NCBI GenBank assembly: GCA_016929595.1
Contig: JAFGIN010000117.1
Location: 62,001-126,000 of the forward strand
DNA: 64,000 nucleotides
Reading direction: 5' to 3'
DNA from: Chitinispirillaceae bacterium
Lineage (GTDB): Bacteria; Fibrobacterota; Chitinivibrionia; Chitinivibrionales; Chitinispirillaceae
This document shows positions 1-64,000 of the stretch, in pieces. Positions within the stretch are counted from its first letter, which is position 1; each line of letters opens with the position of its first letter. The position numbers and the translations under genes are program-made. The notes beneath the pieces are model-generated. The model was not told the DNA's origin and made no database searches. It saw nothing but the letters and a program-made list of their open reading frames with translations.

Positions 1-735
1 ATTGAAAACAGTACGTGCATTGACAGTTCCAATGATCTTCTCCTTATTGTCAGATGTAAATTTAATCCTGACAGTGTCGTGAAAAAGAGAAAGGAGCATT
101 TCATCACTTGAAAAGCCTAGTGCTCTTAACAGAATTGTAGCAGGCATTTTTTTTCGCCTGTCTATATTGACTGTTAATACATCATCAACATCCAGCAGAA
201 CCTCAACCCATGACCCTCTCTGTGGAATGACCCTTGCGGTAAGAAGTTTCTTTCCATTAGGATGAATGACTTCATCAAAGGTTATACCGGGAGACCGGTG
301 CAACTGACTGACAATTACGCGTTCGGCACCATTGATAACAAAGGTACCTCTTTCAGTCATTAAAGGAATTTCTCCAATGTATACTTCGTTGGAGATTTTT
401 TCGACGAACTTTTTGCTTTCGCCATCCTGTTCAAAGACAAGGAGAGACATATCGACCTTTAACGGAGCGGCAAAGGTCATCCCTCTTTCTTTACATTCCC
501 TGAGTGTATATTTTGGAATCCCAAGTTTGTAACCGTCGTACTCAAGTGAGTAATATCCCTTGACATCATTTACGGGAAACAAACTTAAAAAAGACCCATG
601 AAGTCCCTGCTTTTTTCTCAGACGCGAAGGAGTTTCCGGCTGTAAAAATGAGTCATAGGATCTAGTCTGTATCTCAAGAAGATTCGGCAGATCAGCCACA
701 CGCTTAATGCGGGAATAGCTTTTTCTTTCTTTCAT
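1..735 (-). CDS. rpoB: RNA polymerase beta subunit, N-terminal part (runs off window)
   Basis: This is the first ~245 residues of the catalytic beta subunit of RNA polymerase; the gene continues beyond position 1. The N-terminus reads MKERKSYSRIKRVADLPNLL, followed by the LEIQTRSYDSFLQ stretch typical of bacterial RpoB. The start at 735 is preceded by GAGGGGAT. An upstream ATG at 743 in the same spot hits a stop after three codons, so 735 is the start. It lies last in the secE-nusG-rplKAJL-rpoB order seen in most bacteria, 159 bases after rplL, with a hairpin in the gap. Identity is certain from sequence and context. Confidence 0.95.
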   Translation of the reverse strand, partial: MKERKSYSRIKRVADLPNLLEIQTRSYDSFLQPETPSRLRKKQGLHGSFLSLFPVNDVKGYYSLEYDGYKLGIPKYTLRECKERGMTFAAPLKVDMSLLVFEQDGESKKFVEKISNEVYIGEIPLMTERGTFVINGAERVIVSQLHRSPGITFDEVIHPNGKKLLTARVIPQRGSWVEVLLDVDDVLTVNIDRRKKMPATILLRALGFSSDEMLLSLFHDTVRIKFTSDNKEKIIGTVNARTVFN

Positions 736-796
736 TCGCACATCCCCTCGATGCTGTACCATTAATGTTTTTCAGAAAAAAGTAAATAAATGACAC

Positions 797-822
797 AAAA
801 CACCTTTTTTTTAAGGTGTTTT
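797..822 (-). terminator. Hairpin in rplL-rpoB gap, probable attenuator
   Basis: A perfect 10-bp stem (797-806 with 813-822, AAAACACCTT/AAGGTGTTTT) closes a six-base homopolymer loop, and short U-rich sequence follows on the minus strand. Partial termination between rplL and rpoB is known in other bacteria and lets ribosomal proteins be made in excess of polymerase. That role here is inferred from position. The stem is A/T-rich and the U-run short, so read-through is expected. Confidence 0.5.
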
Positions 823-894
823 TGTATCATATTATTGTGTAGTAGTAGAAAATTTTTTTATGAGCGATGATTAACACGCCTCTTGCAAATGTCG

Positions 895-1278
895 TTACTT
901 AATTTCGACTACTGCGCCCTGCTCTTCAAGCTTTTTCTTGAGCTCATCAGCATCTGCTTTGGCAATACCTTCTTTAACTGCTTTTGGTGCGCTTTCAACA
1001 AGATCTTTAGCTTCTTTGAGTCCAAGACCAGTTACTTCGCGAACAACTTTAATTACCTGAATTTTCTTAGCGCCAGCTTCTTTAAGAATAACATCGAACT
1101 CAGTTTTTTCTTCAGCAGCGGCAGCTGCAGCTCCAGCAGCAGGCATTGCAGCGACAGCAACAGGCGCAGCAGCCTTTACATCAAATTTGGTTTCAATTGC
1201 TTTGATAAGATCAGATAATTCCAAAACAGTCATTCCGCCGATCAAATCTACAATTTCGTCTTTAGTCATGGTAGCCAC
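895..1278 (-). CDS. rplL: 50S ribosomal protein L7/L12
   Basis: Multicopy stalk protein of the large ribosomal subunit that recruits translation GTPases. At 127 residues it has the family length. The N-terminal dimerisation helix ([19 protein letters not shown]) is followed by an Ala-rich hinge (about residues 35-57) and the C-terminal domain with [17 protein letters not shown] and [12 protein letters not shown]. The start is a GTG at 1278, with GGAGGT seven bases upstream; an internal ATG at residue 4 is less well placed. It lies between rplJ and rpoB in the usual order. Confidence 0.97.
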
Positions 1279-1327
1279 AGTAAACCTCCGTTATTAATTT
1301 AATAATTATTTAGTTTCAAATTGAACG

Positions 1328-1858
1328 TTATTGCTGAGCACTCTTTTTATCTTTAACTGCTTCCAGAGTACCAACAAGTCCAGATAGAATTCCATTGAGA
1401 ACACCTGCAAATTTTCCTATCGGCGCCTGTAGAGTACCAAGCAGCTGAGCAAGGAGAACTTCACGTGACGGAAGATCAGCAAGTTTTTCAACATCATTAG
1501 CATAAAAAATCGAACCATCCACCATTGCAATTTTTACTGAGAGGAGATCTTTATTATCTTTCTGAAAATCTCTGATCAGCTTTGCCGGAACAGCACCGTC
1601 TTTTTTTGTTATTGCAACAGCTGTAGGTCCTTTAAAATGCGAAGATAATGCACCCCTTCCAACGCGGTTTGCCGCTTCACGTGCAAGAGTGTTTTTTACA
1701 ACTATAAAGTGTATACCCTCTTTGCGAAGATCCGCACGCAGTTTGGTGACTTTTTCAACAGTAATCTTGTTATTGTCAGCCAGAAAAATCCCGGTTGCAT
1801 CCCGAAATTCGTTTTCGAGCTCTTCAATATCAGCATTTCTTTCACTTCGTGTCGACAT
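1328..1858 (-). CDS. rplJ: 50S ribosomal protein L10
   Basis: L10 anchors the L7/L12 dimers to the ribosome stalk and in many bacteria represses its own operon. The 176 residues match family length. Typical segments include FIVVKNTLAREA and HFKGPTAVAI, and a C-terminal helical part (GTLQAPIGKFAGVLNGILSG) that carries the L7/L12 binding helix. AGAAGGG precedes the start. The gap to rplA is only 34 bases, too short for a full L10 leader RNA, so any autoregulation must act elsewhere or on the longer transcript. Confidence 0.96.
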   Translation of the reverse strand: MSTRSERNADIEELENEFRDATGIFLADNNKITVEKVTKLRADLRKEGIHFIVVKNTLAREAANRVGRGALSSHFKGPTAVAITKKDGAVPAKLIRDFQKDNKDLLSVKIAMVDGSIFYANDVEKLADLPSREVLLAQLLGTLQAPIGKFAGVLNGILSGLVGTLEAVKDKKSAQQ

Positions 1859-1892
1859 TTCTAAACCCTTCTATTTCAATCAAGTACCTGAA

Positions 1893-2582
1893 CTACTTGA
1901 GACCATTCTCGTTAATTTTTAATCCCTGCCCCATTGTACTTGAAAGGCTTATTTTCTTTATGTATTGTCCCTTTGCAGCAGCTGGTTTTGCTTTATAAAC
2001 AGCATCCATGAATGCTTTTGCATTTTCCACAATCTTTGTAGTATCAAAAGAGAGTCTTCCCAAAGGAGCATGAAGAATTCCAGCTTTTTCAACTCTGAAT
2101 TCTACTTTACCTTTCTTAACCTCTTTAACCGCTCTTGCAACATCGGGAGTAACCGTGCCAACCTTTGGATTTGGCATCAACCCTCGTGTACCAAGAATTT
2201 TTCCAAGCTTTCCGACTACTCTCATCATGTCGGGCGTTGCAATAACTGCATCAAACTCCAACCACCCTTCAGTAATCTTCTTTGCAAGGTCTTCCCCGCC
2301 AACATAATCTGCCCCCGCTTCTCTGGCTTCAGTTTCCTTGTCGCCCTGAGCGAAAACAAGAACTCTTATCGTTTTGCCAAGACCATGCGGCAGCATTGCA
2401 GCACCTCTGACAGCCTGATCACTTTTTCTTGGATCAACACCCAGACGGACTGCTATCTCGACGGTTTCATCAAACTTAACCGTATGATTAGCCTTCAAAA
2501 AGTCAACAGCTTCCACCGCTCCATACTCTTTTAACTTATCAACCTTTACATAGGCTGCATTATACTTTTTACCGTGCTTCAT
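1893..2582 (-). CDS. rplA: 50S ribosomal protein L1
   Basis: L1 forms the mobile L1 stalk beside the ribosomal E site and is a translational repressor of the L11-L1 mRNA in several bacteria. The 229 residues include the hallmarks [34 protein letters not shown] and [15 protein letters not shown], with [10 protein letters not shown] near the end. It sits 29 bases downstream of rplK and is probably co-transcribed with it. AGGAACGG lies upstream of the ATG. Nothing unusual was seen. Confidence 0.97.
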
Positions 2583-2611
2583 TTGTCGTACCCGTTCCTA
2601 TTCTATTAGCC

Positions 2612-3037
2612 TTAATCCGCTACGTTAACACCCATACTTCTTGCTGTACCCATGATTGTTTTCATCGCGGTTTCAACACATGAAGCATTAAGATCAGGAA
2701 GTTTTTTTTCAGCTATACTTCTAACCTGAGCCATTGTCAAGGTTCCGACCTTGTCTTTATTTGGCACTGCTGACCCTTTATCTTTCCCGAGCTCTTTAAT
2801 GATCAATACCGCTGCAGGAGGTGTCTTTGTTATAAAGGTAAAAGACCTGTCAGAATAAACAGTTATCACAACTGGAATTATTAATCCTGCAGATTCCTTT
2901 GTCCTTGCATTAAACTGTTTACAAAATTCCATAATATTCACACCCTGCTGTCCTAGAGCCGGCCCAACAGGGGGAGCTGGATTCGCAGCACCACCAGGGA
3001 TCTGAAGTTTAACCTGTCCAACAATTTTCTTTGCCAA
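2612..3037 (-). CDS. rplK: 50S ribosomal protein L11
   Basis: L11 binds the GTPase-associated region of 23S rRNA. The 141-residue length and the motifs [43 protein letters not shown] and [10 protein letters not shown] are diagnostic. The start is a TTG (position 3037) with AGGAG eight bases upstream; no ATG is nearby. It follows nusG by 18 bases. The N-terminal Pro-rich loop that contacts rRNA and elongation factors is intact. Confidence 0.97.
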
Positions 3038-3055
3038 TTTATTTATCTCCTGTTA

Positions 3056-3586
3056 TCAACTTATCGGCGTAACATGCATGAAATCAACTTCAACGGGCGT
3101 CGATCTCCCAAACACGCTGACCATTACTTTTATTTTTCCCTTTTCAGGATGTATCTCATCAACAACACCATCAAAATCTTTGAATGGTCCTTCCTTAATC
3201 TTGACAGAATCACCAATTTCAAATGGTACTTCTGAGATTTGCTGACGTGAAACCTTCTCGGATTGACCAAGAATCCTCCTGGCCTCTTCTTCACGCAGAG
3301 GCTGAGGCTTGTTTCCTCCTACAAAGCCGGTTACACCCGCACAGTTTCTCACTGCATGCATGGTCTCTTTCGATAACTCCATCTCAACAAGTACGTAGCT
3401 TGGAAAAAACTTTCTTGTAGTTTTAGTCTTTTTCCCGTTCTTAACTTGCACTACGTCCTGAGTGGGCATCAGAACCTGCTTTATCTGTTCTCCCATCTCA
3501 CCTGATTGAACAAGCTCAAGCAGATATTGATGGACCTTTGATTCCTGACCGGAATAAGTGTGGACAACATACCAACGTAAAGACAT
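3056..3586 (-). CDS. nusG: Transcription termination/antitermination factor NusG
   Basis: NusG clamps RNA polymerase and links it to Rho or the ribosome. It begins with RWYVVHTYSGQE, the conserved NGN-domain start, then FFPSYVLVEMELSKET and TGFVGGNKPQPL. The C-terminal KOW domain (about residues 120-176) has FEIGDSVKIKEGPFKDFDG. At 176 residues it is the basic two-domain form without insertions. It follows secE by 10 bases and precedes rplK, the usual order. Confidence 0.97.
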   Translation of the reverse strand: MSLRWYVVHTYSGQESKVHQYLLELVQSGEMGEQIKQVLMPTQDVVQVKNGKKTKTTRKFFPSYVLVEMELSKETMHAVRNCAGVTGFVGGNKPQPLREEEARRILGQSEKVSRQQISEVPFEIGDSVKIKEGPFKDFDGVVDEIHPEKGKIKVMVSVFGRSTPVEVDFMHVTPIS

Positions 3587-3596
3587 CCAGTTCCTC

Positions 3597-3788
3597 TTAG
3601 ACGCCAGATTTTAGAAAGAAATTTACAACTGTGACAAGTAACCTGTCGACACCGTAAACGAATAATGACACAACCAGACTGGAAACAACAACTAAAATAG
3701 TTGCCCCCGTAACTTCATCCCTTGAAGGCCAATTAACTTTAGCCAACTCGGAACGCACATCTTTCAGATATTGAACAAATTTTTGCAT
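3597..3788 (-). CDS. secE: Protein translocase subunit SecE
   Basis: SecE is the small clamp subunit of the SecYEG export channel. The 63-residue protein has the amphipathic helix with the conserved LAKVNWPSRDEVTGAT segment, followed by one membrane helix (VVVSSLVVSLFVYGVDRLL). It is the minimal one-helix form rather than the three-helix form of enterobacteria. It lies between tRNA-Trp and nusG, the common bacterial arrangement. Confidence 0.95.
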   Translation of the reverse strand: MQKFVQYLKDVRSELAKVNWPSRDEVTGATILVVVSSLVVSLFVYGVDRLLVTVVNFFLKSGV

Positions 3789-3804
3789 AGTAAACCAGTC
3801 ATTC

Positions 3805-3877
3805 CAGGCCTGGAGGGACTCGAACCCCCAACCAACGGTTTTGGAGACCGCTACTCTACCAATTGAGCTACAGACCT
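3805..3877 (-). tRNA. trnW: tRNA-Trp (CCA anticodon)
   Basis: The 73-nt cloverleaf has acceptor stem AGGTCTG/CAGGCCT, discriminator G, D-arm GCTC...GAGT, anticodon loop CTCCAAA giving CCA, and T-loop TTCGAGT. The 3' CCA is not encoded and must be added. It sits between rpmG and secE, a widely conserved position. Confidence 0.97.
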
Positions 3878-3914
3878 ATGAATTATTGAAAACTTAACCG
3901 ATCACATAAAGCTT

Positions 3915-4067
3915 TTATTTTGCTTCCTTGTGCATCGTGCGCTTCCGTTCGAATGGACAATATTTTTTAAACTCCACTCTCCCGGAATGCTTACGTTTAT
4001 TTTTCGTCGTTTCGTAATTCCGCTGTTTACACGATGTACATTCCAGCGTAATTTTTTCTCTAGGCAT
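3915..4067 (-). CDS. rpmG: 50S ribosomal protein L33
   Basis: This 50-residue protein begins [20 protein letters not shown] and ends [17 protein letters not shown], matching the L33 family. Zinc-binding L33 has two CxxC pairs. Here the first is intact (C10, C13), but the second reads C-P-F-E, so the fourth ligand is Glu40 instead of Cys. The protein may bind zinc weakly or be on the way to a zinc-free form. It lies between tuf and tRNA-Trp, the expected place. Confidence 0.95.
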
Positions 4068-4100
4068 TTTATATTATCGCTTTTTTAAAAATTAACGGGA

Positions 4101-5306
4101 TTATTCAATAATCTCTGTGATAACGCCTGAACCAACCGTACGTCCACCTTCACGGATAGCAAAACGGAGTTCTTTTTCCATAGCGATTGGAGCAATCAAC
4201 TCAACTGAAATTTCAGCATGGTCACCAGGCATAATCATTTCCACGCCTTCTACAAGATTCAGACTTCCTGTAACATCTGTTGTACGGAAGTAGAACTGAG
4301 GGCGGTAACCACTGAAAAATGGTGTATGACGTCCACCTTCTTCTTTGGAAAGTACGTATACGTTACCTTTGAACTTCTTATGAGGTTTGATTGTCCCGGG
4401 TTTTGCCAGAACCATACCACGTTCAATTTCTGTTTTTTCAACACCACGAAGAAGTGTACCGATATTATCACCAGCCTGAGCCTGATCAAGCAGCTTGCGG
4501 AACATTTCAACGCCGGTAACAATTGATTTACGTGTGTCTTTAAGACCGACGATTTCAATTTCTTCACCAACTTTAATTGTTCCACGCTCAACACGACCGG
4601 TAGCAACTGTACCACGTCCTGTAATTGAGAAGACATCTTCAACTGACATAAGGAATGGCTTGTCAACTTCACGCTGTGGAGTCGGAATGTAACTATCAAC
4701 TGCTGCAAGAAGATCAAGGATTGGTTTTGCCTTTTCAGGATCTTCAGGATTTGTCAAAGCTGCAATTGCACTTCCACGAACGATAGGAATATCATCACCA
4801 GGAAATTCGTACTTTGAAAGGAGTTCACGGATTTCGAGTTCAACAAGTTCGAGCAGCTCGGGATCATCAACAACATCAACTTTATTGAGGAAGACGACGA
4901 TAAAACGAACACCAACCTGACGGGCAAGAAGGATATGTTCACGAGTCTGTGGCATTGGACCATCAGCTGCACTGACAACCAGAATCGCACCGTCCATCTG
5001 TGCAGCTCCAGTAATCATATTCTTGACATAGTCAGCATGTCCCGGACAGTCAACGTGTGCATAATGACGATTCTCAGTTGAATATTCAACATGTGAAGTA
5101 GCAATTGTCAGAATTTTTGTGTCATCGCGGCGGCCCTGAGATTCCGACGCTTTCGCGACTTCATCGTAAGCAACATATTTTGCCAAACCCTTAACAGAAG
5201 AAACTCTGGTCAGCGCTGCAGTTAAAGTTGTCTTACCATGGTCAACGTGTCCGATCGTACCGACGTTAACGTGCGGTTTGGTCCGATCAAATTTTTCCTT
5301 TGACAT
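4101..5306 (-). CDS. tuf: Translation elongation factor Tu
   Basis: EF-Tu delivers aminoacyl-tRNA to the ribosome. The 401 residues contain [14 protein letters not shown] (P-loop), [20 protein letters not shown] (G3 and flanks), NKVD (G4) and GSAIAAL (G5), followed by the two beta-barrel domains with [26 protein letters not shown] lies just upstream of the start. It is downstream of four tRNA genes, like the thrU-tyrU-glyT-thrT-tufB unit of enterobacteria, and probably shares their transcript. Confidence 0.98.
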
Positions 5307-5406
5307 GAAAACCTCTCAGTACATGGTTGATATTAATAAATTGTTTAGTTTAGAAATTATCGAAATAAATTTCCAGGTTTATAGTCCAGTTCTTCCCCTT
5401 AAAATA

Positions 5407-5480
5407 AGCCCACGACGGGACTCGAACCCGTGAACCTCATCCTTACCAAGGATGTGCTCTACCAACTGAGCTACATGGGC
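5407..5480 (-). tRNA. trnT: tRNA-Thr (GGT anticodon)
   Basis: Cloverleaf with acceptor GCCCATG/CGTGGGC, anticodon loop TTGGTAA (GGT) and T-loop TTCGAGT. The variable loop reads as six bases, one more than usual, making 74 nt. The discriminator is T and CCA is not encoded. It is the last of four tRNAs before tuf. Confidence 0.96.
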
Positions 5481-5489
5481 ATTAAAAAG

Positions 5490-5561
5490 AGCGGGCAATG
5501 AGATTCGAACTCACAACAGCCACCTTGGAAGGGTGGAGCTCTACCATTGAGCTATGCCCGC
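5490..5561 (-). tRNA. trnG: tRNA-Gly (TCC anticodon)
   Basis: The 72-nt cloverleaf has acceptor GCGGGCA/TGCCCGC, anticodon loop CTTCCAA (TCC), T-loop TTCGAAT and discriminator T. CCA is not encoded. It lies between tRNA-Tyr and tRNA-Thr(GGT), ten bases from the latter. Confidence 0.97.
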
Positions 5562-5576
5562 AAGGAATTTATAAAA

Positions 5577-5659
5577 TGGGCAGGGGTGGGTTCGAACCAC
5601 CGTAGACCGAAGTCAATGGATTTACAGTCCATCCCCTTTAGCCGCTCGGGCACCTACCC
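5577..5659 (-). tRNA. trnY: tRNA-Tyr (GTA anticodon)
   Basis: This class II tRNA of 83 nt has a long variable arm (TGACTTCGGTCTA region), acceptor GGGTAGG/CCTGCCC, anticodon loop CTGTAAA (GTA) and discriminator A. It is the second gene in the cluster. Confidence 0.97.
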
Positions 5660-5669
5660 AAAATCATGG

Positions 5670-5742
5670 AGCCGATGGAGGGACTCAAACCCCCGACCAT
5701 TCGATTACAAGTCGAATGCTCTATCAACTGAGCTACATCGGC
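5670..5742 (-). tRNA. trnT: tRNA-Thr (TGT anticodon)
   Basis: The 73-nt cloverleaf has acceptor GCCGATG/CATCGGC, anticodon loop CTTGTAA (TGT) and T-loop TTTGAGT (T instead of C at the third loop base). It is the only tRNA here followed directly by an encoded CCA (5667-5669), possibly by chance. It is the first gene of the tRNA-tuf unit, 30 bases downstream of the promoter -10 box. Confidence 0.97.
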
Positions 5743-5771
5743 TTAAATGCCTTGAAGAAAAAAGTCTTTCA

Positions 5772-5801
5772 AATATACTTACTGTTAAATTAAAAAGTCA
5801 A
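5772..5801 (-). promoter_or_regulatory. Sigma70-type promoter of tRNA-tuf unit
   Basis: On the minus strand TTGACT (5796-5801) and TATATT (5772-5777) are separated by 18 bases in very A/T-rich sequence, and the first tRNA starts 29 bases further on. This is a strong match to the housekeeping consensus and is expected for a highly expressed stable-RNA and EF-Tu transcript. The start of transcription would be near 5765. Confidence 0.7.
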
Positions 5802-5847
5802 ACTATTTAATTAAATATTTTTAACTTTATATTAATAGCAACACCAA

Positions 5848-6441
5848 TCAAGTGCTCCTCTTCGTCACTTTATCGATAATTCCATATTTCTTCGCCTCAT
5901 CAGCAGACATGAAATAATCACGATCCGTGTCTTCCACAATTTTTTGAACCGTCTGCCCCGTGTGAAACGCCAAAATCTCATTCAAATTATCCCGAACACG
6001 CAGCATCTCCTGAGCTTGTATCTCAATATCCGAAGCCGGCCCGAACATGTTTCCGGAAATCAATGGCTGGTGAATCAGAACACGGGCATGCTCCCAGGCA
6101 AGCCGCTTTCCTTTTTCACCTGCGCACAGAAGTACCGATGCCATGCTGGCTGCCTGCCCCATACATACAGTTGCAATATCAGACTTGGCATACTTCATTG
6201 CATCATAGATTGCCAGCCCTGAAGTAATCACTCCTCCAGGACTATTAATATATAGAGTAATATCCTCATTATTCTGCCCATCGAAATAGAGTATCCTTTT
6301 AACGATCGTTTCAGCAGTATCATCGTTGATCTCCCCCCAGAGGAAAATCTCCCTTCTCTTGAGAAGCTGCTCCTCCATCTCCGATCCAATCATCATCTTT
6401 TTCATATTCTTTGAAAAATCTTCGTTCTGACCTTTACCCAT
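5848..6441 (-). CDS. clpP: ATP-dependent Clp protease proteolytic subunit
   Basis: ClpP is the serine protease barrel that degrades proteins unfolded by ClpA/ClpX-type ATPases. The 197 residues show the catalytic triad: Ser99 in GQAASM, His124 in VLIHQP and Asp171 in EDTDRDYF, plus INSPGG. The N-terminus ([17 protein letters not shown]) is longer and more charged than the usual mature end, suggesting either a propeptide or a ClpP paralogue with a different partner. GGGAGG precedes the ATG. cysS lies upstream on the same strand, 121 bases away. Confidence 0.93.
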
Positions 6442-6562
6442 CTCTGCCTCCCAATCAAAATGGTTAACCCTGATAGAGTTATTTATGACCTCACCTGTTC
6501 ACCAGAAACAGAAACATTTATATATCCCCGATTCTGCTGCATAAGTCAGGTCTGAAGATTAT

Positions 6563-8020
6563 TTAGCTGCTAAAAGTTATCTCTGTGGTCCCATCAGGTA
6601 AATCTTTAACGGTAAGTCCCAGATTCACCAGTTCATTTCTTAATCTGTCTGCACCAGCAAAATCTTTATTCGCTCTTGCAGCCCTGCGCAATCGCACTTT
6701 TTCAAAAATGCCATCACAAACACCGGTGTCAAGCTCCCTGAGAGAGTATACAACAATCCTCTTCTCATCATCGCTGCTGTACGTATATGCATCAGCCGCT
6801 CTCTGAGTTAAATCGAGGCCCAGAATAGTATCCGCCCTCTCAGCAGCCACACGTTTCTGCATTAATGATAAAGAACCGTTTTTGAGAATATCCCATAAAG
6901 CCGCCATCGCACGTGGCATGTTAAGATCATCACAAACAGCATTAAAAAAAGGTGTCAGTATAGTTTCAATCACATCATTTTCTACATGCTCCGACGAGTC
7001 CTGTTGTGGAACAGCTTTACGCAGATTAACAAGCGCGTTTTCAGCCGCACTCAGACTATCCCATGAAAATGAGAGTGGATTACGATAATGTGCCGTGTAA
7101 CAGAACATTCTGTACGACAGCGCTGAAAAACCCTTCTTCTTCAACACCTCAAGAGTGACAAAGTTCTCGCCCGATTTGGCCATTTTACCTTTGTCTATAA
7201 CGAGAAATTCTCCATGTACCCAGTAATTAACAAACTTTTTACCCGACGCAGCTTCAGACTGAGCTATTTCGTTTGTATGATGCACCCTGATATGATCCGC
7301 CCCACCACAATGGATATCTATTGGTAAAGGAAGATACTCCGCCGACATCGCACTGCACTCTATATGCCATCCAGGAAAACCCACTCCCCAGGGGCTCTCC
7401 CATTCCATCTGGCGTTTCTTGTCTGAAGGAGAAAACTTCCACAGTGCAAAATCTGTCACGGCCCTCTTTTCACCCATCTCAACACGCTCACCCGCACGAA
7501 GAGTCTCCGGATCAAGACCTGCAAAATCACAATATGATGGAAAACGGGTAGTATCAAAATAGATCCCGTCATTAGTCCGGTAGGTAAACCCCTTGCGCTC
7601 CAGGTCACTTATCATCGAAATCATCTGGTCTATATGCGCCGTAGCCTTTGGCCATCGAGTAGGATCTGTAATATTTAATGCTTTGAGATCATCCTGAAAC
7701 CGCTTTGTATAAAATGCAGCAATATCCCAGACCGACTTGCCTTCACGTATCGCACCTTTTTCCATTTTATCATCACCGGAATCTTCATCTGAAGTCAGAT
7801 GCCCGACATCGGTGATATTGACGACATGCCTGACTTTATACCCAAGCGCCTGCAGAGTCCTTTTGAGAACATCTTCAAAAATATACGTCCGAAGATTTCC
7901 TATATGCGCATAATTATATACCGTCGGCCCGCAGCAATACATGCCTACTTCATTATGTGCAGCCCTGAAAAGCTCCTTCACGCGACCAGCGGTATTAAAA
8001 AGATAAAAATCGTGTTTCAT
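6563..8020 (-). CDS. cysS: Cysteinyl-tRNA synthetase
   Basis: Charges tRNA-Cys with cysteine. The class I signatures are the HIGH-like YNYAHIGNLRTYIFEDVL and the KMSKS-like GKMAKSGENF. Zinc ligands fit the Cys in MYCCGPTVYN, the Cys in GWHIECSAMS, and His in the HCGGADHIRVHHTNEIAQ region. The C-terminal helical domain ends with ARANKDFAGADRLRNEL, usual for the family. The length of 485 is normal. The ribosome-binding site is weak. It starts 3 bases after purM ends, so translation is probably coupled. Confidence 0.95.
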   Translation of the reverse strand: MKHDFYLFNTAGRVKELFRAAHNEVGMYCCGPTVYNYAHIGNLRTYIFEDVLKRTLQALGYKVRHVVNITDVGHLTSDEDSGDDKMEKGAIREGKSVWDIAAFYTKRFQDDLKALNITDPTRWPKATAHIDQMISMISDLERKGFTYRTNDGIYFDTTRFPSYCDFAGLDPETLRAGERVEMGEKRAVTDFALWKFSPSDKKRQMEWESPWGVGFPGWHIECSAMSAEYLPLPIDIHCGGADHIRVHHTNEIAQSEAASGKKFVNYWVHGEFLVIDKGKMAKSGENFVTLEVLKKKGFSALSYRMFCYTAHYRNPLSFSWDSLSAAENALVNLRKAVPQQDSSEHVENDVIETILTPFFNAVCDDLNMPRAMAALWDILKNGSLSLMQKRVAAERADTILGLDLTQRAADAYTYSSDDEKRIVVYSLRELDTGVCDGIFEKVRLRRAARANKDFAGADRLRNELVNLGLTVKDLPDGTTEITFSS

Positions 8021-8023
8021 ATA

Positions 8024-9070
8024 TTACTGAAGAACTACTATTCCCTTGCCCCTGGTTATCGTACCAATCTTTACTGGGTTGAATGATGACAACTCAGACA
8101 ATGTAAGTACCTTTTCACAATCTGCTGCCGAAACAGCCAGTACCATCCCGATACCCATATTGAATGTATGATACATCTCATCACGCTCGACATTACCCTG
8201 CTCGCGCATCCAGTGATATATCGGATCGGGATCCCATGTACCCAGATCGATACTCGCATTACAATCCGATGGAAGAATCCGGTCAATATTGTCCTGAAAC
8301 CCTCCGCCGGTAATATGCGCACACCCTTTGACCGTTTTATTACGAAGCAACGGAAGAGCCGGAAGATAAGAACGATGCGGTTTCAAAAGAACATCCACAA
8401 ATGTCTGCCCGCTCTCACCAAATGGATCAGTATAATTTTTTCCGGCAACCTCAGTTACAATCTTTCGTGCAAGACTGTAACCATTGGTATGAAGCCCACT
8501 GGACCTGAGCCCTATCAGACAATCTCCGGGAATAATTGTGCTCCCGTCAATGGCTTCGTTTTTATCAACAACACCGATAATAGTACCCACAAGATCGTAA
8601 TCGCCCTTTTTATAAACACCAGGCATCTCGGCAGTTTCACCACCGATAAGAACACAGCCATTTTCTTTACACGCAATAGACAGACCTTCGAGCAACTGAA
8701 GCGCCATCTCGGGAACCAGCTTGTTTATTCCGATATAGTCAAGAAAAAACAACGGGCGCGCACCAAGCACCAGAATATCATTCACACAGTGGTTTACAAT
8801 ATCTATTCCCACCGTTGAGTGCCTGCCTGTGGCTATCGCAATCATCACCTTGGTCCCGACACTATCGGTTGATGACACCAGTACCGGGTGTGCACCCCCA
8901 CCAAACAGTGATCCAATATCATACATGCCACCAAACTGCCCGAATTTTCCCACCACATCCTTATTATATGTGGATGAGACCAGCTCCCCGATCTTTGTTT
9001 TTGTACTGTTCCAGACAGATATATCAACTCCAGCATCTGCATAGCGAAGGGATTCAGCCATAAGTACCAT
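8024..9070 (-). CDS. purM: Phosphoribosylformylglycinamidine cyclo-ligase
   Basis: AIR synthetase, the fifth step of purine synthesis: it closes the imidazole ring of FGAM using ATP. The 348 residues contain YADAGVDISVW at the N-terminus, STDSVGTKVMIA, VNHCVNDILVLGARPLFFLDY and IGGETAEMPGVY, all diagnostic. Two ATGs (9070 and 9061) are possible, and a GGA lies close to each. No other pur genes are near; cysS follows directly. Length is normal. Confidence 0.95.
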   Translation of the reverse strand: MVLMAESLRYADAGVDISVWNSTKTKIGELVSSTYNKDVVGKFGQFGGMYDIGSLFGGGAHPVLVSSTDSVGTKVMIAIATGRHSTVGIDIVNHCVNDILVLGARPLFFLDYIGINKLVPEMALQLLEGLSIACKENGCVLIGGETAEMPGVYKKGDYDLVGTIIGVVDKNEAIDGSTIIPGDCLIGLRSSGLHTNGYSLARKIVTEVAGKNYTDPFGESGQTFVDVLLKPHRSYLPALPLLRNKTVKGCAHITGGGFQDNIDRILPSDCNASIDLGTWDPDPIYHWMREQGNVERDEMYHTFNMGIGMVLAVSAADCEKVLTLSELSSFNPVKIGTITRGKGIVVLQ

Positions 9071-9510
9071 ATTCCATAATTAGTTAATTAAAAGAGAAAC
9101 CCGCCAACCGGTGTTACGAGGGGGTACGTAAGGGTAGAATATAGCTTCAGGAACGATACTAAGTCAAAAGTTTAACACCAGGTACAAGATGACAGAAATT
9201 AAAACTTTTTTTCTGGGATTTTCAAAGTAGCCGGTTTGGTAGAGTTTCTACAAAACTAGCCTGATTCAACCGGCACTTTTGAGAGATTCTCCCCGATTAT
9301 GTGCATAGTCCACTGAATTTTCAGATATCCTGGTTCGAAGATGCCCAATGCCACGAAACAAAGCTATAAGCTACAAGTGTGAAGTGTGAAATGTGAAGTG
9401 TGAAATGAAGAAAAACATCGTTCTCCTCCTCTCTCCTTCCTCCTCTCTCCTTCCTCCTCTCTCCTTCCTCCTTCCTCCTTCCTCCTCTCTCCTTCCTCCT
9501 CTCTCCTCCT
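9071..9510. other. 440-base spacer: GTGAA repeats and polypyrimidine tract
   Basis: No convincing gene lies here. The left half is unremarkable A/T-rich sequence that would hold the purM promoter. From about 9377 to 9407 GTGAAGTGTGAAATG-type units repeat, and 9419-9510 is the polypyrimidine tract listed separately. An 81-codon reading frame on the minus strand across the tract encodes only Glu/Arg/Gly-rich repeats and is rejected as a gene. Confidence 0.6.
9419..9510. repeat. Polypyrimidine microsatellite (CTCCTCTCTCCTTCC units)
   Basis: About 90 bases are almost pure C/T on the plus strand, built from repeats of CTCCTCTCTCCTTC with shorter TCCTTCC variants. It starts directly after the TGA stop of the helicase gene (9511-9513) on the minus strand, where the transcript would be GA-rich. 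Such mirror-like homopurine tracts can form triplex DNA and vary in length by slippage. No function is shown. Confidence 0.85.
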
Positions 9511-11004
9511 TCAAAAAAGTTTCCTGAATCGTGATCGCTCAAACTTTCTTTTTCTTCCGTAAACAAATTTATTTCTAACCGTAATCATATATAAAACCTG
9601 TTTTGCTCTTGTCACCCCTACGTAAAAGAGCCGCTGCTCCTCATCCCAGTCACAAACAGCAGGTGCTTTCCCTCCGATAAAATAATCCAGAATTTTTCCG
9701 ACTATTCTTCCCTTCCTCACTTTTTTTCCAGGAGGCCTGTAATTGGGGAACACACTCTCCTCCAGATCACACAGGAATACCACCGGGTACTCCAACCCTT
9801 TACTTCCATGAATTGTTACCAGTGCAGGAGTTTCTTCAGTTGTAAAACCCTGTTGAGCATAATATTGACTGACCCATTCAAGGGATCTATTTATCCTGAA
9901 CAATACGGCACACTGGTGAATATTTATCTTTAGTGACCCAACCTGTTTCTGAGCTTCACCGATTAAAAAATCTGCCATTTGTGTCTGATTTTCAAAATGT
10001 AACCACTTCGGAGGCACACCCTTACTACTCTTATTACTGAGACCCGATCTGAGTATCTTTCTGTAAGCTTGCGGTTTCTTTTTAAATATTGAATTTGCAG
10101 CATGCAATATCTGAAGCGAACTGCGGTAGTTGGTCTGAAGCTTGACAATTCCGGCATTATTGAAAATTGTTGTAAATTCCAGAGTCGGACGCACATCCGC
10201 CCCCCTGAACCCGTAAATCGCCTGATCATCATCACCAACAGCAAACAAACCCGTTGACGGAAGTAGCAGCTGTCTGAGAAATGCGATCTGCACCGGGTTG
10301 GTATCCTGGAATTCATCAACTAAAAAATACCTGAACTTTTTCTGATACCTTTCCAGTACCGAAAAGTCCAGTTTGAAAAGCTCGATCACATCAGCAGTGA
10401 GATCCTCAAAATCCCATACTCCCCTCCTGCGCTTCTCATATGTGAACTGATGAAGTACTTTTCTGATAATGAGCTGATTTTCGCCTGAAAATGCATTGAT
10501 CTTCTCAGGAAAAACAGTGCATCTGGTAATCAGTGATTCAAGCCCGATCAGATCGACTCCAAGAATCTCACGATCACCTTTCGCGACAATCTCAGATATC
10601 AGTTTCAAACGCTCTTTTTCGGTTTGCAGAGTGGGAGCGGCAGAATAACCCAGCCGGACAAAATTCTCTACTTCATCAATTTTTTCCCGGAGAATAAACA
10701 GTGCAAAACTATGGAATGTCGCAATGAATGGTCTCCTTTCACACTCTTTCATGAGTTCAATTCCGGAAACCCGCTCCCTCATCTCATCTGCAGCCTTACG
10801 GGTAAATGTCAGTGCACAAACATGCTCCGGATCAAAACCGTTGCTGCATAACCAGCCGATCCTGCGTGTCAATACAGTCGTCTTCCCGCACCCGGCTCCG
10901 GCAAGAACAAGAATACTACCGGTAAGAGATGCGCGGACCGCAGCACATTGCTCCTCATTGAGACCTTCGACAAGATTTTTCATCTTCAGATCACCATTTC
11001 CCAC
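9511..11004 (-). CDS. Compact UvrD/Rep-family DNA helicase
   Basis: Superfamily 1A helicase with motif I GAGCGKTTVLTRR, Ia ALTFTRKAADEM, II VDEFQDTNP, III GDDDQAIYGFRGAD, IV TNYRSS, V TIHGSKGLEYPVVF and VI FYVGVTRAK. At 497 residues it is much shorter than UvrD/PcrA (about 700). The region between motifs IV and V, where subdomain 2B and much of 2A sit, is only about 90 residues. It probably acts in repair or replication fork processing, but the short form may have altered unwinding. The annotated start is a GTG at 11004; an ATG at 10983 is an alternative. The stop is followed immediately by a microsatellite. Confidence 0.9.
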   Translation of the reverse strand: MGNGDLKMKNLVEGLNEEQCAAVRASLTGSILVLAGAGCGKTTVLTRRIGWLCSNGFDPEHVCALTFTRKAADEMRERVSGIELMKECERRPFIATFHSFALFILREKIDEVENFVRLGYSAAPTLQTEKERLKLISEIVAKGDREILGVDLIGLESLITRCTVFPEKINAFSGENQLIIRKVLHQFTYEKRRRGVWDFEDLTADVIELFKLDFSVLERYQKKFRYFLVDEFQDTNPVQIAFLRQLLLPSTGLFAVGDDDQAIYGFRGADVRPTLEFTTIFNNAGIVKLQTNYRSSLQILHAANSIFKKKPQAYRKILRSGLSNKSSKGVPPKWLHFENQTQMADFLIGEAQKQVGSLKINIHQCAVLFRINRSLEWVSQYYAQQGFTTEETPALVTIHGSKGLEYPVVFLCDLEESVFPNYRPPGKKVRKGRIVGKILDYFIGGKAPAVCDWDEEQRLFYVGVTRAKQVLYMITVRNKFVYGRKRKFERSRFRKLF

Positions 11005-11152
11005 TTAGAATGATCTGAAAAAATACATCTTAAGCTTCGCCACCCAATAATCATTTTTTTCCCAGCACGTAATGAAAAATTATTATTGTACTCTTTAATT
11101 TTTCAATGTAATTATAACAACATTCAGTGGATCAGGACATCACAAACAGACG

Positions 11153-11314
11153 ATGATCCGGACCTTCAGGCAGCGGCAAATACTGTGGGTTGATGCTTCA
11201 ATGATAGTTCACCACTCACATGCACTGGCAACCGAACTGGAAAATAAACTGCGTAGCAGATTTGGAGACCTGACCATTGCAACGGTGCATAATGAACTAC
11301 TTGAACTGAATTAA
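11153..11314 (+). pseudogene. Relic of cation-diffusion facilitator C-terminal domain
   Basis: A 53-codon frame contains WVDASMIVHHSHALATELE and KLRSRFGDLTIATVH. This resembles the cytoplasmic dimerisation domain that ends CDF metal transporters (pattern WVDLHI...A..IA..IE..L..RFP...V.VH). There is no membrane domain upstream and no good ribosome-binding site. It is read as the surviving tail of a deleted transporter gene. The match is by eye and the fragment short, so confidence is moderate. Confidence 0.4.
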
Positions 11315-11377
11315 TATTCGGGAAATTTATTAACTGCCTCACAATATGATGCAGAGGTTTTCATTTTATAGTCAGGG

Positions 11378-11454
11378 TCGGGGTCGCAATCGGTATCGAC
11401 ACCGAAAAACATCGCATTTGAAAAAATCGATACCGATACCGACAGCGACCCCGA
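11378..11454. repeat. TATCGG-rich inverted-repeat element (copy a)
   Basis: The left arm 11378-11399 (TCGGGGTCGC, two bases, TCGGTATCGA) is mirrored by 11427-11454 (TCGATACCGATACCGACAG, then CGACCCCGA), with about 27 bases between. Similar TATCGG/CGATAC strings recur at 16513, 31877 and 48329 in this window, always between genes. It could fold as a long hairpin in RNA. The origin is unknown. Confidence 0.6.
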
Positions 11455-11659
11455 TTACTACTATGCCAATAATTTTGAGATTATTAATGAATATTACTGC
11501 TTTAAACTCAACGATATCACCATTTGTAAAGCCTGCACTAAAAGTACAGGCCACACTTTAATAATTTTTAGTAATATTAATTGCCAATGGAATTGACTTT
11601 GTGGTAAGTTCAGACACTGAAATCGGTAACGTACCGTTCCAAACGCTCTGAAAAAGCAA

Positions 11660-12601
11660 TCACTGAGCTGCTGTCGTTTCCATATCATGACTCAGCACCC
11701 ATTCCTGAGATGAACCATCGTACACTTTTACATTCTTGTAATCGAGAATCTGAGTCATCGCAAACCAGACTGCACTTGCATAACCGCCAACGCCGCAATA
11801 AACAATTATCTCTTTGTTGCGATCATCTCCAGCTACCCCTTTTACTATAGTTTCGATTTCTGTTTTTGTCTTGTATGTTCCATCTGTATTCCAAAGCGCT
11901 GGTGCTGGCAATGAAAGTGCACCCGGTATATGTCCAGCCTTTGCGGCCCATGGTTCGATTACGCTTCCGGCATAAACTACTGCATCTCTGGCATCAACAA
12001 GAGGTATCTTGTTGAGATTGGCAGTAACATAATCTATGGTAACAAATAACGAATTATCTTCTTTTGCAGTAAAAACAGCCGGCGTGATCACTTTTGCCGT
12101 CGTTGAAACCGTTTTCTCTTCCGCAGCCCACTTGTCAAAGCCACCATCAAGAATAGCAACTTCGGTAAAACCTGCATAGGCAAGTGTCAGTGCAACACGT
12201 GTTGGAGATGCAAGAGAAAAAGGGTTACCGGCCGTCGGCAAACTTGTTACCAGAACTACTTTACTCTCCCCCGTTATACCATTTTCGCCTAATTTCGCAG
12301 ACAGCTCAGTAAGTACAGGCAGTTCAACCCACAAACCACTATCTTTAGATATAGTCCATGTGGAAGTCAGATCAAAGGGAATATTAATTGAATTAGGAAT
12401 CATTCCATTGGCAAATTCAGCCGCACTTCTTACATCAATGATTACAATATCTTCCTGTGTAACATTTTTAGATAACCACTCAGTGGTCACTAATCCTGTA
12501 TTAAATTCCAGATTCCCTGAAGGTTCAGTTCCAAAATCACAAGCGATAAACATCTGACTTAATAATAACGTACATGTCAGCATAACACCCTTACTATTCA
12601 T
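11660..12601 (-). CDS. Exported two-domain rhodanese (sulfurtransferase), lipoprotein
   Basis: Tandem rhodanese protein that would move sulfane sulfur from thiosulfate or 3-mercaptopyruvate to cyanide or thiols. The N-terminal domain has LSKNVTQEDIVIIDVRSAAEF and no catalytic Cys, as usual. The C-terminal domain has PLVDARDAVVYAG, HIPGALSLP and the active-site loop YCGVGGYAS with the catalytic Cys. A signal sequence ends in a lipobox (FIAC), so it is probably lipid-anchored. AAAGGAG supports the ATG at 12601 rather than one eight codons upstream. It is a close paralogue of the gene at 13350-14297, evidently a tandem duplication. Confidence 0.88.
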   Translation of the reverse strand: MNSKGVMLTCTLLLSQMFIACDFGTEPSGNLEFNTGLVTTEWLSKNVTQEDIVIIDVRSAAEFANGMIPNSINIPFDLTSTWTISKDSGLWVELPVLTELSAKLGENGITGESKVVLVTSLPTAGNPFSLASPTRVALTLAYAGFTEVAILDGGFDKWAAEEKTVSTTAKVITPAVFTAKEDNSLFVTIDYVTANLNKIPLVDARDAVVYAGSVIEPWAAKAGHIPGALSLPAPALWNTDGTYKTKTEIETIVKGVAGDDRNKEIIVYCGVGGYASAVWFAMTQILDYKNVKVYDGSSQEWVLSHDMETTAAQ

Positions 12602-13349
12602 CTTAACTCCTTTGCTTATTTGCATATATTATGACACAACATACTACCAAAACCTCGACTTATACACAAAGTATAGGATACATCCATTCTCCCCTTCCCG
12701 AACTCTGGTGTCTCATGCCTGATTCTGAAACATAACGTAAAAATATCAATAACCTTTACCGCAAGCAACAGCTTCATTAACTTAATTTGATTCTTTTCAG
12801 CACTCCAACGGCCAATGCATTTGCAAAAACACTTTTTTCCGACTGGCTCCAACAGTAGCCTCGTTGTCCTAAGACTAGTACTAACTATACTGTTCCTGAC
12901 GTTCACCTGTCGAGATCTTCTTACCTGCATGTAGATGTGTAATTATAACGGTGCGGTGAAAAGACAGGGCAATACTGAAAACCGGACTCATGTTACCAGA
13001 ATGATAAGGTAATTGCAAAATCTTTATTCTGCAATACTCCTTAGCCGGACATTTTCATTGCCTGGTGTTTTTGCAACATTAAAATGAAGACCAAACTCTG
13101 AAATACGTTCAGACTTTGCATTCTAAAACGTACCATTCATCTGCTCTATTGACTTTAACAATAGTACGTACCGATATTTTGATCGAATGCCCTGTAAGAG
13201 GTGACAGGGCACACATTCGAAGGACGTTTAAATCTCACTATTTCCGAATTAGAAGCTCAAACTTCTCCCGCCTTTTGCGGGATCAGTACGAGCGCTTTTT
13301 GTTGAAATAGTTATCAGCACTAATGCAAAAAAAAATGAGAGACCTTATA
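12602..13349. other. 748-base spacer between rhodanese paralogues
   Basis: No gene is supported. Two hairpins are visible. TGCCCTGT/ACAGGGCA with an eight-base loop lies at about 13188-13211. TCCCGC/GCGGGA with a short loop lies at about 13268-13284. A minus frame at 12616-12930 lacks recognisable features and overlaps the promoter region of the downstream rhodanese, so it was left out. The spacer is long for a recent tandem duplication and suggests loss of something between the copies. Confidence 0.4.
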
Positions 13350-14297
13350 TCATTCAACAGGTGTCGTTACCATATCATAAAACAGAACCCATTCCTGCGA
13401 AGATCCATCATACACTTTTACGTTTTTATAATCGAGGATCTTAGTCAAGGCATACCAGACCGTACTTGCATATCCACCAACTCCACAATAAATAATGATT
13501 TCACTAACGGTATCATCTCCGACTACCTCTTTTACAATCGTCTTAATTTCATCTTTTGTCTTGTAGGTACCATCAGTATTCCACAACGCAGGTGCAGGTA
13601 AAGACAGTGCATTCGGGATATGCCCAGCTTTATTTGCCCACGGCTCAATTACATCGCCTGCATACACTACAGCATCTCTGGCATCAACAATTGGCAGCTT
13701 TTCGAGATTTTTGTTCACATACTCTTTTTCAACGAATACTTTTTTATCTTCCTTTGCGGTGAATATTGAAGGAGTGATAATGGTGTTTTCTGTTGTTATA
13801 ATTCTGCCTTCCCCAACCCACTTATCTATACCGCCATCAAGGATAGCTACTTCAGTAAATCCTGCATAGGCAAGTGTCAGTGCGACACGTGTTGGAGCTG
13901 CAAGTGAAAAAGGATTATCAGCCGTCGGTAAGCTTGTTACCAGAACTACTTTACTCTCCTCTGTGACACCATACGCGCCCAAACTGTCTGCAAGTTCAGC
14001 AACTGATGGTGATTCAACCAGCAACTCACCTTTCATTGTCGTCCATACTGAAAAGGGCACCCCAAAAGGGATATTGATTGAATTTGGAATTCTGCCATTT
14101 TCGAATTCAGCGGCACTTCTTACATCAACAATAATTAGATCTTCCTGGGCTATATTTGAAGACAACCATTCAGTAGTTACCAGTCCGGTACCAAATTGCT
14201 GATTTTCATTCTGTGCCGGATTAGGTGTAGCACCTGCGGAACCGATACAAATCTGGCTGAAAAAAGCACAACACAGTAATGTACTCCTGATTATCAT
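13350..14297 (-). CDS. Exported two-domain rhodanese (sulfurtransferase)
   Basis: Second copy of the tandem pair, 315 residues. It shares long near-identical blocks with its neighbour (FGTGLVTTEWLS, VDVRSAAEFENGRIPNSINI, KVVLVTSLPTA, VALTLAYAGFTEVAILDGG, YCGVGGYAS with the catalytic Cys, and KNVKVYDGSSQEWVL). It differs at the export signal: MIIRSTLLCCAFFSQICIGSAGA looks like a cleavable signal peptide ending AGA, without a clear lipobox. One copy may therefore be free in the periplasm and the other lipid-anchored. AAGGGAG precedes the ATG. Confidence 0.88.
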   Translation of the reverse strand: MIIRSTLLCCAFFSQICIGSAGATPNPAQNENQQFGTGLVTTEWLSSNIAQEDLIIVDVRSAAEFENGRIPNSINIPFGVPFSVWTTMKGELLVESPSVAELADSLGAYGVTEESKVVLVTSLPTADNPFSLAAPTRVALTLAYAGFTEVAILDGGIDKWVGEGRIITTENTIITPSIFTAKEDKKVFVEKEYVNKNLEKLPIVDARDAVVYAGDVIEPWANKAGHIPNALSLPAPALWNTDGTYKTKDEIKTIVKEVVGDDTVSEIIIYCGVGGYASTVWYALTKILDYKNVKVYDGSSQEWVLFYDMVTTPVE

Positions 14298-14692
14298 CTG
14301 TGACTCCCTTGTGAGAAATAGTAAAAAAGTATCATTACATTAAACTACATCAATGGAGTAATACATATCAATTATTGCAAATAAATTTTCAGGTAATTAT
14401 CATATTTTTTTAAAAAGATTCTGCATTTTTTTTGACCACGTTCAATAGCCGGACTATTTTCGCCAATACAATTCAATCTTAAACCTGGACTCAAGAATTA
14501 AGAGTGAATAGTGAAAATGATAAGATTGATGTCTTTTTTATTTCGAGCTTCACAATTCTGACTTTTTTGTGATCTCCCGCTTCCCTGCAGGTGGGTAGAT
14601 TGTATACAAAATGAAAGTTCTACAGGAAAACTGCTGAAATAATCGTTATTATATCAAATATGCAGATATGAAATCTTAAACATGGAGATTTT
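14298..14692. other. 395-base divergent promoter region
   Basis: This lies between divergently transcribed genes (rhodanese on minus, secreted protein on plus). It is A/T-rich, no reading frame is supported, and no distinct operator or promoter pair stands out by eye. Confidence 0.4.
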
Positions 14693-15922
14693 ATGACAAA
14701 CAGATTCTCTTTAGTCATTTTATCGTTATTTCTTTGCCCACATCTGAGTATATCAGAGATCAAAATTGAAGAAAACGTATTGGAATTGTTTTCAGAAAAC
14801 GATACAGTACCGCCAGCAGTTTATAAAACCAAACCCCATTTCTCGCAGGCTGATTTGGATTCAAAATTGAATTTTCTTAGATCTACAGGATTCAATCCAG
14901 TACTGAAAGATTCAGGGACTACAATTTTATACAAGGATGATTCATCGAACGCGATATTTTCCTATTCTAAACCAGGATGCGAATATACCTATCGGGTTTT
15001 AAATTCCTCACTAAAAAGTTTTACTGATGCTGATCGGGACAATGAAAGTGCTATGCAGTCGATTGCAGATACATTTCTTAAGGGGATAATGGGAAATGAT
15101 GCACAGAACTTTGAGCTTAATGATGTATCTCAGGAGTATGCTGTAATATTTGATATCAACAATGCTGAACCAATACTTACCAATAAAACGTTCTTCTATG
15201 TACGGGTCGTTGATGAAAGAGCTGTTCTGGGAATGCAAAACAGAATTTTAATCACTCTGGGAAAAGAATTACGCATTGTTGATTTTACCATGTGTGATAT
15301 GAGTCTTGAAAAGATTCACCTCGCCGAAGAAAAATTAACAAAGACCGCCATGATCGACTATTTGAACCTGTATCTTACAAGTAAGACATACCTTAAAAAA
15401 GACCAAATGGCCACCTCTGCTGTTATAACCACAACCGTAACTACCGCAAAAAAGGTATATGTACACAGACAATCTGAAGCCGATACATGCCTTGTACCGG
15501 CCATATCGTTTACAACAACTGACTCATTCTCCAATGGAGACAGCCAAAACTGGAAATTTACATTGCAGGAAGATATATTGCTTTCTGATAGTATACCACA
15601 AAATGCTATTATTGCAAACAAAGGGGAAACCAGTACTGATCACCCGATCTGCAGAGGAAAAAATGTTGCAAAAATAGTGTATAACAACAACGGTATTTCA
15701 ATTTCTTCCAATACTCCTTTAGACAGGGTTTCAGTCGACCTGTATACGGTTTCGGGACAAAAGGTACTATCACGGAACGTTACAGACACTAAGCACCGTT
15801 CGACATTTTTTCTCCCGCTTCCCAACCTTCCACCAGGACACTATGTCGGAAAGATGTACTGCTACTCAAATGGAAAAATGAAAAACAATCGTATTAACTT
15901 TTATGCACACATAGTAAAATAA
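14693..15922 (+). CDS. Secreted protein with C-terminal sorting-like domain
   Basis: Unrecognised 409-residue exported protein. It opens with a signal peptide (MTNRFSLVILSLFLCPHLSIS). The middle 300 residues match no family I can name. The last ~80 residues (ISISSNTPLDRVSVDLYTVS, GQKVLSRNV, LPNLPPGHYVGKMY) have the V.LY...G..V......L..G.Y pattern of type IX secretion C-terminal sorting domains or FlgD-like Ig folds. This suggests surface delivery, though no secretion machinery is in the window. ATGGAG precedes the start. It stands alone between spacers. Confidence 0.7.
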   Translation: MTNRFSLVILSLFLCPHLSISEIKIEENVLELFSENDTVPPAVYKTKPHFSQADLDSKLNFLRSTGFNPVLKDSGTTILYKDDSSNAIFSYSKPGCEYTYRVLNSSLKSFTDADRDNESAMQSIADTFLKGIMGNDAQNFELNDVSQEYAVIFDINNAEPILTNKTFFYVRVVDERAVLGMQNRILITLGKELRIVDFTMCDMSLEKIHLAEEKLTKTAMIDYLNLYLTSKTYLKKDQMATSAVITTTVTTAKKVYVHRQSEADTCLVPAISFTTTDSFSNGDSQNWKFTLQEDILLSDSIPQNAIIANKGETSTDHPICRGKNVAKIVYNNNGISISSNTPLDRVSVDLYTVSGQKVLSRNVTDTKHRSTFFLPLPNLPPGHYVGKMYCYSNGKMKNNRINFYAHIVK

Positions 15923-15947
15923 CAATGTGAAGGATGAAGGATGAAGG

Positions 15948-16351
15948 ATGCGGTCCATATATAATAAATCTGCACACTTAAATTCTGTTACAGACAACTG
16001 TGGAAATACTGCTACTGCGACCCGCACCATTAATGTGCAATCCTGTATACAGAGGTAGATAGCACACGACCTGTGATTTAATTGGAAGGCCCCGACACGA
16101 TATGGATAGATTTTTATAACAACTCTATTTATGTTGTTTACCCATACCTGGACTCGGCATTCCGGGCATTCGATCGGGACAGCCAGGATATCACCGCAGA
16201 TGTAACCATAAAAGAAGTAAACCTTTGCCATACATTGGGCCTCCACTATCTGGAATATAATGTGTCTGATAAATACGGGATTTCCGCGATCACACAACGA
16301 CGATTTTTTCGTTATAAGAGGCTGATTAAGATTACTCTGGAGAATCACTGA
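15948..16351 (+). pseudogene. Relics of DUF5011-like surface-protein domains
   Basis: Two open fragments lie one after the other. The first (15948-16058) ends with TDNCGNTATATRTINVQ, the typical last strand of DUF5011/HYR-type extracellular repeats. The second (16076-16351) reads LEGPDTIWIDFYNN, then DSQDITADVTIKEVN and LGLHYLEYNVSDKYGISA, matching a whole degraded repeat (pattern G...I.V..G..Y.D.G..A.D..DGDIT..V......G.Y...Y.VSD..GN.A). A stop codon separates them and neither has a signal peptide. They are remains of a larger secreted protein gene. Confidence 0.55.
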
Positions 16352-16512
16352 TTGAACTCTAACTTGAAAAGTGATCATTTTAACGCAAAATAGTATGTGG
16401 CTAAAACCTTTTATCCGGAGCGATACACTGAGCCGGTCGATGTGTCATCGCGATGGCAGGAATGCGCTTCCAATAGTTTTAACAACTATTTAATCAATAT
16501 GGAGTTATCGTT

Positions 16513-16541
16513 GTCGGGGTCGGTATCGCTATCGGAATCGA
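16513..16541. repeat. TATCGG-rich element (copy b)
   Basis: GTCGGGGTCGGTATCG followed by CTATCGGAATCGA repeats the arm of the element at 11378-11399 (shared TCGGGGTCG and CGGTATCG). Only one arm is present, so this copy is solo or truncated. It lies between a pseudogene and a lipoprotein gene. Confidence 0.55.
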
Positions 16542-16726
16542 AGCTTACTGAAAATATTCAGATGATTCTGCATAATAAATACATGGGGCTAAAGGCTTTT
16601 TTATGGGTACCCCCCCCCGCGCTGCAACCTGTCAAGGCTGAAGCATTGTTCAGGGGGGACCAGCGGGGCTGTTGGTTTGCGTTCTAACCGTAATCCCGAA
16701 TTCTCCGGATTCTTGTAAAAACAGCA

Positions 16727-16748
16727 GGGGCGAATGATTATTCGCCCC
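16727..16748 (-). terminator. Intrinsic terminator of the Ig-like lipoprotein gene
   Basis: A perfect nine-base stem GGGGCGAAT/ATTCGCCCC with a four-base loop is followed on the minus strand by TGCTGTTTTT. It lies 61 bases beyond the stop of the lipoprotein gene. The G/C-rich stem and U-run fit Rho-independent termination. Confidence 0.6.
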
Positions 16749-16808
16749 AACAAAAAACCATCCCACGGAGTCACGTGTGGTTACATATTCTGCTGGTTAG
16801 CAATCCCC

Positions 16809-18356
16809 TTACGGCATGGTAATAAACTGCAGTTTATAATCCTCTTTTAATGCATAGCCGTTAAGATCGGTAACTCCTTTGTGTACATTGACAGTATACA
16901 ACTTATTTCTCTTCAATTGCTCCGACGGATAAAACACGACTCTGTTCATCGTATAATTCGTATCATACATTCGGGTCGTATTGTTATAATAGGTACTATA
17001 CTGATAATTCAATGTGCCTTCAGCAGTGTCACCCTCAGATGAGACACATGCAAATCGTGGCTGGAAACTTGTTCTGTCCATGTACGTGTTAAACTGTAAC
17101 GTGACATTCGATCCCGCCGAAACGCCAATCGTTCCTCTTGCCGGTATCGTCTGAACAATTTTAATGGGCTCAGTCCGGAATGAAAGCATTTTCTGTTCTG
17201 AAAGCAGGGCCGTACCTTCAATGTCAAGAGCATCGGTGGTAATGGTAATTACATAGGTAGTATCCGGGACAAAAATACCTCCGGTAAAAATGGTCATCTG
17301 ATTGTAATTTTTCCAGAGAAACACCGGGTCTGCCTTCATATTGACACGTATCGCTGCATTTGTAGCCTCCTCATTCATTCTCCGGGGAAACGTCATCTGA
17401 ATGCCATTACTTATTAACGACACCCAGTCATCACCGTTATGAGGTATCATTTGAATCTCATTATACGAAACTGCAGACTGCACTGTGCGGAAACTGAATT
17501 CAAGCGCTGTATCAAGCGATGTTCCGGAAGTATCCAGCGCGTTCCTGGAAATTCTGATCGTATACGTCGTATCTGTATAACATTTTGAACGCGGCATATA
17601 AAAGGTAAATGACTTCATGACATTATAAGTACTGATCTGAGCTGAAGGTTGTGAATGCGCCACTGATGACATCGTATCGAATATCGCCATCGCGCCTGCG
17701 GCATCAGAATATTTCATTTCGTTCGCTGTGTTTATGACAGCCTTGACTTCAGGTGTTGAAAACGTACGCATATTCTGATACCAGACAAAATAACCACCAT
17801 CAACTGGAGGGTCTATCGAAAAAGCCTTCTCAACACTCTCACGGTCCATCGGCCGGTCAAAACTGACTGAGATTGTAATCCGTCCGGAACCGTCCTGGTA
17901 TTTATCGGGAGGAAGATAGATAACATCGGATCCTGATGCCGGATAGTGATCGTATACTGAAGGTATCGTGTCGATATCATTTTTATTTACAGGAGCAAGA
18001 AATATCGTACCAAGCTCATAACTGAAATGTTCGTCGATTTTTATTACAGTTGAAAAAGTATCAAATCCTGTCCCAACAACTTTGAAACGATACGTTCCCG
18101 GTTGAATATCGTCTAAATGAAAATAGCCGTCAACCGGATCGATATAGGCACTGTCAACAGGTCTTCCCTGTTCGAGCAGAATTTTTACCGAACCTGATGA
18201 AGCCGCAACTTTTCCGGCAATTTTGCTGCTTTGTTGCTCAGAAACAATGTCTGAAGGCCCATTTTCTGTACATCCAACCCCCAAAAAACAAGTCGCAAAT
18301 GCACATGCCATAGCGCCGATTAATTTACAATATTTATTTTTTTTCTCTACCTTCAT
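16809..18356 (-). CDS. Lipoprotein with carboxypeptidase-regulatory-like and Ig-like (Big_5) domains
   Basis: 515-residue lipoprotein: signal ACAFATCFLGVGC with the lipobox Cys at about residue 29. Residues ~45-115 (IAGKVAASSGSVKILLEQ, DGYFHLDDIQPGTYRFKVVG) look like a carboxypeptidase-regulatory beta fold. Three SbsA/Big_5-type Ig domains follow, each with a VSFDRPMD / MTFPRRMNEEA / LQFNTYMDRTSF strand and a TYTIRIS / TYVITITTDALD / LYTVNVHKGVTD strand. Probably an outer-surface structural protein; the partner is unknown. A clear terminator follows. Confidence 0.75.
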   Translation of the reverse strand: MKVEKKNKYCKLIGAMACAFATCFLGVGCTENGPSDIVSEQQSSKIAGKVAASSGSVKILLEQGRPVDSAYIDPVDGYFHLDDIQPGTYRFKVVGTGFDTFSTVIKIDEHFSYELGTIFLAPVNKNDIDTIPSVYDHYPASGSDVIYLPPDKYQDGSGRITISVSFDRPMDRESVEKAFSIDPPVDGGYFVWYQNMRTFSTPEVKAVINTANEMKYSDAAGAMAIFDTMSSVAHSQPSAQISTYNVMKSFTFYMPRSKCYTDTTYTIRISRNALDTSGTSLDTALEFSFRTVQSAVSYNEIQMIPHNGDDWVSLISNGIQMTFPRRMNEEATNAAIRVNMKADPVFLWKNYNQMTIFTGGIFVPDTTYVITITTDALDIEGTALLSEQKMLSFRTEPIKIVQTIPARGTIGVSAGSNVTLQFNTYMDRTSFQPRFACVSSEGDTAEGTLNYQYSTYYNNTTRMYDTNYTMNRVVFYPSEQLKRNKLYTVNVHKGVTDLNGYALKEDYKLQFITMP

Positions 18357-18908
18357 GTTTATCTCTCCTTCTGATGGTTCAGGTAACTGGCGTTATTGTT
18401 TTTAGACTTTGTGAATGACTTAAAACAAAAAAAACAATAGCAGGGGTTTTCCCGATACTGTGCTATTAAACATACAACTATTCTCTTTCATAAACAACGG
18501 TATGGTATAAATAATGTATTCAGGTGTATTCTGAAATTTCAGAATCAAATCACAAAGTATTTACATTACCTAATTTGGAGAACTTTTTCATGATGCGTTG
18601 AGCAGATTGAGATTATGGATGCCGATTATCACTCAGAGATCGCCGATATTATTTCTAATCAGTAACCAGTAGAGTGGAAGTGGCTGTTACATTACCTCCC
18701 TCATCAAACCGTACCGTGCTGATTTCCCGCATACACGTTCTTTCAGCGCTCAAAATTACTTGCTATTATGTAGACCCGAGACCTTCGTTGAACTACGCAC
18801 AGGGCTGTAAAATTCCGCACCGCAAACGCAAGCTCCTGCCCAATACCCGATACGGGTATCCGAAATAACTACTGTTTTTGATTGTAATGACTTCATCATG
18901 AATCCTTT
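18357..18908. other. 552-base spacer containing an intron relic
   Basis: The left ~240 bases are A/T-rich promoter-like sequence upstream of the lipoprotein gene. The right part holds the group II intron 3' relic described separately and its degenerate upstream flank (to about 18870). The 64-codon plus frame at 18674-18868 is antisense to that relic and is not a gene. Confidence 0.5.
18669..18740 (-). pseudogene. 3' end of a group II intron (domains V-VI), relic
   Basis: On the minus strand 18740 downward reads GAACGTGTATGCGGGAAATC, then AGCACGGTACGGTTTGATGA. This closely follows the domain V consensus (GAGCCGTATGCGGTGAAA, GTCGCACGTACGGTTC) with a few changes. Downstream come a GGAGGT...ACTTCC stem and CACTCTAC, as in domain VI and the 3' splice site, which puts the intron end near 18669. 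No reverse transcriptase frame survives upstream, so it is a decayed fragment. The call rests on remembered consensus. Confidence 0.5.
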
Positions 18909-18925
18909 TCATTGTAAAAGGATTC
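18900..18925 (-). terminator. Hairpin overlapping amylase stop codon
   Basis: A ten-base stem GAATCCTTTT/AAAAGGATTC closes a six-base loop. The amylase stop (18909-18911) falls at the edge of the loop, so the last sense codons form one arm. The tail on the minus strand is TTCATGATG rather than a U-run, so strong termination is doubtful. It may mainly protect the mRNA end. Confidence 0.4.
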
Positions 18926-20261
18926 TTCCCCAGCACGATGCCAACGGGACAAACAAATGACCATTTTCCACTTGAAACTTTTCATTATTATTAAGGATAT
19001 CGGTAAAAACCGTTCCACTTTCGCATTTGACAGGAATTGTCATCTTGCAGGATTCTGTTTGCGCATTGACACAAACAACAGCCGATTGCTGATCGAGCTG
19101 TCTTATGAAACAGTACTGCTCTGAAGCTGTCAGTAGTGTAGAATAATTTCCTCTTCTCAGCACATCAAGTTGTTTACGAATACCAATTAACCTGCGTATT
19201 TCTTTATATAATGGCACTTCTTTTATTGTTGCCAGAGATGAAGAGATATCGATATACGGACGCATCGGCTGGTCACTCCAGCCCTCTTTTCTTCCCTGTA
19301 TCCCCCATTCACTCCCATAGTAAACAGATGGTATTCCCGGTATTGTAAAGAGAAGGATGTAGAGAGGATAGAGATGTGCTGCATTGTTGAGTTTTGATGC
19401 AACCCGGTCGACATCATGGTTATCGGCAAAGTTGTAAAGATTCAGACCTTTGTATATACCATTTTCACCAAATTGACGATTCAATGAATATGCGATTTCG
19501 AAATAATTTTTATCATTGTGACTTGACCAGAGCCCTTTATAAGACTCATAGTTGGTAACACTATCCAGACGATCACTGTTAACCCATAACCGGTAATCGC
19601 CATGTATCACCTCTCCCATGAGCCAGAAATCACTTTTTATTGATTTGCATTGTGTACGTATCTCCGTGAAAAAATGTTTTTCCATGACATCCGCAGCATC
19701 AAACCGCAATCCATCGATATCAAATTCACTGAGCCAGAACCTGACAACCTCAGCAATATACTGCAGTAACTGTGGATCTTGAAGATTCAGCTTCACGAGA
19801 TTGTAATGTCCGTTCCACCCTTCGTACCAGAATCGGTCCCCATAACAACTCTGTCTGCCAAAGTCGGTCTGAAACCATGACCTGTACAACGAATTCCATC
19901 CGTGGTTGCGGAGGTCCTCAAAGGCAAAGAAATCCCTTCCGACATGATTGAACACCGCATCAAGAACCACTCTGATACCTGCATCATGACAACATTTTAT
20001 GAATCTTCTCAGATCATCATTTGTCCCCAGCCGTCGATCCACATTGAAATAGTCTCTGGTATCATAACCATGTGTTGATGATTCGAAGAGTGGGCCGATA
20101 TAGAGGGCTGTTACACCAAGTTCCTTAAGATACGGAACCCATGCATCAAGGTTTCTCAATCGTGATACGGGAGCCGATAGAAAATCATTCTTTTGGGGAG
20201 CTCCCAGTCCTCCCAGAGGATACATGTGATAAAAAATTGCGTCACTAAACCATTCAGACAT
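18909..20261 (-). CDS. GH13 alpha-amylase-family enzyme
   Basis: 450-residue glycoside hydrolase family 13 protein acting on alpha-glucans. Conserved regions: DAVFNHVG (I), GLRFDAAD with the nucleophile Asp (II), WLMGEVIHG with the acid/base Glu (III) and NFADNHDVDR with the third Asp (IV). A short beta domain ends the protein. There is no signal peptide, so it is cytoplasmic (maltodextrin or glycogen breakdown, or neopullulanase-like). AAGGGGG six bases upstream supports the ATG at 20261, not one seven codons earlier. A TetR gene lies just upstream and a TetR-type palindrome sits in the gap, so it is probably regulated by that repressor. Confidence 0.9.
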   Translation of the reverse strand: MSEWFSDAIFYHMYPLGGLGAPQKNDFLSAPVSRLRNLDAWVPYLKELGVTALYIGPLFESSTHGYDTRDYFNVDRRLGTNDDLRRFIKCCHDAGIRVVLDAVFNHVGRDFFAFEDLRNHGWNSLYRSWFQTDFGRQSCYGDRFWYEGWNGHYNLVKLNLQDPQLLQYIAEVVRFWLSEFDIDGLRFDAADVMEKHFFTEIRTQCKSIKSDFWLMGEVIHGDYRLWVNSDRLDSVTNYESYKGLWSSHNDKNYFEIAYSLNRQFGENGIYKGLNLYNFADNHDVDRVASKLNNAAHLYPLYILLFTIPGIPSVYYGSEWGIQGRKEGWSDQPMRPYIDISSSLATIKEVPLYKEIRRLIGIRKQLDVLRRGNYSTLLTASEQYCFIRQLDQQSAVVCVNAQTESCKMTIPVKCESGTVFTDILNNNEKFQVENGHLFVPLASCWGRILLQ

Positions 20262-20280
20262 TGACAGCCCCCTTCTATAC

Positions 20281-20294
20281 ATACCGTTCGGTAT
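20281..20294. promoter_or_regulatory. Palindromic TetR-type operator upstream of amylase
   Basis: ATACCGTTCGGTAT is a perfect inverted repeat (ATACCG, two bases, CGGTAT), 20 bases upstream of the amylase start codon. The same half-sites occur at 20889-20904, just before the tetR start. ATACCGNNCGGTAT is a frequent binding pattern of AcrR/TetR-type repressors. Pairing of two copies with the adjacent regulator makes an operator very likely. Confidence 0.75.
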
Positions 20295-20313
20295 ATTAAC
20301 AGGTTAAAAAAAT

Positions 20314-20880
20314 TTATGAAAAAATTCCATGCATGAACTGTTTGACTACAGCACGAGCGATCTGCTCATTGAGCTCGATCTCATTACTCAGAGCAAAACC
20401 ACAGTAGCTTTTTATTAAGCCTGTAAAACTCATTGCCAGCAGCGATTCCCTGCCGCGCATATTCCCATGGTCAACTACTGCAAAAAGAAATAACTCCTTA
20501 ATGAGATCAGAGATGCAGCTTGTGTATTTTTTCTGGGCACCATGGATATCACTTTCGACCGGAGAAAATGATGCTACGAGAGAGAAACGTGCAAACACCG
20601 GCAGTTCCTTTACAAGCTCAAAAAAAACCTGAGCAAGTGATTCCAGATTCAGAACAATATCATGATGATATTCGCTTGCGTCTTTTATCTTCTGAATAAA
20701 AGGTGGATAATAATACTGGAAGATGGTATCGAGAAGACCTTGTTTGTTGCCGAAATAATGGTACAACGTAGGTTTGGTAATGGCACATTCATTACAGATT
20801 TCCTGAACTCCAACAGCATCAAAACCCCGGCGGGAAAACAGTAATAATGCTGTTTCCAGTATATTCTTTTTATTATCCAT
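20314..20880 (-). CDS. TetR/AcrR-family transcriptional regulator
   Basis: 188-residue repressor. The N-terminal helix-turn-helix (ILETALLLFSRRGFDAVGVQ, EICNECAITKPTLYHYFGNK, about residues 6-48) is the typical TetR DNA-binding domain. The C-terminal helical domain would bind an inducer that cannot be named. The ATG at 20880 is chosen because the longer frame begins inside the operator. No strong ribosome-binding site is visible. The operators at 20889 and 20281 suggest it represses both itself and the downstream amylase. Confidence 0.9.
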   Translation of the reverse strand: MDNKKNILETALLLFSRRGFDAVGVQEICNECAITKPTLYHYFGNKQGLLDTIFQYYYPPFIQKIKDASEYHHDIVLNLESLAQVFFELVKELPVFARFSLVASFSPVESDIHGAQKKYTSCISDLIKELFLFAVVDHGNMRGRESLLAMSFTGLIKSYCGFALSNEIELNEQIARAVVKQFMHGIFS

Positions 20881-20888
20881 ACACCCAA

Positions 20889-20904
20889 TATACCGCTCGG
20901 TATA
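20889..20904. promoter_or_regulatory. Palindromic TetR-type operator upstream of tetR
   Basis: TATACCGCTCGGTATA is an inverted repeat with half-sites TATACCG/CGGTATA, eight bases upstream of the regulator's start codon. It has the same half-sites as 20281-20294. Its position would block transcription of the regulator gene, giving autoregulation. Confidence 0.75.
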
Positions 20905-21421
20905 CAACAAGTCAAATTATTTCTCTGTCAGTAGAATTCAAATCAGATTTCCGGATAGATGGTGATTAAGGCGATTTTGGTGATTGGTGATTGAGCAGGT
21001 TTACCTCAGGAAGGTGAACGAGTGAATGTTATTTTAGCCAGGCTCCCTCACTCGTCACTCGCCTGCTCTCCATTGCTTTACACTAAAGAAATTTCCAGTT
21101 GTTTTTTTAATGGACAATATGAGAACAACTCCTTCCGACGACATCACCGGCACCAAAGTGCGGGGACACACAGTGAAAAATAAAGCAGCAGGTATTCTGG
21201 CCCCTGAGTAGTAACTTTGTTTTTTACCTTATTAGTGTATCCCGTGTTTTCCGTGGTTAAAATCTTCATGCTCAGAACTGTTTTCCCAATTAAACCTGAA
21301 AACACACCAATGGCACCGACTGCTGTTTTTGAAGTTTAAATTTCAGTTTGCAATCCTCCCTTCCCCATTTCTATTTTATCTCAGCCTTTAATTTTTACAT
21401 TTCTATCCTTTGGAGATTTAA
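20905..21421. other. 517-base divergent spacer
   Basis: This separates tetR (minus) from the coiled-coil protein gene (plus). It contains imperfect direct repeats around GGTGATTGGTGATTGAG (about 20980) and CACTCGTCACTCGCC (about 21050). No reading frame, RNA or clear promoter pair was recognised. Confidence 0.4.
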
Positions 21422-21868
21422 ATGACACAGGAACTAATCGAAGATCCAATCCCCGAACCCATTAAAGAACTTCTTTCACTTTTTCGGGAAGAGCTTTCAG
21501 CTGTTTCATTCCCTGATATCAGCGCCGATATTCTCGAAAAATTCGCTGAACAGGTCCGTAGCAAAGCCCTGGAACTTCAGGAGGCACAGGCAAGAGTCGC
21601 CAGCATTAAGGAATCACTTGATGCCAGCCAGAACGAACTGCTCCAAAAAGCTATTAAAGGACTCTCCTATGCTAAACTTTTTGCCGAAGACCGTGAAGAA
21701 CTCGTACAAAAACTTTCTACCATATCACTCGGGGGAAAAAACTCCACAAGCAGAAAAAGAGCTCCTAAATCCGAAACAACCGACAACGAAGGTGATGAAA
21801 CATCAGGTGAAAAAAGAAGCAGATCGAAGAAAAGCATAGCGGAAGATACCCCCGAAACAGAAGCTTGA
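21422..21868 (+). CDS. Small coiled-coil protein of unknown function
   Basis: 148-residue cytoplasmic protein not recognised from any family. Residues ~30-105 are helical and heptad-like (LEKFAEQVRSKALELQEAQA). The tail (about 108-148) is basic then acidic and of low complexity (SRKRAPKSETTD, EKRSRSKKS), a composition seen in nucleic-acid-binding or phasin-like proteins. TTTGGAGATTTAA precedes the ATG, a good ribosome-binding site. A strong terminator follows 57 bases later, so it is a single-gene unit. Confidence 0.7.
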   Translation: MTQELIEDPIPEPIKELLSLFREELSAVSFPDISADILEKFAEQVRSKALELQEAQARVASIKESLDASQNELLQKAIKGLSYAKLFAEDREELVQKLSTISLGGKNSTSRKRAPKSETTDNEGDETSGEKRSRSKKSIAEDTPETEA

Positions 21869-21924
21869 TACAGCAAGCATCATCTTTCAATACGTTCTGT
21901 AACGAGATCTGCAGTGTTATCGGG

Positions 21925-21948
21925 AAAAGGCCTGAAGGGCCTTTTTTT
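21925..21948. terminator. Intrinsic terminator after the coiled-coil gene
   Basis: An eight-base AAAAGGCC/GGCC(TTTT) stem with a five-base loop is followed by seven T on the plus strand. The reverse strand also ends in a T-run, so it may serve the convergent GGDEF gene too. Confidence 0.8.
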
Positions 21949-21993
21949 ATACCTGACTGAAACGATTCGGGTTTTACTTGATAGGTGAGATTG

Positions 21994-23085
21994 CTACATT
22001 TTAATCCGGGCGTCGGTATCCGTCTCCACCCAGTCCACATCGGATATCACTCTGTCTCGTCCCGACTCTTTCGCTTTGTACAAATAAGAATCTGCCCGTT
22101 CGAACAGAGTAACAGGTTCATCAAGTTCCGTAAGCTCTGTACAACCAATGCTCACCGATAGCGCTACGATAATTTCTGCATTATCTGCTATTGTAATTTT
22201 TGCCATCTGCTTTACTGAGCAACGAACTCTTTCGGCAATTTCCCGCGCTTCATCTGCCTCAGTTGCAGAAAGAACAACAAGAATCTCATCACCACCATAG
22301 CGAACTGCAATATCGGAATTCCGTAAACTGTTCCTGACCGCCAGAGCCACAAATTTTATAACCTGGTCACCGATTAAATGTCCATAGGTGTCGTTAACAG
22401 ACTTAAAATGATCAATATCGATCAAAAGAATACTCAGGTGCTGGTTCAAACTTCTCGTTTCGTCAATATATACATTGAACATACTCTCGAAAAATGTACG
22501 ATTGAAAAGTTTCGTCAAAGCATCAGTACTTGCAAGTTTCTCTGATTTCTCTAAAGATTTCTGTACCCTTTCAAGTTTTTCAACAATTTTTGGTCTGACC
22601 AGATTAAGGGAAAATCCAGACTTGAGCATCACACCACCAGAACACGCCTGGACTGATGCAGATCTGACCTCTGGAAAAAATATATCGCCAAATACAACGA
22701 TCGGCGGAAAATAGGTGAGATTCTCATATTTTTTTTCAACTTCAACCAATGTTTGAGCAGAAGCGATATTAAGCACCTCTTTGAAAAAACCAGATACATC
22801 TTCCCTCATAAGATCAGCTTTTTCATCATCGTATCTATCCATACTCATGATAGAAAAAGCATCTTTCATTGAAACACCAATTATAAATTCACCCTGAACT
22901 TTTCCGTAAAAATTGAGGTATACGATCATTCCTTGATTGAATTCAAAGGATCTTTCACAATAACTTTCCCGAACAGGCAGTAAACATGTACCGGTCATAT
23001 CAGAAATGGTAGTACACACATTCTGAGTAAACAAACAGGTATAATCCTGAAGGTGTTCTACTGATAATACATTGTTTTCTAACAT
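21994..23085 (-). CDS. Diguanylate cyclase with N-terminal CheX-like domain
   Basis: Makes cyclic di-GMP from GTP. The C-terminal GGDEF domain has LASTDALTKLFNRTFFE, LLIDIDHFKSVNDTYGH and VRYGGDEILVVL; the signature is GGDEI, which keeps the catalytic G-G-D-E. The N-terminal ~150 residues include FFKEVLNIASAQTLVEVE, matching the E..N core of CheC/CheX phosphatases. A coiled-coil linker (IVEKLERVQKSLEKSEKL) joins them. The CheX-like half may sense or dephosphorylate a response regulator, linking chemotaxis signals to c-di-GMP. The start is uncertain: no ribosome-binding site is seen before the ATG at 23085 or a TTG at 23115. Confidence 0.88.
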   Translation of the reverse strand: MLENNVLSVEHLQDYTCLFTQNVCTTISDMTGTCLLPVRESYCERSFEFNQGMIVYLNFYGKVQGEFIIGVSMKDAFSIMSMDRYDDEKADLMREDVSGFFKEVLNIASAQTLVEVEKKYENLTYFPPIVVFGDIFFPEVRSASVQACSGGVMLKSGFSLNLVRPKIVEKLERVQKSLEKSEKLASTDALTKLFNRTFFESMFNVYIDETRSLNQHLSILLIDIDHFKSVNDTYGHLIGDQVIKFVALAVRNSLRNSDIAVRYGGDEILVVLSATEADEAREIAERVRCSVKQMAKITIADNAEIIVALSVSIGCTELTELDEPVTLFERADSYLYKAKESGRDRVISDVDWVETDTDARIKM

Positions 23086-23278
23086 TTTTAGTTTGTTGTC
23101 GCTGGCTTTTAACAACTGTAAGTAGCCTGGTTTAATATTCCTGTTGTTTATACACTATTAAGTGTAACAAATATTCCGATTTAAAGTATAGAAAAATGAT
23201 AGCTGAAAACTAATTATCATTGTAGTATCCAAAACAAAAAAATGGTATAGGAAATTATGTAACTCTTGCAACATCAGA

Positions 23279-26200
23279 TTAAAAGGATGATTCAAGCATT
23301 TTTACCGCATCCGGTGATGCATACTTTTTCAGTTGTTTAACATTTGAATTGAACAGTTTTTTAGCATCGGCCATACGATCTTCACCCATCAGAGAATAAA
23401 TTCTTTCGATAAGCATCTGAGCATCTTTACCGTTCTTAACGGTACTTTTTTTAGATGAAGTTTTTTGTACAACCGGGGCTGTCTGCCCCTCTGCAACTGC
23501 CAGAGCCGCTTCTGCAGCCTGAAGTTCTGCGTTAAGCGCTGTAGTTCGGCTCTGATAATCACTGAGACGGGAAAGCTGTGCAAGTATTTTTGAAGCATAT
23601 ATCTGCCGGGAGTTTCTGAATTGCTCACCTTTTGATGCAGCTTCCGATTCTATCCGTTTTTTCTCTTTTTCCTGCACAGCATACTGCACCTCCAGTGATG
23701 CTATCCGTTCCTGTTTTTTTCGCAACTCCGCTGCACCGCTCACAATGGCCGCATCAGCCCCCTGCGCTCCGGCGATACTATCCCCAACAGCCTGCGCCCG
23801 CTTACTTTTCAGCGAACTTAATTCCCGTTCTTTCAAAGATATAAGGCTGTCAAGCTGCCTGATCTTCTTTACATGAGGAGCAATGGCTGAGATCTTTCCT
23901 GAAAAAGCCGCGGCACTGTCTGAACGAGCCTTTTCATATTCCACTATTGCATTCTGAATCTGTTTTGTAACCAGCGCTAAAACACTATCCTGACGAGCAA
24001 TAGAACGTTTTGTCGCGAGAAACGCATTATCCCGCGTGCTTTCAAACGTTATACTGTCCTGTATGGCCGCATTATAGGCATTATTGACACGTTCAATATC
24101 CTGATTCGTTTTACTTATCGTACCAGAAAGACCCGCCACCCTGTTTTTTATCTGTGTCAACTGTGATGCGCGCCTGCCCTGAAGAGATGTGATCTCGGAC
24201 TGAATCGTTTTTCTCCTGAGCGCACTTCCGGATGTCGAAGCCCGCAGTGATGCAAGCGCAGACTGCTGTTTTTTAATCTCACTATCATACTCAAATTGAA
24301 GACTGTTGCGTTGGGTGTTCATCTGCTGCAACTCAGCATTTTTTGCAGCAATCTGCTGTTCAACAGCCAAAATCGAATTATTCAACACGGTCAGTTCATT
24401 CTGAAAATTTGACTCGGTTGCTGCCAGCTGCGATTTCACCGTCTGCAAGCTGGTGCCCGTCCCCTGTAACACACGCTCCTTTTCCATAATCGTGTTGCCA
24501 ATCGTTTCAGCCTCATTAGAGGCAACAGCTTTTCCCTGCTCAAATTTCTGCTGCGCAGAGAGTAAACGATTCTGCGCAGCCGAACTGCGGCTCTGTGTGT
24601 TCTGTATCTCCATCTGCAATGCAGCGGCTTTCTGCCTCACCTTACCCAGCTGCTTTACAACAGCTGCGATCGATGAACTGCCGGCAGCGTACTCACTCTT
24701 AAGTTTTCTGTCGGCCTGATCACGCCTCTTAGCTATCTCAGTTCGTTGAGCCGAAGCGTTCCGGTACTCACTGTCTATACCTGCGATCTCTTTATACGCC
24801 GCCGCATCAATAACAGCTATCGAATCCTTGAAAACCTTTATCTGAAGATCTGATGTATCAATCACTGAATTCAATGCAGTCTTTTTTGCCTGCTCTGCTG
24901 CAAGAAGTGTGTCCAGTTGACGCATCCGTTTCAGCGAGGGATCAGAACTGAGCGGATTTTGTGCATCATACTGTGCCAGTGCCTGCTGAGCCTGCGTTTT
25001 CAATGTAGTCTGTTTACTTAAATCATTCACGATATTACTCAGAACCTGCTCGATACGAACCCTTTTCTGTGACATGGTCATACTGGCAAGCTGCGCCTCC
25101 ATCTGCTTGACTCCCGGTTCATGCAGATAACCATCCAGCTTCCCAAGCAGAGCATTCAACTGAGCTTCCTTGGGATCAATAAGCTTTTTTGCCCCCCTCT
25201 TTCCACTCGCAGCCTTCTGAATCAACTCATCCAGCTCATTTCTGGTTGCGGTTATTGTACTGTCAAGTGTAAATTTTTCCCTGATCACTGTCCAGACCTT
25301 CTGCTGCTGCTCCCGAGTGGCAAGCGTCGTAGCCGCTTCATTCAATTTTGCTACAATGGGCGCACGTCCCGCTTCATACTTTTTCTGAACAGCCCCCGCA
25401 TTAGAGCGCAATCTGGATAATTCCGCTTCATACCCTTTGATACGACTTGACGACTGCGTGAGCTGTGAAGCCAATGTGGCTTTCCGGGAGATAATCTGCT
25501 GAACTATTGCACTTACTGCGCCCTTTTTCTCTGCAAGACGTGCTTTGGCCTGATCAAGTGCAGCTTTTGCAGACTGCACCCTTCCGTCCACTGTAGCAAG
25601 CTCACTGTTAATCAGTTGAAGTTCCTGCTCATTTTTCAGCTGCACCGATTGAAGTGATGCAGCCTGGGCACTCGAATCACTCTCCATCTGCTTTAACTGA
25701 AGATGCATTCCATTAAGCATCTCCTGCTTTGCAACGATGATCGAATCGTAGCGGCTCTTCTCATTCTGTATTGATACCTGTGAAGCATCTGACTGCTGCT
25801 GCGAGAACTGCTGCAATTGCGCTCTTCGCTGTGTTAAAACGTTTAACTCGTTCTGAATGCCAGTTGCAACAAGCTCTGTCTGACGTGCCCTGTCCCTTAG
25901 AACCGTCCGTTCACTATTATATGCGCTCACCTTTTGAAGACTGTCTCTCCCAAGACCTTGCCGCTGTGCTTTGATCTGGCCGATTTCATTTTTCTTTGAA
26001 GCGATCAGATTGTCAACCTGTGCCATTTTTGACTCTATCCGGGCGAGTTGCGCTGCACTCGCAGATACAATTGCAACACTGTCACGGCCGGACTGATCAG
26101 ACTGCAACTCCAGTGCCGCAAGTTCGGACTGAAGCGCTGTAATGCGGCTATCAATCTGCCTGATCTGTTCAACCATCTGCTCAACACCGACAGATGATTG

Positions 26201-26293
26201 TGCCATTACCAGTGTTCCTGCACCATGTAACAGAACAATACAGCTTAACAACAGTGTTATATTTCTCAATGGATATATTTTTAATCTGCGCAT
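23279..26293 (-). CDS. Large exported coiled-coil protein
   Basis: 1004 residues. A signal peptide (LLLSCIVLLHGAGTLVMAQ, cleavage near residue 31) is followed by almost continuous coiled coil to residue ~940. It is rich in Gln, Ser and Ala with repeated LxxLxxxxA heptads such as IDSRITALQSELAALELQ and LQGRRASQLTQIKNRVAGL. The motif IRQLDSLISLKERELSSL and close variants recur, hinting at internal duplication. The last ~60 residues form a separate helical domain (MLIERIYSLMGEDRMADAKK). No family was recognised. It is probably a periplasmic scaffold or spacer across the envelope. Confidence 0.75.
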   Translation of the reverse strand: MRRLKIYPLRNITLLLSCIVLLHGAGTLVMAQSSVGVEQMVEQIRQIDSRITALQSELAALELQSDQSGRDSVAIVSASAAQLARIESKMAQVDNLIASKKNEIGQIKAQRQGLGRDSLQKVSAYNSERTVLRDRARQTELVATGIQNELNVLTQRRAQLQQFSQQQSDASQVSIQNEKSRYDSIIVAKQEMLNGMHLQLKQMESDSSAQAASLQSVQLKNEQELQLINSELATVDGRVQSAKAALDQAKARLAEKKGAVSAIVQQIISRKATLASQLTQSSSRIKGYEAELSRLRSNAGAVQKKYEAGRAPIVAKLNEAATTLATREQQQKVWTVIREKFTLDSTITATRNELDELIQKAASGKRGAKKLIDPKEAQLNALLGKLDGYLHEPGVKQMEAQLASMTMSQKRVRIEQVLSNIVNDLSKQTTLKTQAQQALAQYDAQNPLSSDPSLKRMRQLDTLLAAEQAKKTALNSVIDTSDLQIKVFKDSIAVIDAAAYKEIAGIDSEYRNASAQRTEIAKRRDQADRKLKSEYAAGSSSIAAVVKQLGKVRQKAAALQMEIQNTQSRSSAAQNRLLSAQQKFEQGKAVASNEAETIGNTIMEKERVLQGTGTSLQTVKSQLAATESNFQNELTVLNNSILAVEQQIAAKNAELQQMNTQRNSLQFEYDSEIKKQQSALASLRASTSGSALRRKTIQSEITSLQGRRASQLTQIKNRVAGLSGTISKTNQDIERVNNAYNAAIQDSITFESTRDNAFLATKRSIARQDSVLALVTKQIQNAIVEYEKARSDSAAAFSGKISAIAPHVKKIRQLDSLISLKERELSSLKSKRAQAVGDSIAGAQGADAAIVSGAAELRKKQERIASLEVQYAVQEKEKKRIESEAASKGEQFRNSRQIYASKILAQLSRLSDYQSRTTALNAELQAAEAALAVAEGQTAPVVQKTSSKKSTVKNGKDAQMLIERIYSLMGEDRMADAKKLFNSNVKQLKKYASPDAVKMLESSF

Positions 26294-26661
26294 CGTTTAC
26301 AGTTCCTGTCTTGAAGATAGTACTGACAAACAGGTCAATAATGAACAATTTCAATTGAACGCATTTTCGCGTTTCTCACATTACCCTATCCTGTTTTTCC
26401 CCCGTTAAAGAAGATAAAATGGGATAGGAACCATAATCTATACAGATATTTGCGAATGCCACACATATCAGTGTTTCAGTCGACTGTCAGTACAGTACTG
26501 ACAGATCATACACTGATTATCTCTTATTTACAGCTATTTTTCAATAACTTACACTACATTCTCAATCAGGCTGCCTGACCCCTGCACTCATAGTCTTTTC
26601 ACAGACCTTTTCGCATGTGCAGTGTAAACAAATAAAGTGAATCCGACCGCCCTTTGCACCA
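26294..26661. other. 368-base spacer
   Basis: A/T-rich sequence between two minus-strand genes. It must hold the promoter of the coiled-coil gene on its left side and the 3' end of the dehydratase-like gene on its right. No hairpin with a U-run, repeat or reading frame worth reporting was found. Confidence 0.4.
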
Positions 26662-28044
26662 TCAATTCTTTCTATTTACATTCTGCTTTGCCTTAAACAG
26701 CAGCATCGAAACCCTGCTCAGAATGCTAACCTCATTGTCTCCAGTGGTCTCAATCGAAAGAAAATTCAACTGAGGATACAGTGACATTATTTTTGCCTGT
26801 ACCCCGTCGCTCACTCCCGATGACGGCATACATCCAAACGGTTTTGATGAGATGAAACCATCTATTGTATCCGCATAATGAACCGCCTCAGCGATCTCGA
26901 TATTTCCTTCACCGCCAAATATTTCCGGATGATAATACGGACGGCCACATTCTGCCAGATAATCCAGATCAAGAATATCTGCATGTCCACCAAAGGCTGC
27001 CGGGTTAAACGATTTTAACCAGTTTTTCCAGAACCATTTGACAATCGTGGTACTCACATTCTGCTTACGAAGAGAGCTCCGGTAAAATGAACGCTCCTTT
27101 ATGCTTGAAGAGAACCTGATCCCCCGTTTCGCTTCACAGCTCCTTCGCCAGTTATCATAAAGAACACGCTGTGTAAACAGACCAGGTAAAACTTCACACC
27201 CTTCATCCATGATAAAACGGCGCAAATTGTAATTTCCCTCATTGTGAGCAAGATTCGCAAAAAACTCCCCGGTAACGAATATTTTTGGTAACTTTTTGTC
27301 ATGCCGCTCTATGGAAGCAAACATTAACGATACTTTTTTCAACGCCTGTGGAACCGTTATTAAAAAAAACGGGCTCCGGAAAGCCTGCAACAAGATCGCT
27401 TCAGCTTTTTCGATTGCTGCAAGTGCCTGCTGCTTATCTTTTGCATATGGTCTCAATGCACACTCCGCAATATGCATGAAATCCGCAAGGATAATCGCGC
27501 AGAGGATATCAATTTTGAAAGGTAATCCAAAAGTAAACGCAGATCCTTTCGGCTGGGGATCCTGAACGATATCCGATGAAAAGATCAGTATTCGAAATCC
27601 CCTGAACCCGGCATCGTTAATTACTTTGAGGTACTCCTGAGGATACATACCGTACCGGCAGGGACCACACTGACCTCCCCCACCCAGAAAAATGTACTTT
27701 TTAACAATATCCTCTTTTGAAAACCCGGTCTCATCCTGCAGCTTGAAAAGATTTTTTATAATACTACCCGATGTAAAATACATCGGACTGCACTCCATCC
27801 TGTTACCATACTCTTTTCCCCAGCGTACATCCTCATAAACATGGTCACCAAGATCTCTGTAAATATACCCGTAACGATCGAAATGCGCTCTTAAAAAGTA
27901 AGACTTCCGGCGTTCGACGAAATTAAAAAGAATCGTGACCTTTTTTTTGTCTTTTTTGAACCATGGAAGGTAGCCATACCCCTCCCACTGCGAACCCTTG
28001 ACAAATTTTGGTGACTGTAATGTTATACTCTCTGTTTTGTCCAT
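26662..28044 (-). CDS. 2-hydroxyacyl-CoA dehydratase/double-cubane-type protein (COG3581-like)
   Basis: 460-residue cytoplasmic protein of the HgdB-related superfamily that works with ASKHA-type ATPase activators. Cys-containing segments GGGGQCGPCRYGMYPQEYL and KPFGCMPSSGVSDGVQAKI match the family's Fe-S ligand regions. It starts 2 bases after the activator gene ends, so translation is coupled. In many bacteria both parts are one ~1400-residue protein; here they are two genes. The substrate is unknown: members are annotated by homology only, and relatives reduce small molecules with double-cubane Fe-S clusters. Confidence 0.8.
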   Translation of the reverse strand: MDKTESITLQSPKFVKGSQWEGYGYLPWFKKDKKKVTILFNFVERRKSYFLRAHFDRYGYIYRDLGDHVYEDVRWGKEYGNRMECSPMYFTSGSIIKNLFKLQDETGFSKEDIVKKYIFLGGGGQCGPCRYGMYPQEYLKVINDAGFRGFRILIFSSDIVQDPQPKGSAFTFGLPFKIDILCAIILADFMHIAECALRPYAKDKQQALAAIEKAEAILLQAFRSPFFLITVPQALKKVSLMFASIERHDKKLPKIFVTGEFFANLAHNEGNYNLRRFIMDEGCEVLPGLFTQRVLYDNWRRSCEAKRGIRFSSSIKERSFYRSSLRKQNVSTTIVKWFWKNWLKSFNPAAFGGHADILDLDYLAECGRPYYHPEIFGGEGNIEIAEAVHYADTIDGFISSKPFGCMPSSGVSDGVQAKIMSLYPQLNFLSIETTGDNEVSILSRVSMLLFKAKQNVNRKN

Positions 28045-28046
28045 AT

Positions 28047-31000
28047 CTATTTACTGTAACCCTTAACTTTCTCACGAAGACGCCGTTCTTCAATTCTTAA
28101 AAAGTATTCGATTGTCTGTATACGAATATTAAATGCTGCACGCGGTTTATTCTGATCGATGTCATGAAAAAGAAAATGGGGAGTCTCCGATGAATCCAGA
28201 ATGTTACTCACATACGAATACGTCGGAGCATCATGGCCACATTTGAAACTGCTCAGATCAACTACCGCCAGATTAGGATGACGAGCCGCAAACTTTGCAG
28301 CCCATATCTTGATATTTGTATTACGGTTGAAATTTCGTATCCAGACATCCTTGATCGAAAACATCTCCGAAAGCTCCTGCGTCGTAAAGAGTTTCGAAAG
28401 ATATGACGGATCTGTCGGTAGCGACTCTATCGGCAGTATCGGAAAACCCCGCAACTGAAATTCATCCGGTATGCCGTGGTTTAACCCGGGATCATGATGA
28501 TAGGGATGCCCCAGAACAAGTATCCCGATCGAATCAGATTCTACAAGCCCGTTAAGCACCTTCGCACCTTCACGCTGCATCGTGGCAAAATACTTCTCCA
28601 TCGCACTGAATCCCGCAACCACCGCCCACGTATTCTCATCCTCAGTAATCCTCAGCAAATCTCTGAAATATTCGTAGAGCAGTCCAGCCGTTTCACGTGG
28701 ACGGTCCATTTTTACCAACGGCTTAAGATACCTGATAGATTTCTCCCTGAAGTAATCTCTGCCTTTTGTAAAAACAGCATGTACCACTTCCGGCGTTCCC
28801 ATCTGGATCACACAGGCATTGTTGCCAAGAGTATTTCTGACAATCGACTGAAGATGGGTAATTATCGGAAAGCAGATGTCGGTGATCCCGTTCTTATCAA
28901 AGAGATTATATATGTGAGCAGGCGCAACTTTCGCCGGAAAACAGGGATCGATCGCCCCCCATTTGTTTCCTTCATTCCAAAGCTTTGCCGATGTATAATC
29001 GCTGTAAACAATATCATTAACCCCCAGCGCTCTGAAATACCCGTTGAAAAATGGTGCATATATATACATGTTCAGAAGTTTCGGCATGCCAATGTTCAAT
29101 GTTGTACGATATGCCGCCGATTCGGAAGAGGACCTCCTGAACGATCTTGTTCTGGTTAGCGAATCTTTTGAATCATCACGATGATGCAGATACTGCGGCC
29201 AGACCATGGCGGATCCAGCCTCAGGAAGCGGTTCGACTGCATAATTATCAAAAACGATACGGCTTGACAAGTCTACGAGATTGGGATATCTCTCACGCAA
29301 CTGCACCTTCTGTGCCTCACGGTTTTTCATATCCTTTACATTATCAAACATGCCCCGTTCACATCCATATCCGGAAATAAACCTGACCTTTTCATCTGAA
29401 GTCGTCTGTATATCGATAAACGTTCTCGGACAGTGGTTGCTGCAGAATGTGCAGCGGGTCGATTCATTATTGATCGACTCAAACTCAAGCACTGATGCAT
29501 TCCTGATACCAATAAACCTGCTTACCGTATTCTTCTGCTGCTCACGAACCTCCAGCGCCGCACCTATCGCTCCACTTACATCAGCATATTTATGGACATA
29601 TACCACTGCGTCCGGAACACGACTTGTAATAAAATCGACCTGAGATTTTACTGCTGCAAGGTTCTTCTGAGTGCCGCCCTGAAGTAATATTTTTCTGCCC
29701 AGACGGGCTATATTGGTCTCCTGCACGACATAATTCCATATATTAAGCGGCAGCACCAGCGCAAGCCCCGCCATGATCTCCTCTTTACTGAAACCAAGCT
29801 GCTGGAAATGCACTTTATCCTGCTCCATAAATACGGCGCATCCGTAATTAAATGCCGGTGCTTTCTCTGCTGCAAATGCATGTTCAGCATACTTTTCAAT
29901 CGGAATGCCAAACTGCTCCGCCATGTTCTGAAGAAAATAACCGTTACCGGCGCTACATTGCGTATTGAGATTAAAATCAACGACTCGCCCGTGCTTCATG
30001 AACATCACTTTGATATCCTGCCCGCCGATATCACAAATAATGTCAATATCGCCATAAAAAGCAACGGCTGATTTCATGTGTGCGACAGTCTCTACAACGG
30101 CGAGATCAAGCGAAAATGCCTCAAACAGAATCGATGATGCATAGCCGGTAACACCGATTCCCTTTACATTAAACGTAAATCCACCATCAGCAACCCACTG
30201 GCTGATCCTCCCGAACATCTCCCGTACATCAACAATAGGATTACCGTTTGATAATATGTAATCCTTATAGAGCAGTTCCCCATGCTCATCAACAATGACA
30301 AGTTTGGAACTGGTCGATCCTCCGTCAATGCCGATATATCCATTAACTGTGGCGCCTTTTGCAATCACCGGCTGAACAAATGGCGCAATCGTGTATCGTT
30401 TTTTAAATTCAGCAAGTTCCTGCTCACTTTTGACGAGTCCATCACGTACAGCACCATACTCAGCAATTCGTTCTGCCCGCCCTTTATGAATATACTCATC
30501 AAGGCGCGCAGTCCCCTGATAGCACTTTGTACTCTCTGATGTAGAATGTGTTGCTTTGGACAGCATGCCGGATTCACGACCGAAAAACACTGCCCCCATC
30601 GCAGCAAAAAGCTGCGCATCCTGTGGAACAAAAATCAGTTCTTCGAGATTTTCCGATGATGGTTTCCAACCGTGAAGCTCCCATGTATCGGGGAGAAATT
30701 TCCTCCACAGATCAGTAAATACCGAAATGTAGGTATGTGGTCCACCAAGCAGTACGACTTTATCACGCAGTATGTTACCCCGAACAAGCACTTCAAGATT
30801 CTGCTTAACAATTGCATTACACAGGGATACAAAGATCTCTTCACGATCGATTCCGGCTTTAATTAATCCGACAACATCTGTTTCGGCAAAAACACCACAC
30901 TTGGCGGCGATATGATGCAACGTTTTGCCGGAAGCTGAAACCACCGATGCCTGCTCGATGGGAAGACCGATCTTTCCAAAAATTTTATCGATTGTAGCAC

Positions 31001-31412
31001 CGGTTCCGCCGGCACATTTATCGTTCATGAATGTCAGCGTCGACTTACGCCCGGTCTCATCAACCTTCCAGATGATTACTTTTGCATCCTGCCCCCCAAG
31101 TTCGATAACTGAACCGGCATCAGGAAACAATTTTTCAACAGCATAGGTAACAGCGTTAACTTCCTGAATATAGTGCCCGTTGAGCAGTGGAGCGATAGTC
31201 CTGCCACCGCTGCCGGTCAGATAAACATCACATTTTAAATCCGGAAACAGTTCCTCAATAAGTTTCAGGAACTCTAAAACCATCTCCGGTTGCCGGGCAT
31301 TGTGCCGTTCATATTTTTTCCATAAGATCCGGTCATTTTCGTCCAGAAGAACAGCTTTTACTGTCGTTGAACCAATATCGATACCTATTTGCAGATTTTC
31401 TGATTGCGCCAT
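28047..31412 (-). CDS. Duplicated BadF/HgdC-type activator ATPase with DUF2229 domain
   Basis: 1121 residues. Two ASKHA ATPase domains occur in tandem. Residues ~1-270 have GIDIGSTTVKAVLLDE, ELGGQDAKVI and the Fe-S loop CAGGTGATID. Residues ~355-615 have GIDGGSTSSKLVIVDE, DIGGQDIKVMF and CSAGNGYFLQ. A CTFCSNHCPRTF motif then begins a DUF2229-type region (about 650-1100). Such proteins use ATP to drive one low-potential electron from a [4Fe-4S] cluster into a partner, here the next gene. It is probably anaerobic metabolism. The ribosome-binding site is weak. Confidence 0.88.
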   Translation of the reverse strand: MAQSENLQIGIDIGSTTVKAVLLDENDRILWKKYERHNARQPEMVLEFLKLIEELFPDLKCDVYLTGSGGRTIAPLLNGHYIQEVNAVTYAVEKLFPDAGSVIELGGQDAKVIIWKVDETGRKSTLTFMNDKCAGGTGATIDKIFGKIGLPIEQASVVSASGKTLHHIAAKCGVFAETDVVGLIKAGIDREEIFVSLCNAIVKQNLEVLVRGNILRDKVVLLGGPHTYISVFTDLWRKFLPDTWELHGWKPSSENLEELIFVPQDAQLFAAMGAVFFGRESGMLSKATHSTSESTKCYQGTARLDEYIHKGRAERIAEYGAVRDGLVKSEQELAEFKKRYTIAPFVQPVIAKGATVNGYIGIDGGSTSSKLVIVDEHGELLYKDYILSNGNPIVDVREMFGRISQWVADGGFTFNVKGIGVTGYASSILFEAFSLDLAVVETVAHMKSAVAFYGDIDIICDIGGQDIKVMFMKHGRVVDFNLNTQCSAGNGYFLQNMAEQFGIPIEKYAEHAFAAEKAPAFNYGCAVFMEQDKVHFQQLGFSKEEIMAGLALVLPLNIWNYVVQETNIARLGRKILLQGGTQKNLAAVKSQVDFITSRVPDAVVYVHKYADVSGAIGAALEVREQQKNTVSRFIGIRNASVLEFESINNESTRCTFCSNHCPRTFIDIQTTSDEKVRFISGYGCERGMFDNVKDMKNREAQKVQLRERYPNLVDLSSRIVFDNYAVEPLPEAGSAMVWPQYLHHRDDSKDSLTRTRSFRRSSSESAAYRTTLNIGMPKLLNMYIYAPFFNGYFRALGVNDIVYSDYTSAKLWNEGNKWGAIDPCFPAKVAPAHIYNLFDKNGITDICFPIITHLQSIVRNTLGNNACVIQMGTPEVVHAVFTKGRDYFREKSIRYLKPLVKMDRPRETAGLLYEYFRDLLRITEDENTWAVVAGFSAMEKYFATMQREGAKVLNGLVESDSIGILVLGHPYHHDPGLNHGIPDEFQLRGFPILPIESLPTDPSYLSKLFTTQELSEMFSIKDVWIRNFNRNTNIKIWAAKFAARHPNLAVVDLSSFKCGHDAPTYSYVSNILDSSETPHFLFHDIDQNKPRAAFNIRIQTIEYFLRIEERRLREKVKGYSK

Positions 31413-32256
31413 TCTATGTGAAACTCGTACCTTTTTCGAAAAAGAGATATACCACTACCCCGAATCACCGTCCTTAAATGCTTCTTTTGCCACTCCAGAC
31501 TTCCAAAACAGGTCGATGAGGCGTATCTCTATAAAATAATTGATTGGTGACCTGTATAATATAGGTACAATTTTTAAATGTTTATGAGTAGCAGATGGGT
31601 TCTATCTTTTGAATTTCAGGTCCATTGTTCAGGTTATTATTGCTCGTTTTTTTTAGGGGTAGGTTTGAATTTCTATTCCTGCATTAAGTGGTATTCGGCT
31701 TCACCATGTCTTTCTTTTTTTTATTGACATCAGTTCCACGACATAAAAGTTGTTTGCATTTGGCCTTTTACTTCTGGTTTAATTTAAACCCAACTTTTAC
31801 TATTCAAAAAGTCATTCTGGTATCACGATAAGAAAATCTGATGCAGCTAGAGAAGGTCAGAAACGAGACGACTTAAGTATCGGTATCGGAATCATCAGAG
31901 CCTTTCCGGATATTTCGGAAACGAACGTTAAGACAAAAAGTACCAGCAAACCAATTAACATATTATCGGAAATAATTGCATAATTGCTATGTACCTTTGC
32001 AGCCTTTGCATCAATGCAAAGTCGCAATAATTTCATAAAGGTTCAAAAACAGTTAAATTCTGCATGGGATGCCAATATTACGATCAGGCATGAAAATAGC
32101 GTATTAGCTGATTACGAAAGCAACGGAAATCAACGACTGAAATGGAATCATATTTTGCAATGCCCGATGCATTTTGTTGCCGATTGATTATGAAGCCGGA
32201 TAATATTCCGTTCCTTTTAAAAGTATAACAAATCTTTTTTTTCAAGGGAGGCTTAT
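31413..32256. other. 844-base divergent spacer with TATCGG element
   Basis: It separates the activator gene (minus) from the redox cluster (plus). Apart from the TATCGG copy at 31877 and A/T-rich sequence that must carry both promoters, nothing is recognised. A 67-codon plus frame at 31984-32187 has no ribosome-binding site or recognisable features and was left out. Confidence 0.45.
31877..31893. repeat. TATCGG-rich element (copy c)
   Basis: GTATCGGTATCGGAATC matches the hexamer pattern of the other copies (a, b, d). It is a short, solo copy in the long divergent spacer. Confidence 0.45.
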
Positions 32257-32583
32257 ATGCCACGAGGAGACAGAACTGGACCACAGGGAATGGGACCAAT
32301 GACAGGAAGAGGAGCAGGGGTTTGCGCCGGTTATAGCACCCCAGGCTTCATGAATGTATTACCAGGAAGAGGCGGAATGGGATTCGGACGGGGACGCGGC
32401 AGAGGTTTCGGTATGGGATGGAGAAACGGATGGTCATTTCAGAACGCACAGGTTACCCCCCAACAGGTATCCTACCAGCAGGTTGATGAACTCTCGTCGC
32501 TCAGAAATCAATCTAAATACTTTGACGAAGCTCTTCAGTCCGTCAATAAAAGAATCTCTGACATTCAGGCAAAGACAAAGTAA
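32257..32583 (+). CDS. DUF5320-type small protein
   Basis: 108 residues. It begins MPRGDRTGPQGMGPMTGRGA then GVCAGY, the signature of DUF5320 proteins, often found beside Fe-S/NifX-type and P-loop proteins in anaerobes. A Gly/Arg/Met-rich stretch (MGFGRGRGRGFGMGWRNG) follows, then a helical tail (residues ~75-108). Function is unknown; the neighbours suggest a role in metal or redox handling. AAGGGAGG precedes the ATG. It is the first gene of the redox cluster. Confidence 0.82.
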   Translation: MPRGDRTGPQGMGPMTGRGAGVCAGYSTPGFMNVLPGRGGMGFGRGRGRGFGMGWRNGWSFQNAQVTPQQVSYQQVDELSSLRNQSKYFDEALQSVNKRISDIQAKTK

Positions 32584-32753
32584 ATGGATCCAGGTATCTT
32601 CGGCTCAGGTTATGATTTATCCAGAGTTGTATTGAGCCGGATATATACACCATACATGTGATTATCGTGAACCGTACAAGCAGGGATAGCCCTGCGATCA
32701 GGAGAAATGTTCCAAATACGGATAGCAAATAGTAAAGAATAATAATTGATCGC

Positions 32754-32969
32754 ATGCAATTAACAATGCTTAAATCAAAAATACATCGGATGTCTTTTAC
32801 TGGCGTCAAGCTTGATAACAAAAGTAGCATTCCGATCAATAAACAACTCACGGGGCAGGTTCATACAGTGAATATAAACAAGAGTACACGCTTGATTGCC
32901 TGTTCAATTCCGGCAAAAAATGGTTCAGGCAAGATAGCATTTAATGATGCAACGTTTAATTGGGTATGA
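32754..32969 (+). pseudogene. panD: Truncated aspartate 1-decarboxylase (panD) relic
   Basis: The 71-codon frame starts MQLTMLKSKIHRMSFTGVKL, close to the conserved PanD start (M..TMLKSK.HR..VT...L), and continues QVHTVNINKSTRL and AIPAKNGSG-like SIPAKNGSGKIAFNDA, as in PanD. The self-cleavage site, normally Y-E-G-S, reads N-K-S-S, about 12 residues after it are missing, and the C-terminus is cut short by a stop. It cannot be an active decarboxylase. It overlaps the long form of the next gene. Confidence 0.65.
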
Positions 32970-32976
32970 GCCACGG

Positions 32977-33660
32977 ATGAAATCTCTACCGCTGTTTAAT
33001 TTCAATCAGGCTGCATCCGTTTATGATGAATGGTTTTCAACCCCTATGGGCAGATACTACGATCTTGTCGAAAAAAGAGCAATAAAACAAGCTTTGAAAA
33101 ACGTATCGGGCAAAAAGCTATTGGAAATCGGATGCGGAACAGGACACTGGAGCAAATACTTCAGCGCACTTGGATTTTCTGTTCTTGGTGTAGATATTTC
33201 ATTTAAAATGTTGAGGAAAACTTTCCATAAAAGAATCCCATGGGCAGAATTTGTTCAATCAAATGCTCATTATTTACCGTTGCACGACAATGAATTCGAC
33301 GTTGCAGTTTTTATTACATCTATTGAATTCATTAACGAACCGCATGATGCGATCAAAGAAGTTGTCCGATGTATAAAAAAACCAGGTGGTAACCTGCTGA
33401 TTGGTACACTGAATGCCAAATCCAGACTAAACAGAAACCGATTTACTAAAAATAAACCTCCTTATCATAAAGCATCTTTGTTATCTATTGAAAGCCTTTC
33501 AGATCTTCTTGAACCTTATGGCAAACCTACAATATACACCTGTGCCTTTTCTCTTAATCCATCCTGTCCGATTCCAATAATTGATCCGGTTTTTGATTCG
33601 TTAGCAAAAAAACTCGGTCTTCGATGCGGCGACATAATAATCGCAGAAGTACAATTATGA
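32977..33660 (+). CDS. Class I SAM-dependent methyltransferase
   Basis: 227 residues, Methyltransf_11/UbiE-like. Motif I is KLLEIGCGTGHWSKYFSALG, then VLGVDISFKML (post-I), FVQSNAHYLPLHDNEFDVAV (motif II region) and KPGGNLLIGT (motif III). The substrate cannot be told; the fold is shared by small-molecule and metal(loid) methyltransferases. The ATG at 32977 is chosen because the longer frame begins within the panD relic. Its stop overlaps the next start (ATGA), so the two are translationally coupled. Confidence 0.85.
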   Translation: MKSLPLFNFNQAASVYDEWFSTPMGRYYDLVEKRAIKQALKNVSGKKLLEIGCGTGHWSKYFSALGFSVLGVDISFKMLRKTFHKRIPWAEFVQSNAHYLPLHDNEFDVAVFITSIEFINEPHDAIKEVVRCIKKPGGNLLIGTLNAKSRLNRNRFTKNKPPYHKASLLSIESLSDLLEPYGKPTIYTCAFSLNPSCPIPIIDPVFDSLAKKLGLRCGDIIIAEVQL

Positions 33661-33860
33661 ATACTCAAGCTGAAATAATTTTATGTCCTCTAACCCGACC
33701 CGATACCAATGGTTTTGTAAACAAATTTTGCGGTTGTATTTCCGATAGAGGTTTGAACATTACAACCAATAACATGAACACCGTCACGCATTCTGTGGGC
33801 GTCCAGTCGGTAGGAATATATTTCTTTGATTTAAAACCGTCAGTAAAAAACTTATCATGA
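33657..33860 (+). CDS. Small protein, possible MTH1187/YkoF-like fragment
   Basis: 67 residues beginning MNTQAEIILCPLTRPDTNGF. It overlaps the methyltransferase stop by four bases (ATGA), which supports it as a real gene or a recent remnant. The pattern AEIILCPL, then FVNKFCGCISDRGLNITTNN, weakly recalls the thiamine-binding YkoF/MTH1187 fold (A..SLYPL..........L...GL.Y.....T). The C-terminal part diverges, so this may be a truncated copy. Function is not assigned. Confidence 0.5.
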   Translation: MNTQAEIILCPLTRPDTNGFVNKFCGCISDRGLNITTNNMNTVTHSVGVQSVGIYFFDLKPSVKNLS

Positions 33861-33905
33861 TCAATTTGCAAAGCGAGATTTTTATTAATAACAAAAGAGT
33901 AACTA

Positions 33906-34829
33906 ATGGACATTGAAACAGTTGTAATAGCAGGTTCAGGACCGGCTGGATTAACAGCTGCAATATATGCAGCGCGGGCGGGACTGAAGCCGTTGGTACT
34001 TGAAGGACTTACTCCGGGAGGGCAGCTTACAGTTTCGGAAACAGTTGAAAATTATCCGGGATTTCCTGATTCGCTTTCGGGTAGCGAACTAATGTCGCGG
34101 TTTCGAAAACAGGCGGAACGATTTGACGTTCGGTTCCAAAGGGGAAGCATCCAAGAAATTTCCAGGATCGAAAATCAATACAATCTTCGTATAAAAAATA
34201 ATACAACAAGAACAAAATCTCTGATAATTGCAACAGGAGCTCAGGCGCGAAGACTTAACGTCCCAGGAGAAAAGGTATTTTATGGAAGGGGCATATCCGG
34301 TTGTGTTACCTGTGACGGCGCCTTTTTTAAAGATAAAAAAGTTATTGTGGTTGGTGGTGGAAACACGGCAATGCACAACGCGCTTTATCTGACCAGGTTT
34401 GCCAAAAAAATTACTATTTTGCATCGTCGCACACGCTTCAAAGCCGATATTTACGAAGTAGAGAAAGCAAAAAAAAGTACTGAAATTGAATGGATGGTAC
34501 CTTGGGTAATAACCGATATAACCGGAGATGAAACCCTCAAAGGTATAACAGCCAGAAACATTGAAACCGGAGAAATTTGTACTCTCGAGTGTGACGGCAT
34601 TTTTGTCGCCATTGGCCATCAACCAAAAACCGAAGTATTCAGTTCAATCGTAAAAACAAATCAAGACGGATATATCATCGTTGCTCCAAATTCAACAGTA
34701 ACAACAGCTCCCGGCATATTTGCATGTGGAGACGTTTGTGATCCGGTCTACCGGCAAGCAGCTGTTGCAGTGGGTCATGGGTGCATGGCAGCGATGGATG
34801 CCCAAGAATATCTAACCAGGGAGGAATAA
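33906..34829 (+). CDS. trxB: Thioredoxin reductase
   Basis: 307-residue flavoenzyme that passes electrons from NAD(P)H to thioredoxin. The FAD motif is VVIAGSGPAGLTAAIYAARA, the redox disulfide is C133-V-T-C136 in GCVTCDGAFF, the nucleotide motif is VVVGGGNTAMHNA, and the end has TTAPGIFACGDVCDP and RQAAVAVGHG. Usual TrxB has CATC; the Val is a mild change. The thioredoxin-like gene follows after 1 base, an obvious redox pair. ATG is preceded by AGAGTAACTA, a weak ribosome-binding site. Confidence 0.95.
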   Translation: MDIETVVIAGSGPAGLTAAIYAARAGLKPLVLEGLTPGGQLTVSETVENYPGFPDSLSGSELMSRFRKQAERFDVRFQRGSIQEISRIENQYNLRIKNNTTRTKSLIIATGAQARRLNVPGEKVFYGRGISGCVTCDGAFFKDKKVIVVGGGNTAMHNALYLTRFAKKITILHRRTRFKADIYEVEKAKKSTEIEWMVPWVITDITGDETLKGITARNIETGEICTLECDGIFVAIGHQPKTEVFSSIVKTNQDGYIIVAPNSTVTTAPGIFACGDVCDPVYRQAAVAVGHGCMAAMDAQEYLTREE

Positions 34830-34830
34830 T

Positions 34831-35184
34831 ATGTTATTAACAAATCTTAAGCATTTGGAGACTAAAAATGCAGCTGAAAGTCTCGTTCACTGCAATGAGA
34901 ATGTAATGATTTGCTGTGGTCGAATGGGACCGATGTGTGTTCCAGTTTATGAAATAATGGAAGAATTGCAACCGCGTTATCCTCATGTAGTTTTTGCAGA
35001 TATGGAGTTCGATACAAAAGATGCAGCATTTATTAAAAATTTGCCGGAATGCCGATCTTTCATGGGGCTTCCATTTACAGTATATTTTAAAAATGGTAAA
35101 GCAGTGCATTCGACCAGCAGCATTCAGACCGAAGATCAAATTACCACAATATTGAACAATGTATTTACAGAAAAATACAAATAA
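34831..35184 (+). CDS. Atypical thioredoxin-like protein
   Basis: 117 residues with a thioredoxin fold. The active-site region is C28-C29-G-R-M-G-P-M-C36 instead of W-C-G-P-C, the cis-Pro is P81 in MGLPFTVYF, and the C-terminal helix ends the protein. Spacing of six or seven residues between the cysteines means it cannot work like normal thioredoxin; it could carry a metal or sulfur, or use another Cys. It lies directly behind trxB and is very probably its partner. GGGAGGAAT before the ATG supports the start. Confidence 0.85.
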   Translation: MLLTNLKHLETKNAAESLVHCNENVMICCGRMGPMCVPVYEIMEELQPRYPHVVFADMEFDTKDAAFIKNLPECRSFMGLPFTVYFKNGKAVHSTSSIQTEDQITTILNNVFTEKYK

Positions 35185-35217
35185 TATCCCTTCGTGTGCC
35201 AGAACGGAGAACAATAA

Positions 35218-36162
35218 ATGATTGATCGGGAACAAAAACGTACTTTCGGTCCGGTCCCGTCAAGGAGACTGGGCAGGTCATTAGGAATAGACATCGTTCC
35301 GTTTAAAACATGTACGTATGATTGCATCTATTGTCAACTTGGACAAACTACAGACAAAACGGTGACTCGTACTGAATTCTTCGCAATAGATAAGATACTT
35401 CGTGATGTCCATCGTGCTCTTGACATAAAGCCTAAAATCGATTACCTGACCTTATCCGGTTCCGGTGAGCCTACCCTCCATAATAATATTGGTAAACTGA
35501 TCTCAATGCTTAAGCGTGAATTCTCTTACCCTGTTGCAGTTTTGACCAACGGTTCATTACTATACGAACCGGATGTGGCTCAATCACTAATGCAGGCAGA
35601 TGTCGTTTTGCCAACTCTTGCGGCAGACACCGAAACTATTTTTCAATGTGTTCACAGACCTCATCCGTCACTTCATTTTGATACTGTGGTAAAAGGGATT
35701 ATAAACTTTTCAAAAACATTTAAAAACGATCTCTGGCTTGAGTTATTCCTGCTCGATGGAATCAATACCATTGAAGAAACATTACGAACAATGAAAGAGA
35801 TAGTCGATGAAATAAAACCACAGAAGATTCATCTCAATACCGCAACACGTCCACCTGCGGAAGAATTCGCTTACCCTGTCAGTGAAGAAAAACTTGAATC
35901 TTTCAAGATGTTTTTTGGTCAGAATGCTGAGGTAATTACCGATTTCAAACATGTTATGAACCAGCAAACCGCCAACGTTTCCAGCGATATCGAACAATCG
36001 ATTCTGCAACTGCTTAAACGGCGGCCATGCACCGATAAAGACATCGCAACCGCATTGTCTCTTCATTCGATTGAAACTACCAAAATAATTAGCCATCTGG
36101 TAATTAAAGGAAAAATCGAACGACGACATCAACAAGGTAACATTTTCTACAAAACAAAATAA
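35218..36162 (+). CDS. Radical SAM protein (COG0731-like)
   Basis: 314 residues. The [4Fe-4S]-binding motif C32-T-Y-D-C36-I-Y-C39 binds SAM. FGPVPSRRLGRSLGIDIVPF and LTLSGSGEPTLH are typical of COG0731 (wyosine-like or uncharacterised Fe-S oxidoreductases). Residues ~250-314 form a winged-helix-like domain (QSILQLLKRRPCTDKDIATA). The substrate is unknown. It follows the thioredoxin gene by 33 bases on the same strand and is probably in the same transcript. Confidence 0.85.
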   Translation: MIDREQKRTFGPVPSRRLGRSLGIDIVPFKTCTYDCIYCQLGQTTDKTVTRTEFFAIDKILRDVHRALDIKPKIDYLTLSGSGEPTLHNNIGKLISMLKREFSYPVAVLTNGSLLYEPDVAQSLMQADVVLPTLAADTETIFQCVHRPHPSLHFDTVVKGIINFSKTFKNDLWLELFLLDGINTIEETLRTMKEIVDEIKPQKIHLNTATRPPAEEFAYPVSEEKLESFKMFFGQNAEVITDFKHVMNQQTANVSSDIEQSILQLLKRRPCTDKDIATALSLHSIETTKIISHLVIKGKIERRHQQGNIFYKTK

Positions 36163-36188
36163 TACACTAATTTTTTCAGGTAAAAAAC

Positions 36189-36629
36189 ATGTCAATAAAA
36201 ATCGGAATTATCATCTGTGATCGTTACCGCCGCTGTGCCGGTGGCAAATGTCTTCGTGCATTGAAAAACAGAGAAGGTGCCTTCAGCATCTATGCCAATG
36301 TCGAAGTAGAGTTGGTCGGCTATACAACATGCGACAGTTGCCCCGGGGGTAACATTGAATACGCAGGCGATGAAATGGTAAAAAATGGTGCGTCCACAAT
36401 TCATCTGGCTACAGGCCTGATTGTCGGCTATCCACCCTGTCCCAATATCAATACATTCAAATTGTTCCTTGAGAAACGATATAATGTCAAAGTCATTACC
36501 GGCACCCATCCAATTCCACAAAAATACTTCGATATGCACACCGCTCTGGAAACATGGAATAACGACTTATGGAAGTCGTTTATTGCTCCTGTCATTACGG
36601 ATGCCACTATTCGTATGCAATATGACTGA
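36189..36629 (+). CDS. CGGC-domain-like Cys-rich protein
   Basis: 146 residues with Cys at 10, 16, 21, 48, 51 and 84. CDRYRRCAGGKCLRAL and TTCDSCPGGNIEYAG resemble the CGGC domain (PF08821), thought to bind a metal or Fe-S cluster, with GLIVGYPPCPNI in the middle. Function unknown; often found near redox and radical SAM genes. TTCAGGTAAAAAAC precedes the ATG. It lies 26 bases after the radical SAM gene. Confidence 0.75.
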   Translation: MSIKIGIIICDRYRRCAGGKCLRALKNREGAFSIYANVEVELVGYTTCDSCPGGNIEYAGDEMVKNGASTIHLATGLIVGYPPCPNINTFKLFLEKRYNVKVITGTHPIPQKYFDMHTALETWNNDLWKSFIAPVITDATIRMQYD

Positions 36630-36655
36630 AGTAAGCGGAGGTTAGTATCATAAAA

Positions 36656-37297
36656 ATGAGAACAAAAATATACGCAGTACGACACGGTGAAACCGAGTGG
36701 AATAAACTGGAAAAACAGCAGGGACATCTCAACAGCAATCTGACTGAGCTGGGCAGATTACAGGCAAAAGCCATTGGAGATGGTCTTCAAAAAATCAACT
36801 TTGACAAATTCTACACAAGCGATCTGGGACGGGCAATTGAAACATCAGAAATCATCTCCAGTTTCATAAAAATGGATTTTATCACCGATTCGAGATTACG
36901 GGAACGGAAATTAGGTACTCTTGAGGGTTTGACAAAAGAGGAATTTAGAAATATGCACCCTGATGACTGGAGGTTATTTATAAATAATGGTCCTGACTAC
37001 GTAGTACCTGGCGGAGAATCAATAAAGCAACGATATGAAAGAGCAATTAATTGCATTGAAGATTTAGCATTACAGAATATGAATAAAACCATCCTGATAG
37101 TTACTCACGGCGGAATAGTAATGAGTATGATGCACAAAGCATTACATATACCTCTGATTCAGAAAAGATCATACTCACTATACAACGGCAGTATCAATAT
37201 TTTTACAATATCAGACAAAGCAGAATGGAACCTTGAAGTCTGGGGTGCCACTCATCATTTAGAGAAATATGGCCTGGCGACCCTGGATGACAATTGA
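36656..37297 (+). CDS. Histidine phosphatase (phosphoglycerate-mutase-like)
   Basis: 213-residue phosphatase of the 2-His superfamily. The nucleophile His lies in AVRHGETEWN, the second His in ILIVTHGGIVMSM, and RERKLGTLEGL holds the acid Glu. The usual substrates are sugar or nucleotide phosphates or alpha-ribazole phosphate; it cannot be decided here. GGAGGTTAGTATC lies before the ATG. It is the last gene of the cluster, followed by an inverted repeat and a T/C tract. Confidence 0.87.
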   Translation: MRTKIYAVRHGETEWNKLEKQQGHLNSNLTELGRLQAKAIGDGLQKINFDKFYTSDLGRAIETSEIISSFIKMDFITDSRLRERKLGTLEGLTKEEFRNMHPDDWRLFINNGPDYVVPGGESIKQRYERAINCIEDLALQNMNKTILIVTHGGIVMSMMHKALHIPLIQKRSYSLYNGSINIFTISDKAEWNLEVWGATHHLEKYGLATLDDN

Positions 37298-37309
37298 ATC
37301 GGAAATTCT

Positions 37310-37433
37310 AACCACGAAAAGCACGAAATACACTAAAGGAGAACCACAACAATTAAGAACTTTTCTTTTTTCTTTTTTCTTTTTTCTTTTTTCTTTTTTC
37401 TTTTTTTTCGTGCCTTTCGTGTCTTTCGTGGTT
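37310..37433. repeat. AACCACGAAA inverted repeat around a TTTTTTC microsatellite
   Basis: The left arm AACCACGAAAAGCACGAAA (37310-37328) pairs with TTTCGTGTCTTTCGTGGTT (37415-37433), 17 of 19 matching. Between them lies a run of about seven TTTTTTC units (37362-37410). It sits between two converging genes. Similar AACCACGAA-type repeats are scattered in genomes of several phyla; origin unknown. As RNA it would form a hairpin. Confidence 0.7.
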
Positions 37434-37443
37434 CCACTTCCTC

Positions 37444-38016
37444 TCAGAACACCCCGAGATGTTCCAGAAGTATCTTAACCCCGATCCCTATCAAAATCAC
37501 TCCACCGAATCGCTCTGCCCAGGTCCCCATTACCGCACCGATTCGTGAACCAATAAAAAGACCAATAGCCGAACATGCAACACACACAATCCCGATAATA
37601 ACCGCCGGCAGCAAGACAGAAATATTGAGCGCTGCTAAACTGAACCCCACCGCAGCGGCATCGATACTAGTCGCGACCGAAAGCATAACCAGAGACAAGC
37701 CCTTTGATGGATCCTTGAATGTAGTCTCTTCTTTTTCATCATCATGTTTGAAAGATTCCCACAACATTTTTCCGCCAATAGAACTTAGTACCACCAGTGC
37801 AATCCAGTGATCATAAGCACTGATTATATCGGCAATCACCACCCCGCCGTAGTACCCGATCACCGGCATAAGAAACTGAAACAAGCCAAAATGAAATGAA
37901 AACCTGAAATACTGACGAGGGTTGGGAGATTTGATTTTCACCCCTGATGCCACACACACCGAAAAAGCATCCGCCGCAAGGCTTAGCGCGATAAAAAAAA
38001 CGGTCACAAATTCCAT
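37444..38016 (-). CDS. mntP: Manganese efflux pump MntP
   Basis: 190-residue membrane protein with six helices. The first half has LSLAADAFSVCVASGV and the second LSVATSIDAAAVGFSLAAL, the duplicated acidic DA(F/A) motifs typical of MntP. It exports Mn2+. The start at 38016 is chosen because AGGAT lies eight bases upstream; the longer frame adds eight residues. No Mn riboswitch was seen upstream. It converges with the histidine phosphatase. Confidence 0.9.
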   Translation of the reverse strand: MEFVTVFFIALSLAADAFSVCVASGVKIKSPNPRQYFRFSFHFGLFQFLMPVIGYYGGVVIADIISAYDHWIALVVLSSIGGKMLWESFKHDDEKEETTFKDPSKGLSLVMLSVATSIDAAAVGFSLAALNISVLLPAVIIGIVCVACSAIGLFIGSRIGAVMGTWAERFGGVILIGIGVKILLEHLGVF

Positions 38017-38040
38017 TGAAATATCCTGCCTGAAAAACAT

Positions 38041-38324
38041 CTAATTTACTATAAAGTTAGTGCATCAGCAAGCTCCGGGTTGAGTCGGGTGGGATGAAAA
38101 GCTATTCGCTGTTGGTAGTTGGCTTTTATCGCGAGTCTGGCTCAGCTTTAGCTTGTCAAAGAATAGTGCAGGAAGACATTTTGAACAGATACTAATGCAT
38201 CACTTATAAAACTTTTTAAAAAACTTTCTGATAAGTACCATTATATATCCAGCTATAAAAAGCGGATAAAAGGGATCATGGTTGTATAATGCAACGAATT
38301 CTTTGACTATCCAGAATGATGGAA
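38041..38324. other. 284-base spacer upstream of mntP
   Basis: Joins mntP to the ABC-2 permease relic. No gene is supported; the sequence would hold the mntP promoter. Confidence 0.35.
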
Positions 38325-38705
38325 CTATTCCACTGAAAACTGAAATGGAGTATCAGTAAAAAAGACAACAAGTGCAGGCATACTGATTCTGTAGAGCAGA
38401 TATCCACCTCTGGAATGGGTGACCATAAGATATTGTAAAACGCCAGCATCACATTCATTCAGAATTATAAATCCTGCTACTATTCCATACAAAAGAGGTG
38501 GAAGAAGAATAAAAAATCCTGCGATACCAATTGAGTATTGGGTAATATCAAATTTGAAAAGTTGCTCAATCTGTTCAGAGACAAAGAAATAAAAATGCGA
38601 ATAGCAAGGCCAATAAGCAGGGGTGATATAAACATCACCATCATCATGGAATCCCGCCAGATTGAATCTGAAAAAAATCACACCGGAAAGAATCTTTAAT
38701 GTCAT
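38325..38705 (-). pseudogene. ABC-2-type permease relic
   Basis: A 126-codon frame with GIVAGFIILNECDAGVLQYL, then MVTHSRGGYLLYRISMPAL. This matches the region of ABC-2 (drug/antibiotic export) permeases that reads G.....DE.DDG.L.YL.VTP.SR.GYL.YR...P. The rest of the permease and any ATPase gene are missing, and no ribosome-binding site is seen, so it is a decayed fragment. Confidence 0.55.
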
Positions 38706-38877
38706 TATTATGGTTTATGCGCTAAAAAAAATAAAAATAAGATCGCCCCAAAAAAAAACATACTTCTACCGCTCAACCGTAATTTTTAATGGAAAGAAAT
38801 GCACCCATATTTAATACACACATTACAAGTTTGCTTTGGTTTTCAGGTACAGCAATGTTTTAGCAAAGGAGCATCTT
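38706..38877. other. 172-base spacer
   Basis: A/T-rich, with a C4A9 run at about 38746-38758. It should hold the promoter of the following membrane protein. Nothing else is seen. Confidence 0.3.
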
Positions 38878-39549
38878 ATGAATATAGCTGCACAACACGG
38901 ATTTGAGGCCCGTCCGGAATCCCGTACAACTGCACGGGTTATAGGAAGCGGGTCTGTAGTGGAGGGAATGGCCGGAGCTGGTGCACTGGCGCTAGGTATA
39001 CTTGGATTAGTCAATATATTACCTCTATGGATGGCTGCAATAGGAACAATCGCTGCAGGAGCAGCATTTTTAATTGAGGGGATAGCGATTTCCTCAAGAA
39101 TGGCCGATTTAGTCGAATCTGACAGATCGGGACAATTTGACATCTCAGAAATCGGTGGTGGTGTATCGGCGGAATATCTTGCAGGTCTTGCAGGAATCAC
39201 CCTTGGTATACTTGCTTTGTTGGGCATTTCACCTCTGCCTCTCATGGCTACAGCCGTGATTACGTTTGGTGGAGCATTAATAATGGGCAGTGGAACCACT
39301 TCACGTTTGAATTACTTCGGTGCTGCGGAAGTTAATCCTGCTACCAGAACAATGGCAAGAGAAGCTTTGAGTGCAGCGTCGGGTATGCAAATTGTTGCCG
39401 GTGTCGGTGCTGTAGTTTTGGGTATATTTGCACTGGTAGATCAGCCAAACCTCACCTTTGTCCTGGTCGGTCTTGTTGTAACTGGTGCCGCAGGATTTAT
39501 CGGTGGTTCAACGCTTGGTGGGAAACTTCTGACAATTTTTCGTAAGTAA
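38878..39549 (+). CDS. Hydrophobic membrane protein of unknown function
   Basis: 223 residues with six hydrophobic segments. The protein appears as three repeats of a two-helix unit: GMAGAGALALGILGLVNILP, YLAGLAGITLGILALLGISP, and GMQIVAGVGAVVLGIFALVD, each followed by a Gly/Ala-rich second helix. AAAGGAG lies six bases before the ATG at 38878, preferred over the longer frame starting at 38836. Family not recognised. A good terminator follows. Single-gene unit. Confidence 0.75.
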   Translation: MNIAAQHGFEARPESRTTARVIGSGSVVEGMAGAGALALGILGLVNILPLWMAAIGTIAAGAAFLIEGIAISSRMADLVESDRSGQFDISEIGGGVSAEYLAGLAGITLGILALLGISPLPLMATAVITFGGALIMGSGTTSRLNYFGAAEVNPATRTMAREALSAASGMQIVAGVGAVVLGIFALVDQPNLTFVLVGLVVTGAAGFIGGSTLGGKLLTIFRK

Positions 39550-39613
39550 AATACGGCTTTCAGGATGGTATGCGCCAGGATTTCCTTTAAATAATTTTTC
39601 CTGAAACAGTCTG

Positions 39614-39646
39614 AGGCGGTAAAGAGTTAATTCTACCGCCTTTTTT
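39614..39646 (+). terminator. Intrinsic terminator after the membrane protein
   Basis: An eight-base stem AGGCGGTA/TACCGCCT with a twelve-base loop is followed by TTTTT on the plus strand. Confidence 0.8.
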
Positions 39647-39782
39647 AAACAGGGTTGAGATTAAGATTGAGCTTAAACCTCAATAGCACCATTTCTTTAC
39701 ACAATCTACAATGCATCTCTGGTATTGAGGAAAGCAGGCAGCTGCTTACACAGGCTTGCATATATCAAGATTATGATAAGTA

Positions 39783-40259
39783 CTACTCTCCCCCATCCAT
39801 ATGGATCTGCACAAGCTCGACCCCTGCCTGTTTTGCCACAGAAAGGATTCGCTCATCACGGTAAAACTCAAAAAAAATAATGCGCCTGATCCCACTGTTC
39901 ACAATAAGTTTAAAGCAGTTCCAGCAGGGTGATGCTGTAACATAAATATCTGCGCCGTTAATTGCAGTTCCGTTTTTAGCCGCCTGAATAATCGCATTAG
40001 CTTCCGCATGTACCGTTGCAATACAATGCCCGTTATCCATCATGTGACCGACATCATCACAATGCGGTAATCCCCGTATGCTGCCATTATATCCCGTTGA
40101 CAAAATAGCTTTATCCCGCACGATCACAGCACCAACATGCTTCCTATCGCAGGTTGAACGAGTTGCGGCCTGAAGAGCAATGCTCATGAAATATTCATCC
40201 CATGATGCTCTTTTTCTAGCAGTTGCAGTTTTTTCTACCAGTTCAGCATCTTCTGCCAT
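39783..40259 (-). CDS. dCMP deaminase-family protein
   Basis: 158-residue cytidine/deoxycytidylate deaminase fold, making dUMP from dCMP (ComEB/dCMP deaminase-like). Zinc site: His84-Ala-Glu86 in TVHAEANAII and C112-W-N-C115 in ASPCWNC. SIALQAATRSTCDRKHVGAV and GYNGSIRGLPHCDD are typical of the dCMP group. ATG at 40259 has AGGA seven bases upstream; a TTG five codons earlier is less likely. It lies 20 bases after rpiB and is probably cotranscribed. Confidence 0.9.
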   Translation of the reverse strand: MAEDAELVEKTATARKRASWDEYFMSIALQAATRSTCDRKHVGAVIVRDKAILSTGYNGSIRGLPHCDDVGHMMDNGHCIATVHAEANAIIQAAKNGTAINGADIYVTASPCWNCFKLIVNSGIRRIIFFEFYRDERILSVAKQAGVELVQIHMDGGE

Positions 40260-40279
40260 AATATATCCTGTCAAAAAAG

Positions 40280-40726
40280 TTACTCACCAAACTGATCCAG
40301 CTGATCGATTCGCCTTTGGTGCCTTCCCCCCTCAAATTGCTGAGAAAGCCAGATATCGATCATCTCTTTAACCATTTCCAGAGAAGTAGTTCTGCCGCCG
40401 ATAACCAGAACGTTGGCATCATTATGAAGACGGCTGAGACGAGCAAGTTCAGCGTTTGTACACAACGCCGCGCGGACACCTTTAAATCTGTTTGCGGCAA
40501 CTGATGCCCCAATGCCGGATCCACAGAGAAGTATCCCTTTCTTAAACTCTTTCTTTGAGATTTTCTGCGCAAGTTTAAATGCATAGATTGGATAATCATC
40601 CGAAGGATCCAGTTTTTCGGAGCTTACATCCTCAACTGAAACACCTCGCTCGATGAGATATTTTTTAACCAGTTCCTTCATCTCATACCCGGCATGATCA
40701 CTACTTAGTACGATTCTCTCCGGCAT
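40280..40726 (-). CDS. rpiB: Ribose-5-phosphate isomerase B
   Basis: 148 residues; interconverts ribulose-5-phosphate and ribose-5-phosphate. Active-site elements: SSDHAGYEMKE with D10/H11, GILLCGSGIGASVAANR with C68, and RLHNDANVLVIGGR with H101. ATG at 40726 has GGAG eight bases upstream and gives the usual length; the longer frame would begin with TTG. Upstream of the dCMP deaminase gene, linking pentose and pyrimidine nucleotide metabolism by position only. Confidence 0.92.
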   Translation of the reverse strand: MPERIVLSSDHAGYEMKELVKKYLIERGVSVEDVSSEKLDPSDDYPIYAFKLAQKISKKEFKKGILLCGSGIGASVAANRFKGVRAALCTNAELARLSRLHNDANVLVIGGRTTSLEMVKEMIDIWLSQQFEGGRHQRRIDQLDQFGE

Positions 40727-40998
40727 CTCTTTTATCTCCATCATTACACAACCTGAATTCAATTAATAATTCAGATAAAATACAACAAATACGCACTCTG
40801 AATAAAGCATTTTGAGAACAATCTGTTAAAATCAAAATAATCATTTCAATTTAACGTTAATCAAAACTAAGTGATAGAATTAAGGTCAGAGTAAAAAACG
40901 ATTAACCTCCCTGTATAATGGTAGAAATAAAGATTCATGAATGGTGTAACATTAAACAGATTGTGCTATCTAATTAATTGAAAGATCGGAATCAGACT

Positions 40999-41538
40999 AT
41001 GGAAGAATTAAACGATTTTACCTTGCGAAATGCCATTTCCGGTAGGAAAAAGGCATTCAAAGAACTCTACAACTGGTACATACCATTTGTATGGAGAATC
41101 GCTTATAAAACAAGCCAGAGTAAAGAGATTGCCGAGGAGATCGTCCAGGAATCATTTATTAAAATCCATTCATCACTGGGAAAGTTCCGCTCAGAGTGTG
41201 CACTTTCCACATGGATTTACAGAATAGTTTATAACACAGCAAACGGTTTTTTATCTAAAGTAATTAAAGCACGGCTGCATGACCCCTACGAGGACACATT
41301 CCAAGGGGACTACAGGGCCGACAGCTATGATGACCGGGAGATGATGAATCAGATTCTGTCATACTTGACACCACAGGAACGTTTTTTACTGGTCGCAAGA
41401 GAGGTTGACAATATTTCATTCGAAGAGATTGCATTGATAACAAATGAGACATCCGGCGCATTAAGAACTAAACTGACCCGTTTGAAAAACAAAATCAGGG
41501 AACGGTTTGTCGAACCGGTCGTAAAGGAGGTCGTATGA
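40999..41538 (+). CDS. ECF RNA polymerase sigma factor
   Basis: 179-residue extracytoplasmic-function sigma factor. Region 2: FKELYNWYIPFVWRIAY, EIAEEIVQESFIKI and LSTWIYRIVYNTA. Region 4: LTPQERFLLVAREVDNISFE, EIALITNETSGALRTKLTRL (helix-turn-helix). The start at 40999 is an ATG with a weak ribosome-binding site; a TTG seven codons upstream is the alternative. The next gene starts within its last codons (ATGA-type overlap), as usual for a sigma/anti-sigma pair. A TATAAT at 40914 may be part of its promoter. Confidence 0.9.
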   Translation: MEELNDFTLRNAISGRKKAFKELYNWYIPFVWRIAYKTSQSKEIAEEIVQESFIKIHSSLGKFRSECALSTWIYRIVYNTANGFLSKVIKARLHDPYEDTFQGDYRADSYDDREMMNQILSYLTPQERFLLVAREVDNISFEEIALITNETSGALRTKLTRLKNKIRERFVEPVVKEVV

Positions 41539-41828
41539 ATTTCGAAACTGAGTTAAAAAAATCACTCTCTGATACACCAGATGTTCCTTCAGGACTCTAC
41601 GAAAAAATCCAGAGGAACGTGCATTCCAAAAGAAAAAAATTTGTATTCTACTATATTGCCGCAGCTTCATTGCTGCTTGCAATCGGATCATTACGGCTTG
41701 CAACACTAAAACCCGATACTGTTATCAAAGAGGAGGTTACAATTGAGTTACAGATGTTACACGACTACGTAAACAGCAACGATCTTGACAACGACATTGA
41801 AATGTATGCTATTATTGATAACTATTAA
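41535..41828 (+). CDS. Probable membrane anti-sigma factor
   Basis: 97 residues. A short cytoplasmic N-terminus (MNFETELKKSLSDTPDVPSG, LYEKIQRNVHSKRKKF) is followed by one membrane helix (VFYYIAAASLLLAIGSL) and a small acidic periplasmic tail. It overlaps the sigma-factor stop by four bases. This is the standard layout of an anti-sigma factor, but no ZAS motif or other signature is visible, so the call rests on position and topology. Confidence 0.65.
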   Translation: MNFETELKKSLSDTPDVPSGLYEKIQRNVHSKRKKFVFYYIAAASLLLAIGSLRLATLKPDTVIKEEVTIELQMLHDYVNSNDLDNDIEMYAIIDNY

Positions 41829-41852
41829 CTTTTCAAACTAAAGGAGATTATC

Positions 41853-42365
41853 ATGAATGTAAGAACAGCTCTCACAACAGGGTTGACACTAGTATTTTTA
41901 GGAACGGCGGCCTTTGCACAAAAAGGACCAGGTAGCGGTGGCCCGGGGTGCTTCTGGAAGGACATGAAACTCACAACCCAACAGCAGGAGAATCTTAAAA
42001 CATTGCATGACCAGATGCAGGAGACACGAAAGAAACACAAAAATGAGGTTAAAACAGTCAGAAAAAAAATTTCTGATGAACTGCTCAAAGACACTCCATC
42101 AACTGCAGATCTTGATACCTATTCAAGAGAGCTTGGTGACATTCATGTCAGGATGACACAGGAGCGTTATAATCATCTTCTTAAAGTAAAACAGGTTCTT
42201 ACCACAGAGCAATTCAAAATGATGATATCCCGTGAGGACTGTAAAAAACATTACAGGCATAAAGGAAAAATGGGGTCACCAAACGGTCCTGATAGAAAAC
42301 ATGCCGGTGGTTGTCATAAAGGCGGCGGAGCAAAAAGCTGTGGTCAAAAAGGAACAGTTGAATAA
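41853..42365 (+). CDS. Spy/CpxP-like periplasmic protein with Cys/His-rich tail
   Basis: 170 residues with a signal peptide (LTTGLTLVFLGTAAFAQ). It has an LTTQQQENLKTLHDQM motif, then a helical hairpin and a second LTTEQFKMMISRE, the LTxxQ signature of Spy/CpxP/CnrX/ZraP proteins. The tail DCKKHYRHKGKMG, HAGGCHKGGGAKSCG has four His and several Cys, suitable for metal binding. Together with the two genes upstream it resembles the CnrYXH/ZraP metal-sensing pattern: periplasmic sensor, anti-sigma, ECF sigma. GGAG precedes the start. Confidence 0.8.
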   Translation: MNVRTALTTGLTLVFLGTAAFAQKGPGSGGPGCFWKDMKLTTQQQENLKTLHDQMQETRKKHKNEVKTVRKKISDELLKDTPSTADLDTYSRELGDIHVRMTQERYNHLLKVKQVLTTEQFKMMISREDCKKHYRHKGKMGSPNGPDRKHAGGCHKGGGAKSCGQKGTVE

Positions 42366-42380
42366 ACTGGCATCGCTTCA

Positions 42381-42405
42381 GTGTGGTGCACTACAGGCAC
42401 CACAC
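42381..42405. terminator. Hairpin between converging genes
   Basis: A nine-base perfect stem GTGTGGTGC/GCACCACAC with a seven-base loop in the 58-base gap between the Spy-like gene and the fibro-slime gene. There is no T-run on either side, so if it terminates it would do so weakly or with Rho. Confidence 0.45.
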
Positions 42406-42423
42406 ACTATCAGTAAATTATTA

Positions 42424-45400
42424 CTATCTATCAGTACTTTTAATTCCAACTTTTACCCGCATGCTGAAATCTGAAAACCTTCCATCTTTCCGTTTCTCTC
42501 TTCCGCGGATATCTACAAGATAAGCACCCATACCAACAATTCTGTTGTATGAGTTGGTTCCATCCCAGGCAACTGCATATGACCTTGAGTTTTTTGCCCT
42601 TAACAATGGAAGGTCAGTACGAACAAGATTTCCAACACCATCGTATATACGCACCTTACCGAAAGAGACCTTCGAAAGATCCTTCAGTGTATCTGCTGGA
42701 TTAGGAGGTATCAGTATACCTTCAGTTGTGATCCCTACCAGCACGACTTTTGTTGTCGGAAGATTTTTTATGATGTTATCGTAAAAATCAAGAACACTTG
42801 GTGGCAGTACCTGTTTTATGTCATCTACACCCGGCTTAAAAGGTACAGGAGTCGCAATAGCGGACCTGTTTCCGTTAAACTCAATTTTAACAGTATCTGA
42901 TTTCAGTGAGCCTTCAGAGAGAATAATCTGAATCTGATCTTCTGTGTATGTTACAACTTTTAACAGCGTTGTTGTTTTCCCTGAAAAATTGGAGACAGAA
43001 ACCAGATCTGATCTTGTGCTGACCCACTGAGCACTTAGACTTGTGTAACGTAAAAAATTGCCGAACTTATCTCTGACTATCCCAAATAACTGAATACCAT
43101 TTATTTTACTTCCAAAAATAAGACGACTGGTGTCAAGCGTCAGAGTTGCTGTATCGGTAATAATCTGAATATGATCCTCAAGGCCGGCACCTATGGTAAC
43201 CGGTAACTCAGCTCCGGACTCAGGCCGCCTGGCATTGTCCGGATCCTTGAACCGGGCATTGAGAGTAAAGGTGATAATTTTATCACTTTTCAACGTAACC
43301 TTTTCGCCTTCACTTGCGCTGATCGTGACCTCTTCGGCATCGGCGCTGAGCGACCATTTAACTAGTTTGTCGTAATCAGCACGCCAGACATCTGCGCTGT
43401 CAAAAACATGAACGTACACCGTAAGTTCTTCACCTGCATTCCCGGAGATAGAACTGATCGGTGTAAGTGTTGCCGGATCACCCGGTTCTTTGTAAAACTT
43501 TATTTTGTAAGGCTGCGGAAGTGGACCATCAGAGACTGATACTGGAAGCTCTGCTTTGGTTCTGGGCCTAGCTGCGACATCGGGATCCTGGAATTCAGCA
43601 TTAAGAGTTAGTGTGCCTCTACTGACAAAAGTGACTGTGGTATGATTACCTTTGGCAGGCTCAAGGGTTGAACCGGTACCATTATCGGTAATAGACCATT
43701 CTATTCTCTCATCATAGTTACTCAGCCATGTACCGACAGAATCAAACAGGTGCCCGTAAATTTTTTTACTCTGCCCGGTCGAAGCTGAAATGCTTGTGAC
43801 TGGTGTAAGGTTTCGCGGATCACCATCAGTATCATAAAAGCGAAGTATAAAAGCTGTCGGATCAAGTCCTTTTTCTACGGTAAACGGTAACTCAGCGGTT
43901 GACTTGGGTCTGTAAATGTTATCAGGATCAGTGAGCTCTGCGAGCAGCTTACGGGTATCGGTTGTTGATGCTGTGATACGAGTGTAGCCCCCCACAGTCG
44001 GCGTTATCTCGACATTTTCGGGATTGACTGAAATCGACCAGTTTACCAATGAATCATATCTGGGTACCCAGACGCCATTAGAGTCAAACACGTGCGCGTA
44101 GATTGTGCTGGTGTGCCCGATCAGTGCTGAAAAAGCTGTTATTGGAATAATTGTCGCCGGATCCTTGTCGCTGTTGTAAAACTTGATAACAAAGGGCTTT
44201 GGCGGAAGCGGTGGCCTCACATATACAGTGATACTCCGCTGGGCTTCGGCACCTGTTTCAGGATTTGTAAAATGTGCAATTACCTCCACCGATGTATTCG
44301 GGATCGATCCGGTAAAAACGGTTGAATCTCCAGAGGTTGTTAACAGGGCGGGATTACCATTGAGGGTTGGTGCACTCCAGGTGATATGCTTGTTAAACTC
44401 CGGTTTCCATACACCGAGACTATCGAAAATATTACCGTAAACAGCAAATGAATCTCCTGCAATAATGAATACAGAATCACCAAGAGGTTTATTGTCCGGA
44501 GTATCGGGAGTACCTCTTTTCCCATATAACCTCAGATTTGATGGTGAGAAGATGATATTTGTAGTTATCCGTATATGAGATTCTGCAGAGTGCCGTTCTG
44601 CATAGAAAACATCAAGATTGTAGGTCTTTCCATTTGACAAACCTGCAATATTATCAACCGAAAATGATTTCTGCTGCTGCTTATGAATACCACCGACATC
44701 GATCTGCAATTTATTATTCAGAAAAACAAACACATCATCGTCACCATTAAAATCAAATGTCAAACCTGGTTTTTTAACGAAGCTCCAGTTTAACTCCATG
44801 GTAAATGAAAAATTGTGATCGACATCAAGATTTATATCGTTTTTTCCTGCTTCGTGATTCCACTCATTGCCAAAACCTCTGTTATCCAGAGGGAAGAAAC
44901 TGTCGTTACTATACTCATACATCCCATTTCCAAGATGACGAAACGGAAGAGAGTCTTTTATTACAACATTTTTGAAAGCAGTATCATAATCAACCGTTAT
45001 TTTCCCATTGTATTTTACTGGCTGACTGAACTCCTTTTCCCATCCAGCGACATTCTTTACCGTGTCTTTCTGAAGTACAGAATCGTAGTAATGCATTGTG
45101 TCATTATCATAAAATCCCTGTTTGTATTGAGCCCTGGGATAATAATCCGGTATAGTGAAATCCCCGCTTTTCCAGGGAACAAACCATTTGTGAATGTAAT
45201 AGTTCAGATATGGTTGGGACCCCAGCTGTGGCTTCCGGTCCGGACCAAGATCTTCACTGACCATACCCTGCCGTAATCCCCCCTCATGCCTGGCTTCGAA
45301 TTCCGGATTAGACCTGTCAGAATGAAAATCATAATAGGTAACAGGAACCCAGATCGTTTCTGGATAATTCTGAGCTCCATTAGTAGAAAATGATACACTG

Positions 45401-45447
45401 AGCATCAGAATTAGTGCGTAATTTAAAAATCCGACATTTTTCAACAT
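42424..45447 (-). CDS. Fibro-slime-type secreted surface protein with Ig-like repeats
   Basis: 1007 residues with a signal peptide (residues ~1-25). Residues ~28-305 form a fibro-slime-type domain: PVTYYDFHSDRSNPEFE, FTMELNWSFVKKPGLTFDF, NGDDDVFVFLNNKLQIDVGG. Four Ig-like repeats follow (about 310-750), the last three with the opening unit KIKFYxxxGDPATLTPIxxI and the closing unit (A/G)ELPVTV. Residues ~925-1007 form a FlgD/T9SS-like C-terminal fold (VRIYDGVGNLVRTD, WDGTNSYNRIVGMGAYLV). This architecture is typical of Fibrobacter-type surface proteins, possibly for adhesion to polymers. Confidence 0.85.
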   Translation of the reverse strand: MLKNVGFLNYALILMLSVSFSTNGAQNYPETIWVPVTYYDFHSDRSNPEFEARHEGGLRQGMVSEDLGPDRKPQLGSQPYLNYYIHKWFVPWKSGDFTIPDYYPRAQYKQGFYDNDTMHYYDSVLQKDTVKNVAGWEKEFSQPVKYNGKITVDYDTAFKNVVIKDSLPFRHLGNGMYEYSNDSFFPLDNRGFGNEWNHEAGKNDINLDVDHNFSFTMELNWSFVKKPGLTFDFNGDDDVFVFLNNKLQIDVGGIHKQQQKSFSVDNIAGLSNGKTYNLDVFYAERHSAESHIRITTNIIFSPSNLRLYGKRGTPDTPDNKPLGDSVFIIAGDSFAVYGNIFDSLGVWKPEFNKHITWSAPTLNGNPALLTTSGDSTVFTGSIPNTSVEVIAHFTNPETGAEAQRSITVYVRPPLPPKPFVIKFYNSDKDPATIIPITAFSALIGHTSTIYAHVFDSNGVWVPRYDSLVNWSISVNPENVEITPTVGGYTRITASTTDTRKLLAELTDPDNIYRPKSTAELPFTVEKGLDPTAFILRFYDTDGDPRNLTPVTSISASTGQSKKIYGHLFDSVGTWLSNYDERIEWSITDNGTGSTLEPAKGNHTTVTFVSRGTLTLNAEFQDPDVAARPRTKAELPVSVSDGPLPQPYKIKFYKEPGDPATLTPISSISGNAGEELTVYVHVFDSADVWRADYDKLVKWSLSADAEEVTISASEGEKVTLKSDKIITFTLNARFKDPDNARRPESGAELPVTIGAGLEDHIQIITDTATLTLDTSRLIFGSKINGIQLFGIVRDKFGNFLRYTSLSAQWVSTRSDLVSVSNFSGKTTTLLKVVTYTEDQIQIILSEGSLKSDTVKIEFNGNRSAIATPVPFKPGVDDIKQVLPPSVLDFYDNIIKNLPTTKVVLVGITTEGILIPPNPADTLKDLSKVSFGKVRIYDGVGNLVRTDLPLLRAKNSRSYAVAWDGTNSYNRIVGMGAYLVDIRGREKRKDGRFSDFSMRVKVGIKSTDR

Positions 45448-45716
45448 AGGTAATCCCTGTTTATACCTGTGGCCGGCAGTATTAATTTTTTCAAAGAGAA
45501 TACTACATTCTTAAATACTGAAAACAATCATGTTAACCGAATAAGTAAGAACCAATAAAACTAACCACAACTGATTAAATTTGCGCAGCAATTATGAAAT
45601 AATATATAAAGAAAAATCAAAAATATTGCTACTTTTTTCTCAATAATCACAATTGATGCGATTAAACTCCAAAAATAATCAATTTAATAGTAGGATACGT
45701 GAATTTTATGGTTCAG

Positions 45717-46619
45717 TCACTCAGTTTTGCGACTACGGGGGTGTGCCTGCCGATAAATCTTAGTAAGGTGTTCTTTGGAAATATGTGTGTAAATCTGCGT
45801 TGCCGCCAGTGATGTATGCCCCAGAAGTTCTTTGACCGCCCGGATATCTGCCCCTTCATCCAGAAGATGCGTAGCGAATGAATGACGTAAAACGTGAGGA
45901 CTTTTTTTTCTGTTAACGCTGACGCCAGTCAACTTTTTTTCGACAATCCTTTCAATCTGGCGCCGGGAGATGCGCTCACCTCTTGCGTTTGTAAAAAGAG
46001 GTGCAGTCAGCCCCCGCTCTCCCGGAAGATGCTGAATATACCTGCCAAACAGATCAATTGCTACAGAAGTTAATGGTACGATCCGCTCTTTTCTCCCTTT
46101 TCCCAGTACATGAAGAACACACTTACGCGAATCTACATCACCGATGGATAATCCGTGAAGCTCCGAAAGCCTTATACCGCTCCCGTAGAAAAACTCAATC
46201 ATTGTATCGTTCCTCAGAGAGGTGAAATCATCAGAATCAGTCGAGATTATTTCTGATGTCTGCTTCTGTGTAAGGAACACAGGGAGTGGTTTATCCAGCC
46301 TGGGAGATGCAATAATCTTACTGTGATTAGCTGAAATGATGTTTTGCCTGACACAATATTTTGAAAAGCTTTTCAGTGCAGCAACCTTTCTTGCAAGTGA
46401 ACGCGGTTTTAACCCGGATTTTGTGAGACTCTGGATATATAACCTGATCTGATTCTTCTTCAGAGCAGTTTCGACATCTGCTATCTTTGAAAAATTCTGA
46501 CTGATAAATTCAAAAAACTGAAAAAGATCACGACGATACGCACCGGTAGTATGGATCGAAAAGCCTTTTTCTTTTTGAATGTATTTTATAAAGTCGACTA
46601 CAATCGCCTCGAAATTCAT
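45717..46619 (-). CDS. Tyrosine recombinase XerC/XerD-type
   Basis: 300-residue site-specific recombinase. The N-terminal SAM-like domain begins MNFEAIVVDFIKYIQKEKGF. Catalytic residues are visible: Arg in FYGSGIRLSEL, Lys in GKGRKERIVPL, His-x-x-Arg in HVLRHSFATHLL, His in LLGHTSLAATQ and Tyr in IYTHIS. The length and the lack of mobile neighbours suggest the housekeeping chromosome-dimer recombinase. XerC and XerD cannot be told apart by eye. The ATG at 46619 is preferred over an upstream GTG because it gives the usual length. Confidence 0.88.
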   Translation of the reverse strand: MNFEAIVVDFIKYIQKEKGFSIHTTGAYRRDLFQFFEFISQNFSKIADVETALKKNQIRLYIQSLTKSGLKPRSLARKVAALKSFSKYCVRQNIISANHSKIIASPRLDKPLPVFLTQKQTSEIISTDSDDFTSLRNDTMIEFFYGSGIRLSELHGLSIGDVDSRKCVLHVLGKGRKERIVPLTSVAIDLFGRYIQHLPGERGLTAPLFTNARGERISRRQIERIVEKKLTGVSVNRKKSPHVLRHSFATHLLDEGADIRAVKELLGHTSLAATQIYTHISKEHLTKIYRQAHPRSRKTE

Positions 46620-46832
46620 AAAACTATTTTCAATTCTGTTGCGCTGAGCAGTTTTAAGCCTGAATACCACAGCGTAACCTATTAGGGTTTTTGTGGTGTT
46701 ATATCATCGTTTTACATCTTTAAAACTTAACTGACGTACTTGAAGAAAGGTAATTGAAATTCATCATGAGTTTGGTTCATTACTCAGGTAATATATATTT
46801 TTATGCTTTTATCACACAACCAGGAGAGATTT

Positions 46833-47714
46833 GTGACCAAAGGAATAATCCTGGCTGGGGGTTCGGGTACTCGTCTTTACCCTGTAACAGTCTCAGTCAG
46901 TAAACAGTTAATGCCCGTCTATGACAAACCAATGATCTATTATCCGCTTTCTATCCTTATGCTATCGGATATCAGAGAAATTTTGATCATTACTACTCCT
47001 GATGACTCTTGCGCATTCAAAAAATTACTTGGAGACGGAAGTCAGTGGGGGCTCTCGATACAATATGCGATCCAGCCACGACCTGATGGGCTTGCTCAGG
47101 CGTTCATTATAGGAGAGGATTTTATCGGGAATGATCGCTGTGCACTCATTCTTGGTGATAATATTTTCTGGGGCCATGGAATGGTTGAGAAATTGCAACT
47201 GGCCTCCCAACAGACACTTGGTGCATCAGTTTTTGCATACAGAGTTAATGATCCGGAACGATATGGTGTGGTTGAGATCGGCGCTAATGGAAAAGCGCTC
47301 AGCCTTGAAGAAAAACCTTCAAAACCCAGATCCAATTATGCAGTCACTGGCCTATACTTTTACGACAATAACGTCTCAGATTATGCAAAATCCCTGAAAC
47401 CATCAGTACGGGGTGAGCTTGAGATTACTGACCTTAACCGTCTTTACCTCGAAAGAAACGAACTTTCGGTTATTCCCATGGGACGTGGCATTGCCTGGCT
47501 CGATACCGGTACCCACGAATCGATGCTTCAGGCATCAATTTTTGTTGAAACGATACAATCCCGCCAGGGACTTAAAGTTTCAAGCCCCGAAGAAATAGCA
47601 TACCGCAAAGGATACATCACCGAAAAACAACTTCTTGATCTAGCTAAACCGATGGAGAAAAACAGCTACGGTCATTATCTTGCAGATCTTGTACATAAAA
47701 AGGAACGCTGGTAA
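46833..47714 (+). CDS. rfbA: Glucose-1-phosphate thymidylyltransferase
   Basis: 293 residues; makes dTDP-glucose, first step to dTDP-rhamnose. Signature [47 protein letters not shown] and [19 protein letters not shown]. The start is GTG at 46833 with AGGAGAG upstream; the longer ATG frame is rejected. rfbC follows after 5 bases; rfbB and rfbD are not in the window. Confidence 0.94.
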
Positions 47715-47719
47715 TACAA

Positions 47720-48265
47720 ATGGATTTTCAAAAAACAACAATTGAAGGGCTTTTTCTTATCACCCCGAAAGTATTTAAAGATCAACGAGGTTTTTTTCTT
47801 GAAAGTTATTCTGATAAATTCTTCAAAAGTGTCGGAATCACAACGGTTTTTGTTCAGGACAACCACAGCCGCTCCGAGCCTTCAGGAGTGCTGAGAGGCT
47901 TACACTTTCAAAAGCCTCCTTTTGCTCAGTGTAAGCTGATCAGAGTTATACAAGGATCAATCTACGACGTTGCGGTTGACATTAGAAAAAACTCCCCGAC
48001 TTTTGGAAAATGGCTTGGATTTGAATTGACATCAACAAATTTCAACATGCTTCTTGTTCCTCAGGGATTTGCTCACGGATTCTGCACGCTGGTCCCCGGA
48101 ACTGAGGTTCAATATAAAGTCGATAATTTTTATTCTCCTGAACATGATTCCGGAATCCGATGGAATGATCCGGACCTTAACATTCCCTGGCCTGTTAAGG
48201 AACCGGTACTATCTGACAAGGATGCAGTCCTGCCCTTTTTTAAGGAGCTGGATTCACCATTCTGA
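47720..48265 (+). CDS. rfbC: dTDP-4-dehydrorhamnose 3,5-epimerase
   Basis: 181 residues with a cupin fold. Catalytic His in VLRGLHFQKPP, the Tyr in VDNFYSPEHDSGIRWNDPDL, and substrate Arg/Lys in QCKLIRVIQGSIYDVAVDIR. Epimerises C3 and C5 of dTDP-4-keto-6-deoxyglucose. It lies 5 bases after rfbA, so they are coupled and serve surface polysaccharide synthesis. Confidence 0.94.
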   Translation: MDFQKTTIEGLFLITPKVFKDQRGFFLESYSDKFFKSVGITTVFVQDNHSRSEPSGVLRGLHFQKPPFAQCKLIRVIQGSIYDVAVDIRKNSPTFGKWLGFELTSTNFNMLLVPQGFAHGFCTLVPGTEVQYKVDNFYSPEHDSGIRWNDPDLNIPWPVKEPVLSDKDAVLPFFKELDSPF

Positions 48266-48328
48266 GCATCCATCAGATTTTTATGAACGCGCACATGGCT
48301 GCGGCATATATTAGCGGTCTCATAAAAT

Positions 48329-48412
48329 TATCGATACTTTTTTCGATAGTAGTTATAGGGGGCGCTGTCGGAATCGGGATCAATCCTCAATTACTGTGCG
48401 TTTCGATACTGA
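48329..48412. repeat. TATCGG-rich element (copy d)
   Basis: TATCGATAC and TTCGATAG form a short inverted repeat (48329-48348), then CGCTGTCGGAATCGGGATC and later TTTCGATACTGATGCCG. The block shares GTCGG..ATCGG pieces with copies a-c. It lies between the converging rfbC and ftsH genes. Confidence 0.5.
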
Positions 48413-48478
48413 TGCCGAAAGATAAGTTGTACATTGTATTTAAGCTGTACATTGTATTATGGAACAGTTACCGAGGTA

Positions 48479-50413
48479 CTAAGCCGCAGCTTTGTTATCA
48501 CCTGTTGAACCGTCCTCTTCACTTTTGATCAATCTTTCGATATCAGCGTTTTCCAGCGTCTCATTTTCCTCAAGAGATACTGCTATTTTGTCAAGATCAG
48601 CCCTGTGGCGTTCAAGCATTTCAATTGCCCGATTTTCCTGTTCCAGAATTATCCGTAACACCTCTTCATCAATAATTCTCGCTGTAAATTCACTGAAATC
48701 TCTTGGCTGAGCAAGCTCTTTTCCAAGAAACGGATGTTCCTCAGCCTGGTTAAATACGGCTGGGCCGATTTTTTCGCTCATACCCCATTGACATACCATC
48801 TTGCGTGCCAGTGATGTCGCGAATTTAAGATCCTCTGCAGATCCATTTGTCAACTCATTAAAAACCAGCCGCTCTGATGCGCGTCCTCCAAGGGCAATTG
48901 CAATTCGGGCCAGAAGATACGATCGGTTAAAATTATAACGATCGTTTTCAGGTATCTGTTCGGTTGCACCAAGTGCTCTGCCGCGTGCAATAATTGTCAC
49001 TTTCTGCAAAGGATCGGTACCTGGCAGCAACTTTGCAACCAGAGCATGTCCCGCCTCATGGTAGGATACTATTTTACGTTCATTACTTTCGATTTTCTCT
49101 TCCCTTTCCGCACCAAGCAGAATCTTGTCCTGAGCTTCTTCAAAATCCATATTATCAACCATCACTTTACCTTTTCTGCCGGCCAGAAGAGCAGCTTCAT
49201 TGACAAGGTTACGCAGATCCGCACCGGAAAAGCCAACGGTTCGCCCTGCAATCGCCTTCATGTTGACATTTGAAGAGAGTGGCACATTCCTTGAATGAAT
49301 TTTCAGTATTTCCATTCTAGCCCCTTTTTGAGGCAAATCCAGAGTGATCTGACGATCAAAGCGCCCTGGTCTTGTCAATGCCGGATCCAACACATCCGGT
49401 CTGTTTGTAGCTGCGATAAGAACTACTGATTGATGCGCCTCGAATCCATCCATTTCAGAGAGAATCTGATTTAATGTCTGTTCCCGTTCATCATGGCTTC
49501 CACCAAGTCCGGTTCCCCTTACCCTGCCGACAGAATCCAGTTCGTCAATAAAGATGATTGACGGGGACTCTTTTTTTGCAGTATCAAACATATCTCTTAC
49601 CCTTGAAGCGCCCACACCTACAAACATTTCTATAAATTCAGACCCGCTCGTGCTGAAAAATGGTACACCAGCTTCACCGGCAGTTGCTCTTGCCAGCAGT
49701 GTCTTGCCCGTTCCCGGCGGCCCCATCAGAAGCACTCCTTTTGGAATGGTCGCACCCAGTTTTTCGAATTTTTTAGAATCTTTCAGATAGGCAACAATCT
49801 CTTCGAGATCTTTCTTTGCATTCCCCAAACCCGCTACTTCTTGATACGTTACGGATGTTATCTCTTTACTGAAACGACGTGCCCTTGACTTGCCTATGCC
49901 AAATATCCCCCCCCCGGGGAACCCTTTTATCTGTCCGGACAGACGTTTTCCGGCATACACAAAATAGCCGATTAAAAGAATCCATGGAAACAGCACAAGG
50001 AAAATACTTGCCCACCATGTCGATGATTCTGCAGGCATTGCTGATATTGTCACGCCCTTTTCACTTAGTACAGTCAGTAACGACTGATCTTCGATTTCAG
50101 GCATGATCGTCGAAAAAGCTTTAAGACGTACGGTATCTCCACGCCGCAAAACAGTATCAATAAAATCCTGTCTGAAATCGCCCTGAAGTTGCTTGCCGCG
50201 AAACATTACAGTGGAAATATTATTCCTGTTAAGCTGTTCTTTGAATGTTGAATACGGAATTGTTGTATACTGAGGTGTTCCGATAGAGCCAAAAATCATG
50301 AAAAAAAGCATTGTCAGAACAAAACCCCACAATAAAAATCTCCAGACAGATGCGTTTTTTTCATCTCCTGGTACTTTTTTTGCATCAGGCAGCTCTCCGT
50401 CCGGTAACCTCAT
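48479..50413 (-). CDS. ftsH: ATP-dependent zinc metalloprotease FtsH
   Basis: 644-residue membrane protease for membrane and short-lived proteins. N-terminal membrane helix ([17 protein letters not shown]), a ~90-residue periplasmic domain, and a second helix ([19 protein letters not shown]). AAA+ domain: [20 protein letters not shown] (Walker A), [13 protein letters not shown] (Walker B), [13 protein letters not shown] (second region of homology). The metalloprotease motif is HEAGH in [22 protein letters not shown] precedes the ATG. It stands alone. Confidence 0.96.
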
Positions 50414-50595
50414 TACAATCTCCTTTTAACATTTGAAGCATCTGGTAATTTTAAAAAAAGCAAAACTCATGCCCTGATTTTTCAAAATTTCGGATGCGTA
50501 AATGCTCGCGCTTACCATGCATGATGGGTCTGACAAAAGAGTTGTTTTTTAATGACTTTCACTAAGAAGAGCACAAAGGACAAGTTTTACAGATA

Positions 50596-51153
50596 CTACA
50601 TTACCTGTGCCAGGTCAATCTCTGAAGTATCTTCAAGGGAATTTGAGTTAAGCAAATGGTTATCTTCATATAACCGGAGGCTGTTTTTGCTGTGAACAGC
50701 AAGATCAGTACTTTCCCCGGCTATCATGGATGAAACAGGTGTATTCTGGCTGTCTGAATTCTTACCTTTTAATTTTTTTACAGTCGCTTTAAGCGAGTAA
50801 TTTTCACTAACTACAATATCATATTCTTTATGAATATCCCGGAGTTTCTGTTGTAACTCATTAACTTCACTCTGATTAGCTGCGTTACTCTGCTGAAATC
50901 CATCAATAACCCGCTGCTGGTGCGATAGTGAATCCGTTAAAGAAAGTATCGACTTTTCAAGTTCGTTGAGCCTGCTGTCAGGTTTTTCCTGGACAGCCAT
51001 CTTCTCAATGTATCCATTATTGAAACGATTTACCTCTTTAGCAAGATCAGAATAAGGCTGCTCCGGATTGTTCTTCTGTGCAAAATAGATCAGAAGAAAA
51101 ATAAAAAAGGCAAACGAAACGATCGGAATGATCCACAAAAGTTCAATTTGCAT
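50596..51153 (-). CDS. Membrane-anchored coiled-coil protein of unknown function
   Basis: 185 residues. N-terminal membrane helix (IPIVSFAFFIFLLIYF), then a long coiled coil (LNELEKSILSLTDSLSHQQ, and SEVNELQQKLRDIHKEYDIV) to residue ~125, then an acidic low-complexity tail. No family is recognised. GAGGAGACAGGGACC precedes the start. It is divergent from the phosphohexomutase gene. Resembles LapA/YtxH-like topology only in general layout. Confidence 0.65.
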   Translation of the reverse strand: MQIELLWIIPIVSFAFFIFLLIYFAQKNNPEQPYSDLAKEVNRFNNGYIEKMAVQEKPDSRLNELEKSILSLTDSLSHQQRVIDGFQQSNAANQSEVNELQQKLRDIHKEYDIVVSENYSLKATVKKLKGKNSDSQNTPVSSMIAGESTDLAVHSKNSLRLYEDNHLLNSNSLEDTSEIDLAQVM

Positions 51154-51284
51154 GGTCCCTGTCTCCTCTTATATTTTCTCTATCAGCGATTGAGATCCTC
51201 TTCAATTGAATTTTTTTTGTTTCAATTAAATTGTCTCAGATTATGTAAGTATAATAATTGTGCACGCAGAAGGAGTAGAAAAAA

Positions 51285-52631
51285 ATGGATCTGCCAATGA
51301 TGACTGTTTCAGGTATCCGGGGTGTTGTTGGAAAAACAATAGATGAGCTATTTATTTCACGAATCGCCTATGTTCAAACGAAACTCAGTGGCGGGGGGAA
51401 AATTGTAATCGGAAGGGATACCCGACCATCCGGAGAGTCATTCGCAGCTGCAGTGTGTAGAGGCGTTCGGGCTGCGGGTGGACAACCTGTGGATCTGGGT
51501 ATCGCTCCAACACCGACTACTTGTGTTGCAGTTAAAGAACTCGGTGCCTCGAGCGGCGTAATCCTTACTGCCAGTCACAATCCGGGCCAATACAACGGTT
51601 ACAAAATGGTCCATAAAAATGGCAGACTCTACAATGGCACTGAGTGTGACACTGTCTATAAAGAATTCTTTGCGGGTAATTATCCTGCTGACGATACTGT
51701 TTTATCGTTTGCTGACGATGCAGACCAGAAAATAGATGGAGCTGCTATCCATATAAACAGGATCCTCGCTCAAGTCGATGTTGATCTCATTAAAAAATCA
51801 AATATCTCGATCGCTATCGATTCAATAAATGGTGCCGCAGCAGCAGTCTTTCCTCAGCTTCTGGATAACCTGGGCGTTACATGGTATGGAGTGCATAATA
51901 AACTTGATGGAGATTTTGTTCATAATCCTGAGCCCCGCCCGGAGCATCTTGGCGATCTCGCAAATCTGCTGAAATCAACTCAAGGCCTCTGGGGTGGATT
52001 TGTTTTCGATCCTGATGCAGACCGGCTGGCAACCATGGGTGAGCATGGTGAAGAGATTTCTGAAGAAATGACTCTGGTGTTTGCTTTAAGCAATCTTCTC
52101 AAAAGATTGAAATCCCCCATAGCCGTTAACCTGTCAACATCGATGCTGATTGATGATGTAGCCAGGAAATTTTCCACTACAGTATTCCGCTCAAAAATCG
52201 GAGAAGCAAATGTTGTAAATGAGATGTTAGAAAGAAGCTGTCTTGTCGGTGGTGAAGGAAACGGTGGTGTTATCTTCCCCGAAATTTCTACCTGCAGAGA
52301 TGGTCTGGCTGGACTCGCAATTATCCTTGAACTTATGGCAAAAGAACAGAAAACTCTCAGCGTGCTAGCATCTCAATGGCCAGTATATTCTATCGTAAAG
52401 GACAAGATTTCCTGTGATGGCAAAGATCCATCCCTGATAATCATGAACCTGAAACAGAAGTTCGCATCAGAGAATACAAATACCCTCGATGGATTAAAAA
52501 TCATTCGCGATTACGGATGGGTTCATCTTCGCGCCTCAAACACAGAACCAATAATCCGGTGCTATTCTGAAGCAAAAAGTATGGTTGAAGCGCGGGCGTT
52601 AGCAGATATGGTTCTAAAGGGGATTCAATGA
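51285..52631 (+). CDS. Phosphohexomutase (phosphoglucosamine/phosphomannomutase)
   Basis: 448 residues; moves phosphate between C1 and C6 of hexose phosphates. Active-site Ser in LTASHNPGQYNGYK, metal loop FDPDADRLAT, sugar loop GGEGNGGVIFPEIS, and phosphate loop RASNTEPIIRCYSEA. The GEGNG loop is typical of phosphoglucosamine/phosphomannomutases of the archaeal/CpsG type rather than E. coli GlmM. Supplies precursors for peptidoglycan or surface sugars. AGAAGGAG lies before the ATG. Confidence 0.9.
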   Translation: MDLPMMTVSGIRGVVGKTIDELFISRIAYVQTKLSGGGKIVIGRDTRPSGESFAAAVCRGVRAAGGQPVDLGIAPTPTTCVAVKELGASSGVILTASHNPGQYNGYKMVHKNGRLYNGTECDTVYKEFFAGNYPADDTVLSFADDADQKIDGAAIHINRILAQVDVDLIKKSNISIAIDSINGAAAAVFPQLLDNLGVTWYGVHNKLDGDFVHNPEPRPEHLGDLANLLKSTQGLWGGFVFDPDADRLATMGEHGEEISEEMTLVFALSNLLKRLKSPIAVNLSTSMLIDDVARKFSTTVFRSKIGEANVVNEMLERSCLVGGEGNGGVIFPEISTCRDGLAGLAIILELMAKEQKTLSVLASQWPVYSIVKDKISCDGKDPSLIIMNLKQKFASENTNTLDGLKIIRDYGWVHLRASNTEPIIRCYSEAKSMVEARALADMVLKGIQ

Positions 52632-52835
52632 GTAGCTATTGAGCAGATCTGTTTTTTTAAAGCATGTAAAAGATTTGTAATCAAAGCTTTAACGATTCCA
52701 CACGTTTTTCATGGTTCAATTGTGAAATCAAGCCGTTTAGATTTACTGCGGCAACAACCTGAAGAATTGTCATTGAAATCAAAATCAGGATGATATATAT
52801 TGTTATTAAATTTTAACTCCGCCCAAAGGGGTTGT

Positions 52836-54125
52836 ATGCTTAACAAAGTAAAAAACACACTACTAATCGTCTTTTGCATCTATTCATCTGGGATATCACA
52901 GATCCTCAGCGGTAGTGCTCATTTGCAACTAAATGGACCTGCGTCTGCAGAACAGAGCAACAATTGCAAAAACAACGCCAGAAGTGAACTCAAAAAAAAT
53001 ATCATCTCCTGGTTCTCTGATGAACACAGAATCAAGATTGATTCACTCAACCCGCTGGATAATTTTGCAGTTGAGAAATATATTGACACCTGTTTCACCT
53101 ACATCAAACAGGAAACCGCATTTCGGGGAAAAATACTTTCCATTACACTTTTACTGGATCCCGACTCTGCTCAAAAAGCACTCCAGTTTCATAATAACGC
53201 TTTTAATGCCAGAGCCACTGAATCCTGGAAAAAATTCCACGCGGCCAAAGAGGCAAACGACTTTCAGCAGATGTATTATGAAGGTATTCGATCCATTGCT
53301 GCCGCAAATGCCCATTTTGGTCCACCATTGATTTTGGAAACAGACAGTGTACCACTTATCAAAGCTGCTAAAGCAGCCGTACAACTTTTTTTTGACAGAA
53401 TAAGAGTCTTTTCTTCAAATATGATATTGGAGGGTCGTCCCGGTCATCTTGTAGAACAGGCGCCATCAATTACTGCAATGATTGATAGTACACCACTCTC
53501 CGGAATATGGTTTACCTGCAAATATCAGACAGGGAAAGAACTTTTCACTAAAATTACCGATGAAAAAGGTAGTATCGCCTTAAATGAGTTCAGGATACCT
53601 TTTGTTCCAAATGGGACGCTTGTTTATCTGAATATTGACCCGGGAAAAATTATCGGTTCACCACACCTTATTCTATCAAAATATTTTGGCCTGAACATCA
53701 AAAACAGCCAGGAACAGACATTTATTATTAAAGTCAACAGATCCCTCTATAATCTACAATACGAGGCGATCTCTGTTGGAAATATCAAATTACCTCCCGA
53801 TTTCAGTGCCAATGCGCATATTGTAAAATTTCTTCGTGATTCATGTTACCTGCAGGATGCAAATGGTGGACAAGCCGACCTGAAAATTGCAATAAAAGCA
53901 CAAGTTTCTGACTACAATAACGATGAAACAGAGCACGTGACTTACAAAACATCTATTAATGTCTCAATTGATGGCATAACGATGAATCCACCACAGAAAA
54001 AAGAGTTCACATTGGAATTCGAAAAAAAATATGAACAGTACGTTACTATTCCCACTGGACTCTATTTCTGGGATGCCAGTGGAAAAATCAGGGAAGCAAT
54101 TAAATCGACACTCAGTCAGTTCTGA
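52836..54125 (+). CDS. Exported protein of unknown function (LPP20-like start)
   Basis: 429 residues with a signal peptide (LLIVFCIYSSGISQIL). The segment after it (SAHLQLNGPASAEQ, NARSELKKNIISWFSD) recalls LPP20-type lipoproteins, and the ~80-250 region is helical, followed by beta-rich sequence (GTLVYLNIDPGKIIG). AAAGGGG precedes the ATG at 52836, chosen over the longer frame at 52800. No function can be given. Confidence 0.6.
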   Translation: MLNKVKNTLLIVFCIYSSGISQILSGSAHLQLNGPASAEQSNNCKNNARSELKKNIISWFSDEHRIKIDSLNPLDNFAVEKYIDTCFTYIKQETAFRGKILSITLLLDPDSAQKALQFHNNAFNARATESWKKFHAAKEANDFQQMYYEGIRSIAAANAHFGPPLILETDSVPLIKAAKAAVQLFFDRIRVFSSNMILEGRPGHLVEQAPSITAMIDSTPLSGIWFTCKYQTGKELFTKITDEKGSIALNEFRIPFVPNGTLVYLNIDPGKIIGSPHLILSKYFGLNIKNSQEQTFIIKVNRSLYNLQYEAISVGNIKLPPDFSANAHIVKFLRDSCYLQDANGGQADLKIAIKAQVSDYNNDETEHVTYKTSINVSIDGITMNPPQKKEFTLEFEKKYEQYVTIPTGLYFWDASGKIREAIKSTLSQF

Positions 54126-54144
54126 AAGGTGATGTAATCTTTCT

Positions 54145-54996
54145 CTATAATGGGGTACTAAGAGTTTCATCACGCGAAATGTTGCGTAAAAAGTTTCTTG
54201 CCTGCCTCGCAGTATGAAGTACTTCATCCATTTTACGCATTTCACTTCCTGACAGTTCCAAAATTATGCCTCCTCTAAAGTCAATCTCAGAAAGCTCATA
54301 GACCAGCTTTTTCCAGTTGATAATGCCACCACCCGGTTCCAGATGATCATCGTGTGCACCGTTGTTATCGTTGGCATGTATCATTTTCATATGCCTTCCC
54401 AGTTTATACATGACGTTGTACAAGTCTCCGGATAACACAGCATGCCCGGTATCCAGACATGTGCTTAAATTTAATTCAGCAACTGCACCTAAAATCCATA
54501 AAAGATCACTTACACTGCCGAAGGGAAGGTGCGGTAACATATTTTCCAGAACAAGCCCGACATGCAATGAACTGCACCGTTTCGCAACGCGACCTAAAAC
54601 TTCAGCCGCATTTCTCATCCGCTCCATACGCTCTTCAGTTGAAAAACTCATCACTTTATCCGGCCCCGGGTGAATGACAAAATAACGGGAATTTAAAAAC
54701 GACGCCGCTTCAGCCGCAGCCAAAAGCTCATGCAATGAGTAGTCACGAAGCTGTTCATCCGGTGATGAAACGTCTACATCAATAAAGGGAGCATGAAATG
54801 AATATGCTTCCATTCCCAACGCTGAAATGTATTTCGAGACCTCCTTTACACTGTTACTATCATGGTAATTGAGGTGCCCCGGAGACGAACAAACCTCAAT
54901 CATACAGAACCCTCCGTTTCTAATTGACTCAAGACAATCAAAAATACTTCTCTGGTAAAAACAGCCTGTTGAAAGGCCTATCGGCCAGTCGCTCAT
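54145..54996 (-). CDS. TIM-barrel sugar isomerase/epimerase-like (AP endonuclease family 2)
   Basis: 283 residues of the xylose isomerase-like TIM barrel. GLSTGCFYQRS at the start, FHAPFIDVDVSS, FVIHPGPDK, LVLENMLPHLPFGS, LNLSTCLDTGHAVLSG and MIHANDNNGAHDDHLEPGGG carry the metal and substrate residues (Glu, His, Asp). It could be a sugar isomerase or an endonuclease IV relative; the substrate is unknown. The start is at 54996 with AAAGGG six bases upstream. It overlaps the primase-like gene by 59 bases, so the two are coupled. Confidence 0.8.
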   Translation of the reverse strand: MSDWPIGLSTGCFYQRSIFDCLESIRNGGFCMIEVCSSPGHLNYHDSNSVKEVSKYISALGMEAYSFHAPFIDVDVSSPDEQLRDYSLHELLAAAEAASFLNSRYFVIHPGPDKVMSFSTEERMERMRNAAEVLGRVAKRCSSLHVGLVLENMLPHLPFGSVSDLLWILGAVAELNLSTCLDTGHAVLSGDLYNVMYKLGRHMKMIHANDNNGAHDDHLEPGGGIINWKKLVYELSEIDFRGGIILELSGSEMRKMDEVLHTARQARNFLRNISRDETLSTPL

Positions 54997-56389
54997 TTTC
55001 AACCCTTTCTATAAGAGATTTCTTGTATCCATCAAGACTACAACTGCCACTTTTTCCCTTGCAGTACCCGCTACTGCAGATAGATTGACAGTCGAAATGG
55101 GCCAGGGAATCAACGCCAGATGCAATCAGGGTAAAAAAGACTCTGGTATAAAAATCAGATCTTGTAGCAGCATCATAAAAATACCATTCCCTTCCCCAAC
55201 CATAATTTCTTTCGTATTTTGCTCTTATCAGCCCGGCTATATGACGGGGATGCCACCCTAAAGAAAGCAATATTCTCACTACATGACGAATACCTGCCGG
55301 TTTCAAAAGCAGATCATTCGGATTATCAAGTATACTTCTGACACACGGAGGCAGCGTCTCTGTGGAAAACCGATCATAGGATCTCCCCCATAATTCGGGA
55401 TTTGTATGTTCCAGTTCATAAAAAACTGAATGAAAATGAGCTGCCTGAGACTGTTCATACGCATCAATTAACGAAAGCATTGCTCTTGATTGATCGGGTA
55501 TACGCACTGATGCCCTATCTGCCAGATTCGATGCTCTATCAAGATTTCTCATTACCCCGAGTGCTTCATTGATACTCATCTCAAAAAATGGAATCGAAAC
55601 CATTACCGGTACCTTGTCACGAATCTGATCGTTCAGAATACCGTGATATTTCCAGGGTTTCAGATACAGACTGAACGGAATTCGTATTAACCTTGTATTA
55701 AGAAGATCTCCGTATTCTGTTATATCAATAGACACCATCTCACGTCCCCGAACCTGTGACGGTACCTCTACTGCTGATAATTCTACTGGTATACAGATCG
55801 ACTGGTCACACATCCTCTTAATTGACAAAGCAACAAATTCCATAACCTTGCCCAAGCCCAGATATGCTGCAGCAAGATCAGGTGAAATCGAACTGTTAGC
55901 AGGTGAATATTTTGTCGCATAACGTAGTTTCAGATGCTGCGGCAATCGTGCAATTTTACTTAGTTTTCCGAAGGCTGCAGAATTCTGATCGATTCGCCAG
56001 ACGAAGTGATGCCCTCGACCGCTCAAGAGATGAAGCGGTGAAACACCAAACTCAAGCAGCATCTTCTGAATTGCAGCTACAATACTCTTCTGAAAATCAA
56101 AACTCCGAATAGGATCAAGGTATGGCTCAGCCGGAAAGTCAAAATTTACATATTCAATATCCAGATGTGCTATCAGTGATGAATAATCCCAGAGCGATCG
56201 GTTTATGTCAAAACCACGTTCATAAAAGTAGTCAAGCTCACAAGGTAGCCGGAAATCGGTTCCGATTTCATGAACGACATCGCAAGGGGTAATAAATACA
56301 GCTGAGATACCGTCATGACGATCAGACTCCAGAAATTCAACAATCCTTCTCCTGATCGCAGGGCATCGATAATAATTTTCAACATCCAT
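54938..56389 (-). CDS. Archaeo-eukaryotic-primase-like protein with Cys-rich C-terminus
   Basis: 483 residues. Three AEP-like motifs: D77-I-E79 in AHLDIEYVNFDFP, S123-G-R-G-H127-H128 in LLSGRGHHFVW and D222 in MVSIDITEYGD, followed by NTRLIRIPFSLYLK like the nucleotide-binding strand of primases. The C-terminal part from LPPCVRSIL (C349) through GIRHVVRILLSLGW and RNYGWGREWYFYDA to C434, C438, C443 and C450 resembles the Fe-S domain of PriL. It may be a primase/polymerase of DNA repair or of a captured mobile element. ATG at 56389 (AGGA upstream) is preferred over 56428. Assignment by motif reading only. Confidence 0.55.
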   Translation of the reverse strand: MDVENYYRCPAIRRRIVEFLESDRHDGISAVFITPCDVVHEIGTDFRLPCELDYFYERGFDINRSLWDYSSLIAHLDIEYVNFDFPAEPYLDPIRSFDFQKSIVAAIQKMLLEFGVSPLHLLSGRGHHFVWRIDQNSAAFGKLSKIARLPQHLKLRYATKYSPANSSISPDLAAAYLGLGKVMEFVALSIKRMCDQSICIPVELSAVEVPSQVRGREMVSIDITEYGDLLNTRLIRIPFSLYLKPWKYHGILNDQIRDKVPVMVSIPFFEMSINEALGVMRNLDRASNLADRASVRIPDQSRAMLSLIDAYEQSQAAHFHSVFYELEHTNPELWGRSYDRFSTETLPPCVRSILDNPNDLLLKPAGIRHVVRILLSLGWHPRHIAGLIRAKYERNYGWGREWYFYDAATRSDFYTRVFFTLIASGVDSLAHFDCQSICSSGYCKGKSGSCSLDGYKKSLIERVENERLADRPFNRLFLPEKYF

Positions 56390-56512
56390 TGTCCTACCCG
56401 GGATAAGCTCGTCAGTTCTTTGGGACATCTATTCAGGATTCAAAGAACATGCCAATAACAATTCAACAAAATTCTGAATATTGCTGATTAGTAGCTCATA
56501 ATTTAAAGCTAC

Positions 56513-58588
56513 TTGAACTCGCTAATTACATTTGCATTTATCGGTGGCATAATGATTGATACCATAAACCTGCAGTATCCACCAGTATCTTTAAACAGGG
56601 TGCAGTTTATGAATTCACAGCCAGTTTCCGGCGAAGATGAATCAAATGGTAAAAACAATAGAAATCAAATGGAAACAGATTATTGTATCACAAAAAAAGT
56701 GGTTGAATTATGTAAGTTAGTTCTTCAAATGACCACCAGAAGTGGATCCGGCCATCCATCAAGCAGCCTGTCCTTAGCGCATATCATAACCGTTTTGATG
56801 TACGAGATTATGCACTATTCACCGCAGGATCCATGGAATCCTGCTAATGACCGCCTTGTATTGAGTGAAGGACATGCAGTACCAATTGTCTATGCAGCTT
56901 ATGCCGACATTGGAGGAGTCTATGGTATCGATCCCCAACATCCATATATATTATCTATTGAAGATCTCAAAACACTTCGTCAGATCTGTTCGCCATTGGA
57001 CGGACATCCCAACCCCCAGAGTGGATTTCCATTTTTTGATTGTGCAACGGGTTCACTTGGCCAGGGTTTATCTTGTGCAATAGGCATTGCATTAGCAGCA
57101 CGACTGCAACGAATAAAAAAACATGTCTATGTCATCATTGGAGACGGTGAAGGACGGGAGGGACAGATCTGGGAGGCCTGTGATTATATCATTGAAAACA
57201 ACATTTTCGAGATCATTCCGGTAATCAACTGCAACGGCCTGGCACAAACAGGACCAGTTTTGTCTCAACAGTCCGCACATAAATATTCCGAAAAATTGCG
57301 TGCTTTTGGCTTTCACACATTTGTAGTTGATGGCCATGACCCGGGTGTTCTGGTAAAAACATTCAAAAAAATCTTGCGCTTACAATCGCCTGCGGCAATT
57401 ATAGCCCGGACGGTGAAAGGCTGGGGAGTTTCCCAACTCCAGGATTTCGTATACCATGGTAAACCATTAAATGAATCTGCCCTTACAGATGCATTCATGC
57501 AGCTTGAGAGTACCACTGCAAGTGAGCCTGAAACTACGCCCGATAATTGCGTACATGTCAACTATGTTCCACAAAATACCAGCGTCACTGAATCGCCTCG
57601 TTATATTCCGCTACCTGATCCTGATTTTGAGAAAATTCTTCAGGGAGACAGGTATCTTGAAACATTCAGGAAAGGATTGATGAGTACGCGAAGAGCGTTT
57701 GGTCTTGCACTCAGGGAAACAGGATTTCTTAACTCTCACATTGTCTGTCTTGATGCAGATGTAAACACATCAACATACACCAGCTACTTTGCAGCCTCTT
57801 TTCCAGAACGTTTTTTCCAATGTGGAATAGCTGAACAGAACATGATGTCTATGGCCTCGGGCCTTGCCAGAACAGGATATGTACCATTTGTCTCAACATT
57901 CTCTAAATTCATGGTTCGGGCATTTGATCAACTTGAACTCGCATTAATAAGTGGAGCCAGTCTCAAGCTTTGCGGATCTCATTCTGGTGTCAATACAGGT
58001 GCAGACGGACCCAGCCAGATGGGCACATCAGATCTAAGCTACATGAGAACGCTATCCACTGTAAAGAATAGTGATGGTGAACGGTTGATGACTGTTTTTA
58101 ACCCATGCTGTGCTGTTCAAGCCTGGAAATGCGTTCATACCATGATGACTCTTCCGCATTCCTGTTATATGAGAACAATCAGGCAGGACTTGCCAATTCT
58201 TTACGATTCGAATGAACTATTTGAACCAGGTGACGCAAAACTGCTCATTGAAGGAAAAGACGTCGCTTTAATGGCAACAGGATATATGGTGCACGCATGC
58301 AAAAGAGTCGTTGAAGAACTACATGATGCAGGAATTCATGTCAGCCTTTACGATTGTTATACCATTCCTGTTAAACCACAGGTCGTTTACACTGCAGCAG
58401 AAAATAACAATGGAAAAATAATCACTGTTGAAGATAACTTTGGAAATGGCCTGGGAGCAGAAATCGCATCTATTGCTGCACTCCAGGAATTTTCACCCAT
58501 CATGGTAAAACAACTCTTCGTTAAACGCATTCCAAAATCCGGAATTACGGCTGAAGATGTTCTGGATTTCGTCGGTCTGGGTGTCTGA
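56513..58588 (+). CDS. tkt: Transketolase
   Basis: Thiamine-diphosphate enzyme moving two-carbon units between sugar phosphates. Full N- and C-terminal parts are fused: SGSGHPSSSLSLAHI, VIIGDGEGREGQIWEACDYI (TPP), INCNGLAQTGPV, then GIAEQNMMSMASGLA with the catalytic Glu and the C-terminal domain. At 691 residues including ~55 extra at the N-terminus. The start is uncertain: TTG at 56513, or ATG at 56552 or 56609, the last two with partial ribosome-binding sites. A poorly conserved linker (about 330-385) separates the halves. Confidence 0.92.
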   Translation: MNSLITFAFIGGIMIDTINLQYPPVSLNRVQFMNSQPVSGEDESNGKNNRNQMETDYCITKKVVELCKLVLQMTTRSGSGHPSSSLSLAHIITVLMYEIMHYSPQDPWNPANDRLVLSEGHAVPIVYAAYADIGGVYGIDPQHPYILSIEDLKTLRQICSPLDGHPNPQSGFPFFDCATGSLGQGLSCAIGIALAARLQRIKKHVYVIIGDGEGREGQIWEACDYIIENNIFEIIPVINCNGLAQTGPVLSQQSAHKYSEKLRAFGFHTFVVDGHDPGVLVKTFKKILRLQSPAAIIARTVKGWGVSQLQDFVYHGKPLNESALTDAFMQLESTTASEPETTPDNCVHVNYVPQNTSVTESPRYIPLPDPDFEKILQGDRYLETFRKGLMSTRRAFGLALRETGFLNSHIVCLDADVNTSTYTSYFAASFPERFFQCGIAEQNMMSMASGLARTGYVPFVSTFSKFMVRAFDQLELALISGASLKLCGSHSGVNTGADGPSQMGTSDLSYMRTLSTVKNSDGERLMTVFNPCCAVQAWKCVHTMMTLPHSCYMRTIRQDLPILYDSNELFEPGDAKLLIEGKDVALMATGYMVHACKRVVEELHDAGIHVSLYDCYTIPVKPQVVYTAAENNNGKIITVEDNFGNGLGAEIASIAALQEFSPIMVKQLFVKRIPKSGITAEDVLDFVGLGV

Positions 58589-58715
58589 TACTTGTTTTCA
58601 CCCAGGATCATAGAATTAAATTTAATTTGATGACAAACGGCTTAATAAAACGTATTTTATCCGATTCAGTTCAAGGATAAGTACTCTTTTGATCTCTTTT
58701 TTTCAGGATTTTTAC

Positions 58716-59978
58716 ATGACAGAGAAAACAATACCATTCACCAGAGAACAGCTTTCTGACATCACCGCCCGTTTTCCAACACCATTTCACATTTATGATG
58801 AGAAAGCGATTCGTGAAAATGCCCGTAATCTTAAAAACGCCTTCAACTGGTGCAGTAGCTTTAAAGAGTTCTTTGCTGTTAAAGCAGCACCAAACCCGTT
58901 TCTCATACAAATACTTAAATCAGTCGGGTTTGGCACTGATTGCAGCTCTTTACCAGAACTTCTTCTTTCACAGACTTGCGGAATAACCGGTGAAGAGATC
59001 ATGTTTTCATCAAACGATACACCTGCAGAGGAGTTCAAAAAAGCCCGCGAGCTGGGTGCAGTCATTAATCTCGATGATATCAGCCATATCAACTTTCTCG
59101 AAGCACATGCCGGTTTACCGGATCTTATCTGTTTTCGGTATAATCCCGGACCACTCCGAGGCGGCAACGGTATTATTGGTACACCGGAAGAAGCAAAGTA
59201 CGGTTTTACAAAAGAACAGCTCTTTGAAGGGTACAGAATCCTGCGCGATAAAGGAATCAAGCGTTTCGGACTACATACAATGGTTGCATCCAACGAGCTT
59301 GATCCAACCTATTTTATTGAAACCGGAAGAATGCTCTTCGAGCTTGTTGTGGAGATCTCCAGAACCCTGGGAATCAGCTTTGATTTTGTTAACCTTGGAG
59401 GTGGAATTGGTATCCCCTATCACCCCAACCAGGATGCTGTTCCATTGGATGTCGTTGGAAAAGAAATCCATAAACTTTACAATGAAATAATTGTAACATC
59501 AGGGAATCATCCGCTCAAAATATACCTTGAATGCGGAAGAATGATTACTGGTCCTTATGGTTATCTTGTCTCAAAAGTCCGGCATCTTAAAAAAACGTAC
59601 AAAAACTATGTCGGCCTTGACTCGTGCATGACCGATCTTATGCGCCCGGCACTCTACGGAGCCTACCATCATATTACTGTGGTCGGCAAGGAACATCTAC
59701 CACATGACTTTGAGTGTGATGTAACCGGTTCACTCTGTGAAAACAATGACAAATTTGCGATTAACCGTAAACTTCCTTCTGTTGAACCCGGTGATGTTAT
59801 AGTCATCCATGATGCAGGCGCACATGGATATGCGATGGGTTTTAATTACAATGGTAAATTGCGAAGTGCAGAATTACTGCTTAGAACCGATGGCACCGTG
59901 GTCCAGATCAGACGCGCAGAAACAGCACAGGATTATTTCGCTACTCTCGACCTTGAAATGGCTGCAACATTTTCCTGA
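58716..59978 (+). CDS. lysA: Diaminopimelate decarboxylase
   Basis: 420-residue PLP enzyme making lysine from meso-diaminopimelate. PLP Lys56 in FFAVKAAPNP, GLHTMVASNEL, NLGGGIGIPYHP, ECGRMITGPYG and a Cys in VTGSLCENNDKF that completes the active site. ATG at 58716 is preceded by TTTTTCAGGATTTTTAC, nearly the same leader as the next gene. No lysine riboswitch was seen in the 127-base gap upstream. Ornithine or other decarboxylases of the same fold are possible but less likely. Confidence 0.87.
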   Translation: MTEKTIPFTREQLSDITARFPTPFHIYDEKAIRENARNLKNAFNWCSSFKEFFAVKAAPNPFLIQILKSVGFGTDCSSLPELLLSQTCGITGEEIMFSSNDTPAEEFKKARELGAVINLDDISHINFLEAHAGLPDLICFRYNPGPLRGGNGIIGTPEEAKYGFTKEQLFEGYRILRDKGIKRFGLHTMVASNELDPTYFIETGRMLFELVVEISRTLGISFDFVNLGGGIGIPYHPNQDAVPLDVVGKEIHKLYNEIIVTSGNHPLKIYLECGRMITGPYGYLVSKVRHLKKTYKNYVGLDSCMTDLMRPALYGAYHHITVVGKEHLPHDFECDVTGSLCENNDKFAINRKLPSVEPGDVIVIHDAGAHGYAMGFNYNGKLRSAELLLRTDGTVVQIRRAETAQDYFATLDLEMAATFS

Positions 59979-60075
59979 GTTGAAGCAGGACATTGTAATC
60001 TCGTCATAAAAACACAATGCATGATCCAAACCACTACGTTTGATCTTTCACACAGCATGTTTTCAGGAATTTTTA

Positions 60076-60594
60076 ATGACTCAGAATAAAGCTCTCTTTC
60101 TTGACCGTGATGGTATTATCAATGTTGATACAAAATATCTTCACAAAAGCGAAAATGTCATTTTTATCGATGGGATCTTTGAACTATGTCGTGCGGCACA
60201 GCTCAAAGGATATCTCCTGATTGTCGTTACCAATCAGGCAGGAGTAGCACGGGGATATTTCACTGAAGAAGATGTCAGGGTACTTCATAAATGGATTAAA
60301 AACAAATTCGCCGAACAGGGAATTACACTTACAGCGTTTTACTATAGCCCCTTTCACCCCGAGGGTGTCGTTGAAAAATACAGAAAAGATTCAGACTGCA
60401 GAAAACCAAAACCGGGTCTTTTTATTAAAGCGGCCGAAGAACATAACATAAATATAAATCAATCTCTTATGATTGGTGATAAGCAGTCAGACCGCATCCA
60501 GCTCGAAGGTCTTACATCGGTAGTGATAAAAAGCAGGTACAGTAAAGAAAACTTTGACTTTGAAAATATCCTCGATGTAATAAAAATTTTGTAA
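60076..60594 (+). CDS. HAD phosphatase, GmhB-like (heptose bisphosphate phosphatase)
   Basis: 172 residues. HAD motif I is LFLDRDGIINVDTKYL, motif II VVTNQAGVARGYF, motif III region DCRKPKPGLFIKAA, motif IV MIGDKQSDR. NQAGVARG and RKPKPG are typical of GmhB/HisB-N phosphatases, which act on heptose 1,7-bisphosphate or histidinol phosphate. The Cys-rich zinc loop of GmhB is not evident (only DSDCRK). Start 60076 is preceded by TTTTCAGGAATTTTTA. Downstream of lysA by 97 bases. Confidence 0.82.
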   Translation: MTQNKALFLDRDGIINVDTKYLHKSENVIFIDGIFELCRAAQLKGYLLIVVTNQAGVARGYFTEEDVRVLHKWIKNKFAEQGITLTAFYYSPFHPEGVVEKYRKDSDCRKPKPGLFIKAAEEHNININQSLMIGDKQSDRIQLEGLTSVVIKSRYSKENFDFENILDVIKIL

Positions 60595-60722
60595 ATTACT
60601 TAGTTTCCCCCCCCGGAATTGTATTATATTATGTCTATTGCCAAACCGCAGAGATCAAAATTCATCTGGAATTATCTATTTCCGGTAATTAGTCATTATA
60701 TATTCACACCCGGGAGGTATTT

Positions 60723-62438
60723 ATGCGCATTTTCGGTGGAAAATTTTTTACTTTGATTACATCTGCACCTCTTTTGATTATTGCAGGATGCTGCGGAAAT
60801 AACCCTGTAGATCAACTTCTGGATTTTTTAAAAAATGAGGTTATCACTGTAATTGATGAGGAACCAAACGATACTACCACTGGTGATGAATGTACTGGTG
60901 CAAACGATTTCTCCGGCTGCTGGATCATCTCTCAATCAAACGGTGAAGCTGGAACAATAGCACTAAGTCAGTTAGATTGTTCAATTTCAGGTACTGTCAG
61001 CCTTGATGGTAAAGAAAATGGAACGATTTCTGGTAAAGCCAATGGTTCTCTTATTGATTTCACCGTCACATATATAGATGGAAAAAAAGTGGCCTATAGT
61101 GCAATGCTCAACGATGATGCATCTTCGATAACGTCAGGAAAAGGTATCTCATCTGATGGTAAGACATTTACCTGGTCTGCATCTAAGGGGGAGTGTCAGT
61201 CGGTCTCTGTAGATGGATGCTGGGCTGTCGACCAGAACAATGGCCATATCGGTATTATTACATTACAGCAAAACGGTTCCACAATCACAGGTACTTCAGG
61301 ATGGACCACCCACAGCAATGGACCAATTAAAGGTTCTATTGAGGGAACAACACTTACTTTTACAATCACCTATCCAGAGGGAGTCACAGGCTACTATAGT
61401 GCAACGATCAGTAACGATCAGCTATCCCTCATTAATGGTGCTACCAAAAGCAGCACTGGAGATCAGGCGCAGTGGAACGCAAAGAAAACCACCTGCAACA
61501 TTCCAAATATCAAGGGATGCTGGGCTGTCGATCAGGATAATGGTCACGTCGGAATTCTTACTTTGCAACAAAATGGTTCATCTGTAACAGGTACTTCCCG
61601 ATGGACCACCCACAGCAATGGACCGATCAAAGGTTCAATTGAAGGGACAACACTCTCCTTTACAATATCCTACCCTGAGGGGGTTATCGGTTATTATACT
61701 ACAACAATAAACAGCAATGCAACTGCATTGGTCAATGGAACAACAACGAGTAGTACGGGCGATTCTGCCTATTGGAGTGCAGAAAAAACTACCTGCCCGC
61801 AACAAGCGGATTGTGAATTAAAAATGGACCAGTACACCCTTGCACTTTACCATTTAAATGAAAAAAACGGCACCACACTTACCGATGAAACTGGTCGCTG
61901 GAATGGAACACTATACGGAGGAGTCAGAGTACCTGGTCTTTGTGGAAACGGACTTCAATTCAATTCCGGTGAATATGCAACGTTTGACACCATAATTCCT
62001 GATGCCCAGCCTGAAGGTACTGTTGAGTTAAGTGTAATGTTCGATAAGGATTTCGATACCGCTGGTGCGTACTCGATATTTGGCAATGATGGTTCCAGAA
62101 TTCAGGTAATTTATAAAAATGGCCAGTTATTCTTTTTGAAAAACCATTCCAACATACACAAATACACTAATGCCGGATTTACCGTTGTTCCAGGAAAATG
62201 GGTTACCATTGCAGTTACCTGGGGAGCAAAGGGCATGAGAATTTTTATTGATAAAGAACTGGTATCAGCCAATACCGACTGCACAGCTTATGAGGTTTCG
62301 CCTCGAACAACCCTTGAAAATATTTTTTATATCGGTAAAAAAACCTGGTGCTGCATGGATGGAATTGGAATCAGCAAGGCGCTGTCATTCAAAGGGGCTA
62401 TAGACGAAATCAGAGTATCATCCATCGCACGGTACTAA
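60723..62438 (+). CDS. Lipoprotein with three repeats and a LamG-like domain
   Basis: 571 residues. A signal with lipobox IIAGC (C23). Three repeats of ~100 residues begin at about 65, 164 and 264, each starting GCW (GCWAVDQNNGHIGIITLQQN and variants) and ending in a Cys. Repeats two and three are almost identical, a recent duplication. From ~361 to the end is a LamG/concanavalin-like fold (LALYHLNEKNGTTLTDETGR, NGLQFNSGEYATF, AIDEIRVSSIARY). Probably a surface carbohydrate-binding protein. ATG preceded by CCGGGAGG. A terminator follows. Confidence 0.8.
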   Translation: MRIFGGKFFTLITSAPLLIIAGCCGNNPVDQLLDFLKNEVITVIDEEPNDTTTGDECTGANDFSGCWIISQSNGEAGTIALSQLDCSISGTVSLDGKENGTISGKANGSLIDFTVTYIDGKKVAYSAMLNDDASSITSGKGISSDGKTFTWSASKGECQSVSVDGCWAVDQNNGHIGIITLQQNGSTITGTSGWTTHSNGPIKGSIEGTTLTFTITYPEGVTGYYSATISNDQLSLINGATKSSTGDQAQWNAKKTTCNIPNIKGCWAVDQDNGHVGILTLQQNGSSVTGTSRWTTHSNGPIKGSIEGTTLSFTISYPEGVIGYYTTTINSNATALVNGTTTSSTGDSAYWSAEKTTCPQQADCELKMDQYTLALYHLNEKNGTTLTDETGRWNGTLYGGVRVPGLCGNGLQFNSGEYATFDTIIPDAQPEGTVELSVMFDKDFDTAGAYSIFGNDGSRIQVIYKNGQLFFLKNHSNIHKYTNAGFTVVPGKWVTIAVTWGAKGMRIFIDKELVSANTDCTAYEVSPRTTLENIFYIGKKTWCCMDGIGISKALSFKGAIDEIRVSSIARY

Positions 62439-62451
62439 TATTTTCAGTTGT

Positions 62452-62490
62452 AAAAAAAAAAGAGTGTTTGACCAAACACTCTTTTTTTTT
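62452..62490. terminator. Strong intrinsic terminator (bidirectional)
   Basis: Nine A's, then a nine-base stem AGAGTGTTT/AAACACTCT with a four-base loop and a run of T. A-run on one side and T-run on the other let it act for both strands. It lies 14 bases after the LamG lipoprotein stop and also ends transcription from the right. Confidence 0.88.
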
Positions 62491-62524
62491 AAAATTTATT
62501 TACTGCTGTTTTTTGTATTGGAGA

Positions 62525-62830
62525 TTAAGAAATCTTTTCTATGACATGAGCAAAATAGTTTCTGAAATCAATCGCTTCAAATATCGAAAAAACCGGTTTT
62601 TTGAAAACAGTCCGCACTTTATCAATCGACCAGCCATGGGCGTAAAACAGAACTTTTTTCGAATAAGTTGTCAATGGACCAATAAAAAAGGTTCCTCCGA
62701 CATTGAGATGTTGAGCGATGTTTTTTAACGCAAAATTAAACTTATCCTCATTCACAATGTGCTGAATGACATCAATCAGAGTTATAAAATCAAAATTATC
62801 ATCCAGAGTTTCTGTACTGATATCTTTTAA
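62525..62830 (-). pseudogene. N-terminally truncated SAM methyltransferase relic
   Basis: The minus-strand frame reads STETLDDNFDFITLIDVIQH, then NIAQHLNVGGTFFIGPL. This is the second half of a class I methyltransferase (D.FD.I...DVI.HI.....A...I...L..GG.F.I), but a stop (TAA) lies immediately upstream, and no motif I precedes. It is a remnant, or the 3' end of a gene disrupted here. Confidence 0.6.
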
Positions 62831-63064
62831 TTAGTTCTGAAAAAAAAACCCATTATCATGTTCTGTCAGTTGCAAAAAAATTAATTTAGGAGCTATTATT
62901 CGGAATGCACTCAAAATTCGGAATCGCTGGGTTGTGCATAATGAAATCAAGATACTATTTTATTCGCACTACGAAAAAATTATTTTTCGATAACCCTGTA
63001 CAAGGTTATTCATCTCCATACGAAATTCCAACTGTTTTTTGTTTTTTTACAAGGTATTGCATAA
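62831..63064. other. 234-base spacer
   Basis: A/T-rich gap before the glycosyltransferase; a 61-codon frame at 62905-63090 overlaps the next start and is not supported. It probably holds the promoter. Confidence 0.3.
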
Positions 63065-64000
63065 ATGAAAATTTTACACATTATATATGATGATCCGAAA
63101 AACCCATGGTTAGGTGGCGGTGGTGCAATACGAACTAAAGAGATTAATGAGTTCCTCAGCAGAAATCATGAAGTCACTGTGGTTACAGGAAATTTTCCAG
63201 GAGTACAAAAAACAGAATCTGTTAACAACATTTGTTATAAGCGTATTGGATCAAAACTAAATTATGTCTTAAGCAGGATAACATATGCGTTGCTGGCTGG
63301 CCTTTACATCAAAAAGATACCGCATGATCTCCTCATTGAGGATTTTTCTGGCCATTCCCCAACATTTTCTACCTTATTCACCAAAAAACCAACTGTTGCT
63401 ATCCTTCAAAATTACTTCGGTAAAAATAGTTTCAAAAAACTTCTACTTGCCGGAATAATCCCCTTTCTATACGAAAAAATGTTCATTCACCACTTTGATG
63501 GAGTTGTAACAGTTTCAAATGCAGTACTTAAGCACTGGGTAGGTGATTCTTTCCAAAAAAAAGTCGCGTTTATTCCCCAGGGAATCAATCCAGCTAAATA
63601 TCAAAATAGGGCTATTTCAGAAAAAATTTTGCTTTTCGTCGGACGCCTTGATTTTGTTCAAAAGGGTCTTGATATCCTTCTGGCAAGCTTAAAACTAATA
63701 TCAGATTTAAAAATCCCTCTATTTATTGTAGGCGGAGGAGACCAGAAACGATTATCCGCTCTGATCGCAAAAAATGATGTTGGTGATCTGGTAGTATACA
63801 AAGGTCGTGTTTCTCATGAAGAGACAATCAATTTTTTTGCTCAATCCTACTTTTTATGCCTACCTTCACGATACGAGGGCTGGCCGCTGGTTTGTGTAGA
63901 AAGCTATGCACTCGGTAAACCAGTACTGGGTACCGATATTCCCGGGCTGCGAGATGTCGTAATCCCTGGTGAAACAGGAATTTTGGTTCCCAGTGATAAT
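63065..64000 (+). CDS. GT4-family glycosyltransferase (runs off window)
   Basis: First 312 residues of a cytoplasmic or membrane-associated glycosyltransferase. It starts MKILHIIYDDPKNPWLGGGG. The Rossmann fold C-terminal domain has LLFVGRLDFVQKGLDILL (nucleotide-sugar binding), SRYEGWPLVCVESYALGKPV with the E(x7)E-type region, and GLRDVVIPGETGILVP near the end, typical of GT4. It continues beyond 64000. Transfers a sugar from a nucleotide sugar to an unknown acceptor, probably in surface polysaccharide synthesis. Confidence 0.85.
   Translation, partial: MKILHIIYDDPKNPWLGGGGAIRTKEINEFLSRNHEVTVVTGNFPGVQKTESVNNICYKRIGSKLNYVLSRITYALLAGLYIKKIPHDLLIEDFSGHSPTFSTLFTKKPTVAILQNYFGKNSFKKLLLAGIIPFLYEKMFIHHFDGVVTVSNAVLKHWVGDSFQKKVAFIPQGINPAKYQNRAISEKILLFVGRLDFVQKGLDILLASLKLISDLKIPLFIVGGGDQKRLSALIAKNDVGDLVVYKGRVSHEETINFFAQSYFLCLPSRYEGWPLVCVESYALGKPVLGTDIPGLRDVVIPGETGILVPSDN

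Follow-up and report, generated by a model that had tools for sequence, protein, structure and literature searches.

In archaeal and eukaryotic primases, the Fe-S domain of PriL serves de novo priming. According to Kazlauskas et al., PriL is hardly met with outside the primases of chromosomal replication, and the bacterial AEPs of their supergroup are, with few exceptions, encoded in mobile elements (PMC5862659). The report on plasmid pTN2 describes the plasmid-borne protein PolpTN2, a chain of 923 aa in which a PriS-like domain is fused to a PriL-like one carrying four Fe-S cysteines, and which lacks the histidine of motif II; in the passages covered, no EndoIV-like partner is mentioned, and the only further PriS-PriL fusions named are those of Nanoarchaeum equitans and of a Bacillus provirus (PMC3973330). 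A bacterial AEP, the LigC-associated Prim-PolC of mycobacteria, works together with EndoIV in excision repair (PMC5663958). It binds to short gaps which carry a 5' phosphate and fills these in with ribonucleotides; when the reaction was reconstituted, EndoIV proved to be the most useful enzyme for processing the ends (PMC5663958, PMC7442782).

Here we describe a chromosomal gene pair from a stretch of 64,000 nucleotides (the window) of the genome of a Chitinispirillaceae bacterium. It consists of a putative single-chain primase-polymerase, termed AEP-PriL, and a TIM-barrel protein. As judged from its sequences, the primase with its nuclease-like partner points to an undescribed DNA-repair pair; in the literature covered, which consisted mostly of papers available without subscription, no description of the AEP-PriL family or of its pairing with an EndoIV-like gene was found.

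Results and Discussion

The locus

The open reading frame for the AEP-PriL protein is present as given in a preliminary description of this DNA (Table 1). Since homologues begin with 'MDVxxYY', the start at 56389, which was used in that description, is a better choice than the ATG at 56428. Residues are numbered here according to the 496-aa form; thus, D77/E79 and D222 of the preliminary description are D90/E92 and D235. A chance reading frame would not be expected to have relatives in 10 of the 168 genomes of the phylum and at 47 loci elsewhere.

The coupling by overlap to a TIM-barrel gene, which had also been noted, is real. The tail of the AEP protein, RLADRPFNRLFLPEKYF, is the start of the TIM-barrel protein, MSDWPIGLSTGCFYQRSIF, read in a shifted frame; the conserved tail RPFNRLFLPDE was for this reason rejected as a functional motif. 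Among 33 measured pairs, including that of the window, the overlap was 4 bp in 12 and 59 bp in 10. The transketolase gene mentioned earlier is the adjacent upstream neighbour of the AEP gene and is transcribed divergently, and the surroundings of the pair are housekeeping genes. At a distance from the pair, five tRNA genes (Trp, Thr, Gly, Tyr, Thr) are clustered on the minus strand at positions 3804-5742 of the window.

Table 1. Features of the AEP-PriL locus (positions in the window; residue numbers of the 496-aa form).
Feature	Position	Strand	Remarks
AEP-PriL open reading frame	54938-56428	minus	496 aa from first ATG (upstream ATG at 56428)
Predicted AEP primase-polymerase with PriL-type Fe-S-like C-terminal domain	54938..56389	minus	483 aa, conserved start
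AEP motif I, D90-x-E92 (HLDIEYVNFD)	56153..56161	minus	aligned with DID of DPANN PriS-PriL
AEP motif II, S136-G-R-G-H-H141	56006..56023	minus	aligned with SGxxGxH
AEP motif III aspartate D235 (VSIDITEYGD)	55724..55726	minus	aligned with D216 of DPANN PriS-PriL
Flange strand R246-LIRIPFSLYL-K257	55658..55693	minus	counterpart of PriS RHLIRxPYSLHEK / RHLIRxPYSIHEK
PriL-type C-terminal domain	55040..55345	minus	conserved C362 (LPPC), C447, C456, C463
TIM-barrel partner gene (AP_endonuc_2 family), predicted EndoIV-type nine-ligand metal site	54145..54996	minus	conserved ATG at 54996
Overlap of AEP gene with TIM-barrel gene	54938..54996	minus	59 bp; AEP stop 54938, TIM ATG 54996

The AEP domain

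All three AEP motifs reported in the preliminary description were borne out by the alignment of 46 homologues, in which D90, G139, D235, R246 and K257 never vary and E92 and H141 are conserved in at least 90% of the sequences. An AlphaFold model of the protein (mean pLDDT 90.2, pTM 0.91) was compared with the PDB by Foldseek, as had been proposed, and fell among AEP enzymes. The best match was Prim-PolC of Mycobacterium smegmatis (E 8.9e-4, probability 1.00), followed by a CRISPR-associated Prim-Pol (CAPP), and the top nine matches were all AEP enzymes (probability 0.84-1.00). Only one of them is below E 0.001, and the assignment of the fold is therefore based on the run of AEP matches together with the motifs. 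By its motifs and its modelled fold, the protein belongs to the AEP superfamily.

No family match was obtained in NCBIfam, PHROGs or PADLOC, searches of PDB sequences with the single protein and with the family profile gave no useful match, and among viral structures Foldseek found nothing below E 0.001. The fold is shared with Prim-PolC and with the LigD polymerase, which are likewise bacterial and chromosomal; the AEP-PriL protein differs from both by its PriL-type domain, and no ligase partner gene was seen. LigD polymerase as the nearest kin was unsupported, since there was no similarity at the profile level (hhalign E 0.029). Prim-PolC was compared by fold, and the modelled match to it indicates no more than a common superfamily.

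The PriL-type domain

A profile was built from 24 primases in which PriS and PriL are fused (Nanoarchaeum equitans type); they come from DPANN archaea related to the Pacearchaeota genome mentioned below. These proteins are, like the window protein, single chains, of comparable length (about 440 aa), and have in common with it the order of the parts, AEP motifs I-III, the flange strand (RLIR-P-S-K), the PPC cysteine and C-terminal cysteines. Local alignment with hhalign gave E 6e-6 over 324 columns, with DIE/DID, SGRGHH/SGxxGxH, the aspartate of motif III, RLIRIPFSLYLK/RHLIRxPYSIHEK and LPPC/FPPC in register, so that C362 falls on the PPC cysteine. When the alignment was forced from end to end, E was 1.1e-8 and the score 46.7. 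Controls scored far lower: 60 block-shuffled profiles gave 3.3 +/- 2.7 (at most 11.3), reversal of the profile 7.1 and the TIM family 2.8. In this alignment C447 and C456 come to lie near PPNC and GxC, within a low-confidence stretch which was matched by eye. The C-terminal domain alone was only weakly similar to DPANN PriL (E 0.004); the claim of a PriL-type part is therefore based on the alignment over the whole length, taken together with the pattern of the cysteines and their joint loss described below. Together with the fold search, the end-to-end alignment supports the fused small- and large-subunit-like primase of the preliminary description, i.e., a PriS-like part followed by a PriL-like part in one chain, in register with DPANN PriS-PriL.

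There are also differences. The AEP-PriL family is too distant for Pfam PF01896 and PF04104, neither of which matched the window protein at E up to 10; it is bacterial and patchy, occurs beside an ordinary dnaG and is coupled to an EndoIV-like gene. The window protein has Y255 in the place of the PriS flange histidine, and in some AEP-PriL lineages the cysteines are dispensable.

Four more cysteines had been noted after LPPC. C447, C451, C456 and C463 do follow, but C451 is not conserved, and hence the conserved set consists of C362 and three others (C447, C456, C463), spaced 85-9-7 as compared with 72-12-6 in a DPANN example. C362, C447 and C456 were all present in 32 rows of the alignment and all absent in 10, C362 never being lost alone. 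The cysteine-less rows stand at four places of the tree (L029, L030, seven Verrucomicrobiota and one Pacearchaeota paralogue). This joint loss suggests that the three residues form one unit; it is indirect support rather than proof, since the loss of a whole C-terminal segment would give a similar pattern. The four conserved cysteines probably hold an Fe-S cluster, which, in view of the ten rows without them, would not always be needed.

Because a PriL-type domain also fits de novo priming, a damage-tolerance function should be considered, in which AEP-PriL would re-prime stalled forks de novo and the TIM barrel would process abasic sites or leftover primer ends. Such a function agrees with the complete PriS-PriL architecture, which aligns in register with that of DPANN primases, and PriL-type domains take part in primer synthesis (PMC5862659). 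However, the cysteines were lost in several lineages which keep the gene pair, neither a helicase nor an SSB gene was noticed beside it, and Prim-PolC, which ranks first among the structural matches, fills gaps. Re-priming thus appears rather unlikely.

Identity of the TIM-barrel protein

The partner was assigned by Pfam to AP_endonuc_2 (4.8e-34) and thus shares the fold of endonuclease IV (Nfo) and of MJ1311-like TIM barrels. It is far from a standard Nfo, with 26.7 bits against the equivalog cut-off of 129.65. The best curated model was CbiR, a cobamide phosphodiesterase, with 61.5 bits, likewise below the cut-off (105). The model of the protein (pLDDT 93.5) had as its closest solved relative in Foldseek the uncharacterised MJ1311, which is annotated as epimerase-like and has no established function.

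Nine residues are invariant in 37 of 37 TIM barrels: H68, H109, E151, D182, H185, H207, D216, H218 and E247. In hmmsearch alignments they sit on the nine ligand positions of the three-metal site of Mycobacterium tuberculosis EndoIV (alignment with 5zhz). A genuine Nfo from locus L016 aligned at eight of the nine ligands, and the ninth was displaced there by a few residues. Since the genome of the window holds a separate true Nfo, a standard EndoIV, the TIM barrel would be a second, divergent phosphoesterase-like enzyme; from its residues it can be described as a divergent EndoIV-like protein with a predicted three-metal phosphoesterase site.

The score of CbiR and the relationship to the epimerase-like MJ1311 would also agree with a small-molecule or signal pair, the TIM barrel being a CbiR-like or nucleotide phosphodiesterase which degrades an oligonucleotide made or elongated by the AEP. 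Against this are the bit score below the CbiR cut-off, the neighbourhood of the pair, where neither cobamide nor signalling genes were noticed, and a uracil-DNA glycosylase and Ku beside the AEP gene in L020 (see below); we regard such a role as improbable.

Linkage of the two genes

The TIM-barrel gene follows directly after the primase gene at 38 of the 47 loci, in about a dozen phyla. This tally was obtained by tblastn (38 intact genes and one remnant among 47) and supersedes an earlier one of 44/57, in which duplicate loci were included and loci had been hidden by antisense ORFs. The remnant is at L018, and at L033 the contig ends; the gene is truly absent from L020 and from the deep-branching L042, L045, L046, L049, L050 and L055. 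At L018 (3144-4665) the C-terminus of the primase and the N-terminus of the TIM barrel are both missing and 85 TIM residues are left; a single deletion seems to have taken both.

In 41 related genomes the TIM subfamily was found in exactly the 10 which have the primase (10/10 vs. 0/31; Fisher 9e-10, phylogeny not corrected for). Among 97 genomes from the side of the Verrucomicrobiota, the primase was present in 21 and the TIM barrel in 21, 20 of them shared and adjacent; the exceptions are one fragment at a contig edge and one primase without TIM barrel. Also, the protein distance matrices of primase and TIM barrel are correlated (r 0.85; reached in 0 of 2000 permutations). The two genes are gained and lost together.

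These results bear on a further alternative, an ordinary sugar epimerase which stands beside the primase by coincidence. The fold is the same and epimerases rank high in Foldseek, but joint presence and absence was found in two independent samples, and epimerases lack the nine-ligand EndoIV set: ketose 3-epimerase and IolI are without four of the ligands (H68, H109 and the D-x-H pair). A coincidental epimerase is in practice refuted by the co-occurrence, and we attach next to no probability to it.

Distribution and chromosomal location

The 47 loci were obtained by a scan of one genome per species, which was pattern-based and will have missed divergent members. Under the names given in the records, which are mostly those of metagenome bins, they belong to Fibrobacterota, Planctomycetota, Verrucomicrobiota, Desulfobacterota, Latescibacterota, Omnitrophota, Hydrogenedentota, Acidobacteriota, Chloroflexota, Clostridia, Endomicrobia and one Pacearchaeota archaeon. 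L027 is from a named strain, Roseiconus nitratireducens JC645. A search of 60 related genomes yielded nine relatives, and within families the distribution is patchy.

Tandem pairs of diverged primase genes without a TIM barrel were seen at three deep-branching loci (L042:3435-6618, L046:7986-10819, L055:6661-9491), near a gene resembling cysteinyl-tRNA synthetase. One primase of the tandem pair in L055 is without any of the cysteines; judging from this, the two may form a heterodimer.

The preliminary description had placed the gene outside any obvious mobile element. In agreement with this, no relative was found in IMG/VR, in 50,697 phage records or in 72,556 plasmid records, and no CRISPR-like repeats, i.e., direct repeats of at least 22 bp within 200 bp, were detected between 40 and 64 kb of the window. 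On these searches, with cas genes covered by inspection of the ORFs, the family differs from the PrimPol-PV1 supergroup, which is encoded by mobile elements, and from CAPP, which is adjacent to CRISPR-Cas. The genome of the window has an ordinary dnaG, and no canonical PriS was found in it. A second, partial DnaG-like match (L137, G000:C69:65953-66258), which covers positions 2-103 only and lies inside an open frame of 903 aa of the same genome, could be a mobile-element primase.

A captured mobile-element or defence gene, i.e., a primase for replication or defence which carries a nuclease along as a passenger, would be in keeping with the patchy distribution and with the location of most bacterial PrimPol-PV1 AEPs in mobile elements (PMC5862659). 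The virus, phage and plasmid collections as well as PADLOC gave no matches, however, CRISPR-like repeats were absent from the region searched, the surroundings are housekeeping genes and the distances of the two genes are well correlated. The mobile-element idea is unsupported by these collections, and capture is in our opinion very improbable. Between the two options left by the preliminary description, a repair primase or a captured element, the ordinary dnaG, the lack of relatives in the mobile-element collections and the co-occurring EndoIV-like partner favour the former.

Neighbouring genes at the loci of relatives

The one near relative without TIM barrel, L020 (Desulfobacteraceae), has in its place a gene of the uracil-DNA-glycosylase family (PF03167, 3e-9) which overlaps the primase gene (4927-7096); Ku (5e-43) is encoded two genes upstream of the primase, and a LigD polymerase-like fragment was present at the contig edge. 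Furthermore, the second gene upstream in L019 encodes Fpg, the second gene downstream in L045 an HhH-GPD glycosylase, and a gene for an Nfo-like EndoIV lies near L016. Only 3 loci have glycosylase neighbours, and tight coupling is limited to L020.

Several loci of Verrucomicrobiota and Planctomycetota have an Hsp20 gene directly beside the pair (L051:7195-7908, by Pfam; L023, L032, L036 and L040, by inspection), and genes for universal stress proteins occur near it in L017 (6136-6933) and L026 (6966-7979). These few loci may point to a stress setting. In the Clostridia-like loci L043, L044, L048 and L057, the pair stands directly before a gene which reads as histidyl-tRNA synthetase.

Proposed function of the gene pair

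With the domain make-up, the conserved motifs and ligands, the tight coupling, the joint gain and loss and the chromosomal location as observed, we infer which reactions the two enzymes catalyse, on what substrate and in what order, taking mycobacterial Prim-PolC and EndoIV as the model. The first gene would provide a single-chain primase-polymerase with a PriS-like AEP domain followed by a PriL-type domain, and the second, from its overlapping start, a divergent EndoIV-like TIM barrel with a three-metal phosphoesterase site. After a glycosylase or spontaneous base loss has left an abasic site or a blocked break, the TIM barrel would cut the backbone or clean the 3' end; the AEP would then hold the gap, perhaps gripping the 5' end by its PriL-type domain, and insert one or a few (ribo)nucleotides, and a host ligase would seal the nick. 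A pair of an AEP and an EndoIV-like gene fits, by analogy, the chemistry of Prim-PolC and EndoIV. We consider such a chromosomal two-enzyme module for excision repair, with cutting or cleaning of the lesion left to the TIM barrel and gap filling to the primase-polymerase, to be just on the probable side.

Several results speak against the repair module: the TIM barrel is far below the EndoIV cut-off and scores best with CbiR, a standard EndoIV is already present in the genome, the PriL-type domain is better suited to de novo priming than to gap filling, the AEP is remote in sequence from LigD polymerase (E 0.029), ten rows are without cysteines, and glycosylase neighbours were found at 3 loci only. 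A wider proposal is put forward tentatively, as possible but doubtful, namely, a bacterial, chromosomal pathway of excision repair in about a dozen phyla in which PriS and the Fe-S domain of PriL, as known from the replicative primase of archaea and eukaryotes, are combined in one chain and served by a dedicated EndoIV-like nuclease; the PriL part would have been re-used to hold the gap, and its cluster might be redox-switchable.

Significance

With the AEP-PriL family, scattered bacterial chromosomes would encode in one piece the primase that has two subunits in archaea and eukaryotes. The family breaks both rules of Kazlauskas et al. (PMC5862659), and none of the family libraries searched recognises it. 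The archaeal member (L055) and the likeness to DPANN primases bear on the movement of AEPs between the domains of life. Bacterial NHEJ was first suspected from AEP genes beside Ku (PMC4538821); in a similar way, the coupling of an AEP with an EndoIV-like gene leads to a prediction for excision repair that can be tested directly.
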